Shown here: piece after piece, positions 1 through 64,000 of the stretch | Layout: each line of letters starts with the position of its first letter | Numbering within the stretch: the first letter of the stretch is position 1 | Translations under genes and position numbers: made by a program | DNA from: Symmetrospora coprosmae | Lineage: Eukaryota > Basidiomycota > Cystobasidiomycetes > Symmetrosporaceae | Direction of reading: 5' to 3' | Assembly (NCBI GenBank): GCA_008802785.1 | Contig: VUYT01000004.1 | Span: forward strand, 620,001 to 684,000 | Length of the DNA stretch: 64,000 nt | Notes under the pieces: generated by a model | What the model was told of the DNA's origin: nothing | The model's database searches: none | The model's input: only the letters and a program-made list of their open reading frames with translations

Positions 1-384
1 CCGCCAGACTTGACGGTCTTCAAGTTCTTGCCGATCTGCGGTTCAGGTGTGATTCCAGCGAACGCGACACACAGCAGGCCGTACGGTACTCACGACGTAG
101 ACTTCGCCCGTTGAAGCGGACACAAGCGCGACTCGGATGGATGCTGTCGTTGCGTCCTTTGTCTCGTAGTTGAAGGGCATGCTCTGCCCTGCCTCGACCT
201 GCGTGCCGTTGGCTGGCTGCGAGAGGATGCCATAGTGCTGCGATTGGCTGCCTGAGGCGCCTCGCACGTTGACGTTGACGTGCAGATCGTCGGAGCTGGT
301 GGGGATGGGCGCAGGGATGGGGTTGGCGAGCACAAGTGTTGCTGCGGTCAGGAGCGCGAGTACAGTGATGAAGGATGAATGCAT
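1..384 (-). CDS. Small secreted Kre9/KNH-like protein, array member 1 (partial, runs off left edge)
   Basis: The protein starts MHSSFITVLALL, a clear signal peptide with likely cleavage after VLA before NPIP. Exon 1 (384-94, 97 codons) ends at a GTGAGT donor and exon 2 begins at 35 after a CAG acceptor, reading IGKNLKTV before the edge. The core segment (SQPANGTQVEAGQSMPFNY, then SIRVALVSA) aligns position by position with NTQITPGGTLNFTY and AVRVALVQ in the three downstream genes, and the intron falls at the same place and phase (0). That makes it an older member of the same family. The pattern P-x-N-G-T-x-V-x-x-G resembles the N-terminal Kre9/KNH Ig-like domain of fungal GPI-anchored wall proteins (family knowledge; not searched). 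No GPI signal is visible because the C-terminus is missing. Role in wall or host interaction is inference. Confidence 0.7.
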
Positions 385-1218
385 TGCAGCGAGGGCTGAG
401 ATCGGAACGGAGGGTAGGGAGAGGTGTCTGCGGAGGGGTGCACTCGCGCAACGTACGCCAAGGAGGGGGGTTCGGAGGGTGGGAGGATGGTGGCGAGCTC
501 GAGCGAAGTCAAGAGGCGATCTGCTCCGACCCGAGAGGGCGCACTCGCTGAACGTCCTTACTCGCCCCGACTGCAACTCTGCAGGTCAGCAGGGCAAGTC
601 TCAGTCCTTGGAGGAGGCGGAGGTAGCGATGTCGGACGGTCGTGGCGGTGCCTCGGGGTGCGTCATGCTTCGAGCGGCAGGACCAGCTGAGAGCGCGGAC
701 TTCAGATGCCGTCTGTGCATGGCTATCCGTCTGCATTGGTCATCTGCAGCATTGTGCTGGTTTTGGATCATCGGGTATACAGAAGCCTACCGTCAGCGGC
801 AGCCAGCCTGAGACTGCACCAGCCAAGCGCCTTTGTCTCATCCCATGCTTTTTCTGCATTTGCAGCATATCCAATTCGAGTGTCAGTCTCCCTCATGCGG
901 TGTGGACTTGCTGAAGAGCTGTTCACGAGGCGGGAGGTGTGCATAGTGTCAGTCGTTCCAGCGGTACCCTGGTCAGCGTCACGTTTCGCCGGCTTTACGG
1001 GAACCATTTCATGACAGCTTGTCCGGCATCTCGTTTATGCTGAACGAGTGCAGGAGGAGAGGCGTAGTGGCTACAGGTGAGTTACAGGCGATTGTCCGTG
1101 AGATAGGTGGCGTGGGCTATTCGTAAGAGATATTCATAACTGCTATGCTAGAATGGTTGGGTCGTCAATGAGTCGTCCATGAGCGAACCCCTTGCTGCTG
1201 GCGCTGGGGCTCCCGTGC
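385..1218. other. Intergenic: promoter of member 1, 3' flank of member 2
   Basis: No reading frame here has homology or splice support. The right end, from about 1060, is the start of the block that recurs at about 4950: both copies contain a stretch reading TAGTGGCTACAGG. Confidence 0.5.
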
Positions 1219-1836
1219 TCAGGCGGCGGTGGTGTTGGCCACAGTCACGTATCGCCTGCGCTCATCGTCATCGTCCTCGCCAGGGGCGTGGAACTCAAAG
1301 TCCCAAGAGTCGTACTGTCCATCCTCGTCGTCTCGGTCGTCATCGTCGTCGTCAAGCTCGGAAACGGCGATGACTGCGGGGATGGCAGCGCGAGGAGCTG
1401 GGTCAGGCGGCTGCTCCTCGCTCGACAGTACGGCAGCGCTACTCACGGTAGTTGCCGGCAGTCAGGTTGGCAGGGAGAGCGATCTCTGCAGTGACGAGGC
1501 CGTTGCCATCAGAGCCTCGCGTGGTCGGCAGGTCTCGGGCGATCTATAAGGCGCGTTCGAGAGATCCGTCAGCAGGATCCATTGCAGGAGACGTGATAGT
1601 TCGCGAGAGCGACCCACCTCGAGGATTTGCACAAGAGCCACTCGAACTGCGCGCGCATCATCGTCATCCACGCGGTAGGTGAAGTTCAGGGTGCCTCCCG
1701 GTGTGATCTGGGTGTTGTTGAGCGGGCTGAAGAGGGTGTTGTCCTCGTCGTCGTTGTTCTGGCGGACCTTGAGCAGAGGCGACGCCAGTGCAGTCGAAGC
1801 CGTGAAGGCCGCAAGGAGCATGGTAGAGAATCGCAT
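1219..1836 (-). CDS. Small secreted acid-rich Kre9/KNH-like protein, array member 2
   Basis: Three exons (1836-1618, 1543-1447, 1373-1219) close in frame to 156 residues. Signal peptide MRFSTMLLAAFTASTALA, mature start near SPLLKVRQ. One beta-rich domain follows: N-TLFSPLNNTQITPGG, LNFTYR, AVRVALVQ, IARDLPTTRG, LPANLTAGNY, IAVSELD, then an Asp run and a tail ending RRYVTVANTTAA. The G-G-T-L-N-F-T-Y and A-N-L-T-A-G-N-Y elements fit the two edge strands of the Kre9/KNH domain (family knowledge). Possible N-glycosylation sites are NNT, NFT, NLT and NTT. No GPI or transmembrane end is seen, so the protein is probably soluble and extracellular or wall-trapped. Intron 1 is phase 0 and intron 2 phase 1, as in the paralogues. 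The start is the first ATG after a TATA-like box about 105 nt upstream. Confidence 0.85.
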
Positions 1837-1940
1837 GTTGGCTATATGAGGGAGAGCTGTGGTGTGGGGAGTGTGGAGTGCGTGTGTGGGGAAAGATGTG
1901 ACTGTGTTGAGGAGAGGAGAAAGAAGGGGAAGAAGAGCTG

Positions 1941-1950
1941 GCTTTTATGG
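1941..1950 (-). promoter_or_regulatory. TATA-like element of array member 2
   Basis: On the minus strand this reads CCATAAAAGC, about 105-114 nt before the ATG. It lies next to a purine-poor stretch and is conserved with AGCTC context at member 4 and, more weakly, at member 3. Confidence 0.5.
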
Positions 1951-3035
1951 AGAGACGAAAACCTGTCCCACAGCGTCCAGTCTGTCAAAAGCGGTGCGGA
2001 TGCGGAAATGCCCAGCCGTAACGTCATCCACCCGGTGTGTCACCCTTCCCAGCCAGAAGTCCGCAGGGAGGTGTGCGCTGGAGCTCGGCGCAGACACCGC
2101 ATAGTCACCCATCCGACTGCATTGCCTCAGCTAGTTGCACCACGTTGATGGATCCTTGAGTGCTGTGCACCACAGCCTTGCGAGCTCCCGCCATTCACGC
2201 TTTCTTGATGCGAAGCCGTTAGGCGTTGATCGCGACACGCCAAGGGCTTGGTCCACGAAGAGGGGCACTGAACGCGGTGCTCTCCGGCAGGGGGGGTTGA
2301 CGGGAATAGGTAGAGGATGCAAGGCAGAACAGATTCTCTGCTCGGAGTCGATGCTGGCCGGCTGTGCAGACGCGCGAGCTGGTGCGGTAGGCTGCTGGTC
2401 ACCTCGTTCGGACAGGACGTCCCGTCCCGTGACGCTCGTGCTACGCTTCGTTGCGGTGCAGCGCTGTAGCTCTGAGCTGCGCGCTTGAGGTCGTTCGCTG
2501 AACACGGCACCTCTTCACATCAGCTGTGCATACAGGTTAGGGAAGTCGTCGGTCGCTCGGCTGAGCTACCAGTGCTATTGTAGGCATGTCGAGCAGACAG
2601 CCCCTGAGCGCCTGCGAAGGCAATGCGGAGGTGTGAGCAGGCTGTATGTGGTCGGATAGACCGAGCAGCCTTGAGCGCATTCTACGCATCATAGACAACA
2701 GGCAGACAGTTAGACTCGCGGAGGCAAGATGTCCAAGCAACGGCAATCCTGCGAATGTACCTGAGTCAGTTCGCTCCCACAGCGATTGAGGGTCCCGGCC
2801 CGCCGCTTTGAAAGATAGAACAATGCATACTATATTCGTACGATCTCTACATATATGCGATGATAATGGCTACAAAGGTGGCGCGGATTGTCCTAGACTG
2901 ATGGCCCCACCTGTGCGCAGGACGAAATGCTCGGATCTGGTGTATTTTGCCGTGCTCTCGCCATCTCCGCTATTCCAGGCTGCGCTATAGCTCGTGTGTG
3001 CAGGGGATTTGGCGGTTCACCAGCGCGCTGATTGC
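1951..3035. other. Intergenic between members 2 and 3
   Basis: The left part is promoter sequence of member 2 shared with member 4 up to about 2260. From 2261 to 3035 I see only short overlapping frames on both strands with no codon or homology support, and AT-rich 3' flank of member 3 near 2810-2870. Confidence 0.5.
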
Positions 3036-3756
3036 TCAAGCTGTGGTAGCGTTGGCGACTGATACGAAGACCCGCCGCTCATCGTCGTCGTCGTCTCCAG
3101 CAACCGCTCCTGCAGCACGCGGGTAGTGGAACTCGTATCCCCACGAATCGTATCGACCGTCCTCGTCGTCGTTGTCGTCGCTGTCGTTGTCGAGCTCGGA
3201 CACCGCAATCACTAGGAAAGAAAGAGGCGAATCGACCCCATGAATCAGATGCCGATGCGACGCCGTACATGTACAGGCTCACAGAAGAGCAAGATACTCA
3301 CGGTAGTTGCCGGCAGTCAGGTCAGCGGGGAGCGGGATCTGAGCTGAGACAATGCTGTCTCCGTTGGCGCCGCGGGTAGGCTGGAGGTCACGGGCGATCT
3401 GACATGCGGAGTACACAGAAGGGATCAGCCACATTGGGCAAGCGTCCAGGATGCATACGCGAGGTAGCACTCACTTCGATGATCTGGACAACGGCGACCC
3501 GAATACCGCGGGTCTCAGAGTCGTCAGGTCGGTACGTGAAGTTGAGGGAACCGCCTGGAGTAATCTGGGTGGTGTTGCGGGGGCTGAAGAGCGTGTTGGA
3601 CTCGCGCTCGCGGCTCTCGTTGTCATTGTCGTTATCATTATCGTTGTCATTGTCGTTGTCGTTGTCATTGTCATTGTCGTTCTCCTGGCGCTTGAGCAGG
3701 GGAGACGCAATAGCGGTTGCCGTGAATGCGGCGAAGAGCAGGGTGGCAAATCGCAT
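3036..3756 (-). CDS. Small secreted Kre9/KNH-like protein with Asn-Asp repeat, array member 3
   Basis: Exons 3756-3475, 3398-3302 and 3211-3036 give 184 residues. Signal peptide MRFATLLFAAFTATAIA leads to SPLLKRQEN, where Lys-Arg is a possible Kex2 site that members 2 and 4 lack (LKVRQ, LRVRQ). A tract of alternating Asn and Asp of about 20 residues follows, then the same domain as its neighbours: NTTQITPGG, LNFTYRPDD, IRVAVVQIIEV, IARDLQPTRG, LPADLTAGNY, IAVSELDN and a tail ending VANATTA. The last exon has an inserted HYPRAAGAVAG before the acidic run. Intron phases match the paralogues although intron 2 is longer. Exon 2 has the same 97 nt length in members 2, 3 and 4. Confidence 0.85.
3618..3681 (-). 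repeat. Hexanucleotide repeat coding (Asn-Asp)n
   Basis: A run of AATGAC/AACGAC units on the minus strand lies inside exon 1 of array member 3. Third-position variation (GTC/ATC/ATT on the plus strand) shows it is not a perfect microsatellite, so the amino-acid pattern may be under selection. Members 2 and 4 have only NNDDED at this place. Confidence 0.85.
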
Positions 3757-3883
3757 GTTGGCTAGATGAGGGGAGTTGTGAAAGTGTTCGGGAGGCTTGT
3801 AGTAAAGTATATCTCAACAGTAGTAGTGATGTGTCGATACTTTGAAATGGAAAGAAGAGGAGCGAAGCCAGGAGCAGCGCTGA

Positions 3884-3893
3884 CTTCTATGGC
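3884..3893 (-). promoter_or_regulatory. TATA-like position upstream of array member 3
   Basis: The minus strand reads CATAGAAGTC here, about 130 nt before the ATG, in a context (GCTGACTTCTATGG on the plus strand) that parallels GCTGGCTTTTATGG of members 2 and 4. Confidence 0.3.
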
Positions 3894-5138
3894 CTACACA
3901 GCAAGGAGTAGACGTCATCGGCATCTCGCTGCGAAGAATGTCGGATATTAGAACTTGCTCAGACGCTGCGTCACTCTGCGTGTCATTCACGGTGTCACTG
4001 GCACCGCGCAAACGCCTCGCGGTGCACCCAGTCCTCTCGGGCATTTTAATCCTTGAAATCCGCGCAACGAATTCGGGATGCCAAGCTGCAGCTCCGGAGG
4101 TTTAGAGACTTTCAGTGGCGCGCAGATCCGGCACAGGTACCGCACGGTCGCACGGCTGCAGGAGAGACCATGCAGACGACTCTTATGAGCTCGACGTGTC
4201 AAAAGTAGCATATCCTCTCTTGTGCTGTGTGTCCAGTCATGCACGGTGATGATGGACCAGCTTGAAGTGAGAACAGGCGGAGCGATTCGCAGAAAAGGCA
4301 ATCGACTCGGAGGAGGCGGATTGTGCGGCCAAGACCTTGCGGTGCACAGGTGAACTGCAGCGGTGTTGGCTATGATGCAGTACGGAGGCATCATAGGCGC
4401 ACCGCGCTCGCGTGAGGCCGGAAAGTGCCACTGCTCTGCGTGCTCAGGTCAAGTTGACTCCTGGTTGTTGCAGACGCGAAGCCTGCACAGAGTCGGCAGC
4501 GAGCCATCTGGAGGCGAGGACCCCTGCGGCCGTGCTCCCAGCTGCACCAAGATACGGCAGAGGCCCCGCGTGCCGTCATCCGCCGAGTCCTTCGGCTGTG
4601 CTGCTGACGGCAATGCCTCGATGCGGCTGCTGTTGCTGCTCTATACGGCTCTGCACTCTTGCTGTCCACTCGAGAGCGCAGGCTAGGCTGACTCAGGATG
4701 GCTGTAGAACTTGCATCACAGATCCCTGATCTTCGTGAAACGCAGTCGTGTCGAAGGCGGATACAAGCTTAGCAAGGGTCAGAGCCGAAGAGCTGTCACG
4801 ACAAGGGAGCCTTGAACATGTCGGCCGCGGCGATGCTTTGGTAAGCGTCAGTCCTTCGCCCCGGCTTCGCAGCCGCAGCTTGGTGAGAGGACAAAGTATG
4901 GTAGCGCTGCGCGGCGTTCACTTCACACTGGCTCGTTGCAGTGGTTCGAGAGGAGTAGTGGCTACAGGAGACATACAGGCAATTGTCCGTCTGCGAGGGT
5001 TACTTCAACTACTCGTATCGGATATTTATGACTGATACGCTGGTCGGGTCATAAAAGCTTCTCAGGCGCTACTTGTAGAGTCGAGCTTTCTCCATAGGCA
5101 AGGCTCTTGCTGCTGGCGCTTGTGGCTGCCCGGGCTTA
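3894..5138. other. Intergenic between members 3 and 4
   Basis: Several open frames of 60-135 codons overlap on both strands but none has splice or family support. The right end from about 4950 is the downstream flank of member 4 and belongs to the duplicated block. Confidence 0.45.
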
Positions 5139-5749
5139 TTAGGCGGCAGTGGTATTGGCCACAGTGACGTATCGCCTGCGCTCACCATCGTCGTCCTCGC
5201 CAGGTGCGTGGAACTCAAAGTCCCACGAGTCGTACTGTCCGTCCTCGTCGTCTCGGTCGTCGTCGTCGTCGAGCTCGGAAACGGCGATGACTGCGGGGAT
5301 GGCAGCGCGAGGAGCTGGGTCAGGCGGCTGCTCCTCGCTCGACAGTACGGCAGCGCTACTCACGGTAGTTGCCGGCAGTCAGGTTGGCAGGGAGAGCGAT
5401 CTCTGCAGTGACGAGGCCGTTGCCATCAGAGCCTCGCGTGGTCGGCAGGTCTCGGGCGATCTTTAAGGCGCGTTCGAGAGATTCGTCAATAGACCTCTCT
5501 ACAGGAGATATGCTCGCAAGAGCGACTCACCTCGATGATCTGTACAAGAGCTACTCGAACAGCGCGCGCATCGTCATCGTCCACGCGGTAGGTGAAGTTC
5601 AGGGTGCCTCCCGGGGTGATCTGGGTGTTGTTGAGCGGGCTGAAGAGGGTGTTGTCCTCGTCGTCGTTGTTCTGACGGACCCTGAGCAGAGGCGAGGCCA
5701 GTGCGGTCGAAGCCGTGAAGGCCGCAAGGAGCATGGTAGAGAACCGCAT
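5139..5749 (-). CDS. Small secreted acid-rich Kre9/KNH-like protein, array member 4
   Basis: Exons 5749-5531, 5460-5364 and 5290-5139 give 155 residues, nearly identical to member 2 (same signal peptide; mature start SPLLRVRQ; one Asp fewer in the acidic run; GDDDGERRR in place of DDDDERRR). The exon 2 acceptor is AAG rather than the TAG of member 2. An open frame extends upstream of this ATG to 6268, but that part holds the TATA-like box and the promoter shared with member 2, so I take the internal ATG at 5749. Role is probably the same as for member 2; redundancy or dosage is inference. Confidence 0.85.
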
Positions 5750-5859
5750 GTTGGCTATGTAAGAGGTAGTGGTGATGTGGCGAGTACGGAGTGTGTCTGT
5801 GCGGGGAAGATGGGACTGTGTCGAAAGGAGGAGAAAGAAGGGGGGAAAAGAAGAGCTGG

Positions 5860-5869
5860 CTTTTATGGA
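5860..5869 (-). promoter_or_regulatory. TATA-like element of array member 4
   Basis: The same CCATAAAAGC as at member 2, about 111-120 nt before the ATG, within AGAGCTGGCTTTTATGGAG on the plus strand. Confidence 0.5.
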
Positions 5870-6200
5870 GAAGAAGAGGACCTGCCTGTCCCACAGTACC
5901 CAGTCTGTCGAAAGCGGTGCGGAAGCGGAAACGCCCAGCCGTAACGTCACCCAGTGTGTCACCCTTCTCGGGCAAAAGGCCGCATAGCAAGGTGCCTGGA
6001 CGCTCGCAGAGACCCGGCACAGGCACCGCATAGTCACAGGTTCGGCTGCATTGCCTTCAGCTGGCGCACCACGTTTGTAGCTCTTCGAGTGCTGTGCACC
6101 ACAAGCCTGCACCGCTGGAGCCTCGTAGTCAATGCTTCGCAAAGGGCCGTTGCCTGCAGGAAAGGCGATCGAGGTTGACTTGCCAAGGGCTTGGAGCTTC

Positions 6201-6857
6201 ACGAGAAAGCGAGCACGGCAGAGCGCACCGCGTAAAGAGGTGACATAGAGTCGGAGGTGCAGCGACACAGCTGAGAAGCCGCACGTCCCATGCTCAGGGC
6301 AGCTTCATCTCGCTGTGCAGATATTCGAAGCGAGCCGGTGCAGCGGGTAGTGAGGCAGCTCGGGTCAATGGAGGATGTCTCCACTGGCAGCTGTCGGCGC
6401 ACTGCTGAAGTGCCTCCACGCAGTCGCTTGGTACGTCTCGCTGGCACAGCAATGCTAAGCTGTGCGCCAGCGGTGCTCTCGGAAATGCTCGACGGAGTTG
6501 CTGCTGCTGCCAGTGGCTGTTGCTGTCGAAACGGCCTGGCCCCCTGCCAGCAGTCCGTTCTGACTGACTCAGCAGCAGCAGCAGCACGGCGGTCGACTTG
6601 TGCGCAGACGTCAAACGTACGGTGACGGTGGAAGCAGGAGAGACCTCCAGAGGTGGCTGTATGTGAAAGCGCAAAGTGTTGCATCTGCTATGCACGCCCC
6701 CTCCTCGAGCTTTCCATCATTCTGGTTGACCAGAGCCAGAGCCGGTCACCCTTCGTAGAGTAGAGCCTCAGAAGAAGCCGCCGCTTCGACGCTCTTTTGG
6801 CTTTGGTCAACCCAACACAACATCCACAAGCAGCACACTTGTTGACCCTCCGAGAAC
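6201..6857. other. Intergenic, upstream of RDS3
   Basis: It contains short CAG/CTG clusters near 6495-6520 and 6565-6590. Open frames on both strands here are driven by these repeats and lack other support. Confidence 0.45.
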
Positions 6858-7568
6858 ATGTCCAAGCATCACCCGGATCTGCTCATGTGCAGGAAGCAGC
6901 CTGGTATCGCCATTGGGCGCATGTGCGAGCGCTGCGACGGAAAATGGTGAGGATGGCGCCCGCGGCGTCAGAGGCGTAGCAGCACCATCTGTGGTGCGAT
7001 ATGGGCTGATGCATCATCGCGCATGGCATCTCGTGGGTCCCGCCAGCCCCATTTGCGATTCCTAGTGAGTTCCAGAGGCAGCCACGCACGTCACATGTCG
7101 ACCTCTGGCTGATGAACGGCGTGCTGCCTACAGCGTACGGCCTGAGACCCTCGTGAGAATCTGTGACGAGTGCAACTTTGGTACCTACGGTGGACGATGC
7201 TGCGTCTGTGGAAGCCCAGGTGCGTCTCGCATGCAACGACTGCCACCCGGTCCTGGCAAGTTCGACGAGACTAACTCGCTTGTGCACCCCGTCATCTTCG
7301 CCATCCTACGCGTACTGTACTTCGCTCGCTAACACACACGCTGTACATCAATTGCCGACCCGCTCTGACCCCGTCTCGCCTACGATGCCTCGCTCCGCTC
7401 GTCACCGACTGATCCCGTCAAACAGGCATTTCGGATGCGTATTACTGCGCGGCGTGCACCAGACTGGAGAAAGACCGAGACGGCTGTCCCAAGATTGTCA
7501 ACCTCGGAGCGTCAAGAACAGACATGTTCTACGAACGCAAAAAGGCGAATCAATTCAACAAGGGTTGA
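6858..7568 (+). CDS. RDS3: RDS3 / PHF5A, zinc-knuckle subunit of the SF3b complex of U2 snRNP
   Basis: Four exons (6858-6946, 7047-7064, 7134-7219, 7426-7568) give 111 residues, against 107-110 in the family. The protein starts [20 protein letters not shown] and carries the family's CxxC pairs: CERC, CPIC, CDEC, CCVC and YCAAC, then the tail [17 protein letters not shown]. In the SF3b complex this small triple-zinc-cluster protein sits beside SF3B1 and forms part of the pocket for the branch-site adenosine (family knowledge). Exon 2 is only 18 nt and codes part of the C-P-I-C-D-S-Y zinc knuckle. Splicing of a splicing-factor gene through a microexon could give self-regulation; that is inference. 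Confidence 0.95.
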
Positions 7569-7601
7569 TGATGGAGTTCTGCACCTTTGGGATTTCACCA
7601 C

Positions 7602-7638
7602 ATCCAGCAGCAGCAGCATCAGCAGCAGCAGCAGCATG
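7602..7638 (+). repeat. CAG microsatellite in RDS3 3' flank
   Basis: An interrupted run of CAG units lies about 35 nt after the RDS3 stop and before the next gene, so it is probably in the 3' UTR. Confidence 0.8.
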
Positions 7639-7852
7639 AGAGAGCGCATCACAGCAGTAGTCCCGGTCCTTGTTGTCTACACATAACTCTCCCTTCTCGT
7701 GCCTGCAACGAGTCATGCGCGCTCTTCTCCATCGTACGGGCGTCAGGTGCCTCAGCCCGCACGTGGTTGACACCGCTTCGCTTCCGCCAACTCAATCCTC
7801 GAGTCTGAACCAGACTCGCATTGCTTTCAGTTGCCAGTTTCGCCTCGATGTG

Positions 7853-10278
7853 ATGCGACTCGTGATTGCGATATTCGACCATCATTCTGCGTACCGAGCT
7901 CGCGCTTCAGCGGGAGCCTTCATCGACAAGTCGGCCATATCAGGGCACGACCGGACCTCGCTCGATACCTACACTGGCCTGCCGCTTGAGGTCGAGCACG
8001 AGATCCTGCAGAGGTACCACAGTCTGGACGAGCAGCTCCGCCTGCCGCGCGACATCTGGGGAGATCTCACGCTCGCCTCGAGTGGCCAGCCTGCGCCTGC
8101 GTTGGACGTCGCCGCCACTCCAGCAGCGAGTCTCGACGCAAGAGCACCTGCCTTCGTCCCGGGAGCACCTCGTCAGAGCGCACAGTCCGGTGCTCGCTCA
8201 CCTGCGTCCCCGCCTTTCCTGCAGCGCAGATCCAGATCAAAGTACAACGAGTCCATCCGCCCCGTCTTTACGCCACTGCGTTCGCTCGACTGGCGCTTCG
8301 GCCTCATCCAGTGCGACTCGGTCGAAGGGCCTATCGATCTGGCGACGCTTGTCAGTGCGGTCAAGTCACCCGTCGCCATGTCGCGCAGTCTCGAGCTCCC
8401 TGCCATCTTCGAGAAGCGCGCGAGGAGCGCCTCCAACCTGGATGGTACGGCTTCGGTAGCCCTAGCCGCTACGGCGCATGGGCCATATCCTCACTCCGGC
8501 GGTTCAGTAGATCTGGGCTACGGGATCATGCACCTGTACAAGGATGCACCAGCTGAGGGAGATTCTGGGGCGCAAAACAAGAGCGATGCGTCCGGTGATT
8601 CTGGCTGTAGGACCGTTGCAGTCCTGGCCGTCCCTTCGAACTGGGCAACAGCCGACTTTCTTCGCTTCATTGCCAACGCTGTTGAATCCATCGAGCAGAT
8701 GCGCATTATGAGGTGCGTCGTCGCTTTCGAATATATATCGGCATTATCGTTCGGACTAACACGCTGACATCCCTATCGTGCTCAGAGATGCGCTCCCGAA
8801 CAGATACATGGCCCTCATCAAGTTCCGCACGGTGGAAGACGCCGAGCTCTTCATCGAATTCTACGAAGGCAAGACTTTCTCAGAGATGCTCATCGACGAG
8901 ATCTGCCATGTCGTGCGCATCACGAGCGTCGAGATCACAACTTCCAAGAGCCCGCCTTACACCTTCGCCTTCCCCATGCTCGGCTCAGAATTTGGAGACG
9001 AAGAAGATGCGGGCGGAAGAAACAAGGAGCTGGGAAAGCTGGAACTTCCGACCTGCCCTGTCTGTCTGGAGTGAGTGCGAACTCGGCTGGCTTGAATTGC
9101 CGGGAACAATGGACATTCGCTGACTGCAAGCGCCCACGTTTGCCGCCCATAGCCGGATGGACTCTGGCACCTCTGGACTCATAACAGTACAATGTAAAAC
9201 CTCTTCTCCCTGTCTCCCTCCTATTCAGCCTGACTTAGCCCCACCCATCGCACAGGCTCGCATACCTTCCACTGCATGTGCCTCCAAGGCTGGCCGAATA
9301 ACAATTGTCCGGTCTGCCGGTACTCTCAAGGCCGCAATAAAAGCGATCGCACCTGGGGCGGGCCGGCTCCGACCGCCTGCGCAGTCTGTTCTGCGACAGA
9401 GAGCTTATGGATGTGTCTGATCTGCGGACATGTCGGCTGCGGGCGGTTCTCGAACAGGCATGCGCACGACCACTTTGTCGAGACGGGCCACACCTTTGCG
9501 TACGAGATAGAGTCTCAGCGGGTCTGGGACTATGCCGGAGATCAGTACGTGCATCGCCTGATCCAGAACAAGACGGACGGGAAGCTGGTAGAGGTACATC
9601 TGTGCGATCGATGGCTTGTGATGAACTCCAAGGCTGAAGCTTTTGACTACAGCTCCCCTCGAGCGCGGCGTCTGGACCAGGGGGCTCAAAGAAAGGCCCT
9701 CATGGTGCTGCAGGAGACGAAATCGCCAAGATCGAGGCAATCAGCATCGAATTCAGCGACCTGCTCACGACCCAACTCGACTCTCAGCGGTCCTACTATG
9801 CTGAGAAAGTCGGCAAATTGAAGGAAGAACTGGCTACGGCCGAGATGCGCCGCGAAAAGGCTCGGACCGAAGCTGCTCGATCGCTTCAGAAAGCCGAGGA
9901 GCTGCAGCGCAAGCAAGACGCTGCGAAGGGACTCCGGGACGTGGAGGAGCAGCATCTGCGGAAGAAGATCGAGGCCCTCGAAGGCGGCACCGTGCCTGAT
10001 CTGGAGAAGGAACGGTCTCGCCTCGAGAAGAAGCTCGAGAAGGCGACAGACCTTGCGCGCGCGTTCCAGAAGGAGCTGGCGAGCGAGCAGCAAGTGACGA
10101 AGGGGCTCCTCGAGAACATGAGCAAGCTGAGGGAAGAGAATGACAAGCGCAAGAAGGAGACTGGAGATCTGCAGGATCAGGTCAAAGACCTTTCAGAGCA
10201 GTTGCAAGACGTCCTCTTCACTCTTACTGCGCAGGCGAGGATTGCGGAAGAGGGAGGCGAAGGGGGCGATGTTATCGT

Positions 10279-10314
<36 letters not shown>

Positions 10315-10348
10315 CAGCAGGAGGACGGGCAATGGCAGGAAGAGGTGA
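7853..10348 (+). CDS. ETP1: ETP1/BRAP2-type RING and UBP-zinc-finger E3 ubiquitin ligase
   Basis: Five exons (7853-8712, 8786-9070, 9153-9193, 9256-9593, 9653-10348) close in frame to 739 residues. Order: a Ser-rich linker, the BRAP2 RNA-recognition-like domain (about 195-380; VAVLAVPSNW, LIKFRTVEDAELFIEFY), a RING finger (CPVCLDRMD ... CSHTFHCMCLQ ... CPVCRY), a UBP zinc finger (CAVC ... CLICGHVGCGRF ... HFVETGHTFA), then a coiled coil of about 180 residues and a polyglutamine stretch near the C-terminus. Yeast Etp1 and human BRAP have this order; Etp1 links ethanol response to catabolite control (family knowledge). The RING is split by a 41-nt exon. The start is uncertain: the frame stays open upstream to 7670, and I chose MRLVIAIF. 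The gene follows RDS3 by under 300 nt. Confidence 0.9.
10280..10313 (+). repeat. CAG repeat coding polyglutamine in ETP1
   Basis: Eleven CAG codons in a row, all CAG and no CAA, about ten residues before the ETP1 stop. A pure tract is prone to length change. Confidence 0.9.
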
Positions 10349-11598
10349 AGAAGGACATCGAAAGATCGCCTCGCCAGGCAGTCCGGACCGTCCGTGTCTG
10401 CCTCGACGCGATTACAATGACGAGCTCACCCCAAGAAATGGGAGCGTACGGCCTACCCGAAATTTGGGGGACTCCTCTCTGACGCACACTCGGAACCCTT
10501 GAGGGCGCACGCATGGCGATTCCGGCAGTCAAAGACCTCAGAGCGTCCATCCTTTCGTGCAACCGGTATCGGCCGCAGTAAACCGCAGAACCTATCCCAC
10601 AAGCGTTAGTCACGCCGGCGGAGCCCACCTTCGGGACACGCTTACAGCAGGTGGTAGCTTACGGAGCCTATCATCAAGACGCCGCCCTCCATCTTCTCTT
10701 GGACCCCGTGCCAGCCGAGATGGTCGTCTAGCACTGAGCGCTTTCCAGCGCCCGGCTTCACCGTCTCCACCCTCGACATCCCCGTGCGGCAGCTCCAGAT
10801 GTCAACATCTTCCTTCCTATTGGTCCTCACAGCTACAACTCAGCGCAAGAACCACATCAACCACGACGCTCAGATGATTCGACTGGCGTTGCCTTGTGCC
10901 TTGGGTGCGCAGGCGGACTTGGCTGCCACAGCTCATACGGCTGCAGCCCGGACAGTGTAAGGAGACGGACACCGGCACAACTGCAGTCTCGCCGCTCGAG
11001 TAGATACGAGCGGGAAGGGCCAGCTTTTAGAGTGTTAGAGTGTAAGGTCAGTGATCGTAAGCAGCCTGCAAATGTTTCGGCTATGTCCGCGCCTAAGTCC
11101 GTGTCGACAGGCTTGCCCGCTACATATGAGCATGCGCGCGCGAGCTTGATAGCGATGAGCAGAGCCGTACGGATACGCTGCGCAGGACTCACGAGTAATC
11201 CCAGTCAATCAGTGCCTCTTTCTGCAATGTGCTCTGCAGTTCGCTTCTCTCGAATATCTGTGGCCAGATGCCGACCTTGCCCCTTTCTTTGCATGTGCAC
11301 TTCTCGAGCGAGCGTCTCCGTCCGTTTCCGTTTCCCGTCGATCCCCTCTGCTCCGTCCGACCATCTCGACCCAATGGACAAGCGCGCACTGCTGAAGTCG
11401 CAAGCATTTACGCCTTCTTAGCACTCGCTCGTCAGCCTGTCAACCCTGTCAAATCCACTTCCTTAACGACAAGGACAAACGGGGGGCGCAGCCGGTGGGG
11501 TAGCCTGCCTGCGTGCTGCCCAGATCCCCTCGACCCTTATCGACGTCTAAATCTGGTCGAGCGTCAACTCTCGTATCACCCAGAGCATCATCGCCAGC
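10349..11598. other. Long inter-gene stretch with unresolved coding potential
   Basis: No protein family is recognised. Two plus-strand segments look codon-biased: 10513-10566 (MAIPAVKDLRASILSCNR, ending at a GTATCG donor) and a frame at about 10660-10960 containing FTVSTLDIPVRQLQ and NHINHDAQMIRLALP before a stop at 10958. I could not join them in phase. The rest, 10960-11598, shows nothing I can support. Confidence 0.3.
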
Positions 11599-12210
11599 AT
11601 GCTATCTCGCGGCGCATCGAATGCCTCAGTGTTCGTCAGCAGCCTCCGGACTGCCTTCCGCAGCGCGGTGCAGCATGCTCGGGTCCGGCGTGGGCGTGCT
11701 GCCAGGCATGACTTCCGAAGTGCCGGCCGTGCGCGCTTCAGCGGAGTAAGCGGCGCTGCGTCCGAGGGCGCAGCCTTCGAACAGATGCTGCAACGACGCG
11801 GCTTCAACCCTTCGTCCATGGACTTTGCGCCCAAGCTAAAGTTCAACACGTCCAAGTGGTGCCCAAAGCCAAAGAGTCAGGAGCAGCAGGCATTCACCAA
11901 GTGCAAAGTGCCCCACCCGACCGAGCCATGTCCCGAGGGTATCCAGCAGCGCACGAGGATGCTCCTCCTCGAGGCGTACATGTGCCCGAGCCTGCGCAAG
12001 AAGCCGCACGCCTGCCCTGCACACGGGCGCGCACGGTGGACGCCGAATGTCGGAGGCAATGGAGGCGGGAGAAACAGGATGGCGTGTGGCATCTGGCGTT
12101 CGCGTCAGGGGCACGATCACCATCACTATCGCCAGTACCGTCAGCGGTACAATCACTACTACCGCCGACGCTTCACGGCCGGTCTCCACGCATACCACAG
12201 AAGGGACAGC
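11599..12210 (+). other. Open frame upstream of OMA1, coding status uncertain
   Basis: A frame starting MLSRGASNASVF is open through to the OMA1 gene. Its first 85 residues look like a mitochondrial presequence with basic and hydroxyl residues (FRSAVQHARVRRGR). After about 11860 two frames are open at once and the other one (RRQWRREKQDGVWHLAFASG) looks at least as protein-like, which suggests a separate small gene with an unplaced intron. It could instead be a long 5' part of OMA1. Confidence 0.3.
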
Positions 12211-14289
12211 ATGAGGCGTCTCGTCATTGCTGGGCTGCACAGAAAGGCGTCGGCTGGCTGCAAGCACGCTCCAATCGTTGCATCTGGCTCCTGCAATGCC
12301 CTGTCACGAGCCGCGGTGCCGCTAGTGCCCCCAAGCCCTCCGCAGCAACACACCGCACCGTCAGCACCCTGCTTCTCCTTTCAAAAACCTCCGGCGTCTC
12401 GCCCGCTGCGCCTGCCGCGCACGTCAAGTCTGGGCATCACCGTACCGCAATTCTCCTCGTCTCCCTTCCCTCTGGCCTTCTCTTGCCAGCATCGCCCGCC
12501 CTCCTCGCTGTCGGTACGCGCCTTTCACTCTTCGGCCCCAAGGCGAGGTTACGCGCAGGCAGCGGAACTCATCATCAAAGTCGCGACGCACCTCAAGTCT
12601 GCTCACGCGCTATCGATGATCAACCTGATTTTCCGCTTCAGCGTCACCTTCATCCCGCTCTCGCTCAAGCGCGCCGCTTGGCTCCGAAAGGCCCGGCTGG
12701 CCAGCATCGCGGGTACAGGCGCAGCAGCTGCAGCTTCTGTGGGAAGCAGCTCATTCTGGTCGAGCGCCCTCGTCAAGTACATCTTGCGCGGCGCACTTGC
12801 CCTTCCGTTCGTCATGCTTGCTGCGGTCTTGGTAGCAAGCCTCGAAAGGACACCCATTACGGGCAGATGGAGGCTGCTGCTGCTCAACGAGAAGGAAGAG
12901 CGGGATATCGTCAATCGCGTCTTTGAGGTGGAAGCATCGCCTGTTGGCGAGCCTGCTGTAGCTCTCGCCACGGAGCACGGCTTTCGGAGCATGCAGGCGG
13001 GAGTAGGAGCCGGAGCAGGAGCAGGAGCAGGTCGAGATTGGCTCACTATCATGCGAGCGGTGCTCGGAGAGGAGGACACGCCTGACGGGTCTCTTCTAGG
13101 TGGAAAGGTGCTGGACAGCCGAACCGATTGGCGCGCACGCCTCGTCGAGGATATGCTCGACCAGCTCGAGACGAACCTCCCCAACCTCGCTCACCTGGAT
13201 GGCTCGGCTATGCTGCCGTCCAGAGCAGGCGGGATGACAGACGGGGCAAGCACGAGCATCTTACCTCCGCCTCTGCGGTACCCTCTAGCAAGTTCAGGAC
13301 GTACCGCGCATCTCTCGCGGCGTAATTCCGTCCTCGTCATTGAGCGGCCCGAGTCGAATGCCTTCAGCTTTGGCTTCTATGGATGTGTGGACGAGCCCCA
13401 GCCGGGCGTCATTATCGTTTTTACCGGTGCCATCGACGAGATCATGAAGGCTGGAGGGGCGAAGGAGCACATGGGCCCGCTAGAGCTGCAAGCGGCGCAG
13501 GCCAAAGCGTACGAGCAGCACGCAGGGGTACTCGCTGCAACGAAAGAGGAGGAACCAAGCTGGCTGCGCTCGTTCTTTGGGTCGATCGTCCCCACCTCGG
13601 CCACACCACTTCCAGGGCTCAATAACGCTTCGCAGGTCACTGTACCGGTATCCAAAGAGCAGGAGGAAGCGCTGGCTGTCTTGCTCGCGCACGAACTCGC
13701 TCATTTGGTCCTCTCGCACACCATCGAGAGCTACGCGAGCACGACGCTCCTCTGGCCGCAGCTGGAGAAGCTGGGTTGGGACAGTGAGTCCTCTGTGCTC
13801 ATTCTATCGCCGACCCGAATCGTGACTGACCCGCCCCTTTCCGCATTGCCCGCAGTGCTCCGAGTCTTCATCTACCCAGTCACGGCCTTGTTGGGCCCCT
13901 TCGTCCAGGACGCTATTTCTGCGACCGTCAAGGTCGGGATGGAGGAGTCGGGAGGTCTCCTCCCCGCCCTGACCTCCAGTTGCGAATCGCGACAGATGGA
14001 GCACGAGGCGGATATTGTCGCCCTCCGCCTGCTCGCCAACGCAGGCATTGACCCTCGCTCGTCAATCGACTTCTGGGAGGAGCGCCTCGCCCGAGGCGAC
14101 GATGCACCTCACTCGCACGCCCACCACGACGCCGACTGCGCAGCACCTGGACACGGCTTCAGCCACGGGAGCTATGCACACGCACACTTGAAAGAGGTCA
14201 CTTCCTTTATTCGGACGCATCCTGCAGATCAGGAGCGCATCGCTGCCATCCGGCGAGAGCTGGCCAGGTGGCAGACTATCACCGTCTGA
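12211..14289 (+). CDS. OMA1: OMA1-type mitochondrial inner-membrane metalloprotease (M48)
   Basis: Exons 12211-13783 and 13856-14289 (the intron is 72 nt, so the frame reads through it) give about 668 residues. A basic N-terminus with RAFHSSAPRRG, a typical matrix-targeting cleavage region, is followed by hydrophobic stretches near residues 130-215. The zinc site HELAH lies at about residue 494 and the third ligand in MEHEADIVALRL downstream. Ending with a short C-terminal segment FIRTHPADQERI, also typical of the family. Oma1 cleaves OPA1/Mgm1 and other inner-membrane proteins on loss of membrane potential (family knowledge). A His-rich patch (HSHAHHDAD, near residue 608) and a Gly-Ala run (GVGAGAGAGAG) are local oddities. 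The start is a choice: MRRLVIAGLHRKAS looks like a presequence, but the frame is open upstream to 11599. Confidence 0.85.
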   Translation: MRRLVIAGLHRKASAGCKHAPIVASGSCNALSRAAVPLVPPSPPQQHTAPSAPCFSFQKPPASRPLRLPRTSSLGITVPQFSSSPFPLAFSCQHRPPSSLSVRAFHSSAPRRGYAQAAELIIKVATHLKSAHALSMINLIFRFSVTFIPLSLKRAAWLRKARLASIAGTGAAAAASVGSSSFWSSALVKYILRGALALPFVMLAAVLVASLERTPITGRWRLLLLNEKEERDIVNRVFEVEASPVGEPAVALATEHGFRSMQAGVGAGAGAGAGRDWLTIMRAVLGEEDTPDGSLLGGKVLDSRTDWRARLVEDMLDQLETNLPNLAHLDGSAMLPSRAGGMTDGASTSILPPPLRYPLASSGRTAHLSRRNSVLVIERPESNAFSFGFYGCVDEPQPGVIIVFTGAIDEIMKAGGAKEHMGPLELQAAQAKAYEQHAGVLAATKEEEPSWLRSFFGSIVPTSATPLPGLNNASQVTVPVSKEQEEALAVLLAHELAHLVLSHTIESYASTTLLWPQLEKLGWDSESSVLILSPTRIVTDPPLSALPAVLRVFIYPVTALLGPFVQDAISATVKVGMEESGGLLPALTSSCESRQMEHEADIVALRLLANAGIDPRSSIDFWEERLARGDDAPHSHAHHDADCAAPGHGFSHGSYAHAHLKEVTSFIRTHPADQERIAAIRRELARWQTITV

Positions 14290-14769
14290 TTCGCTCGGAT
14301 CTACCGAACCATGACTCGCACCACGAGAGAGAGACAAACACCTTCGTTCCAATCAGTCGCTTTCGTCAGTCCAGTACCAGTCTCTTTTCCTCTCCCTCTT
14401 TACCGCGTCCGTTTTCATTGCTCGTTGTAGCCATATCCTCCACCTTCTGCTTCTTTCCTCGCGTTGCGCTCAGCCTCCCTTCTGAAGGCGACCGCGGCGG
14501 ACCTGCTTGTATCGTATCGCGTTTAGATGCTCTCACTGTTCGCAGCACTGCAATGCTCTCTCGGTTTTCGCTATGCGTTGCTTGCTGTTCCGAGTCCGCA
14601 AGCACCCGAACCACCAATCAGCTTTGCCCCCATTTTTTTGCCCCTGGCCCGCGCTGGGACAGGACGGCAGTTGCCGCCGCCTTCGCCTCGCTCAGGGTGC
14701 GGCTCGCCTCGCCCTCAGGTACCCATCCTCCATCCAGATCCCACACACGCACACGATATCGCAGAGAGC
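14290..14769. other. Promoter and leader region of CYT1
   Basis: Pyrimidine-rich stretches (around 14370-14470) suit a fungal core promoter or leader. No separate gene is supported. Confidence 0.5.
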
Positions 14770-16265
14770 ATGCTGGGCAGATTGGCATCGCGAACATTGC
14801 TCAGGCAGGCCACCACGGCGGGCGCTGCACCTTCCGGGGCCAGGTTCGCCTCGACGGCGGCAGCAGAGGTGAGCCCGCACAGAAGCAGCCCCAGAGATCC
14901 CAAGCATCGACGGGCAGCGGGGCGTGGGTCAGCGCAACCAGAAGATGCAGGGTGCTGACGGCTTCATGCTGTTCCTTGCCTGTTCCTTGCTGCTGCCATC
15001 GATCCGCTGGACGTGCCGCTGCTGCTGCTGCTGCTGCTGCCGCTGCCGCTGCCGTACTGTGCGACCAACCGCTGCACGCTGAAATCGATGGCATTCTGTT
15101 GTCGTCGCATGCCCACTCTGTGCTTCCATGCGCGTGCGCAACATATCCGCATCAATGTATGCCATCGCACGCATCAGTCCGCCTCGGTCCTCAACTCCAA
15201 GGCTTCGGTCGCCGTGGCCTCGACTGTCGCCGCCGGCTCTCTCGCATGGTACTCCTCCCTCTACGGCTTCCCAGGCATGGACCGTGCAAAGGCCATGACT
15301 GCCGCTGAGGAAGGCCTGCACCCGCCTTCGTTCCCCTGGTCGCACTACGGCGCCCTGAATGGGTTCGACCACGCGAGCATCCGCCGAGGCTACCAGGTCT
15401 ACCGCGAGGTCTGCTCGACCTGCCACTCGCTCGACCGTGTCGCATGGAGGAACCTTGTCGCCGTCTCGCACACGGTCGACGAGGTCAAGGCAATGGCCGA
15501 GGAGGTCGAGTACGAGGACGGACCGAACGACGAGGGAGAGATGTTCAACCGACCAGGCAAGCTCGCCGACCAGATGCCCCGGCCATACAAGAACGACGAG
15601 GCTGCCCGTGCTGGAAACGCCGGCGCTCTTCCTCCTGATCTTTCGCTCATCACGAAGGCACGACACGGTGCAGCAGTGAGTCCATGGCGAGACTCCATCG
15701 CACAGCTGGCCAAGTGTGCAGGAGATTGATAGAGCCACTCCCCACTCGTACAGGACTACGTCTTCGCTCTCCTGACCGGATACACCGATGCGCCTGCCGG
15801 CAAGGACGTTGCCGAACCCCAGGTGTTCAACGCCTACTTCCCTGTGCGTTGGCGTCGGCTCGAACTAGTCGCCTGGCCGAAACAGGCCAAGCTGACAGCA
15901 TCCCGGTCCCTCGCATCTCTAGGGCACCGCCATTTCCATGCAGCGAGTCCTCTACGACGGCCTCGTCGAGTACTCGGACGGCACCCCCGCCACCACCTCG
16001 CAGATGGCCAAGGACGTCGTCACCTTCCTCTCGTGGGCGTCCGAGCCCGAGCTCGACGACCGAAAGAGGTGAGCCAACTCTAAGCACTGGGCTCTGTCGC
16101 TGTCAAGGCTGCTCTGACACGTTACATTAATTTGCCAACCACAGGATGGGTCTGCAGACCGTCGTCGTCCTTTCCACCCTGACTGCCCTGTCACTCGTCG
16201 TCAAGCGGTTCAAGTGGGCCCAGGTCAAGACGAGGCGCTTGCAGTACAACCCTCCCTCGCACTAG
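14770..16265 (+). CDS. CYT1: Cytochrome c1, heme subunit of respiratory complex III
   Basis: Five exons (14770-14868, 15178-15675, 15754-15843, 15923-16068, 16145-16265) give 317 residues. Exon 1 codes a 33-residue matrix presequence ([13 protein letters not shown]) and exon 2 opens with the hydrophobic sorting signal. The heme site CSTCH is at about residue 113, the axial-ligand region GTAISM is in exon 4, and a C-terminal transmembrane helix ([14 protein letters not shown]) is followed by [12 protein letters not shown]. It passes electrons from the Rieske protein to cytochrome c. Intron 1 is 309 nt, much longer than its neighbours, and holds a CTG repeat. Confidence 0.97.
15015..15056 (+). 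repeat. CTG/CCG microsatellite in CYT1 intron 1
   Basis: Interrupted CTG and CCGCTG units lie in the middle of the only long intron of CYT1. Confidence 0.8.
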
Positions 16266-16726
16266 GTTGCTCCCCTACCGTCTGCTCCCTGATAGGCTTT
16301 GTGCGGGCTGTTGCGCGTCTCGCTTTGCGTCTGTACTTATCGGTGTTGCGCTGCACTGCAAAACATGCTCGGCATTGCGCAAGACCGTTCCTCGGTATAC
16401 TGATGACTTGTCAAAGTGGCATTGCCTCCTCGCAGCCCTCCTTAGGCTGCGATGTGAGGATGGTCCAGGGCTGCGAGCCAGGCTGCACAGGCTTCGGGGC
16501 GAGGCACGAGGCAATGAAAGGCAGTGCGTAGGTCCATTGCAGAGGACCCAGCAGATTGCCTGCGCTGCGGAATGTATCAGATAGCATTACTGGGTGGGCT
16601 GGTCGCCTAATGAGCATCACAAAGGCCAAAGTAACGAGGGTGCGACGGTGGCATCAAGCGCAGAAGGTATCTGGATGAATAGCGTGACAAACTACCACGA
16701 GAGTATGCAATCACCTTTGCTGATCT
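16266..16726. other. Convergent 3' region of CYT1 and SVF1
   Basis: Two overlapping plus frames and two minus frames are open but none is supported. I see no gene. Confidence 0.5.
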
Positions 16727-18351
16727 TCACTCGCTGATGAAGGTAGCCTCCGTGAACTGGTATCCCTGGACGGACAGCTTACGCACTTCGCTGCCATCTG
16801 AAGAGGGGAGCGAGATGTTGGCCGTAACTTCCTTGTGGAACTGTGCATGTTGGAGTGACTGAGTCAGTCTTGGATACGAGTCGTCTCGGAGCGAGGCTTA
16901 TACAGGGCGACTCACCGTGTAGATGTACGGCTTGGTGCCCGCTACGTAAGAGATGACCTTCTTCACGAGGTAAGGGATCTGTGCGAGGACGTCCACCTTC
17001 TCGATGAGGCCAGAGAAGCTCCTTGGCTTGCCTGCTTGTGCGGGCTCGTTGGTCGAGATGTCTAGGAGGACGTCGGCGCTGACCTTGTTGTTCTCTGATG
17101 ACTGCGCCCCCATGCTGGGGAGCAAGGAGCGGCCGTTTTTCCACTCGAATTGCATCTTGCCCGGTGCAGCGTAGCCCGTGTCGGCGTCGACCGGCGTCGT
17201 GTCAAGGTGCTGGACCGTGCCATCCGACACGACGGCAACGAGCTGGTCATCAACAACGACACTGCCAATGTTGATAACTTTGGAGCCGTAGCTCGAGGTG
17301 GTGGTGAACTCCATCATGACCAAGCTGACGCCCTCCTTCTCGTCGGTCGAGTTGAAGTAGCCAAAGTTCCACCTCGAGGCGACGAGGTTAGGCCGCATGC
17401 CCTGAATGGCGTGGATGAAGATGCCCCTCGCGCCAGAGTCGAGGCTGAGCACCTCGCTGCCGGTCCGGACAATGCCCGAGACCATGCACCTTGGCCAGAA
17501 GCGGTGAATGACATAGCCGTCGGTGCCGGACGAGACGTCTGGCGTGTCCCTGTCCTTGGGTCCTGCGTTGGCCTTTTCAGCACCAAAGTAGGTCATCCCG
17601 CCCTTTGGGCCCGACCCGAGCTTGAAGCCGGGAGCGCCGTCTGCGCGCTTGAACTTGAGCGAGACCTGCGTGTTGGCGTCGTAGTTCCCCTCGATCGTGT
17701 ACGTGTCTGGGTGGGCCGGGTCGACGAGGATGGAGAACTGGTCCGACTTGCATGAGCGCTTGTCGTGCTTTGCGCTTCCGGTTGAGGGGGCCGTGACAAA
17801 GTTTGTAACGTTGGTCGAGCGCCATTCGTTCTTGCCCGTCGCTGGGTCGTACAGCCTGAAGGTGAACTGGATCTGCGGGTACCACATTCTGCGAGGGGGG
17901 TCAAGTCGATGACGGAGGTGCGGGTCGTCAGCGCGGAGAATTGGGAAAGGCTGGCGATATTGGCGACGCCGCATGCATGAAACAAGCACTGAGCAGCATA
18001 AAAGCAACGCGGCCTGCGCTCTGCTACTCTCGTAGCCTGCGATGTGCATGCTGCTGGGCTGACCATTAACGACCGCGAGGCAACTCACCCGACGGCCGAG
18101 TGGATGACCTGGACCATGAGCAGCTTCGCGTTCTTGCCCGGGGTCATTGCGTAGAACGTCTGCGTCTCTGTCGTGAAGCCTCCTGCGCACAGCCATGCTG
18201 TATCCTGCGCGTTCAGCGGGCCGAACGTCGCGTCCGGGCTGCTCAGGCGTTCCTTGGGCGGGTGCACCTCCCCTGCCGCTGATGCTGATGCTGATGCTGA
18301 CCCTGACGCCGCAGTGCTCGAGGCGGATGAGCCAAAGACGGATGAGAACAT
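16727..18351 (-). CDS. SVF1: SVF1-like survival factor (lipocalin-type, oxidative stress)
   Basis: Exons 18351-18089, 17888-16916 and 16840-16727 give 449 residues, close to the 481 of yeast Svf1. A short Ser-Ala-rich N-terminus (repeat of SA encoded by GATGCT units at 18279-18300) leads to the family core: DTAWLCAGGFTTETQTFY, MVQVIHSAVG, YPQIQFTF, HRFWPRC, GMRPNLVASRWNF, and FEWKNGRSLLP, ending VQGYQFTEATFISE. Svf1 proteins have two lipocalin-like lobes and are needed for survival under oxidative stress and for sphingolipid transfer in yeast (family knowledge). All phases close. No signal peptide. Confidence 0.93.
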
Positions 18352-18650
18352 GGTTGCGATGTGATTGGTTGGTACTAGGTGGAGGGAGAATTGCGCTCTA
18401 TGCTCGGTAGTGTTGGCAGAATTCAGGCCAGCACGGCCGCCAGAGTGCGGAGTCGCTGCTGCGTCACCGCGGACTCGTCAACGTGACAAAGATGGCCACC
18501 GCAACGCAACGGCTTGCCTTGTTTCCCATTTCAACGACCACAAGTATCGGAGGAATACTGCTATCGCAGACACACTAACGGCATGCAGCAACTCCTCTCG
18601 CTCATCATGGCTGCCGGTCATGGAGCTGTTCCTCCGAGCCCCGTCCTCGT

Positions 18651-20360
18651 CTAAGCATCGACCTCCCCTGCTCCTGCTTCCCCATCGTCCCCCTTGCACA
18701 TCGGCTCGTCGATCCAGCGGGGGAAACTACCAGCAACGAGAGCGCAGAAGAAGACGCTTAGCGCACCCGGCACCACCCAGACCAGCTGTCCGCCCATGAG
18801 CTTCCGCTCGATTCCCAAAGCAAAGAGGCTTGTCGAGAGCGCAGGCACTACGGCTCTCAAGCCTAGCGCGCAGCTGAGAAACACGCCGTTCAGTTTGGCA
18901 AGCGCTTGTGGGGACGGAGATACGCTGTTGATCGCTAGCTGCATGCTGGCTGCGCAGCGGCGGGTACAGAGAGAAGTACGCGTCAGCGCCTAGCCTGGAC
19001 GCATTCGGTCTCCACAACTCCCAAGATGCACTGTACACGAAGGACTGGACAGCAACGGTCAAGGTCGCACAGGAAATGCCGATCCAGAAAAGCGGTATGC
19101 TGAAGTGCGCCGCCAGGTTCAGAAGGCCTTGCAGTGCGAAGGTCGCAGTGAAGGCTACGCCGGCCGTGAACATGGTTCCGAATGTTCCGATTCGCCTTTG
19201 GATTCCCGGAAAGATGATGAGCAGAATAACAGATTGTATGCCGCCAGCAGAGGCCAATAAGACCGATATGGATCGTGCTGAAAAGCCCAGGCCGCCGAGG
19301 TCGATTGCGGAGTACCACGAGACCGGTACGACTGCGCATAGACAATACTCAGCAATGACGACAGGCAGGAGCACTTTATCTCGCACTTCTTTCGGGCTCA
19401 CCGGCAAGATAGCTGTAGCCGAGGATGTATGCAATCACCGTGATCTGCAGGACTGGCCGAACTCCGCGAGACGAGACAACCTCCTTGAAGGATGGGACCG
19501 GCGCAGTGCCATTCTTCATGCGATCGTCGTCATTGGCCCAAGTCTTCGTCTCCCGCAAGCGGAATACGCACAGAGCGCATGCTCCCGCGCCAAGCAGGCC
19601 TGTGCAAGCGGAAGGTAGGAGATATGGATAGGAGCGGAATAGGGCCAGATCAAAGACCGGCCAGTGATCCGCCGGGCGCGCGAGCAGCCCGCCAGCGAGC
19701 GGAGCTAAAAAGATGGAGATGCTGCCGGTGACCGAGAACCAGGTGAAAGCGAGGGCCTGTGTGTTGGGCGTCGCAATCTCGGACACCATTACTCGCACGG
19801 TCCTGGACGCTCTCGTCAGCAGCTCATCTCGGGCCAATGCCCCCAATGGGACGGGTTGCCTACACCAGACTTCCGGAGAAGATGCCCGCGCAGCTCCGAA
19901 TCAAGACCATCTGCCAGACATTGCGGGACAGGCCAAAGAGGGTCGCGGAGATGGAGAGGCCAGCGAGGGAGACGACCAGGACCGGCTTGCGTCCCCATTG
20001 ATCGCTCGCCTCTGTCCAGACGAAGAGCATGAATACAAACTGGGTGCAGGAAAAGACGGACTCGACGAGACCGGAGTAGAAGCCAATGCGGCGCTGCCCC
20101 GATACCTGTGTCCTCTATCATCTGGGCGATGTAAGGGAAGATGGAGAAGAAGCACCTGTCGCGCGTCCATCGATCATCAGAAAGCGCCAGCTGACACTGT
20201 GCCAGCACTTCCGTACGACGCACCATCCTTCAATCATCCGAGCGTAGCACAAGATCGCCAGCTGCTCCCAGGGCAAGCGCGGCGCAGGCGAAAGCGATGG
20301 CGCCGGAGCGTTGTCGTCGCTGTTCGCTCGAAGCAATCGCGACCGCTCACTGTGAGACAT
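18651..20360 (-). CDS. MFS transporter with an apparent +1 frameshift in exon 2
   Basis: Exons 20360-20224, 20155-19864, 19802-19402, 19331-19016 and 18945-18651 are joined by good splice sites. Motifs include a first helix with FFSIFPYIAQMI, GFYSGLVESVFSCTQF, the MFS loop signature DQWGRKP, SEIATPN and APLAGGLLARPADHWP. The last two, and the overall form, match the pair of MFS genes at 23058 and 25921, so the three are one subfamily. In exon 2 the frame of FPYIAQMIEDTG and that of RRIGFYSGLVE differ by one base near 20090-20105; the summed exon length is 1441, one more than a multiple of three, while every other multi-exon gene here closes. Either the gene is recently inactivated, or the base is a sequencing error. 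No short intron fits. Substrate is unknown. Confidence 0.75.
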
Positions 20361-20624
20361 TGCTCTCGACAGCACGATTGACGCAAGGCAAGCTGAGGTC
20401 CATGGGTACTGCCGTCGTGGTGTCTTCGCAAACTTCCGCGAGTGTGACGATCTTGACTGACAGGCACAACGTAACATGGCAGACCTACTTACACAAAGTA
20501 GTCGTGTCACAGCGCTGCTTGATACAGCTACAGTATCACAGTCGACTATATCGCTGGCGGATTCCTCGGTTCCTCCGCGCTGCGGCCGGGGCTAAACTGT
20601 GTGCCTCTTGTCCTGCCACACATC

Positions 20625-21343
20625 CTACGGCTTCACATATTTGACCATCTGTACCTCCTTGCGGACGTATCCGCACTTCTCATAGAAGCCTGCGACATGT
20701 ACAGAGATGCGATGTAGTCAGTGCGTGAGCCTCTCAAGCAGCCCAGGGTATCACACCCACCAGCGTTGCTGTCTGTGCAGTCTAGTATCGTCTTGTAACT
20801 TCCAGAGCTCTCACTGATATGTGTGAGGGCGGCAATGATCTGAATCCCGACCTTCTTGCCTTGCGCCTGCTTGGAGACGACAATGTCCTCGATGTGTCCC
20901 ATGGTCCCTGCGTTGCGCTGGAACTTGTGCTCGAGGAGGACAGAACCCGTTCCGATGATGGTGTCGCTCTCGGAGTCGACGACGACGACGATGAAGTAGC
21001 TCCCAGCGTGCTTGCTCTTCATAAGGTCGAAGCGGGCCTCGTAGGCTTCGCGTCCAAGGTCAGGGGCAAGGGTGAGGTCCGCGAGCACGGCGAGATGGCC
21101 CCGCGCATAGTCGGTCCTGCTCAAGGGGCGGATCTGAGAGCGCGCAGAAGACGGAGTATGATGCGTCAGTAGTGCAGCGTGTGCAGGCAGCTCGCTGTCA
21201 TCGCGGAGAGCCTGGAAGGTCGAGGTTGGACCTGGCTTTGGGCTCACGTGCAGGCCACGGCTGGAGAGCGCGTCGACGACCGTCCCGGGGACGAGAGAAG
21301 GGTGAAAGAGGAGGTCCAGCTCAGAGTTGGGCGTAAGCGGCAT
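20625..21343 (-). CDS. GNA1: Glucosamine-6-phosphate N-acetyltransferase (GNAT family)
   Basis: Exons 21343-20761 and 20689-20625 give 215 residues. The GNAT core is complete: IRPLSRTDYARGHLAVLADLT, YFIVVVVD, IIGTGSVLLEHKF, then the acetyl-CoA segment GHIEDIVVSKQAQGKKVG, KTILDCTDSNAGFYEKCGY and a final VQMVKYVKP. Gna1 makes GlcNAc-6-phosphate for UDP-GlcNAc, the precursor of chitin and N-glycans (family knowledge). It is longer than the usual 150-190 residues because of an N-terminal part (about 1-75) with no motif. The frame is open upstream of the chosen ATG; I take MPLTPNSELDLLFHPS because it sits before the conserved region and leaves room for a shared promoter with the divergent gene at 21625. 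Confidence 0.93.
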
Positions 21344-21624
21344 GCTGTCGAGCTGATGGGCAGAAGGGTCTGTATAGATGCGCTTGAGGTTGGGAGATGA
21401 AATGTCGGTCGAGAGCCAGCCCAGGCAAGGCGACCGGACTGCCTCCGCGCGCTTCAGCGGTGGCAAAGTCCTTCTTTCGCTCGACATCTCCAACTTGCTC
21501 TGACGCCGTGCACTCAGAAGCAGGGTTGACGCCACTTGCGGCCGCATCTTGCACGAGCCGTGGCCTGAACCTCTCATCCCGTTACGCTCTGAGGCACCCC
21601 ACGCCGCCTGGCCTCGATATCAGG
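21344..21624. promoter_or_regulatory. Shared divergent promoter of GNA1 and the dihydrouridine synthase
   Basis: The two start codons face away from each other across 281 nt. No clear TATA box is seen. Confidence 0.5.
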
Positions 21625-22877
21625 ATGACACGCTCAAATGCATCCAGACGCTTGCCCGTCGAAGCTCTCCGTCTGGTAGAAGCCCCCATGGTCGATGCCT
21701 CGGATCTCCCCTTTCGCGTCATGTGCATCCGCGGCGGGGCTACCTGCACATACACGCAGATGTTGCTGGCAGACAAGCTCTTCCAGGATTCCAACTATCG
21801 TGAACGCGCTCTGCGAGATCTGGAATACGAGGCTACGCTTTTGACGCCCGAGGAACGCACACCTACCATCGTACAGCTGGGCGGAAGAGATGCTGAGACA
21901 ATGGTAAGGGCTGCGAAGCTTTTCGAGGGGAAATGCGATGGCATCGGTAGGTGTTCACCGTAGCTATACAGACGGGTCTGCAAGCTGACAAGACCACAGA
22001 CATCAACGCCGGCTGCCCTCAGACTCGCGCCATGGAGGGAGGCTATGGGAGTGCCTTCCTCGTGCAGAAGGAGTGGTCCGTCCTCGAAAATCTAGGTGAG
22101 CCAGCTCGAAGTGATCTCAGGCTTGCACAGTATCGCTGACTTTCAGGATGACCGGCAGTCACCGGCCTCGTTGCCAACATCGACTTGCCTATCTCGGTCA
22201 AGATTCGCTTATGCTCGCCAGTCGCAGAGACTATTCAACTTGCGAGACGCCTTCAAGCAGCCGGCGCTTGCCATATCACCCTCCACGCTCGCTTCCCGTC
22301 TGCCAAACACCGGCGCCAGGGTGCGGCCATGTTACAACATGTGAAGGAGTTGAAGGACGCTCTCGACATTCCTGTCCTCAGCAACGGCAACGTCAGGACT
22401 TTCGATGACATCTTTGCCAATCTAGCATTCACATCAGCAGACGGTCTCATGGTCGGCGACGCGCTCCTGAAGAACCCATAGTCAGCAGCAGATCCGCACC
22501 AAGCTTTGCTATGATATATTCTCTCAGATGCTGACCACGCCTTTTCTCCGCGCCAGCCTCTTCGCAGGTCTGCAGCCGGACCCCTTTGTCCTCACAGAAG
22601 AATATCTGGACCTCTGCGAACGCTTCAACGACTCTGCTACATTGGACACGGTGCAGCATCATGTCAAGTACTTCTTTGAGCGAGAAAGGCGAGGCACGAT
22701 GTCGGCCACTGTGGAACAGATGGTGCTGCTCCGACTGACTCTTCGCCCTTCTACAGATTGCCGAAAGCGTGGGCCAGCATCGTCAAGAAGCGCTTATCGG
22801 GCTGTCGCACGAATGAGGAGATTCGTCACACTATTCGAGAACTGCAGACACCCCTGGCCAGCATCAACGACTGTTGA
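21625..22877 (+). CDS. tRNA-dihydrouridine synthase (Dus1/Dus4 type)
   Basis: Five exons (21625-21946, 22000-22095, 22159-22480, 22557-22700, 22757-22877) give 334 residues. Dus motifs: LVEAPMVDASDLPFR at the start of the FMN barrel, YTQMLLADKLF, PTIVQLGG, the catalytic-loop cysteine in DINAGCPQ, SVKIRL, HITLHAR, IPVLSNGNV and DGLMVGDALLKNPYLF. The enzyme reduces uridine in tRNA with FMN and NADPH. The AMEGGYGS segment after GCPQ resembles Dus4 in part and Dus1 in part, so the target position is left open. The usual HGRT before the phosphate-binding region is HARFPS here, a change in a well-kept motif. Exon 3 has a weak GTCAGC donor, supported by continuity KNPYLFAG. Confidence 0.87.
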
Positions 22878-23057
22878 GATATCCTCGGCGTCCTCCGCCT
22901 TCTCCGGATGCGAACTCCGTTCCGGCCGGACGGAGGGAGCCTTGGGAGCTCAAAAGCCCACACTCAACGACGCTGTGGCCAGCGAAGCAAGGCTCTTGCC
23001 ATCCTGACAAATAGGGTCAAAGGCGGCCACCTTCGAGAAGCGGCCACCTGCGTTGAG

Positions 23058-25062
23058 ATGGAAGACGCTCGGGAGACGGAGTGCCTGCTGGACACGGTTC
23101 ACTCTCACCGGAACGAGGGTGGACAGGTCGAACGCATCCGACCCGGTCTCGCAAGCAGAGATGGGGGAGGTGTAACGATCAGCAAGAACGTACATCACAC
23201 ACCACTGCCTTATCTCCAGATCTACATCCTCGGATGTTTTAGAATCGCTCAAGTGGGTCTGACCCGCTCGCTAGACCCCGCACCTGCTGCTTGGATGTCA
23301 GCCGAGCTATATGCACTTTCGCACGCGCTGAAGTGAGAGTCCGCCTTCAGCCATTGTGTTTCGGCTGTATCATTCCATACGTGTGCAACATGCTCGTGTA
23401 CGATCTCAAGGTTGCAGACGAGGTAGGCGTCCCATATGCATCACTATCCATGTCCGTTACTCACGCTGCTGCGCGGACCAGACAACTGTGGGCTTTTACA
23501 GCGGTGCAATCGAAACGAGCGCCTCAATAGGCGTAGCCCTCGGCGTCTTCGTCTGGGCAGCACTCTCGGACCGATATGGGCGCAGGCGATGCATCATCAC
23601 AGGAACAACACTCGCTTGCCTGCTGTCGGCCGGTTTCGGTTTTGCGAGAAGCTTTCGGAGCCTGATCGCAATGCGCTTTCTCCTGGGGCTTGCCCTAGCG
23701 GCACAGGGAGCGTGCGTCATGTTCTGATTACCTGACAAGGCGGACTACACCCTGACAGCCAGGGTTCCTGGTTGCGGGCTTTCTTCTTCCACAGTATTGG
23801 AAAGGTCATGGTAGCCGAGATGACGGATGCCTCGAATGCCGCAGCCGGCTTTGCCCTGATGAGTATGTGCTTGGCAGACTGTGGAAGCTGTCATACATCG
23901 GGGCTGAGAAGTAACTCGCTACCCGCTGTTACACCATCTCCACGTAGGCGTTATCTGGCAGGCGGGCTCGACAATCGCGCCGTCTGTGGGTGGCTTCTTA
24001 GCCCGCCCTGCCGCAACCTGGCCGGGATTATTCGCGGGCGGAATCTTTAACACATACCCGTACGCACTGCCATCCATAGCGGCGGGCATACTACCTGCCG
24101 TTGGCGTCGTTCTATCGTTGCCGGTTCTGAAGGAAACGCACCCCCGCTTGAAGTACAATTTGCCAACGCAGAATGCGGATGCTCCGAAGCTCGACAATCT
24201 CGTCGCGGATGGCTCGGACTACCATACTTTTCCAGGCCAGCCGTCTCCCAAAAAGGCGGTCGTCACTGGAGCCCGCGAGGCCTACGCCGACTTGTACGCC
24301 GCAGTTAATAAAGCTGGCCTGCCGGGCCTCTTCACATCTGGCTTGGATTTCCTCCTGTTCCTTTGGTTCCTGCTGCTAGTGCAGTTCCTCAGCATCTACA
24401 TCACCGAGATCCTCCTCTTCTTCTCGCCGCCTTCCATCGGCGGCCTTGGTATGGACCAGCATTCGATGGCAGCCTTCCTCACTCTGCGTCCCATCCTGGT
24501 CGCGACCTACGAGCTCTGCGTCTTCCCAAGTCTCAGCAGGCGGTTCGGCAACGAGAGGCTCTTCCGCTGGCTCATGTGCCTACCCTTGTGCATCTCGATG
24601 GTCTACCTTCTCACCGCCCACCTGTCGATCAAAGGTCTGCTCGATTTCAACACGCAACCCGGACCAGTCTGTATCCTTCTGGGCGTATCTCTCGCCCTGC
24701 AGATACTGCGTAACGGAGTGTTCATCGCAGGAGATTGCCTGCTGGCTGCAAGAGTCCCGCACTCCTCCCAGCTCAGCAGATCGACGGCGCTGCAGGAGGT
24801 TGTGGGCCAGCTCGGCGTTAGCGTCGGCACTTCGGTTTCGAGCAATGTCTTCGCCTTCTCGGCAGGCCTGCCTGAAGCGAGCTTGTGGAAGGGCCGCCTC
24901 GTCTGGGTATACATTTGCGTCTTGACAGGAGCAATCGCTCTTGTCTCGCAAAGATTGACGAGGCGAGCTGGGTGGAGGCAGCGGGAGCAGGAGCAGGATG
25001 AGGATGAGGATGAGGATGAGGATGAGGATGAGGATGCTACTGCGGAGAGCCGTAACACGTAG
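23058..25062 (+). CDS. MFS transporter, pair copy 1
   Basis: Exons 23058-23252, 23351-23422, 23482-23711, 23795-23862 and 23948-25062 give 559 residues with about 12 hydrophobic segments. Landmarks: PLPYLQIYILGCFRIAQ as the first helix, YDLKVADE, GFYSGAIETSASIGV, the signature SDRYGRRRC, MRFLLGLALAAQG, MVAEMTDASN, WQAGSTIAPSVGG, FLARPAATWPGLF and YPYALPS. The form recalls the ZRT/Tcr-like drug or peptide MFS proteins of fungi (YCR023C type); substrate unknown. The C-terminus is an acidic DEDEDE run encoded by GATGAG repeats. Internal exons 2, 3 and 4 have exactly the same lengths (72, 230, 68) as in the next gene. Confidence 0.9.
24997..25036 (+). repeat. GATGAG repeat coding Asp-Glu tail
   Basis: About six perfect GATGAG units just before the stop of MFS copy 1, absent from copy 2. 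Confidence 0.9.
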
Positions 25063-25920
25063 CGAAATGCATGGGCAGAAGCAGCCCTAACAGTCTGGCG
25101 CGTATCTGACAATGCGATAGCAGAAGTACTAGATCTGTGAAGTAACGACTGTGGGCTAGCAGGTTATCCTGGGAGATGAGGAAGTGAGCTGTAGTCAGAA
25201 GGTTGCAGGCGCCACCTTCAGCGCGTCCCAGGAATATAGGGCGGTACGCCCAGCTACCTTCCGTTCCTACACGTCGCCAGCTTGGCCATGCCGTATAGAT
25301 TGCAATAACGCACATGAAAGAGCAAGAGTGGCAGGAGCCCCTTCTCAGATCAGCCCTCGTCAAGAGACTGCCAGTGGACTGACGCAGGACTGCACGCGCG
25401 CGCCTCCCTGTCGAAAATACGCACGCACTCGCGACGCTCGCCGAGCTACCGAATTAAACCGCTCCAGCATGGACAGCTCAAAGATCATGAAGTCACCTAT
25501 CGATGTCCCAGAGGAAGCGCGAGTCGTTCCGTGTCTGGCTATCCGTGTGCGCCGGCAGACTCCCGATCCAGGTCAGACCGTCAAAAGCGTCTGGCGGCCA
25601 GCATGAGGCTGCCAACGGCTGAGCACGATCGTATCGTACTGGTCGTCCTTGACTGTGTACGGTGATCACTTCATCGGAGCCTCTCGCTAGCTGCTCTGGC
25701 CTACATTCGCTCCATCCCGATCCTCCTGCCCTTGCACCCCCGCTTACCGCAGGAGTTCCGCAAATCCCGCCAGAACGAGTTTGCGGCAACCTTTGGAGCG
25801 CCAGTGAGAACCGACGAAACTCTCTCCTCCAGAGTGGCAGCCAGGCGGCCTCTCCTCTGGTCTCTTCTGCCGATCCCAGTTCGACGTCCACCCTGAATTT
25901 ACGCACCTGGCCATCCCAGG
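25063..25920. other. Intergenic between the paired MFS genes
   Basis: No coding feature is supported. The right end is pyrimidine-rich and serves as the promoter of copy 2. Confidence 0.5.
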
Positions 25921-27972
25921 ATGAAGAGCGAGCAAGACGAGAAGCGTGACACTATCGAGACACAGGGTCTCCTTGCGCATGACGGAAACGAGACGGAGAA
26001 AGGAGCGGATGGTGAAGAGCGCGAAGTCGATCTCACAAGTCCGACAACTCCGACAACTGCAGTCTTTCTGGACAGCCTGGGAGCCGGCAAAAGCGGAGGC
26101 CGCAAGAGCAGATCCACCCCTCTTCCTTACTCACAAGTCTTCATCGTTGGCTGCTTTCGGCTTGCTCAGGTCAGTGAGGCTTTGCCTTGAAACCAGAGTT
26201 GCTTTCGGGCACGCCTGACGACTTGGACCACGTCCCCGGCACGTCGGGCATGGTGCACTGCATCACAGCCCCTATGCTTTAACACGATTATGCCTTACAT
26301 CAACTTTCAACTAGTACACGACCTCAAGGTTGCGGATGAGGTTAGCGTCGTCTCCTTGTCTGGCACCCCACCTCGCCTGACCGATCCCGCCCACTTGTGC
26401 TCCGCAACAGACGACCGTCGGCTACTACAGTGGCATCATAGAGACCAGTGCTTCCGTGAGCCTGGCTCTAGGGGTGCTCGCGTGGTCGAACCTATCGGAC
26501 CGACACGGAAGAAAGCCAGTCATCACCATCGGCGGAGGGCTCGCGTGCGTGCTGTCTATCGCATTTGGCTTCGCCCGAAGCTTCTGGGTACTTGCCGCTG
26601 CGAGATTTGCGCTTGGTCTCGCATTGGCTGCACAAGCGTCGTAAGTCTACCCAGCGCTCCTCCCCCTCGATGCAGCGCGTGCCATGCTGAGAATGTGAAA
26701 GCCCTGATCTCGAAGAACGGCCAAAGTCATGATGGCAGAGATGACGGACGAGAGCAACACCGCAAAAGGCTTCGCTCTTCTAGGTGGGAGGAGGTCGACT
26801 TTCTGTGATATACGCGCAGCCCCCAAGCTTACGCCTCTTTTTCGGATACCACAGGCATGGCCTGGCAAGTTGGCGGTACGATTGCGCCGATGCTGGGAGG
26901 CATCCTCGCGAAACCAGCAGACACTTGGCCGTCCCTCTTTGCCGGCGGGATCTACGACGCATACCCCTACGCTCTCCCATCGGTCGCAACAGCTCTCGTA
27001 CCGGCAATCGGCTTTGTGCTGTCGCTCTTCTTCCTTGACGAAACCCATCCGCGACTCAAGAAAGGAGCGCGTGCTGCGCAGGCCGCCTCGCTGCGGCCAA
27101 AGCTCAACGCCCGCGACAGCAACTACCCACCGATTCGCATCTCGACAGACAGCGATACATCCTTCCAGCTTCCGGCCACGCCAAAATCGCCGAGACCCTT
27201 GCTACAGCGCGTAAAGGCCAACGTAGCCGGGCTGTACACCAAGTCTGACAAGGACGGCATTCCCGGTCTCTTCACCTGCGGACTCGACTTCCTGCTGGTC
27301 CTTTGGCTCCTCTTGTTAGTACAGGTCGTGGGCATCCTCGTAGCCGAGCTACTTCTTTTCTTCGCTTCACCGAAGATCGGCGGGCTCGGCCTCTCGCAAG
27401 GCTCAATGGCGGGCTTCCTCACTGTCCGGCCGTTCTTCATGGTTCTCTACGAGGTCAATGTCTTTCCACGACTCAGCAAGCGGTTCGGCAACGAGAAGCT
27501 CTTCAGCGGGCTCATTTGCATACCAGTACTCACATCGGCGCTGTACCTCCTCGTCTCCCACCTCGCCATGAATGGCTCACTCGACGGCGCCAACCACCCA
27601 GTCGCGACCGTCTTCGTTCTCGGCATCTCGCTCATCCTGCAAGTGTTGGCAAATCCGGTATTTCTCGCCGCTGATGTCCTCGTTCCCTCGCGAGCTCCAC
27701 ATCCATCGCAACTCAGCATTGTCAACGCATGGGGCGAGATTATCGCGCAGGTCGGTATCAGCCTCGGTGCGCTGGGCGCTAGTAGCACATTCGCGTTCTC
27801 GGCGGGTCTCGGGGAAGGAAATCCGTGGAAGGGCCGCCTGGTCTGGGTGTGCGTATTTTTCGTATGTGCCGGCACTGCGCTGCTGGCACAGAAGCTTACC
27901 AAGAGGGAGGGATATCGAGAGCGGGAGGAGATCGCGCAGAGCGATGTTGACGATGCCAGGAGTGAGCGATAG
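25921..27972 (+). CDS. MFS transporter, pair copy 2
   Basis: Exons 25921-26169, 26269-26340, 26411-26640, 26716-26783 and 26855-27972 give 578 residues. It parallels copy 1 throughout: PLPYSQVFIVGCFRLAQ, HDLKVADE, VGYYSGIIETSASVSL, SDRHGRKPV, ARFALGLALAAQAS, MMAEMTDESN, WQVGGTIAPMLGG, ILAKPADTWPSLF, YPYALPS, TCGLDFLLVLWLLLLVQ. The N-terminal cytosolic arm is longer and acidic. The exon 4 acceptor is the less common AAG. Head-to-tail order, same intron positions and the same exon lengths show tandem duplication. Substrate unknown. Confidence 0.9.
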
Positions 27973-28436
27973 AGAGTCATTGCGCGGGTGTGTAGACTGA
28001 ATCAGGGAGCATGTGAGCTGCACGATGTCATGGAGTCATCAGGACGAAGCAGGGCAGATCTGTATGTACCATGATGTAGTTTGATAGGGACCAGAGATGA
28101 TAGCACTCGCACGATGCAACAGCTCGGAATATCGTGTCTTAGCGCATCACTTCCATTGCCAGCGACCGCGATCCGAGGCACACAACAGCGACACTACACC
28201 CTGTCCAGCTTTATGTCGTTTTAAGCGAGAGATAAGACAATGCTGAGCGGCAAGAGACCGACAGAGCAGTGGCGTGTAAAACCGTATCGAGCAGACTACG
28301 GAAACAGCGCCATGGGGATGGGGAAAAGCCAGACGAGGGTAGTATGCCATGCGACGCCGGAGAAATCGAGAGTGCAGGGAGTAACCGCCATGAGGAAGCA
28401 GAGCCGAGGAAAGAACGCCTGTCGTAGCAGAATCGT
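27973..28436. other. Convergent 3' region of MFS copy 2 and RPS24
   Basis: No gene supported. Short frames on both strands only. Confidence 0.5.
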
Positions 28437-29722
28437 TTACTTTCCCTTCTTCGCTGGCTCGGCACCTGATGGGCAATAGGGAGGACAAGCCCGACGGATC
28501 AGCGTATGCTCTCACCAGTATGGATGTGTGCGGCAGGTCTGGTGCCGGCGACTCACCCTTGACCTTCGCGATACCACGGAACTTCTTCGAACGGTTCTTC
28601 CTCTCCTTGCGCAGCTTTCGGCCGGCCTTGTCCTTCTTCTTGGCCTCTGCGAGACCGAACTGTGGGAGGTGTGCATGTCAGCGGACGCTCGCCAGCTTGC
28701 CTGGACGGAAACCTGCTCGAGTCAGAGCAAGGGAAAGCGGGTGGCATGGCTCGGCCATATGGGCCCCAAAGCTCAGAGCTGGAGGCATGGACCACATCGA
28801 CACTCGATGCGGGCAGCTCGGAGCTACCTTGCACGTGATGGACTGTATGTTGCAGTCCCCACGCGGCTGCCCAAATATGCGAGCTCCGCTGCCATGCGTT
28901 GCGCGTCCCGCCGATGCGGTCCTTGTGCCCGGGCCCGCTCCAGCTCCGATTCTCGCATCCGCTATCGCCTTGCTCTGACCGAGCGCTTCCATGCGTGTAG
29001 CCGTGCAGATGGCACCCACCCGGACGAGCCTGTACTTGGGCTCAAACTTCAGGGCATCCTTGGTGTCGTAGATGAGTGCGAATCCGGTCGACTTTCCGCC
29101 ACCGAACTGGGTCCGGAAGCCGAAAACGATGACCTGGTCCTTTGGTGCCTTGTAGACGGCCGCGAGCTTGTCCCTCAACTCGTCCTTGGACACGTTGGGG
29201 CGGGTAGGGTGCAAGACATCGACGACCATCTGCTTTCGCTGCAGAAGGCGGTTCGTGATCTGTGGGCAACAGGCACAGAGACATTGCCTCAGCTCCGAGG
29301 TTCGCGCGGCAGCAAGCGGCCCTGTTAGGTCCCGTGCTGTTTGTACGACAGGGCGGCCAGCCTTGGCGGATTGCCATGGTTGTGGTGCTGGACGGGTGTG
29401 CGCGTGGTGGGCTTAGGGCAGCACCAGCTTTCCTGCGATTGCGCATGCTCCTGCGGCATGCGGCATAGCTCTCCGACTGCGGGTGGCCCGTCGCTGGCTC
29501 AACGGAGCGTCTATGCTCTTTCCCTCGCTGCTACTGGTGCTGCCCCTGTCGTCGCTGCTGCTGCTGCCGACGTGCCCGTTCCCTTCCCTGCCTCTGATCC
29601 AGCCCGGCTGCACGCCTGCGCAACCCGTCCCACCACCTCCACCCAAAGCTGGCTGCGTCTCTGACGAAGCATCAACTAACGAATTTGCGTGTCCTGATGG
29701 TGACTGCTCCTGCGTCCGACAT
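28437..29722 (-). CDS. RPS24: 40S ribosomal protein eS24
   Basis: Exons 29722-29681, 29259-29020, 28659-28557 and 28465-28437 give 137 residues, the usual size. The protein reads [32 protein letters not shown], then [42 protein letters not shown] and a basic tail [18 protein letters not shown]. All are family hallmarks. Introns 1 and 2 are long (421 and 360 nt) compared with the 60-80 nt norm here, as is common for ribosomal protein genes. Exon 1 has only 14 codons. Confidence 0.97.
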
Positions 29723-30040
29723 GATGGGCGTATGGTGTGGTGAGAATTGGGCTGTTGCGTGTGGTCGACGTTGCTCGTCCCCTCTCTCTCTGCTGCAGGA
29801 AGGCGAGAAATTTCGCCGGAACAGGCCAGAATAGGGGGGAGGGGAGGGACCCCCCAAAGTTCGATCGGGTTCAGGCTGGATTTGCCACCAATTTCGAGGG
29901 CGCGCAGGGGAGGAGGAGGGGAGGAGCCACGGCCAGGCAGAGACGGAGAGGGGAAGCCGCCTGCAGGAACGACGAGGACGACGACAGCGACGAACCTATC
30001 TCATCTCGGACATCCCCATCCACACACACTCTCTGCCAAA
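29723..30040. promoter_or_regulatory. Divergent ribosomal-protein promoter (RPS24/RPL38)
   Basis: The 318 nt between two outward-facing start codons carry a pyrimidine tract (CCCCTCTCTCTCTGCTGC near 29779) and G-rich runs: GGGGGGAGGGGAGGGA near 29834 and GGGGAGGAGGAGGGGAGGAG near 29907. Such runs could form a G-quadruplex or bind a shared activator (inference). Confidence 0.6.
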
Positions 30041-31050
30041 ATGGTGAGCACGCTCTGTGACTGCAGCCAGGCCGCTCGCACACGCATGCTAATTGCTGCA
30101 TTGGCCAACCTCGCGCAGCCCCAGGAGATCCGCGACATCAAGAAGTTCCTCGAGTTCGCTCGCCGGCCCGACGCAAAGGGTGAGCAGCAGCAGCGATGGC
30201 GACAGACCATGCAGACATATGCTTTGTCACTGTACCGCACCGATGCTTAAGGCCTGCTCTACCCCTCCGCAGCGGCACGGATCAAGGTCTCCAAGAAGAC
30301 CCGCAAGGACGCCAAAACCGGTCTCACATCGACCGTCAGCCAGACAAAGTTCAAGCTGCGATGCTCGCGGTACATGTACACGCTCGTCATGGACGACGCT
30401 AGCAAGGCAGAGAAGCTCAGGCAGTCCCTCCCACCGAGTGAGTGTCATCCGGCGGTTTCGCGCGAGACATCCGGGCGTGGCTAGGCCAGGCTGGCGGGCG
30501 CAGAGCAGGCAGCTAGGATGGCAGCAATAGCCGGCGACACGACCTGGCACAGCGGCAGCTCTCACACGGCTTCCACCACGAATGCGATGCAACCGAGACG
30601 CTACGGCCGCATACGCCCGGTCGTGCTCGACAGCATGATGTCAGCTGGCAACGCCTCGTGCTCGTCACGGGAGCGGGAGCAGCATAGGAAAATGCAGGGA
30701 ACAGTAATCCGGGACTGCACGCCGCCTCGTATGACCTTGTCGATGTGCAGGCCGATTGCAAAGCAGGATTTCGACGGGCATGCCCTCGCTCAGGGGTCCA
30801 TCGACACGCCGTCGACCAGCAACAATCTGGCTGCACACGGCTCGTCGACGCGGCGCACGCGTCTTCCAGTACCTGCTCCCCGCATACCCCGACCCAATGC
30901 CAAAGCCGACCTGCAGCCAGCCCGCCGGCCTGCCCTAGACACATTGCGAGATATACGGATCGGTCAGCTGACGTACTCTGTCTCGCTTCTCCATCAGATC
31001 TCACGGTTCAGGACGTCGACAAGGACCTGAAGGCCAAGGCGAAGAGGTAG
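30041..31050 (+). CDS. RPL38: 60S ribosomal protein eL38
   Basis: Four exons: 30041-30043, 30119-30179, 30273-30437 and 30998-31050, 93 residues. Exon 1 is the ATG alone, followed at once by GTGAGC; exon 2 begins CCC-CAG-GAG. The protein reads [20 protein letters not shown], then [44 protein letters not shown] and a basic DLKAKAKR end. The family core is complete (about 70-80 residues elsewhere). Intron 3 is 560 nt and could host a snoRNA, but I found no convincing C/D box pair. Confidence 0.95.
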
Positions 31051-31959
31051 ACATGATGCGAGCTGTAGCGTGCTGTTTTCTTCCGGGCCCCGGGGTGGGA
31101 AAACACGGATGCGACTGAGCTAGCGACGAGAGGAGTGTCTGCTTGTACGAGCGCTTCCCGCTTCTGCATCCTTCCTGAGCAACCCGTTTCCATCGCGTCC
31201 TTGCCGCTCATGCCCACTCCTCCGGGTTGAGCAGGTCCTTTGACTTTCCCGCAAGCAGGCGCGGTCGTTCATTCGCTTCGCTGCATTATCCCGCTCCATG
31301 CGACTCGCTGCGACCCAGACGCCTTTTCAGCTCGTCTCGGGCACGGTCCGGCATGTCCGTCGCTTGGCTTGTGCCCGCTCCAACCCAAAGCTTCTAACCC
31401 TGGTCCTCCTGAGGCAATGTATGCTCACGTACGGACTGACAACGAGGACACACGATAAATCGACATCCTTCACCCATGATTTCGATTCGTCACGCGCCCA
31501 TGGTCGCTTCAGCCATCGCCGCCCGCCGCGTCGGCCCGCTTCCGGCTCTTCAGATGCCCCTTTCGCTCGTCGAGCCGACATGCCCTCCCCTTCTCTGAGG
31601 GTCCTCTCTGCAGTGCCATCCCTTCGGATGGGCCAGCAAAGCTCGGGCTGCGCTCGCCTTGACGTCCCTTTGCTACCCTGGCTGCTTACTCTAACGCATC
31701 TCGACACCTCTGTCTATACCCACATTCTGCCTCTGATACAAAACGCTGCTGGCGTCGCGTCAAAATCGCTCGATCTCCACCCTAGCAGACGCACTGGGCG
31801 CTGGTCGCCGACCCCTTTGCAAATCTCGGCAGACCTGCTTCATAGGCAGCTTCCTGCGCTCAGAACTATCCTTAGCAAGTCGTGGTGATATTGGGTTAAC
31901 GTCACCTCAGTTGCTCGTCATCACTTCGCCAGATCGAAGGCTGGCAAGTCGATACATGC
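31051..31959. other. Intergenic, no gene seen
   Basis: A plus frame at 31298-31888 and a minus frame at 31327-31707 overlap each other; neither has family motifs or splice support. Confidence 0.45.
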
Positions 31960-33040
31960 ATGGGCTGCGGAGGCTCTACTCCTCGCAAGGCCCAAAGAGC
32001 TGCGACATCGGGAGCGGCAGGGGCCAGAGGCGCTGCAGGGGCCAGAGGCGCTGCAGGCGCCAGGAACGTTCATAGTGGCGTGAGGAGTAATTCTCGGGCG
32101 GTGCCTGAAGCAAGTAGCAAGCCGTACCCTTTCAGCAACGACAGCATTGCCATGCTCCCTCAAGAGCTGCAGGAGAAAGTGCGAAGGACGCAAAATTGCT
32201 CAGTAAGTGGCCAAGTCTGCGGTACGCAGATGCTGGTGTACTCACAACTCTCATGAAATCGCTCTTACAGAGACTTAGACATCATAGCAAGCCCGCCAAA
32301 TCTGGCACAGCTCTCTGCGACGAATGCCTTCAAAACAATCTGGGCATCTGTTTGAACCTGATCCAGAACGTTCACACGCTTCCACACCCCGTCAATCGCG
32401 GCAACGACGTACCCTTTCTCGAATGGGGAAATCAGACCAAGGCGGCGAATCTGTCCGACCTTTTCTGCACGCAGAAATGCTATGTGAGCGCATTTACTGC
32501 TGCCATACCGGAGCTTCCACTTATAAGGTTGTACGTACCTCTCTGCGCGCCTCCTTGCAGTTCCACATGCAGACAGACGCACGATACAAGAAAATCACTG
32601 ATGATATCGTCAGGCGCGCGAGCCGACGCCAAGCTGCGCCAGCGGTCGCGCCAAATGCGAAGCTGCAAGCGCAAGCGGACGCAGCGCGCGTGCGAGCGCG
32701 GGAAGGAGCTGACCCAGTAAGCGTCACCTGGCAACCTCACTTCTTCTGCAGTTCCGGAAATTAACTTCATCTGCTTGTCACACAGTACCACGAGAACTAC
32801 CAGCCCCAGAAGAGGCCAGCGCTGCCTGCGACAGACTACCAGCGTCAAAGGGCTCTCGCCGGCGGCACCAACCGCGAACGCAAGCGGGAGCGGAAGGATA
32901 GCGGCGTGGGCTTCAGTCGTGACTCAAGTATGCCAAAACCTCCTCAGCCTGCCACCGGAGTTGGTCCGAGAAAGAACAGCACACATCCTGTCCGGCCTCC
33001 GAAAGCGATAGTTGTGTCGCGGCGGCCAAGCGGCCGATGA
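31960..33040 (+). CDS. Unknown protein with N-myristoylation/palmitoylation signal
   Basis: Four exons (31960-32202, 32271-32534, 32561-32716, 32786-33040) close to 305 residues. I do not recognise the family. MGCGGST at the start fits dual N-myristoylation (Gly2) and palmitoylation (Cys3), so membrane attachment is likely. Residues 16-35 are a short repeat of G-A-A-G-A-R. The middle (about 85-170) is folded-looking and Cys-bearing: LCDECLQNNLGICLN, VPFLEWGNQT, LFCTQKCYVSAF. The end is basic and disordered (RRASRRQ, RERKRERK). The 26-nt intron between 32535 and 32560 is too short for normal splicing and is the weakest part of the model, though the protein stays in frame on both sides. Confidence 0.6.
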
Positions 33041-34082
33041 AACAATTCGTCCGGTGCGCATCGCGGACTTCGCGTGGTATTTCACATGTCAGGCGTTGCT
33101 TCCTTACCGTCTGACCAGGAGCTTAGTAGCTTACTTGAGTCGTACAGATATGTAGTCTCTAGTGAATAGATCTGAGGCTCTGAGAGGCCCCCATCGGATA
33201 ATCGGCAGCTCAGTGTCTTTCGCCTGCCTTGTGACTTAATCACTGGTGGACTCCGGGCACGCAGCAAGCATCAAGCAGTGCCTAAGCCTTCCGCTCCTCC
33301 TGCAGCAATTGGCCAGAGCCGAATCTGAAAAGCGCTGTCTGTCTGGAAGTCTCGCGCGGCGCTTTGGTCTCCGCGGTGGCTTTGGCCGCCCGTCAGCGAT
33401 ATCAATGCCAGCCAAGACCGTGACACGGCAGCAAAAGCACAGGGATCCGAGCAAGCTGCAGAAGTGGAGAGCACTGGCATGCTGCTTCGCTCCCTTCCCT
33501 CTCCCGACATTGGTGCACCCTTCTCTCGAGCCGAAGCGTCTCTCCATATCGCACGTGATTCAAAAGCGAGCCGGCGCGCGACCCCGATCGCGTACAGACC
33601 CTGTCCCTTCCACGCGCGTCTCTCTCTGAATCGCTTGTCAGTGACGTTCCGTCCTGGGCACATACCACCGCATCCACAGCCACGAACTCCCGTGCCGCAG
33701 CATTTATCCTCGGCGCGTCTTTCCGCTTGGGACCTTCTTTGTTGCTTCCTCTGGCAAGGAAAACTGCGGATCCACACGGAAGAGCTGGTCTCTCCTTCTC
33801 TCGTATAGCATCTACACATTCGCCTTCGTATCGCTTCGCCGTTCTCTTCATTTCAGTGATCTGCACACAGCTCGACGCTTGGACACACTCTTTCCCTGTT
33901 TCTCCGCCCCACGCTTGCGACATCAGCCCGACCCGTGCTCTGGCAGCATAACCAAAGTCGGACCCGTCACCTAGAACACTCTCGCAGAGATATACACCGC
34001 CGCTACTGCGCAGACCAGTCTCGCAGCACCTCCACGCCTTCACTCCCTTTCCTGCTCTTACAAACACCCCATCGACCTCAAC
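33041..34082. other. Promoter and leader region of the GH16 gene
   Basis: The right half (33600-34080) is rich in C and T with many CTCTC and TTCTC runs, as in a strong fungal promoter. A long minus frame over it is rejected. Confidence 0.5.
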
Positions 34083-35820
34083 ATGCTCAGCAAACCAACA
34101 CTCTTCCTCGTTACAGCGCTTGCGCTGAGCGGTGACATCCTCGCAGCCTCTGCCGCTGCATCGCCTCTCTCGGGCTCTACGGCTCTTCACCAGGTCAAGG
34201 AGAGGCACTCGCGCATGCTCCGACGCAGGGCGGCCGGTCCGGCTCTCGTCGGTGTCAGCTCGACCGACAACGGCACAACCGCCAACCCGTGCAAGCGGGG
34301 ACAGCAGGAGGCGGAGGCCAAGCGGAAGGCCGCAGCATATAACATCAAATTCGTCGGCGCGAACGGCAACGTCACCGTCGTGTCGAGCGAGTTCGCCAAA
34401 GGAAACTCAGACAGTGCCAGCAGCGGCACGCGACAGCCTCTTTCGGGTAGCCCGTCGGTTCCGGGACGGGAGGCTCTGGAATCAACATCCTCTTCCTCAT
34501 CGTGGTCGTCGTGGTCAGCCGAGTCGAGCTCTTCCTCGTCTTGGTCCTCGGAAGCTCCGGCAGCCACGCCTTCCATCAATGCCGGCTTCAAGAATAACAA
34601 CCAAGGCTCCGGATCCACTATGAATGTCGTGACTTCCTGGACAGGCGACGACGTGAGTGCAGGACCTTCCGTGTGTCCGATAATCGCAATTCTTGCCTGA
34701 TCGCTTTGCCCGCTTCCCCGTCTACACAGTTCTTGAAGTGGGACTACTTCCACTGGGATGATCCGACTCATGGTTCGGTCGACTACGTCAACTTGGCCGA
34801 CGCGCAGGCTGCCAACCTCGTCAACACGGTTGATGGCAAGTTCAAGATGTCTGTCGACACTGGCTCCCTTGTTGGTGGACTTCGAGTGAGTAGCAGCACG
34901 CAGCGAGTGGAATGCGAGGCGGACAAGCCTGACGATCGAGCGACTCGCAGAAATCTGTCCGGATCAGCTCACCGACCAACTGGAAAAAGAACCAGCTGGT
35001 CATTGCGGACATCGTGAGTCGCTTCCGCAAGGTGGTTTCGCTGCAGTTTGCTGAAGAGCACTGGTTCCGCCATACAGGCTCACATGCCAGATGGCTGCGG
35101 AACATGGCCCGCTTTCTGGTCGATCGGAGCTAAACGCTCCTGGCCGGCTGGAGGCGAGATCGACATCCTTGAAGGCGTCAACGGCGTCGCCGGCAATGCA
35201 TATACGCTTCACACTGTTGCCGGCTGCTCGCGAACGACCGGCCAGTCGGGTGCCACCTCACTTGCACTTACCGAAGACTGCCAGTACCAGCCTGGTTGCA
35301 CATTCAAGGACAAGCAGGACAACTCTTTCGGCCCTGGCTTCAATAAGGCTGGCGGCGGCGTCTACGCGGCTTACTACTCAGACGAGGGCATCAAGGTGGG
35401 TAGCTGCATCGCTCGTTAGAATAGAAGAAATGCTTACGCAGCACATCTTTTTCCCTGGCAGATCTGGTTTTGGATCGCTGGCGAGGTCCCTTCGAGCATC
35501 ACTGCAGGCTCTCCCGATATGTCTACCTTTGGTACTCCAAAGGCCAACTTTGGCAGCGACAAGTGCGACACGGACACTTTCTTTGACAACGAGCAGATGT
35601 TAATGTGAGTGTATGTCTTGAAGCTGGAGGATCAAGGCCATGTCTAAGTCATCTCTTTTCCCTGCTTCTTAGCATCAATACCACTCTCATGGGAGACTGG
35701 GCGGGTGCGACCTTCTGGCAGAACGGCTGCACTGGCACGCTGGCCGATGCCCTTTCAAATGGTAGCAAATTCAACGATGCCTACTGGCTCATCAACAGTG
35801 TGAAGATTTACGGTGCATAG
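34083..35820 (+). CDS. Secreted GH16 endo-beta-1,3(4)-glucanase-like enzyme
   Basis: Six exons (34083-34652, 34730-34885, 34951-35013, 35078-35395, 35462-35604, 35673-35820) give 465 residues. Signal peptide MLSKPTLFLVTALALSGDILA, possible Lys/Arg processing at MLRRRAAG, then a Ser-rich linker (SSSSSWSSWSAESS). The catalytic domain starts near residue 190 with FLKWDYFHWDDPTHGSVDYV. The active-site motif GEIDILEGV (E-I-D-x-x-E) is at about residue 289, followed by NAYTLHT, FNKAGGGVYAAYY, IWFWIAG and a C-terminal WLINSVKIYG. GH16 enzymes of this type act on beta-1,3/1,4 or 1,6 glucans of fungal or plant walls; specificity cannot be read from sequence here. Confidence 0.92.
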
Positions 35821-36551
35821 GCTGGACTCATGCGTCTTGTTCAGGACTGCCTGTGCTTCTCTATGATGTTGATGTCCATAGATCCGCGATGAGCGCTGCG
35901 CAGGTCGCAAAGCATGGGCCTTGCCCTCTGTGCATAGTCATTGGTCAAGACAGCATAGGAATACTACTTCATAGTGCCTGGATGCAGTGCAGTCAGCCTG
36001 CAGCCGTCCGGACGTAAAGGACATTGAGACGGTCGACGTCGGCGCGACAGGCTCGGCCGGAAGGCGCACGAGCAGTCTGATTCGAACAAACGTGTATGCA
36101 GCACACGGCCAGCGTCTGTGTGAGGCGAGGAGATAGTCATCAGGGATGATGCTGTGGGTACTCGCACAAGACGCGGCTTGCGGCATACCAGAGCGTTCAA
36201 ATTGCCACTGCAGTGACGGTGACTGTTCCGAGAGCTCGCGGCGCACGTGTCTGTGCCGAGACGCCCTCTTTTCGGCATCCTCTCCAATCTGCCCGGCCCG
36301 AGGTCGAGAGCGGACGAGGGGCAAGCCAAATTTGGGCGGGCGGGCTTTCAGCGCCAGCGCCTTCAGTTGGTGATGAGAGCTGACAGTTCCACCACAGGGA
36401 CGGAATTGCAGCACTGTTGAGGGTTTGAGCATTGCCTTCCTCTCACTTTCTTGTGCTCCTTTCCCCTCTCCCTACCTCTGACCTGTACATATCTTTTCCC
36501 TTTGCAATCTGCTCTTTCCCAATCCTCAGCTGGCATCTCCCTCCAGCAGCC
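35821..36551. other. Intergenic: 3' of GH16 and CT-rich leader of the MFS gene
   Basis: The last 120 nt (36430-36550) are a dense pyrimidine stretch before the ATG. No gene is supported in the rest. Confidence 0.5.
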
Positions 36552-39299
36552 ATGTCGGGACGCAATGACGCAGAGAAATCGACGAGGGGCCTCGAAGGGG
36601 GCAGCCAGCCCCAGCGAGTGCTTTCGCTCGAGGTGGCACGGACAGTACAGAACCCAGACCAGCACACACTGAAGAAGCGACCATGGAGGCCTCGCGTCAC
36701 ACCCTTCAGTGATTATCTTGCCAGGGTGAGGAGCTGGTCTATCTCGATCGACCGTGTGTGGCGGCGGGCACTGACCTCATGTCCTCCCGTCGACTGCAGG
36801 ACTACCGAGGAAAGGGGACCGAGGAGGAGCCCTTCATTGTGGGTGACATCCTCCTATCTGTGAGGGAGAGAGCTGACGTGATGCGATTCATCAACAACTC
36901 AGATTAACTGGGAGGAGCACGATCCCGGTGAGCGGTTTCCTCATTGGGCCTGAACATCTGCCAGCAAGACGTGGGATTTCCTACTTATCGTCCTCTCTGC
37001 GTCTTCCGATTCCGCTTCCCTTCGCCCCTCTTCTTCCCGCGTTCCCCCTTATCGGACCCTCTGCCGTCCGCCGGCCCATTCACCGTACTCTCTTCTTCCT
37101 GCGCACCTTGTCTACAGAGAACCCGCAAACCTACAGCCAAGCATACAAATGGACAGTCACCATGATCGTCGCTACCGTCACGCTGGCGGTAGCTCTCGCA
37201 TCATCCATCTACAGTGGTGCCATCCGCAGCGTCGAGGAAGACTTCAACCCAAGCACCGAGGTAGCCATTCTCGGCGTCAGTCTATTCGTACTCGGCTTCG
37301 CTATCGGGCCCCTTGTCGTTCGTATCTCGACACGCGCAGAGCTCCTGAGCGTCTTTGATGAGAAAAGCCGATCCCCCTTCCCCGCTCGCAGTGGGCTCCG
37401 CTCTCGGAGGTATTCGGCCGCCGAAACGTACTCTTGGTGAGCGTTGACAGGCCTACCGTGAAGCTGTCTACACCCGTCGCGAAAGGTCTAACAGAATTTG
37501 AACCGGCAGTTCACCTACTCGATGTTTACGCTCTGGAACGCAGTCGCTTGCGCCAGTCAGAACATGGCTTCACTCATTGTGTTCCGCTTTCTAGCGGGTG
37601 CATTCGGATCATCTCCATTGACCAATGCCGGCGGTACGCTTTCCGACATGTTCAACGCCCGCCAAAGAGGTCTGGCGCTGGCGCTCTTCGCCGCCGCACC
37701 TTTCCTGGGTCCAGTAAGTCTTGCTCCACAAGTCAGTCGCTCTGCACAACGTTGACTCGTACCCTCGATGCAGGCTATCGGACCTATTGCTGGCGGTTTC
37801 CTCGGCGCTGCAGCCGGTTGGCGATGGGTGCAGGGCCTCCTAGGCATCTTTACGTGCGTAGCCGTACTCAAATCGCCGCTCCCACCGTGAACTAACGGTC
37901 TGTCACGCCTGTTTTCTACATAGTGCTCTCCTTACAGTCATTTCCTTCCTTATCGTTCCTGAGACGTACGCTCCGACCATCTTGCGCAAGCGAGCGGCTC
38001 TTCTCAGCAAAGTGACGGGCAAGAGCTACCGAGCGCCCATGGATGCAAAGAAGCCACTCGACATCAAAGGCCTGTTCAAGACGTCGCTGGGACGGCCTTG
38101 GATTCTACTCTTCAAGGAGCCGATTGTCCTCCTCATCAGCATCTACATGGCCATTGTGTGGGTGTCTGGGTAGCTTCCACTTCTTCTTCTGACGTGTACT
38201 GACGGTACGTCCGTCCTACACAGCTACGGGACGCTCTACATGGTATGTTGTGCTCTCGCAGCTGTTTTCGACCCCGCTGATTGTGTTGCCGTACGCCCTA
38301 CAGCTCTTCGCTGCCTTCCCGTGAGTGACAAGTGCAGTATATACACTGCAGGTATCGCTCAGCTGAGCGATCTTCTTATCTCCGTACCATAGAATCGTGT
38401 TCCAGCAGGGCAGAGGCTGGTCACCCGGAATCGGAGGACTTGCTTTCTTGGGGGTCCTCGTGGGCATGATGCTCGGTGTTGTGTACACCATCTGCTACGA
38501 AAACCCGCGATACATCCGTGCAGCGGACAAGAACGGAGGCCAGGCTCCTCCTGAGGAGCGTCTCCCTGCTTCGCTTCTCGGGGCCGTCATGCTGGTCATC
38601 GGTCTGGCCTGGTTCGCTGCCACATGCGGCCCGACACAGACCCACTGGATTGTTCCCATCCTCGCTGGCGTACCTTTCGCGTTCGGCATGCTGCTCGTTT
38701 TCCTGCCTTGCATGAACTACCTGGTTGACTGTAAGTTCAGCAAAGGACCCATTCTGCTGAGTATAGCTGACGTACCGACTGTACCATTGCACAGGCTACA
38801 CGGTGTACGCTGCCAGCGTTCTTGCAGCGAATTCGGTCCTCCGTAGTCTGTTCGGAGGTGCGCCGAAGCATGTTGGCTGTGTCGACTACTTCAGCTCGCT
38901 GACGCTTCTCATTTTCAACCTTTAGCGGCTTTCCCGCTCTTCACGACGCCCATGTACCGCAATCTGGGCGTCCACTGGGCATCTGCTGTCCCTGGTTTCC
39001 TCGCTCTGCTTTGCCTTCCTTTCCCCTTCCTCTTTTACAAATACGGTGCCGCGATTCGGGCAAGGTGCAAGTACACCAAGCTGGCCGAAGAGGCCATGAA
39101 GGAGATGATGCAGGGGTCGCCAGACAAGACGCCCAAGCCGACAGAGAAGCAGGAGCAGACGGCCGAACGCGCCGACGCCCAGGTGGACAACTATCCAGTA
39201 GGCAACAATGCCAATGACGATGAGACAAGCAGTGACCACACGCTGGGCGGCGAGGCAAACAACGCGGGAAGCGCAGCTAAGCGCAAGCCGAGCACATAG
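36552..39299 (+). CDS. DHA1-type MFS transporter (Tpo1/Flr1-like)
   Basis: Thirteen exons (36552-36725, 36800-36838, 36903-36927, 37118-37317, 37392-37436, 37510-37713, 37774-37853, 37924-38157, 38224-38242, 38304-38320, 38393-38730, 38795-38857, 38926-39299) close to 603 residues. Motifs: [12 protein letters not shown] before helix 1, [19 protein letters not shown] (loop 2-3 signature), [43 protein letters not shown] and a Thr-rich acidic tail. Tpo1-type proteins export polyamines and drugs by proton exchange (family knowledge); substrate unknown. Exons 9 and 10 are 19 and 17 nt long and lie next to each other; they code YGTLYM and LFAAFP, which are needed for helix continuity. Confidence 0.92.
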
Positions 39300-39611
39300 C
39301 TTCGCTCCATGTCCCGTTAGCTGGACCCCGCACCCGTCGTTACCGCATAGACTTCTCGCCTCGCCCGCTACCATCCTAATAAGGCTTCAGTTTAGCCATG
39401 TCATCAATTCGGATGCCCTATCAGAGATGTGCCAAGCAAGGCAGTTGTGCAGCCTGATCCGAAATGCGTATGGCCCAGCTAAGTCGGGCATCCCATCAAA
39501 CCATCTTGCCGGCGAGCCCCTATTTTCCGGCAGCCCCTGCTTGCTACAGATGCTTCGGATGCTTCAAGCAGGCTTGCTCTCGACCACACATAAGGTGCAC
39601 ATATAGCGACA
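39300..39611. other. Intergenic between the MFS gene and the NOSIP gene
   Basis: No gene is supported in these 312 nt. Confidence 0.5.
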
Positions 39612-41198
39612 ATGACGAAACACAGCAAGGTAGGGAGATCCTTGCCTCTCATCGCATCACCATAGCCTGTGGATGCGCAGTTGCTGACGCGATACAGGTC
39701 ACCTCCCTCAGAACCGAACGGCAGCTGTGCGTCCTTCAGCTCTCGCATGACGCGCGACGGGGTAGCGGGGCTGGCGAGGCTCCGTCGAAGCTACAAACTG
39801 ATTCTCTCTCGGTGCACGCACGCTAGCCTGTCTTCTCGTACGAAGAACGGCAGAAGACGCTATACGGCTCCAAGAAGGCACGCCTGGGCCGGGACTCGCT
39901 TCGCAACTTCGACGCCTGCGCGCTTTGCCTACAGACAGCGAGGGATGCTCGCATGTGCGACGAGGGGCACCTCTTCTGCCAGGTGCGTGCAGCTTCTTGT
40001 TGCCTCTCAAGTAAGGCCATGCGAGGCTTACGCTGCGTCCCTTCAACTACCGGCAGGAATGCGCCGTGACCTCGCTGCTCTCGCAAAAGAAAGAGATTAA
40101 GCGACAACAGGCACTGCTGGACAAGATGAAGGTCGAAGAGGAGCAGGAGCGCTTGCTCGCTCGGCAGCATGCTCGACAGCGCGTCCTCGAGGACTTTGAA
40201 CGGTTACAAAGCGGCGCTGGGCCGTCAAAGCGTGTGGCCGGCCCATCTGGGAACGCCTTAGCATCGCCGTCCGCTCTGCTCAGCAGTTCCACCACAGTGC
40301 CATCTTCTAGCCTCATCGCCGCTGAGACCAAGGACTCGGTCGCTAGCGAAGGGGGGCGGGGCGTCAAGAGGAAGTTCGAGCTGGACGATGGCACAGTCAG
40401 CAGGCTCGCGGACGAGCAGGAGCGAAAGGCGCTCGACCTCATCGAGCGAGAACAGGCTGAAAAGAGAAAGGCCAAACTGCCTAATTTCTGGCTGGTACGA
40501 GAATCGCCCACCTTGATAAGCCGCAAATGGTGTCAAAGGTCGCTGATGCCCATGCGGTGCCCGCTATCTAGCCCTCTCTCACGCCGGAAGCGGCGCCGAC
40601 CAAACTGTCAGACGTCAAGCTTCAGACTTTGTGTCATGCCGGCGCACCGGTCCATCCCATTAGGTACGCCCGTCCTTCTACAGTCCAGGACATTCGGGCT
40701 AACAGGGCTGACGTTCTGCTGCTCTATCCGGTCCAAGCCTCAAGAGCTTGACCATTGTCAATTTTCACCGAGTCGACGACAGCAGTAGCGAAGCACAATA
40801 CATCTGCCCCTGCTGTCGAAAGACCCTGTCCAACAACATCGCCAGTTTCGGTAAGAGCACGCGCTGTCTTGAGCTTGTGAGGCGTAACAGCGGCTGATGC
40901 ACGTCACTCAAAATAGTCTTGAAGCCTTGCGGACATGTTCTCTGCGTGAGTTCGAAGCGTCACGCCGATTGCGCAACGCTGGGGAAGAAACGCTGAAGTC
41001 AGTGTACTCCCGTCTGCCAAGGTCACCTGCATAGACACGCTCGTCAAGAAGACGTCTCCGATGCAATGCGCACACTGCGACGCCAAGCTATCCCCTGAGA
41101 AGAAGAAGCCCATTGTAGCGTTGAAGCGAGAGGGCACGGGCTATGCAGCAGGCGGGCAAGCAGAGGCGAAGCGATCAGATCTCGCTTTCCAGGCTTAA
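39612..41198 (+). CDS. NOSIP homologue, U-box-type E3 / spliceosome-associated protein
   Basis: Eight exons (39612-39629, 39712-39726, 39827-39982, 40057-40494, 40572-40663, 40738-40850, 40916-40944, 41022-41198) give 345 residues. Start MTKHSKNRTAAPVFSYEER, as in NOSIP, then the split N-terminal U-box-like part (FDACALCLQTARDARMCDEGHLFC), a coiled region IKRQQALLDKMKVEEEQE, PNFWLPSLTPEA, and the C-terminal zinc part YICPCCRKTLSN, LKPCGHVLC, and HCDAKLSPEKKKPIVALKREGTG. The human protein is an E3 ligase and also found in spliceosomes (family knowledge). Exon 1 has 18 nt and exon 2 only 15 nt, coding NRTAA. Confidence 0.9.
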
Positions 41199-41391
41199 CT
41201 GTCATGTATGACGAGACCAGCCCTCGTTGCTACACTACCAACCAACGCCGCTTGACGTGGACAGTACTCCCCATGAAGCTGAGACGCCGGCGTATATATG
41301 CACTGCTTTGCTACAAGACTTCCTAAGCTCAACCTGCTGTCTCAAGATCAGCCAAACCAGAGAGGAGAGGAGGGGACGGGCGCGGTCACGA

Positions 41392-44378
41392 CTAGTCGGC
41401 GGTAGAACCCGCAGTCCCTGGCCTCCGATTCATGCCGCGTGAACCTCTCGAGTTGCGCTTGCGATTTTTGTGATCGTCTGAAACAGAACTTGCGGGCGAC
41501 ATTCCAGACTGGAAGCGCAAAGGTGACAGAGGACACCGCGTTAGAACAGACGTTCCACGACATGCAGTCGCATGTGTGGCGAAGCACCACCTACCTCCTC
41601 GTTCTGCGCTTCCACTTGCTTGTCGTGAATTTTTTGGTGCCTCCTCAGGTTTGATGCAACCGTGAAGTTTCGCCCACAGGTCCCGCCTGGGAACAGTACG
41701 GGAGCATGAGCCTTGCTCCAGCGCGCTCGCAGTACTATCACTCACATGTGAAAGGCTTCTCCCCCGTGTGAATACGCTCATGAACGGTCAGAGCGGAGGG
41801 TCGCGGGAAACCTGAAGATTTGAATCGGTCAGTCTTGCCGATATGATCACGGCACCGCAGTGTCGAGTAGGTACGGCATGTATGGACTCACTTCTGTCAC
41901 AGTCTTGGCACGCGTACATCTTCCTGGTAGGCCCGTTTTTGGCGGGGACGGCTTTGCCTCCTGCGTGTTTCTGGTCCGAGTAGGCATCGTATTCCTCAAG
42001 GCTTACAGGAGTAGCATCTGTAGTACTGCATGCTCCGGGTGAATTGGCCTCAGTGCTAGCGGTCGAACTGGGCTGATCGACATAGCTCCCATCTGAAGTT
42101 GCGCTAGCTTGGCCTGACTGGTTCCAGTTTGACGCTGCGCTTTGATCATAGGCAGGCGCAACAGGCCCTGTATTCAATTTGTGAAGTACCGTACTGGAGC
42201 GGCGACTGCCCAAGCTGACAGCTCCCTCTTGCCCGTCACGTCTGTGATTGCCGCGATGGGCCTCGACGTCTGACACGTCTGTACGCCCAGGATCACGCTG
42301 CCTCTGACCATCAAGCTTGCCATCTGTCCCCGGCTCGATGCCAGGCGGTCCCTCTGTGGACGAAGGCGGTGAGCAACCGTGTACGGAATGTTGGGATATA
42401 CTGCATCAGTAGAATGGTTGAACCAAGGTCAGACTGTATACGGTCATCGCACGCCTGAGCTGAACTATGAAGAGGCTCACTCGAAGCGGTTTCTACTCTG
42501 ATTGCTCGATGCAGTCGTAGTGCTCTGGCTGTGGCCTTGCAGGAACGACGCGCGAGGCCTCTCCTCCGTGTATCCGTGATCCAAATTGGCACTTCGCTGT
42601 CGCTTGGTGTTCGCGGTATCCTGTGCTGGCAGGCCGAGGCAAGGTTGCGCCCAAGCGAGAGGGTGACCAGAGCGGAGGTTTGGGTATGCGCCTGTTTGCC
42701 GTTGCTCAATAGGCGCATCATATGCGTCCGCATCTCCCGCTGTCGGGTAGACATAGCCGTCTCCCTGAGCATAGTCGTAGTGTAGCTCGGGGTAGTAATG
42801 TGCTGGAAGCTGAATGGATGCTCGGCGAAGAGAGCTTGCAGGGTTGTCAGGAGCAGATGAGGCTGACGAACCGTGTCCATCAGGGCAGGGATAAGAGGCA
42901 GCCTGTTCCGTATATCGAGGTGGCATCGAGTATGCCATCATTGCCGCCGCTACAGAGCTTCGTGAGAGATTGTTCTGCCCGCCACAGCATTCAATGGCCG
43001 CTGGTTGTAATGCTGATCCAGGTGTGTCAAAGCTTTGCGTGGTGTCGAAGATTGAGCTATGCCCAGGCGCCGTAACGATACTTGAGCTCTCTATGGTCGA
43101 TGAAGATGCTCCTGAGTAGGCATAGAGATCTGGCTGCTGAGCCGGTGATGCCATGTGGTCAAATTGGAGAACGGCACCCGATGCTTGTGGCTCTGGCTGG
43201 TATGACTGACTGACAGCGTCCAGAGCAGGTCTGTCCTGCGATTGCTCAGTGATCTGAGACTCCCAAGCATCGAGTAGCTGGGACAGATCCAAACTGGGGG
43301 AGATACCACCGAGCCAGGGAGCGCCATAGTCATCCGCGGGAGCGTTGGACGCGGGCAACTTGTCGGACGCGTTGGCGTGAGCTGACGGCTGCTCGTTCCA
43401 GGCTATCCCAAAGGTGCTCTGTGCGCGACCGTCGGCCGCAAACGTTCCAGACGCGAGTGACGGGGACTGTTGCGACGTGTAATCCAAGTACCGAACGGGC
43501 AGAGTCGTGCCGATGTGGGAGGGGACATTCTCGACTGAACCAGGAGTTACGGTAGCATGCGAAGGGGCATGGTGCGCTGATAGGCTGCCGACAGCATCGA
43601 CGAAGGTGGGCTGGGTGGCGTACAGAGGCATGGGCGTTTCGGCGCCAGTACGTCTTGTCAACGAAGGGTCGTACGCGAGCTGCGACTCTTGCGCCGTGAA
43701 GGGTGGATGACCATATGGCCGAGTGAAGTTTGTGCGAGATGTGTGCTGCGTAGCCGAGAAGGGCTCCTTGTGGAGAGGGGTCCGCAACTCGGACTGTCCT
43801 CCCTTTAACCCTCGCGGCTCCGTTCCATAGAGTGCAGGCCCTGAAATATCCTGCGGAAGCATGAACACCTGTCCCCCGCTTTCCTGCCGTTGGCTTTGGA
43901 ATACGGGTTGGCTCGCTCCGCTCGCTAACGCCTGTAAGCTCCGGGCCTGATACTCGCGGAGGCGCTGATGATACCGCTGAACATCGTATGTCGCTAATCT
44001 GGCCAACTCTGCTGCAATCTGCACAGCAGTCGGTGTCTCTGGTGCGTTCGAATAATGGGGCGAGGATAGCATCTGAGCGCCGGCGGTGCCGTCGGCCAAA
44101 GGCGTGTTGCCATCTGGGACTGCGCGCAGCTGTAGAGGCGGAACAGACAGCTGATATGCATAGTACTGTCTAGCAGCCTCGTCTGCGGCATGCAATGCCA
44201 GTTGACTTGATGCAAGCGAGGAGTTGCCAGGGTGGATAGGGTCTGCCGGCAAGTCCTGCGGGCCTGAACGGGCCAACGTGCCCCCTGCCGCATCCCCTGC
44301 TTGGCTAGGCAGCGCCTTGATAGGCATGGATGCTGTGGATACCGTAGCAGAGCTAGTGATGTGACCATCTGAGTGCAT
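41392..44378 (-). CDS. C2H2 zinc-finger transcription factor with two fingers
   Basis: Five exons (44378-42497, 42353-41892, 41811-41746, 41686-41595, 41508-41392) give about 872 residues. About 780 residues of disordered, Gln/Ser/Pro/Tyr-rich sequence come first (possible activation regions). Two adjacent C2H2 fingers follow: [23 protein letters not shown], written here as [10 protein letters not shown] then [18 protein letters not shown] linker, then CGTCGRNF and [11 protein letters not shown] basic tail ([13 protein letters not shown]) ends the protein. Finger 1 is split by a phase-1 intron and finger 2 begins across another. The exon 1 donor is a guess (GTAGAA) because the more usual GTGAGC close by does not fit the frame. 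The start is also open: the frame extends to 44975, but I prefer [10 protein letters not shown]. Target genes unknown. Confidence 0.75.
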
Positions 44379-45385
44379 TTTTCCCCGAGTCCCCCAAGTA
44401 CTTCGAGCCGTGCGTAGTACGGGGTATCTTGTCTGGACCGCGGCGGATAACCGCCCGTTTCGACGGCAACGAGAAGTGGTCGTCGTGACGCGGAGGGGGG
44501 CAGTTCGATAGCTAGCAGATGATGCAAGCCAAGGAGGTCTGCGCTTGTCCCACGCTCCTGCGCGTTGCACTCGACCTCGTGTACCCTCGCCACTTGCGGC
44601 GGGGACTGTCTCTCTGCGCTGCTGACTGGCGCCTAGGTTGAAGGGGGACCGCGGAGGGCAGCCGACCACGGAGGGATACGGTCTATATGTGCGAAGTGGC
44701 TGTAGGTGTACGGAAGCCTCCCCTGCGCTGCGGTGTGTCGACGTCAGCGGACGATGCAGCTGACGTTCGACTATCTGTGCTGTCGGAGTCGAGCAGGCCC
44801 AGGCTTCAGTGCCAATACGACGACGATCCCCCTCTTTTTGCGAGCCGCTCTGGCTGGCTGGCCTGGGCTGGGTCGGCTGACAGGAGGGGGAAAAGATCTG
44901 CATCCACGACAGGAGTGGGGTGAGTGATCGGCAGCTTGGGACGCGGGCCGGACGATCCGCAGGAGGAGGAGACATCCCGTATACAGTACCGTATCCAGAT
45001 GCCGGACTCTCCGGACTATGACATTATTCACTCGGCAGAGAAGCTTTGCCTTCTCCCCCGTCCAGCTGCATCATCGTGGCGACACAAGCCAGGGCAGTGA
45101 CCGATACCTTGCTGTGACACACCTGTCCCATCTGCAGGCTGGACATGATAGCGCGGCTTCTCATGATAGCGCATTCTCTCGCTCCCCGGCCCGCTTTACG
45201 AAGTCCGCTTTCCGATTGGCATCTCCTCCTAAGGAGAAAGGAGAGGAAACCAATCACCTAACGAAGGAGATGACGCGCGCTTCAACGCCTGACTGCACAG
45301 ATACAACCGCACTTCAGGGCACAGGGATAGATGGGACGCACAGAATCCGCTCGTAGCTATGGATTCCGTCATTTGTGGGTAGCGG
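44379..45385. other. Upstream region of the zinc-finger gene and 3' flank of DNA2
   Basis: 44379-44975 is in frame with the zinc-finger gene and could be coding. 44976-45385 shows nothing I can support. Confidence 0.45.
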
Positions 45386-48300
45386 TCATGCCTGGATAGA
45401 AGAAGAGTACTGCTTCTGTCGTTTGCCGTACTGCGGAGATCCTGCGTCCCGCTGCTGTGGCGAGTTGCGCAGTGGGCGCAGCACACTATCTTCCTCCCTC
45501 TCGCGACCTCCTGCAGGAACGGCTTGAGCCGGTGTCTTTCGCTTCTTGACGTATTTTCCTGGACTGCTGCTGGGGAAAAGCTCGTCGACTCTGCCCATCC
45601 GTTGCACGCTTGATGCGTGCGGTACAGACGGACGTGCTGCTGCAAGAGCGAGCGTCGCAGCGTTTTCGTGGCGGTGATGTGCTACAGCGGCTGGTAGCGT
45701 GTACACCCAGCCGCGTTCGTCCAACAGCACGAAGAGCCGTTGGAGCAGGGGTAGACTCGAGAGTGTCGACCTTGATCCCACAATCACAAGCTTCGATCTC
45801 GCCCGTGTCAGGCAGACATTGAGACGCCGCCAGTCCTTGAGCAGGTCGCCCGTCTATTCGCAGGCATCATGTAGAAATTGCTGCAGTTAGCTCGCAAGTC
45901 TGCATGAAAAGCAAGAATCCCCTCTGCGACTTACTTGCGCCTCTGCATTCGAGCGGACAAGTGACATCAGGATGCAGTCCTTGTCCCTGCCTTGCGACTT
46001 GTCCGCGGTCAGGATTTCAATGCCCGCCCGCGTGTTCAACAGGCCCGACAGAAGCTTGATCTGCTGACGATAAAGAGCAATGATTCCGATCTGCTCCTCT
46101 ACGACACCGCATGCCAAAAGAGCTTCCGATATCTGGGCGCCAGAAGGAAGAAAGGGTCAGCCAGTCTCGCGATAGAAGCGCCAGCAGTCACGCCCGCGTA
46201 CCTGGTGGAGCAGATCAGCCTCTGTCTCGTTCTGCACGAGTCGACCCGCCTTCGATTCTCGAGCTGGCAACTCATCCGTGTCGACGAAAACTACCTTGCG
46301 CCTGTACAGCCCAGTATCAGACGCATCGGCCCAGAATCGGACCGGACACTAACGGACATACCCTTCTCGCACCACGTCCTCTAGCCAGCACGAGGTACCT
46401 TGTGACTTGCTGCTGCAAAGCCTTCTGACGGCCCCACTGTCCGGGAGTGAAAGGCAGCGGGAAGCAACTTGTTCCGAGCCGCATTGGAGCTTGTTGTCGT
46501 AGATGAGCGAGCTGGAGAGCAACATGATGTCACTGTTCATGCGGTACTGATGGGTCAAGTAGACCAGGGCGGAAGGCTGCGCTTCTGACAGTCGCTTGAA
46601 CAGGGACAAGTCCAGACCTTCTGCTCGAGCTGCGTGCGATTTCACCTGCAGAACAGACACGCAGATCAAAGCGTATGTCAGCGAGGCGGACCGAGCAATG
46701 CTTGCACGATGTAGTGAGGGGAAGGCACTAACTAGCGGAGGGAGCTGGTTGTGGTCGCCCACCAGCACAAAAGTGTCGGCATACCGCAGAGGACCCAAGC
46801 AGGTTGGGAGAGTAATCTGCGAGGCCTCATCGACAATACAGTAGTCGAACTTGCGCCTGGCGAAGAGCGGGTGGTCAATGCTGAGAGCAGTTGTTGCCAC
46901 TACTTGCGGCCGGAAATAGCGCTCCTCTAGCTCGGATATGCTTTTCGCCACGTCGCGGCTCGACAGGGTCAGGTGAGATAGAGCAGGCATGATCTAGTAA
47001 GCCACAAGAACAATAGTCAGCTGTGCAACAGAGAGCCATCTCTGCTTTTGAGCAACATTTACCCTGTCCGCATTGCCGAGGCGTAGGATGTCTATGCCTG
47101 AATCCTTGATTTTGAGCAGGATGTTGTCGACGGCAGAATGGGTGTAGCTGGTGAGCAGGACTGACTTGCCCTTGGCTACGAGAGCCTTGATGATCTCGGC
47201 CACCGTAGTTGTTTTGCCAGTGCCTGGCATGCCGAGGATCAGAGCATAATCTCTGGCCGATAGGACCTTTTCCACAGCTTGCTGTTGATCCACGTTGAGA
47301 TTCTGCGGTACAGCGCTAGCGCCGTTGGTCACCAGGTCTGCGTCCACGGCAGAGCCGAAGGTCGGCCTTTCCAGGTCGACAATGAGGCGCCTCCGTTTCT
47401 CATCCCCCTTTGCGTAGAAGAGCTGTGCCAGGTTGTCACGGAGTCGACCCATGCCTGCCTGCAACTCATCCTTGTCTATCCGATAGATGGCGTCTCCGGG
47501 AACGTGACCGGAGGTAGGGGCAAAGCCATCGCAAGCATCTCCAGGAAGCACGGTGATGGAATGATTGAGTCCAACCTCCATCCATCCGGCTGTCATCTCT
47601 GTGACAAAGCCTTTGGCCAGTCCCAAGACGCTTGGTTCGATCGATACTATAATTGGGTCGCCGACCGAGAGTTGAGAGGCCAAAAGGGAGGTTCTGACAG
47701 AGGGCGATCCGCCGGACCAGCCTCCAGCATCTTGCAGCCTTCCTGAGCTGAGGAGAGATGGATAGGAAGCTTGAGATGCAGAGGAAGCGGGCTCTTGCGA
47801 GCGAACGAGTCGGTATGTGAAGCGATGTATGCTGCCTTTGTCTTGCTTCAGAGCAGAGGTCGTATTGCCATCCCACTTGCGGTCAATCACCATGTTTGCA
47901 AGGCATCTTCCCGACTTCTCGCGCCCCCTCGCACTTTGCGTCCATACTTCCTTCTTGTGTCGAGACATCTCGCCCTCTTCCAGGCTGATAAGACGCTCCC
48001 ACTTCGTGAAGAACTCGCACTGTGCATCGGTGAGATGCTCGGTCCTGTCGTTGTACATCTGCTGAAGACGCTCGCCGGCATCGGGAAGGTGCGTAATGTT
48101 TTCTGTAGCGCGACGATAGAGCATGCATGCATCCGCTGCATAGCACGTCTTGCATGTTCGGTCCTCATCGACCGCTTCAGGCAGAAGGGGGCGGGCCGCT
48201 GCGAAGGGTTTCTGAGTTGGATTTCGGCTTGACAGATCACTAGTATCGATCTCTCCCATATCGGCCCAGAGAGCGTCGTCTTCATCGTCGGCACATGCAA

Positions 48301-50683
48301 TGCCCGGCATTGCAGGCCCCTGGAGACCGGAGCTCGCGGGTTCTGCCTCTCCCTGCTGCTGTACAGAATCGGTGATGCCAGACGGGAGTAGAGCGCTGAT
48401 GTTGTCCTCTTCCTCTTGTGTCTTGGGAATATAGACTGGAGTGGGATGCGCGAGACATCGGGCCATCTCGTTCCGGCCAATGATGAGCCCTCGCAGCTCA
48501 TTCCTGACTGCATCCACTCGAATGACAGAGTTGGTCTGCGTGTAATAGAGTAGACCGGACTTGATTTCTCGGTCTATAGGAGACGAGTCAGCCAGTCTCC
48601 TCGTAAAGTGATTTGACCTCGGACTGCGGACTGACCGTAGCGATCGCTCATCATCTGGGTATAGAGCATAGTTTGGGCACGATGTTGCATGATGCCGATA
48701 GATCGGCCAGTCTTGATCTCGAAGGGCAGAACAGACACTTCCTCCTGCCCAAGCGGCCAAAGTAGAGAAGGCGGCCCCCTGAGAGTGGCCTGGATCGACG
48801 CATCGACCTTGCCTTTGAGGCCAAGGCGAGGCGAGATGATGTCTTCTTCGATATCGTGAACGCCCGCGATGGCAAGGCGGGTTGATGAGGCCGGGTCTGC
48901 TTCCCTGCTGCGCGGATCGGTCAGATAGCTCTCGGGCTGAGACATACAGGGTCGGCTTGGTCCGCTTAAGAAGGTCTGAGCTTGACGACAGGACAAGTCG
49001 GACCGATCGCTCACCTTAACTCTCGCACCGATGAACCGCTCGGCGAACTCCATGTACCCTTCGCTCTTCTCTGCCAGGTACTCGCGGGCCACATCGAGCT
49101 CGACACCTATCATGAAGAGCATCTCTGTATTCTTGGGCACCGCGAGCAGCTTGTCAATCTCCGCATTTCGCATGTTTGCCCCAAAGCTGCTCTCGATGAC
49201 GCGCGGTTCCTGGCCTGGCGTCGCGTCGTGCGGAAGCCGCGACTCGAGCTCGCTCATTGAGAGGAGGCAAGCCTGGAACAGCTCGTGCAGCAGGTTTCCG
49301 TAAACCAGGGCGGGAGTGAGCTCCGATGCCGAGGAGCGCACCTTCTCCGAAACTACTGCTTTGCGCCGGCAGAAGGGCGTGTCGGACACGCGTGTAGCAG
49401 AGACTAGTGTGTCTGGCTGGAGGATGAGGAGGTTCGGCGAGGAGTAAGACAGATAGCATGTGGGCAGGGTGTCCGCATCGTCCTGGCCGGTGGCAGGGTC
49501 GTCTGCCGCCATAGCGGCTTGCTCCAATGCATCGCCATTTGCAATGCTGGTGGACTGCAGTGGTGGAGTGACGAAATCACCGACGATGTTGATGATGTCG
49601 CCCTCCTCTGCTTCTGTGGTAGCCCACTCGTCGAATAGCTGCACGCGTCGCAAGTCCTTGCTCGGCTCGATCTCTACGATGAGGGTCTGTAGATACGCGC
49701 GGACAGCCGATGTCAGCCCCGCCCTGTACCCGACACAGAGTAAGAAGCGCCGCATACCTTTTCTCTCCGGAAATCTTTCAAGAGCTTTTCGCTGACGGAT
49801 ACGACCGTACATCGTGTGAAGCGGCGTGAGAAGGGGACCTGCGATGAGAGGGATTAGCCGGCATGTATTGGCAAGGTCTCCTTGGACAATCTTGCTCGTG
49901 ATCGCAGGCACGGGCACTCACGTAATCTGGCCGCTGCCTCGCGTTCGCCAGCTCCTGCGCGCGTAGTCTGCCTTTCAAGAGGGTCGTGGACGGTGGTGGG
50001 ACGAGCTTACTGGTGCTGGCTACCCCGAGCTGCGGCAGTGGAGTCTCGAGGTCGTCTTCCTCATTGTCGGACCAGTCGAGGCCGTCTAGGAGCGCTGCTT
50101 CGTCTGCCTGTCGCCCTGTCAAGGCAGGAACAATTTTGCGGGGCGAGGCAACTGCAGCAGGTCGCTGGCGGTGTGCAGGTGTAGCACTCTGGCGACTGCT
50201 CGGATCGACACGTCTGGGCAAGGGCGAGCATCTGTCGTGGCGTGGCGGAAGTGGCTGTTGCTGTGCGCGAGTTCGGGACGCGGCAGATGGCCGCTTCGGG
50301 CTGGGAGCAGCAGTAGATGCCTTCGGAGGTGGAAGGGAGCGCTTGAATGCAGATGTGCTGCTCGGCTTCTTGCTAGGGCTGCTGTGCTTTGCTCCTACTG
50401 TTGCGGGCTTCCGCTTCTGCTTCTGCTCGCTGCGACTGCCGCTGTTGTTGGTGACGGCCTGCAGGGGAACTCTCGCCGGCTTGGAGGGGGTCTGCTGTGA
50501 CGAGGCCGGCGTGCGCAGTGCAGGCCTTGGCTTGCCAGGGTGTGACTGACGGAGCTGGCCGAGATTCTGCAGCTCTTCCGTGTCGAGCTCGTCGAATATC
50601 GAGTCGAGGAGGTCGTACTCGTCCTCCTTTGTCACGCTCCGCGCAGCAGGGCGAGCATGAGCGTCGAGGCCAAGAGAGGGCAT
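45386..50683 (-). CDS. DNA2: DNA2 DNA replication helicase/nuclease
   Basis: Ten exons (50683-49922, 49838-49758, 49686-49015, 48936-48636, 48573-47063, 46993-46733, 46645-46362, 46301-46202, 46132-45935, 45853-45386) close to 1545 residues. An unstructured N-terminus has the acidic motif [14 protein letters not shown] near residue 222. The nuclease part has a first Fe-S cysteine in FCRRKAVV, the metal-site GKVDAS and PFEIKTG, then [10 protein letters not shown] for the other cluster cysteines. The helicase (superfamily 1) shows Walker [10 protein letters not shown], Walker [27 protein letters not shown] and [10 protein letters not shown]. Dna2 trims Okazaki flaps and resects breaks (family knowledge). 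Each exon joint is supported by phase closure and motif continuity; the C-terminal 90 residues are basic and disordered. Confidence 0.97.
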
Positions 50684-51134
50684 AGGTGGGAAGAGCGAGA
50701 GTGAGAGCAGGAGCAGGAGCGACACTGGGAGGGGAACAGCTAGGTACGAGTCCAAAGTGTCAAAGAAGATGTGGGTGAGGTGCGAACGTGAGGGGTGCAA
50801 GCTAGCTGGGAGGCGCGCGTCCCTCTGCGCTGAGAGACGCGCAAAGGGCGGTGCACGTGCCAGCGAGTAAACAGACCCAACGCCACAGAAGCTCGAGGAG
50901 GCAAGAAGAGCACAAGATGCTGTGTAGCCGCTTAGGTAGTCGAGATGTCATAACAACAGGAGAGACATCAACTGATCTGCCCGGAACAGACTGCTTCATA
51001 TGAGGGCAAGGCCAAGATGCTCGGGTTCGTGAATGCGACCAAGCGCTGGCTGATAACAGGTCTTTGTAGTCCTGTTGGACGGAGGAGAGGAGAACATGAG
51101 CTCTGTCTGACTCTGCAGATGATCGCACTACGTA
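50684..51134. other. DNA2 promoter region
   Basis: 450 nt between the DNA2 start and the stop of the next gene upstream. No separate gene is supported. Confidence 0.5.
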
Positions 51135-53355
51135 CTAGAAAGAATCGTTGCTGAAGTCGTCCCAGTCGATGCCGTCGAAATCGGGCCCAACGAGCGGCGG
51201 CGCCTTGGACGGGATGTAGACGGTAGCGCGCGTGTTTGCCGCTTTTTCCTTTGCAGCTCGAGCTTTCTCCGGGTGCTGGATCGTCGGTGGCTTGAAGGCC
51301 GCGCGGAGCTTGCACCCTTTCGGCTGCGAGGCTGAAGCGGAGGAGGGAGGATGCGGGGGCTTGCAGGTTGGTTTCGTGACCGCGCCCGCACCGACTGGTA
51401 GTCGGGGCCGAGCCTGATTGGTGCTTGGCGAGAGGACCTGCTTCTGTCTGGTAGTGCCTGGCTTCGCCTTTCCAGCCAGATCGGCTACCGCAATTTCCTT
51501 CGTTGCGGAAGCGCTCGGCGCGTGAGCTGCGAGCGGCTTGGAGGTAACGCTAGCCATCTTCCTGACGTCGCCGCTCTTCTCGACAAGTGAGGGGGCCTGA
51601 ACGAGACCCGTACGCGCGGGTGCCGGTGGTGCCCGACGAACCTGAGGAGTCGGCTCCATTCGCAACGTGGGCTGAGGCGGCGGGGCCGCCCTGCGATTCC
51701 GTCTGTCCAGGCCACCCCATTTTGCCAGCCTCGACGTATCATCGCCGCCCTTCTGTGCGTCTCCTTCCGCACGCGAGAGCTCTGACACGGCAACTACCTC
51801 CTCCTCCTCGTCGTCCGGTCCGACCACCGATGCCGGCTGCGAGCTCTGTGATTGCAGTTGTCGCTGCTGGGATTGCGACAGCGGCATCTCCATCTGGCTG
51901 AGAACTTCCACTATTGCGCGGTCCGCGGAATCGTCCGGCCAGTAATCGTCTTCATCGTCACTGCTGACAGGCTTGGCCTGAATGAGGTGAGGGTCCGGCT
52001 TGATAGACTTCAGCTCTTTTGCTTGCGATGTCCTTGACTTCCAAGCAGGACCATCGGCGCCAACAGGATGTACAGATGCACTCTTGAGTATGGGTGCGAT
52101 GGTGAGAATCCCTGGCTGTGCTACTCCGGGACTGCCAGCAACAGGATGTGATCTAGTCGTGACGGTAGGAGAGCCGCGATGGACGGGCACCACTGCAGAG
52201 GAACATGACTCGTGGTCGTCTGGGGGAAGAGTAGCGAACATTGCAGGGTCAGCGCCGGGACCGGTTGCAGGAAGCAGACAGGTGCTCACCCGGAGCAGGC
52301 AGGTTTGTCGTCTCAAGATGATCTTCAGTAATAGCTTGCCTCCGTGTTTGAGACTGCTGCGAGATCCTTGTGACCGTGATGGGTTCGTCAGGTCTCCCCG
52401 AAGTTCGGGGGATCGGTGAGGCGACGCGACTACTTTCCGCAGGGCAGTCGAGCTCCATCTCTGCGACTTTCTGGCTCATCCTGCGGCACTCTTCCTCGTG
52501 CTGCGATCCGGCGTCAAGCATATTATCCTGCTTCAGAAGCTCCTCAATCTCTGCGTCCTCCTCTTCCGGCACCTGAGACACGCTCGGTCGTCTCGCAACC
52601 TTGGTTGTAATGGTGGAGTCGTGCCCTCGGGCTGCCAGGGGTCTGCTTGACGGCCCTGCTCCTGCTGCGCTCGCTCTGCTCGCCGCCTCCTCTGCCGCGG
52701 CAGCCCTGGCTCTCGCCTCGTGTTTCGCTTGTATCCTTCTCTCGAGCTCAATCATGAGTGCGTCTGTCTGTACCGAGCTTGTATCCTTGCTGCTGCTGTC
52801 AAAGTCCACCGAAGCTGATCGCCCTCCTGCGGCCACTGTCGTGTTTGCAGCGGCAGACTGTTGAGCGATGGCAGATAGCCCAAACGTGAGCGAGCCAGTC
52901 GAGTTGGCTTGCCTGAACCCTCTCCGTGCCCTTTTTGCATTGCGAGCTGCTGCTGCCGTCGTCTGCTCTGCTGTTTTTGTCGCTGCCGTGCTGCCGCTGC
53001 CCGTGCTCAGGCTGCTGCTCCCAGTGGTGGCAGTGGCGGACCCCGGTCGAGTCGGGCTCCCCAGTCCTGCCAGCCCGCTGCTCCGCTTCCCGGCGAGGCT
53101 CTGCACTGGCAGGGAGGGCGGCTTGAAGTCCTTGAGAGCGCCCAGACTGGCGAGGATGCTCTCGGTCGACGGGCCCCAGGTGATGCGGTACACATCCTCC
53201 GCCGGCTCCTCCTCCTCCCCGTCCTCGACCTCTGGCTCCGAGCCTCCCAACCCTCCTCCTCCTCTTCTTAGCTGCGACGCCCCCGGTGACTGCAGGATGC
53301 TAGACGTCGTGTAGTGCGAGTGTCTGCTCCATGATGGAACGCCGCCATCCTCCAT
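51135..53355 (-). CDS. Large disordered protein of unknown function with C-terminal DWDDF motif
   Basis: Exons 53355-52290 and 52219-51135 join in phase 1 to 716 residues. I do not recognise it. The N-terminus holds the only compact stretch, VYRITWGPSTESILASLGAL (about residue 55), followed by low-complexity Ser/Ala/Thr regions and a charged coil (LERRIQAKHEARARAAAAEE). A central acidic part has SSDDEDDYWPDD and PDDEEEEVVAV. The last 16 residues hold FDGIDWDDFSNDSF. The start is uncertain: an ATG at 53454 in frame is also possible. It is transcribed toward DNA2 in the same direction, 450 nt away. Confidence 0.7.
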
Positions 53356-54156
53356 CCTGCCCGGGCCATGAGCGGGTTTCTGCCTGTCGGGGGGAGGGGC
53401 GTGTTTTGGTGGAGAGCGAACACGCAGGCGGGCACGGGAGGGAGCATGCTCCACCGGCCCATGATGGCCAGGCTTCTTTTACTTCGGGCGAATGATGGCG
53501 ACACGAGGAGGGCTGTATTACATGCAGGGCAAGCTTGGCGACATGCAGGTCCACAATGACATTGCATTGCCCGTCCACTTCTCGCCAGACTACCGTGCTT
53601 CCATCCAGGGCACACCTGAAAGCGACGCGTCCGCAGGAAGGACGGTCATCTCTACATCAGCTCCGGTGACAGGAGTAAGCGCACACGAGGAGATGTGTGT
53701 GCTCGAAGTTGTTCCACCACTCTGTCATTGCCTAGATTGCCGTAGCTTCAGTAGGAAGCCCTACAGCGATGTCCATACTCCGCATGATCAGACAAGAGAG
53801 GAGCACATCCAGTGGGGCAGGCGGAGCGGCAGTATCGGAAGGCAGTGTGAGAGTGCAGAGGTTAGAGCTCTAGAGAGCGAGGCAGGCTGATGTACGACAG
53901 TATCCACGCTTGGAAGGCTGTTCACAGTTGTGCGTCATGTCGAGATGGTGCTGGCGAGCAATCTCACTGAGCCGTGCGCGACCTTGAAGGGAGGTCCGTT
54001 CGAGTAGCGTACGAGCCGATGTAGCATTACGTCGAGCGTTGATACACATGGTGTACATTGCGGGTCTCTCCTCCGTTCCCTCGTCTGCTTGGGAGCTGCG
54101 CTACCAGCCTGATGCCGGCAGCTCCCACCTGCACGTCCCACCATCCACAGCAGTGC
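53356..54156. other. Intergenic between the disordered-protein gene and NDUFA2
   Basis: No gene is supported in this 800-nt stretch. Plus-strand open frames overlap others. Confidence 0.5.
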
Positions 54157-54741
54157 TCACTGAAGCATGCCCGCTATTCTCTTCTCGACTTCTGCTGCGT
54201 CGCTAGCACCGTCGAGGCTGACCTGCTTCTCTACGCCTTTCTCTGCAGATTGGCGTGGGCAATATCGGCCATGCAGCGCGAGCACACGGAACGAAGGGAC
54301 GGGACGGGACGGGACTATCAGCACTTGAAGAGACCATGCAGCAACGACATGCACCGGTAGCGTTGTGCGAGAGGGTATGGCCGCTCACCAAAACGTGCAA
54401 ACGCGCGAGGCGGTGTCCCCAGCGCTTCCCGGATGAGGATGGGCAGGTCGGGGTTTTTGGCCTTGATGCCCAGGTAGCTCTTCTCGATGAACGACCTGGA
54501 GTAGCAGCAAAAGGACAGGAAGGTGCACGAATAGCAGGTACCACAAGGAGGCGGGATGGTATGTTAGCGCTTCGACTTCTCCCCTGCTGCCGCGCTGATG
54601 CTGCGAGGCTGCGGCCGGCTGCTGCCTGACGAGCGCAAGCGAGACTGACCGGACGCCTGCTGATGGGGCAGACTGCTGGCAGCCGAGGATGCGGAGCTCT
54701 TTGAGCGTTGGCGGCAGCAGCTTGTGAAGTGGTCCAGACAT
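54157..54741 (-). CDS. Mitochondrial complex I subunit B8 (NDUFA2 / NUO-10.5 type)
   Basis: Exons 54741-54650, 54495-54389 and 54242-54157 give 94 residues, the usual size (about 95-100). The protein reads MSGPLHKLLPPTLKELRIL, the conserved CQQSAPSAGVRSFIEKSY with the intron inside R, KAKNPDLPILIREA, PPRAFARFGEKG and a helix-end AAEVEKRIAGML. The family has a thioredoxin-like fold and sits in the matrix arm of NADH:ubiquinone oxidoreductase (family knowledge). No cleaved presequence, as expected. Only one Cys of the usual pair is visible. Confidence 0.92.
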
Positions 54742-55443
54742 GGCTGATGGAATGTGGGCTGAGGCGCTCTGGGCGGGACGAAGGCGACAGAGAGGATGGC
54801 CTGCCTTGTCTCGTCACCTGTGAACACGAGCGGGCGTCAGGCGGTCAGGGTACTGGTGGCGACTACAAAGCAGAGCATGCAAGCTAGCCTCCAGGTTCGT
54901 AAAGACCGAGAGACCGCACGTCATGCTCAAGATGCAGAAGTTATCAACATTGCGTAGAGCCCGCATGATCTACACCGCCCAGCGGAATCACTCCACTAGT
55001 AGGCGGCGAGACGGCGGTCATACGAAGGATAGAGGAAGGACGATAACCAGGGACGAGGAACTACTGTTATACGTACTGCTACTACTCGAGACTTCCTATT
55101 CGTGAGCATGAGCATGTGTACGGCGAGAGAATGGAGCTTTATACAATTGGCGATCGATGATACGGGGCCAGGAGTATGACCCAACTATGAACGATGTCGA
55201 AGACGATGACTGCAGGTGATGCGGGAAGATGCGTGCTACGGATGGGCTTCAAGACGAATGTTTGTTCCGATGAAGGGTGATGCAAGAGACGAACGATGGT
55301 GAGATTGTGCGAGAGATGTCGAGGGATGTCTGTCGAGGTTCTCGGCGCGGTCAGAAGAATTGACGTGCGTCGAGGATAGACCTTGCTAGTAGAAGTGGTG
55401 AAACGGTGGTGACATCCAAGTAGGCCGGGGCCTACCCGTCCAC
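54742..55443. other. Promoter of NDUFA2 and 3' flank of CDC25
   Basis: Mixed sequence, some AT-rich stretches around 55060-55330. No gene is supported. Confidence 0.5.
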
Positions 55444-58400
55444 TCAACCAAACATGCTGTAGCCGGTGGACGTCGAAGCTCGCTGCAAGGTGCGCGTAGG
55501 CTTGAGCGTGTTGTTGGTCGACTTTGACCGTCCTGCATTGCCGAGGAAGAGATTGGGCCGACTAAACAGGTTTGCAACCTTGGGCTTGCTCGCAAGCGCG
55601 CACGGCGAGTCGCCCATGGCGAGCATGCCGAGCGGGCTGCCTCCCAGCATGCCAGGGCTGCCCGTGCTTCCCACCAGCGGACCCGCACACGGGCTGCTGC
55701 TGCTATCGGCGTGCTCGTTGATGGGGTTGCCCAGACGGCGCTGGTGCTGCCTGGTGCCAGTAAAGCTGTTTTCCTCCTCGTCCTCATCGTCATCCCCACT
55801 GCCGGCACCGGCTTCATCCTCTGCTCCATCGGCCTGCTCCTCGTGCACACACAATTGCGCAGTGTTGATAACGCCGGTGAAGGTGGCAGGATTGAAAGAT
55901 GAGGAAGATGACTTCGGCCGGTCGGCGTGCACCTCCTGCGAGAGGGACGATTTGGTGTTATTCTGCACGCCAGACATGTACTTGGCTGGCCCAGGCTTGT
56001 GTGTGAACATTGTCTCTCCATAGGCGTACGACTTGGCTCGGGCACCAAGCCTCTTTCTGCGGAGCTCGCCCAGGTCGTTCGCCCGGGCTGCCAGATGTCG
56101 AGGATCATCCATCTGCACATAGCCGCGAGGCTCGCACCGTTCCTAAAGATCAAGGTCCAATGATTAGAAAGGCTCACAGCCGGATGTGCGCAGCACGGCT
56201 ACTCACCGGATACTGCTTGAAGCAATTGGCGTACCCTCCCTGAAGTACGTAGACCTCGGGATAGTGGATGGCAGGATAGTAAGCGTGGTTGAGCGCCCTA
56301 TCGCGACCTCGAAGGTGCGTGGCAAGTGTGGGTGCGCGCTTGGCCGAGAACTCGCAGTGGAAGATGAGGATGCTCTTCTTGGTACTGCCAGTGACTGGGC
56401 ACGTTTCGCCGCTCTTGGTCGGGTATGGCATCTCTGCCCGGGTCTGGTAGAGCGATTCGGGCGAAGGGTTGAGCAGAAACTGCTCAACTGCCTCGGAAGT
56501 TCCGAGATTAATGGCTCCTTCAATGTGCCCACCCTGGTACTCGTAGTCGAAGCGGCAGTCAATGATGAGGTACTGGTCGATGCTGTCGTCGTACGTGCCA
56601 GTGAGGAGCTCATTCAGAGTCGAAGCCGTGATGCGCATAAGCCCATCCTCAGTAACCGGGAAGCAGGGGAGAATCTTTCCCTGAGCCTCTTTGTGACCGA
56701 AACCACAGGTGAAGCTCGCCTCTGGAGAAGGCTGATAGCTATTGAGAGCGGGCAGACGGGGGCGCTGTGGTGAGAGCATGTCCTCAGGCGGGGCGAGCAG
56801 GCCAGCTTTGGTCGTGCTGCCCGTGCTCTTCTTGCTGCTAGTGCTCTCATGCAGGAGGACCTCCTCTTCCTCCTCGTCGTCCGGCGCAGTGCTCGAGCGC
56901 CGCACGAGCTGCTCCTTTGCTCGCCGAGAGCCAGCTCCGAAGTAGTCGCCTCCCGAAGATTCATCCGCCTGGCCGAGAGGAGGCGAAGCGTAGAATTCGG
57001 AATCGCACATTGACTGTGCACGGCGACCCGCCTTGACCTGATTCGGGAGGCCGTCTGAACCTCTCGACATCTTACGATGCCTCTCTGCAGGGTCGCTGCC
57101 ATGGGCAGCGCGGCCGGAGTACTCCTGCTGCTTGTGCTGCTGCTCCTTGATGAGCGCGGCAAAGAAGGTCGAAGACCCAGATCCGCCGGTCGATACATTC
57201 TGCGCCGAGCTCCGCCGCCGCGAGTTGCCTCCACCAAGGGACGCGGCCGAGTTGGCCCGATGTATGACACGCGGCCGTGCACCGGACGCTTTGCTCAGAG
57301 AGGCGGCATTTGGGCCGGAAGCCAGCTGACCAGGCGAGCTTGACAGGTCCTGCTGCTCCGTGAAAGACGTGTCGGCATCCGCCATGCTTCGCTTGCGATT
57401 TACGGCTGACGTGCTGCCTGCAGGGGACGAGGCATCGAGGCCGTTCTCCTCAAAGAGGTCACCCAAGCCAGGCGAGCAGGCCAAAGACTGCCTCTGAAAG
57501 GCAGTCTGAGGGGACGACGGGTCAATGTCCATTCCGCTAGGGCTCGACGACGGCGCGTCGCCCCTGCTGGCGGCACTCAGGACGAGTTCGCGGGCAAGGC
57601 GGGAGCCGCCCTCTGTACCGAGCGACCGTCGAGTGGGCACGCTTGTGTCGGACTGCTAATGGTGCAAGGTCGACGCGGTTAGCCCGGTGCCATTCAAAGC
57701 GATGTCGACGACGCCACTCCACTAACGCTCGTCTTGCCTTCAAAGCTTGCCCAGTCGACGGGTTTGACCAGAGGCGCACTAAGGGTGTGCTGCAGGCGGA
57801 GATGCGCTGCGGATCTCGACGGCACCTCGGAAGACTGCCAGTCATTAGGCAAGGCGCTGCGGACCCGCCCGCTGAAAGAGGACGCATGATCAGCGCCAGG
57901 ACGTGCTCAGGAACCTGCTTTCATGACTCACCTGCCGCTAATGCGCCTGCCGGAGCTTCCACCCGAGCCCTGAAGCGAGTATGGGGCAATCGAGGGGCGC
58001 TGGCCAGGCAGAGTAGTGACGGAGCTGCTGCTATTCTCCTGGCCGAGGCCGCTCAGACCTCGCTTCTCCCGCCCTGCCTTGAAGCCACCAAGTAGGAGGT
58101 GATTATCTGAACTGGCCCTTTCTAGGCCTTTCCCGCCCAGCACAGACAGGCTGGGGCGAGGCGACACCTCAAAAGGGTTCACTTTCGCGCTGGCGGTGCG
58201 GAGCAGGCCCATGGGCCGTTTGAGCGGGAATGATGATGGTGCTTGTGCCTGCTGAGGCTGTCCGTTATTCGTCTTTGCAGACAGAGGCAGCTCGGCAGAA
58301 CGGATGCGCGTGCGTGTCCCGGATTCTGGGGCTGATGCGACCGGCGGCTGGTTGGCGGCCAGCTTTGCAAAGAAGGATGTGTCGAAGAGATTCTTTGAGG

Positions 58401-58946
58401 ACGACGAGCCAGTGGATGAGGCAGAGGTTGTACGTGATTTTACACCGACCGCCCCGGCTTCCAACCTGCCCGAAGCGGTGGGCATTCTGGGTCTGGCGGG
58501 AGGAGCTGGGGATATGTCCATGGCGTGCGGTGAAGAGTCATGAGCAGGTGGTGGTGCAAGGTGGGTCGCGTGCTGTTCAGCTTGGCGCTCGTCCGAAGAG
58601 GTGCCATGGCTTGTTTCGTCGACGGAGATGTTCCTGTAGCGGGGCGTCGGGCGAAGAGGGAGATGTAAGATGACAGGATGTGCAGCACATGAAAAAGTGC
58701 AACGCACATGGAGGACTGGAAAGTCTGGTCGAATGTCGGGCTGAGGTCGCCGTTGTTCTTTCGGTAGCCGCGACTACCATCCGGGTGGACGGCGGCCACG
58801 GGGCCGAACGGGCTCGATGGCGGTTGGTCAACATGGCGGTCTGCTGGGGAGATGCTGGAGCGTGGCGCAGCATCAAACAGGCTGTTGCTCCACTGGCGCG
58901 CGTGGTTGTCGGCTGGTCGGACCGGAGATGAGGACAAGAAGGCCAT
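55444..58946 (-). CDS. CDC25: CDC25 M-phase inducer phosphatase
   Basis: Five exons (58946-58708, 58633-57932, 57871-57727, 57652-56207, 56142-55444) close to 1076 residues. A long Ser/Pro-rich regulatory part (about 1-690) has SP and TP sites and RRSS-type sites. The rhodanese-like catalytic domain follows: ITASTLNELL, LIIDCRFDYEYQGGHIEGAI, the phosphatase loop HCEFSAKRAP (C-x5-R) near residue 800, and YPEVYVLQGGYANCF, ERCEPRGYVQMDDP. About 230 more residues with SSSS and acidic runs end the protein. Cdc25 removes the inhibitory phosphates from CDK1 to start mitosis (family knowledge). Exon 3 (145 nt) was found from phase and reads VKPVDWASFEGKTS. Confidence 0.95.
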
Positions 58947-60266
58947 TGTCCCGGCTGGCAGCGAGCGAGCTTGGAAACAGCGGGCGAGGGCGAGTCGAGG
59001 TCCAGGTCCAGGTCCAGGTCGGTCGGGCGCTCAGAGACGGGCCTACTGGCTGGACATGGGTGATGCTATCTGACCACTGTGATGAAGTGCGCGTGGAAGA
59101 TAATGCTGCTGCGGGAGGACTAGCAGCCAGGTGTCGGTGAGCCTCGGGACAGCGTCGAGAGGCTTCTCAGGCCAAGCAGCAGCGCGTGTACGCACGAGCT
59201 AGAGAAGGCTGGCTAATGAGCGTAATGATGAGCACAGAGCAGGACGAGAAGGTTGCTAAATAGTGTCGACGACAGAGGGGGGGAAGGTCGGGAGCTTCCA
59301 AGCTGTGTTGGCAGGAAGGAGGGAAGGTTGCGGGTGCGGTGCGCGGGGATGTGCGAGAGACGGTGGATCCCAGGGGTCCGAGATGCAAGCAAAGGGGGTC
59401 GTCGAGGACAGACCAGAGACAGGGCGATGGCAATGGGCAGTAGAGACAGTGGGTGTGCGCGAGCTCGTCGACAATGAGGTCGTGCGCGCGTGCTGTGTGC
59501 GTGCTGTGTGAGCGTGGTGGGTGTCGAGAGACGGGACAGGTCAAGCGAAGCGGGAAGCGGGACAGCGAGTACAGTAGCCCGCAAGAAGCAAGACTGCGAA
59601 CAACCGGGTCTTTCAACAATTGGCCCAGCCAGCTCTATTTCGTCAGACTGGGACAGCTTCCATGCCTTTGCACTCGTCGTTGTGTCCCACGAACAGCTCG
59701 TGCACGGGCTTGGGAGTCGTCGGCGGAGGCATCCCAAAGAGCGTAGATGTTGACGCCCGCGGCGAGCCCCGACGTCTTCGCCCGCTCAATCGAGACCCCC
59801 TCCTCGAAGCTTGCTGCATGCCCGGCAAAAGGGAGCAAGCAAGGCACACAAAAGGGGGCAGCAGCAGCAGCGGTGACGACAACAGCAGCGTCATGGATGA
59901 GGTCAACACCAGCTCTCCTGGGCTGAGGATGACGACAACGGCCTGCAGAAAGGCTTTGTCCCGCAGGAAACTTTTGCCACAACAAACAGGGCTCAAAGTA
60001 GTCGCGTTAGCGCGTCTTTGCAGGAAAGAAGGGATCGTCCGGGTGCGGCACGGTATAACCATGGGAGCCCTGGATACAGACATGGGCAGGACTTGCAGTC
60101 AAAACGTCAACGTATAGGTGTTGCATCGCCTCTGCAAGCGTTCAGTATGTGCGACAATGATTGAAGCAAGCGGATCTGCAGGGGGCACTTCAACCTTCAA
60201 ATACTGGGTGATCCCGCCTGATTGCCACATAGTCGCGCTCATGATTGCAGGAAGGCTGACGTGACT
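58947..60266. other. Long CDC25 upstream region
   Basis: 1.3 kb without a supported gene. 59200-59620 is purine/pyrimidine biased. A possible coding stretch at 59643-59830 is listed separately. Confidence 0.45.
59643..59830 (-). other. Possible unannotated exon
   Basis: Two overlapping minus frames are codon-biased: one with EEGVSIERAKTSGLAAGVN, the other ending PKPVHELFVGHNDECKGMEA before a stop at 59643. The bias suggests protein coding but I could find neither a start exon nor a family. It may also be chance in GC-rich DNA. Confidence 0.25.
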
Positions 60267-62036
60267 CTACGACAAGCTCGCTCCGACAAAATTCGGCGCC
60301 TTGCAGTACCCTTTCTCCGTCCGGATCTTTGTCACCTTGCTCTTGTCCGTCGGGTCGACCCAGGCCGCCTCGCGCGTCTCAAGCGTCGTGAAGCCGGGCT
60401 GGATCGTCTCGAAGATCTTCTTCTTGGGCGGCAGCTGCTCCAGCGCCGTCACCGATTCGAAGCCTTCAAAGTACACGCGGTCGCCCGGGTTGGACCCCTC
60501 CGGCGGGGCGACAAGCTCAACTGAGCCCATCCCTTCCTTGCCGTCGGGCGATGTGGCCTGGTGTAAGCAGAGGAGCGATGCATGATCAGTACTGGCCCTG
60601 ACAAAGCGCTGAATGACCGGAAGCTCACAGCCAAGACCATCGCAAAGGACTTGATCCCTCGCATGCTCGCTGGCTTGAGGTTACAGACGGCAATGAGCAT
60701 CTTGCCTTGCATCTCCTCGATGGGCTGATTGGGAAGCGGGTCAGTGTCAGTAGCATGCCACACAGTGGCTTCGCAAAATCGCTCCGTACGCACAATGTAG
60801 TTGACCAAGCCAGACACGACTGTCCGTGGCTCTGCCTCGCCAATGTCAATCTGCTCCACATACAGGGAGTCCGCGTCCGGGTGCTTCTTGACTGCGATAA
60901 CCATGGTAGGGAGATGAGCATAAGTAGGGCGCCTGGATGAGACAGGCCGAAAAAGCGGACCCACCCTCCACAATACGGCCAACTCGCAGGTCGATGAGAC
61001 CAGGAGTGATGACCTCTGGCTCTGCTGGGGCAGCTCCACCTTTGCCTCCACCTCCAGACCCCTTCTCCTTCTTGCCTGCTGCCTTCCCTTCTCCTGCAGC
61101 ACCCTCGGCCGCCGCGGCCTTTGCCTTCTTTTCCTTCTTGCCGGCTCTACCCTCCTTCTTCTCCGCGTCCGCCTCTGCGATGCTGCCTTTTGCAAGACCG
61201 AGGTCGCTTTCTACAGCCGCACCGGCAGCCTCCTTGACAGCTGCCTTCTCTGCCTTCTCCTTGTCCGCCTTCTTATCCTTCTTCGAGCTCTCGTACTTGC
61301 GCTCCACGACGGGGACATTGTCGAGGTCGATCTGAACAGGCGCGTGCGCAATGGTATTCGGCGACAGCTTTGTGATGGCGCCGACAACGCTCGCCGTGTT
61401 CTGCACGAGATCGAAGTGACGGGTCACGCTGGGGTGGGACAGGCGGTCTTCATGTGATGCCTGGGCCTGGGCAGCAGATGGCAGTGGGATTCCGACGAGT
61501 TAGACCATTGAGATATACGCGTGCTACCCGTGTTGCCTGCTCACCATGTATCCGGCGAGACTGCCGCAGACGGCCACGTCCGCCGCGGTGAGCTGACCGC
61601 CAGCGATGTAGGTCTTGTTCTGCAAGTACTGATCCAACTCGGCCTTGTCGAGTGCCTCCTTCGTCACGTCCGTTGCAGCTGCGATCCATCTCTCGACATC
61701 CTGCTTGTTCTCGCTCCTGCCCAAGGCCTGGCTGCTCTGGCCGGCTGACTCGAGAAGGGTGCTGACGGCAGCCTGGAAGTTAGGTCCGCTCGGGCCCGTC
61801 GTCAAGCTGAGCTGTTGGAGAAAGGCGTCAAGCGAGCACCGTCAGCTGCTGCTGCTGCTGCTGCTGCCACTCATCTCCACCTGAAGCCGGGAACGCACCT
61901 CGGAGCCGTCCGCCTCAGTGATCTCGAGGCTCTGCCCAGGAAGGTAGACCTGAGCGAGGAGCCGGATTGCAGCATTGCTCGATGCAGGCGCAGAGCGGGG
62001 TATGCTGAGGGTGGTGGATGAGGTAGATGAAGACAT
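60267..62036 (-). CDS. ARC1: ARC1/AIMP1-like tRNA-binding synthetase cofactor
   Basis: Six exons (62036-61899, 61811-61545, 61460-60965, 60891-60794, 60724-60629, 60557-60267) close to 461 residues. An N-terminal GST-like part (about 1-170; [35 protein letters not shown]) mediates complex formation. A Lys/Ala-rich linker ([25 protein letters not shown]) is followed by the tRNA-binding domain: [57 protein letters not shown]. The C-terminus has EMAPII-like [10 protein letters not shown] and [10 protein letters not shown]. Yeast Arc1 joins Met- and Glu-tRNA synthetases and delivers tRNA (family knowledge). It contains the GST part, so it resembles Arc1 more than a bare EMAPII. Confidence 0.93.
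61845..61867 (+). repeat. CTG microsatellite in ARC1 intron 1
   Basis: About seven CTG units in the 87-nt first intron of ARC1. Confidence 0.85.
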
Positions 62037-62480
62037 TGTGAGTGGGGGGCGAGCTGAAGGGGCTGACGCTCAGACGAGGTGGAGGTCAGGTCCAAAAGTT
62101 TGCCCCCTCGGGCTGAGCTCATCTTGGATGCAGACCACAGGAAGATGGCAGATAGCTTGTATCACTGCATCCAAACAGCTCTGTACAATGTATGCTGCAT
62201 CCAGGTCCACTCTTCCCTCCACGGCGAGCACGCTGACCCTCCGCGGGTGCCTGCCTGCCTGCCTGTCTTCCTGTCCTCGGCTGCATGAACGGCCCGGCTC
62301 TCCGCGTGCGACTCTCGGCAGCGCGTAATCACTCAGCTCTTTTCCATGCTTACTGACCATTTGGCAGCAACGGCGACGGCAAGGACAGCAATAAGAGCAG
62401 CTTCACATAGATCTCCCTTCTTCTCTTTCATCCCCACAGCGCGACCACTATTACACAGACCCCACTTCTCCACCTCAATC
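62037..62480. promoter_or_regulatory. Divergent promoter of ARC1 and the OYE gene
   Basis: The 444 nt between outward-facing starts contain a CT-rich stretch just before 62481 and a run of CTGCCTGCCTGCCTGTC near 62250. Confidence 0.45.
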
Positions 62481-64000
62481 ATGGCCCATGACGAGAGAGA
62501 GCGCAAGCCCGATACCACCCACCTCCCTTTCCACAGCAAGGGCAACAACAATGCATCAGCAGCTCCCAAGACGCTCCCTCCTGTGTGTGCTGATCGTCAT
62601 GTGCCTGCTCGGAAAGCGCTGATTGAGCCTTCTTACTACCTGCCACACAGCCGGGGACTTACTTGCGAGCGCACGCTGATCACCCTGACACGCCTCAGCC
62701 CGTCAGTCGCAACAGTTGGAACATTACCACCTCCCCTAGTACTGCTTCGCTGATACGTGTTTACTCGCTTACTGTCCACAGGCCCTCTTCAAGCCCATCA
62801 AGCTGCGAAGCGTCGAGCTGAAGAACAGGATTGTCGTCTCGCCCATGTGCCAGTACTCGGCTGCTTCTGGCACAGGCATGCCCTCCGACTACCATCTCGC
62901 TCACTTGGGTGCTTTCGCCATGCGAGGCCCGTCCCTCGTATTCACGGAAGCCACCTCTGTCCTGCCGAACGGAGGCATCACCCCGGAAGATCTGGGCATC
63001 TGGTCAGACGACCACGTCCCGGCCTTCAAGCGCATCACGGACATTATTCACTCGCACGGCGCGGTAGCTGGCATACAGCTCGCCCATGCTGGCCGCAAGG
63101 CATCGACATACGCGCCTTGGGAGGAAGGATCGCAAGCGTACAAGACGGAAGACGAGAACGGCTGGAAGGATGTATGGGCGCCAAGTGCCATTCCATTTTC
63201 CAAGGGCTAGTGAGTGCGTTCTGCCGTGGCCCGTGGCGCCCTCCAAGCTCAGCGCCTCCCTTGCACAGTGCCGAGCCACTTGCCATGACTCTCGACGACA
63301 TTGCCGAGTTCAAGCAAGCCTGGACGGCCGGAGTCAAGCGATCTCTCGAGTCCGGCTTTGACGTAGTTGAAGTACACGCAGCACACGGATACCTCCTCAC
63401 CTCCTTCTTGAGCCCTATTTCCAATCAGCGCACGGATCAGTACGGCGGCAGTCTCGAGAATCGGATGCGTCTCGTGCTCGAGATCTCGCAGATCACGCGA
63501 GAGATCTGGCCGCAAGACAAGCCCGTCTTTGTCCGCATTTCGGCAACTGAGTGGGACGAGCGTGGCGAGAAGGACTCGGCTGGCGAATGGTCCAGCTGGG
63601 GCATCGAGCAGTCCATCATCCTGACCCGAGAGCTGCAAAAGATGGGCATCGACCTCATCGATGTCTCGAGCGGAGGTAACTACGCTTCGCAGAAGATCGA
63701 CATTGGACCCGGATACCAGGTGCCGTTCGCGAACGCCATCAAGAAGGCCGTGCCAGATATCCCCATTAGTTCTGTAGGCCTCATCACGAGCGGTAGTCAG
63801 GGTGAGTTGGATGTGCATGTGTCGAGCTCTTGGACAGCGGAAGACTGACAATCTGGCATTGCTGCAGCCAACGAGATTATCGAGAGCGGCAAGGCAGACG
63901 TCGTCATGCTCGCGCGCGAGCTGCTCAGGAACGCCGACTTTGCCTTCGACGCTGCCGGCGAGCTCAACTCCGTCGTCAAAGTGCCGGTGCAGTACGAGCG
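62481..64000 (+). CDS. Old Yellow Enzyme-type NADH:flavin oxidoreductase (partial, runs off right edge)
   Basis: Exons 62481-62582, 62782-63209, 63269-63801 and 63869 to the edge are in phase. Motifs: LFKPIKLRSVELKNRIVVSP, MCQYSA with the FMN-site region, HAGRKAST, HAAHGYLL (substrate and FMN), SPISNQRTDQYGGSLENR, and PVFVRISATEW. This pattern marks the YqjM/thermophilic-like class of FMN-dependent ene-reductases, which reduce C=C next to carbonyl or nitro groups with NAD(P)H (family knowledge). The short N-terminal exon (34 codons) is Lys/His-rich and not conserved. The last visible exon reads ANEIIESGKADVVMLAREL, so only a small C-terminal part is lost. Confidence 0.93.

What the first reader, a model, noticed from the sequence alone, without database searches (positions are those of the whole stretch)
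1..5749. Tandem array of four small secreted Kre9/KNH-like proteins with acidic and repeat inserts
Four genes in a row on one strand share signal peptide, a single compact beta domain, N-glycosylation sites and (where visible) two introns at the same places and phases. They carry lineage-specific inserts: an Asp run of 4-6 in the last exon of two members and an Asn-Asp tract of about 20 residues in one. No long Ser/Thr stalk or GPI end is seen, unlike typical wall proteins with this domain. The combination looks like a compact family of secreted acid-rich proteins, perhaps metal-binding or wall-associated. The comparison is seen in sequence; the domain name rests on family knowledge; function is inference.
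Basis: partly seen in the sequence, partly recalled or inferred. Interest (0 to 1): 0.72.

Follow-up and report, generated by a model that had tools for sequence, protein, structure and literature searches.

The report
Four tandem small secreted fungal proteins
Four neighbouring fungal genes descend from one ancestor and appear to encode small secreted proteins, three of them very acidic; they look like ordinary surface or extracellular proteins, and what they do is not known.

Summary
The array is real. Four minus-strand genes (A-D) each have a signal-like N-terminus and two introns at aligned positions in phases 0 and 1. Gene A runs 389 bases past the window edge and was completed from the adjoining contig. 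All four are homologous: A scores 104-107 against B, C and D, shuffled means 24-26. Genome searches with A, C and D found significant matches only at this locus. B, C and D are under purifying selection (dN/dS 0.04-0.14). B and D share a 191-base identical tract covering intron 2 and exon 2, best explained by gene conversion.

The domain name is weakly supported. No Pfam family reaches its cut-off. A gives a sub-threshold Kre9_KNH match (E 0.015), B and D a sub-threshold bacterial Ig match, C nothing Ig-like. Some shuffled sequences give E-values as low. The genome holds a genuine Kre9/KNH GPI-type protein elsewhere, whose first intron is in a similar place and the same phase.

'Acidic' fits B, C and D (pI about 4, net charge -19 to -24) but not A, which is neutral with a Cys-rich tail. 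Part of the acidity looks like repeat slippage. Most likely these are small secreted wall or matrix proteins with a divergent Ig-like fold. Interest is modest.

The parts
94..384 (-). Gene A exon 1 (signal-like N-terminus and first half of domain)
   Evidence: Splice model; protein homologous to B-D
1..35 (-). Gene A exon 2, part inside the window; it continues 62 bases to the left, and exon 3 (Cys-rich tail) lies at C44:619612-619865 outside the window
   Evidence: genome search
1618..1836 (-). Gene B exon 1
1447..1543 (-). Gene B exon 2
1219..1373 (-). Gene B exon 3 with a 6-Asp run; includes the stop codon
3475..3756 (-). Gene C exon 1, including the 21-residue Asn-Asp tract
3617..3681 (-). 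6/12-base microsatellite that encodes the Asn-Asp tract of C
   Evidence: Tandem Repeats Finder; codons
3302..3398 (-). Gene C exon 2
3036..3211 (-). Gene C exon 3 with a 5-Asp run; includes the stop codon
5531..5749 (-). Gene D exon 1
5364..5460 (-). Gene D exon 2; its intron 1 ends in the unusual acceptor AAG
5139..5290 (-). Gene D exon 3 with a 5-Asp run; includes the stop codon
1355..1545 (.). 191-base tract identical between B and D (B side): start of exon 3, intron 2, exon 2 and two bases of intron 1
5272..5462 (.). The same 191-base tract, D side

Best explanation
A locus-restricted tandem family of four small secreted proteins. SHOWN: common descent (sequence homology plus two shared introns), purifying selection among B, C and D, a B/D conversion-like tract, strong acidity in B-D, and a near-neutral Cys-rich-tailed A. 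INFERRED: the proteins enter the secretory pathway and lose a signal peptide; C may then be cut after Lys-Arg. They fold as a single divergent Ig-like beta sandwich, distantly related to Kre9/KNH N-terminal domains. They act outside the cell as soluble wall or matrix proteins. In B-D the Asp-rich loop before the last strand and the acidic tail give a strong negative charge, which most likely holds the protein by ionic contact to cationic partners (calcium, chitosan or basic proteins).
For: Exon models and intron phases. Homology of A to B, C and D: scores 107, 104 and 104 against shuffled means of 24-26, 0 of 500 shuffles each. dN/dS 0.039 for B/D, 0.129 for B/C, 0.135 for D/C. B/C introns are 47-52% identical while B/C exons stay at 72-74%. 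22 of 30 acidic residues of D that align with C are acidic in C. All genome matches at E below 0.01 in searches with D, A and C lie in this array. Of the four sub-threshold Pfam matches at E below 0.1 for A and the isolated domain of D, three are Ig-like sandwich families (Big_7, MG2, Kre9_KNH; partly recalled) and the fourth is DUF4625, whose fold I did not check. The genuine KNH gene on C11 has a phase-0 intron at about the same point as intron 1 (read by eye).
Against: No family passes its cut-off for any member. The isolated domain of C gave 0 families, and full-length C only unrelated weak hits. Shuffled controls reach similar E-values in 2 of 10. The beta-periodicity measure does not beat shuffles for D (168 of 500), C (217 of 500) or A (65 of 500), but does for the known KNH protein (10 of 500). 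Profile comparison with the KNH protein gives only 15.9% probability. The profile search of solved structures gives 0 matches. No ligand binding was tested. Part of the acidity looks like repeat slippage: C's tract is a microsatellite and D's last-exon run is five identical GAC codons. The models of B and D need an uncommon donor and an uncommon acceptor.
Confidence: 0.5

Rival explanations
1. True Kre9/KNH family members that lost the Ser/Thr stalk and GPI anchor and now act as soluble wall-glucan helpers.
For: Sub-threshold PF10342 match of A over profile positions 1-75 of 94. The confirmed KNH protein of the genome has a phase-0 intron near the same place (by eye). A against the KNH protein: 9 of 500 shuffles reach the score.
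Against: 0 of 4 proteins over the cut-off. C and D against the KNH protein are reached by 354 and 74 of 500 shuffles. The second introns do not coincide (phase 1 in the array; phase 2 in the KNH gene and later in the protein; by eye). The PF10342 search of the genome did not pick up the array even at E 10.
Confidence: 0.3
2. Secreted proteins aimed at another organism (apoplastic effector-like small secreted proteins), tandemly duplicated and diversifying.
For: Small, signal-bearing, tandem, no recognisable domain, strong divergence of A from the rest. PF10342-type proteins from several fungi triggered cell death in a test plant, 18 of 50 cloned genes (PMC8079714, section 8 read).
Against: B, C and D evolve under purifying, not diversifying, selection. 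B and D are nearly identical proteins. The lifestyle of the fungus is unknown here. Nothing ties the genes to a host.
Confidence: 0.2
3. The Asp runs and the Asn-Asp tract are neutral repeat expansions in permissive loops and do nothing; only the core domain matters.
For: C's tract is a 6/12-base microsatellite and is absent from B and D. The last-exon Asp runs of B and D differ by one codon, and D's is five GAC in a row.
Against: Acidity is kept between C and D (22 of 30 aligned acidic positions) although synonymous sites are near saturation (dS about 1.3). The runs of B and the exon-1 runs of B and D mix GAC and GAT.
Confidence: 0.35
4. An orphan family with a beta-rich fold unrelated to Ig-like sandwiches.
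For: No match over cut-off in Pfam, no profile match in PDB sequences, shuffled controls equal A's weak hit.
Against: Landmarks such as Pro, Gly, Phe-x-Tyr, Pro-Ala and Gly-x-Tyr recur in A-D in an order that I associate with such domains (recalled, not tested).
Confidence: 0.25

Closest known systems
[quoted passage not shown] U. virens SGP1)
   Same: Signal-like N-terminus, one domain of about 80-90 residues in the N-terminal part, phase-0 intron at about the same place as in the KNH gene of this genome.
   Different: Below the family cut-off; no Ser/Thr stalk or GPI tail; acidic loops in three members; Cys-rich tail in A.
Big_7 (bacterial Ig domain)
   Same: Weak profile matches for B and D over most of the profile.
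   Different: Below the cut-off; the family is named for bacteria; not found for A or C.
Fungal small secreted proteins without a known domain (orphan SSPs)
   Same: Size, signal-like N-terminus, tandem duplication, restriction to one locus in this genome.
   Different: Many described SSPs are Cys-rich (recalled); B-D have no Cys and are highly acidic.

Membership tests
Kre9/KNH-like domain (PF10342) | Profile score above the curated cut-off (24.6 bits) | tested here: not met
   A 16.5 bits; B, C and D not listed for this family; positive control from the same genome 32.1 bits
Kre9/KNH-like domain (PF10342) | Ig-like beta-sandwich fold | not testable with these tools
Kre9/KNH-like GPI wall proteins | Ser/Thr-rich stalk and C-terminal GPI signal | tested here: not met
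   B and D end in NTTAA, C in NATTA, A in a Cys-rich tail; the C11 protein has a hydrophobic tail. Judged by eye, no GPI predictor
Kre9/KNH-like domain (PF10342) | Shared intron position with a bona fide member | tested here: inconclusive
   Intron 1 is phase 0 in both and within about one residue, depending on the alignment; intron 2 differs (by eye)
Fungal small secreted proteins | Under 300 aa with a signal peptide | tested here: inconclusive
   155-213 aa; the N-termini look like signal peptides by eye, but no predictor was run. The size limit is as given in the abstract opening of PMC7105643 (search listing)
One tandem paralogue family | Significant homology and shared introns among A-D | tested here: met

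The most novel reading that the evidence does not exclude
A lineage-specific secreted sandwich protein whose Asp-rich loop is a calcium- or chitosan-binding site kept acidic by selection while its sequence drifts by repeat slippage, with gene conversion keeping two copies matched: a fungal soluble polyanionic matrix protein.
Probability: 0.12. Interest if true: 0.5.

Novelty: new member of a known kind. Interest (0 to 1): 0.22.

Why it matters
If the acidic loops bind calcium or chitosan, this would be a compact example of how a wall-type domain becomes a soluble polyanionic matrix protein. As it stands it is a clean small case of tandem duplication with a conversion-like tract and repeat slippage in a probably secreted protein family, and it shows how a recalled domain name can outrun the evidence.

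Tried and rejected
Tried without result: the profile of the four proteins against PDB sequences (0 matches); D alone against PDB (2 matches, best E 0.14, an ARID4A chain matched partly in an acidic stretch, rejected); relatives in prokaryote genome contigs (40 pattern matches, 0 confirmed) and viral contigs (39 pattern matches, 0 confirmed). These collections are not fungal, so the absence says little about other fungi. PF10342 across the own genome gave no hit at E 0.001 and one at E 0.0068, which proved to be a KNH/GPI-type gene. A weak hit of C on C17 (E 0.54) was not followed up because it is not significant. The beta-periodicity test was uninformative for the array. Literature: seven answered searches. 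None of the listed titles or abstract openings described this family; most papers were seen only as search listings. Passages were seen in PMC3253089, PMC4649063, PMC2409186, PMC9973262 and PMC11446221, and passages plus section 8 in PMC8079714.

Considered and rejected: an EF-hand-like reading of the loop with DDEDG (the positions do not fit, by eye), and a GPI anchor for B-D (no hydrophobic end).

Species: not identified; no fungal reference collection was available.
Full report
What is there. The window has 56-62% G+C in 2-kb steps and lies in a 20.05-Mb genome of 77 contigs at C44:620001-684000. It reads as fungal (intron-bearing genes, fungal protein types; inference). On the minus strand at the left edge are four genes in a row. 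I call them A (nearest the edge), B, C and D. B, C and D were modelled from the window alone: 156, 184 and 155 aa, three exons each, intron 1 in phase 0 (74, 76 and 70 bases), intron 2 in phase 1 (73, 90 and 73 bases), donors GTGAGT or GTGGGT. A is cut by the window edge. With the adjoining contig DNA it becomes a complete 213-aa gene with introns of 58 and 73 bases, again phases 0 and 1. The spliced coordinates give back the stated proteins for 4 of 4 genes. One caution: a mechanical enumeration limited to common donors and [C/T]AG acceptors listed two-intron models for C only. B needs donor GTGGGT and D acceptor AAG, so those models lean on homology.

One family. In the four-way alignment both introns fall at the same aligned places. 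B is 98%, C 70% and A 28% identical to D. A is nevertheless a true relative: local scores of 107, 104 and 104 against B, C and D, shuffled means 24-26, 0 of 500 shuffles reaching each. In genome searches with D, A and C every match at E below 0.01 lies within C44:619615-625756. Weaker ones were A/C cross-matches in the array (E 0.017 and 0.11) and one C17 match at E 0.54. These are exon-by-exon searches that score only the best candidates, so distant copies could be missed.

Evolution. Nei-Gojobori estimates: B/D dS 0.22, dN 0.009, ratio 0.039 (22 synonymous, 3 nonsynonymous changes); B/C 0.129; D/C 0.135. A against the others gives ratios of 0.60-0.71, but synonymous sites are near saturation there. 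B/C exons are 72-74% identical while introns are 47-52% and upstream DNA 45%. So B, C and D are maintained as coding genes. B and D share an exact 191-base tract (1355-1545 and 5272-5462) that covers intron 2 (73 of 73 identical) and exon 2, whereas their intron 1 is 77% identical. With mismatches shuffled along the gene, 0 of 20,000 shuffles gave so long a run. The shuffle ignores uneven constraint, but the identical intron speaks for gene conversion or a recent exchange.

The inserts. Asp runs in the last exon are 6 (B), 5 (C) and 5 (D). Shuffles of each mature protein reach those lengths in fractions 0.0022, 0.0129 and 0.0088 of 20,000. C has a 21-residue Asn-Asp tract (0 of 20,000) encoded by a 6/12-base microsatellite at 3617-3681. 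The Asp codons mix GAC and GAT in most runs, but D's last-exon run is five GAC and C's is four GAC and one GAT, which fits slippage. Mature B, C and D (cleavage site placed by eye) have a computed pI near 4.05 and net charge -21, -24 and -19; A has pI 6.5, charge -0.8 and 10 Cys. Of 30 acidic positions of D aligned in C, 22 are acidic in C; of 29 aligned in A, 7. In D the densest acidic stretch of the five segments that I counted is residues 112-124 (9 of 13 residues), which I take for the loop before the last strand. Acidity is therefore a property of B-D, not of the whole family.

Is it Kre9/KNH? Tested and not met at the family's own threshold. Pfam gave no family over its cut-off for any of the four proteins. 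Sub-threshold: A to Kre9_KNH E 0.015 (16.5 bits, cut-off 24.6) and DUF4625 0.13; D to Big_7 0.035 (0.014 for the isolated domain) plus DUF4625 and, for the isolated domain, MG2, Wzt_C and Alph_Pro_TM; B to Big_7 0.029, DUF4625, Alph_Pro_TM and an astrovirus capsid family; full-length C only to SPT8 propeller (0.061), FAM176 and NOA36, and its isolated domain to none. As a control I scanned ten shuffled domains: 0 of 5 with D's composition had any hit at E up to 1, but 2 of 5 with A's composition had hits, three families at E 0.009-0.02, unrelated to Ig folds as far as their names tell. So A's match is not evidence on its own; the D-type matches are slightly better supported. A positive control exists. 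The genome's only PF10342 candidate (C11, E 0.0068) splices to a 200-aa protein with a hydrophobic C-terminus, typical of GPI-type KNH proteins (recalled), and scores 32.1 bits. Against it the array aligns weakly: A reached by 9 of 500 shuffles, D by 74, C by 354 (B was not tested); profile comparison 15.9% probability. Its first intron, read, is phase 0 just before a segment resembling that after intron 1 of A; its second intron is elsewhere and in another phase. My reading is a distant relation to Ig-like domains, KNH possible, not proven. A beta-periodicity measure separated the known KNH protein from shuffles (10 of 500) but not D (168), C (217) or A (65 of 500), which counts mildly against. 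No structure prediction was made, since the tool admits only proteins read directly from DNA without splicing.

How it might work. Shown: paralogy, conserved reading frames, acidity. Inferred from sequence: secretion (hydrophobic N-termini ending in Ala), possible Kex2-type cleavage of C after Lys-Arg (recalled motif), N-glycosylation at 4-5 sequons in B-D. Inferred and untested: an extracellular wall or matrix role, with the acidic loop giving ionic binding to calcium, chitosan or basic proteins. PF10342-type proteins are reported in secretomes (passages of PMC3253089, PMC4649063, PMC9973262, PMC11446221) and as plant-recognised proteins (passages and section 8 of PMC8079714). One of these papers says evidence for relevance to pathogenicity is lacking (PMC11446221, passage). 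That is context, not evidence for these genes.

Surroundings. To the right, open-frame pieces from about 6858 on look like a PHF5A-like zinc-finger protein (recalled similarity, no search). Of the 16 stop-to-stop frames of at least 330 aa I scanned 10: six matched over cut-off (BRAP2, M48 peptidase, Svf1, an AAA helicase, rhodanese, an FMN oxidoreductase), one matched MFS_1 below cut-off, and three had no match. I did not search the rest of the window for other secreted proteins.

Verdict. Real, coherent, under selection, and ordinary in kind: a small tandem family of probably secreted proteins with no secure domain. The acidic, conversion-linked copies are a mild curiosity.

Noticed in passing
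1355-1545 and 5272-5462: 191-base identical tract shared by genes B and D, including a whole intron, inside otherwise diverged copies: likely gene conversion across the intervening gene C.
   Followed up: yes
5461-5530: Intron 1 of gene D ends in AAG where B has TAG; D's correct splicing needs RNA evidence.
   Followed up: no
L018 (G000 C11:1573722-1576892), gene at about C11:1575147-1575917: The genome's only PF10342 candidate at E up to 10 in an exon-level search: a KNH/GPI-type protein over the Pfam cut-off once spliced.
   Followed up: partly
C44:619612-620384 (window 1-384 and the contig to its left): Gene A has a Cys-rich C-terminal part (10 Cys in the mature protein) where its paralogues have acidic stretches.
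   Followed up: partly
7605-7636: CAG triplet repeat of about 10 units.
   Followed up: no
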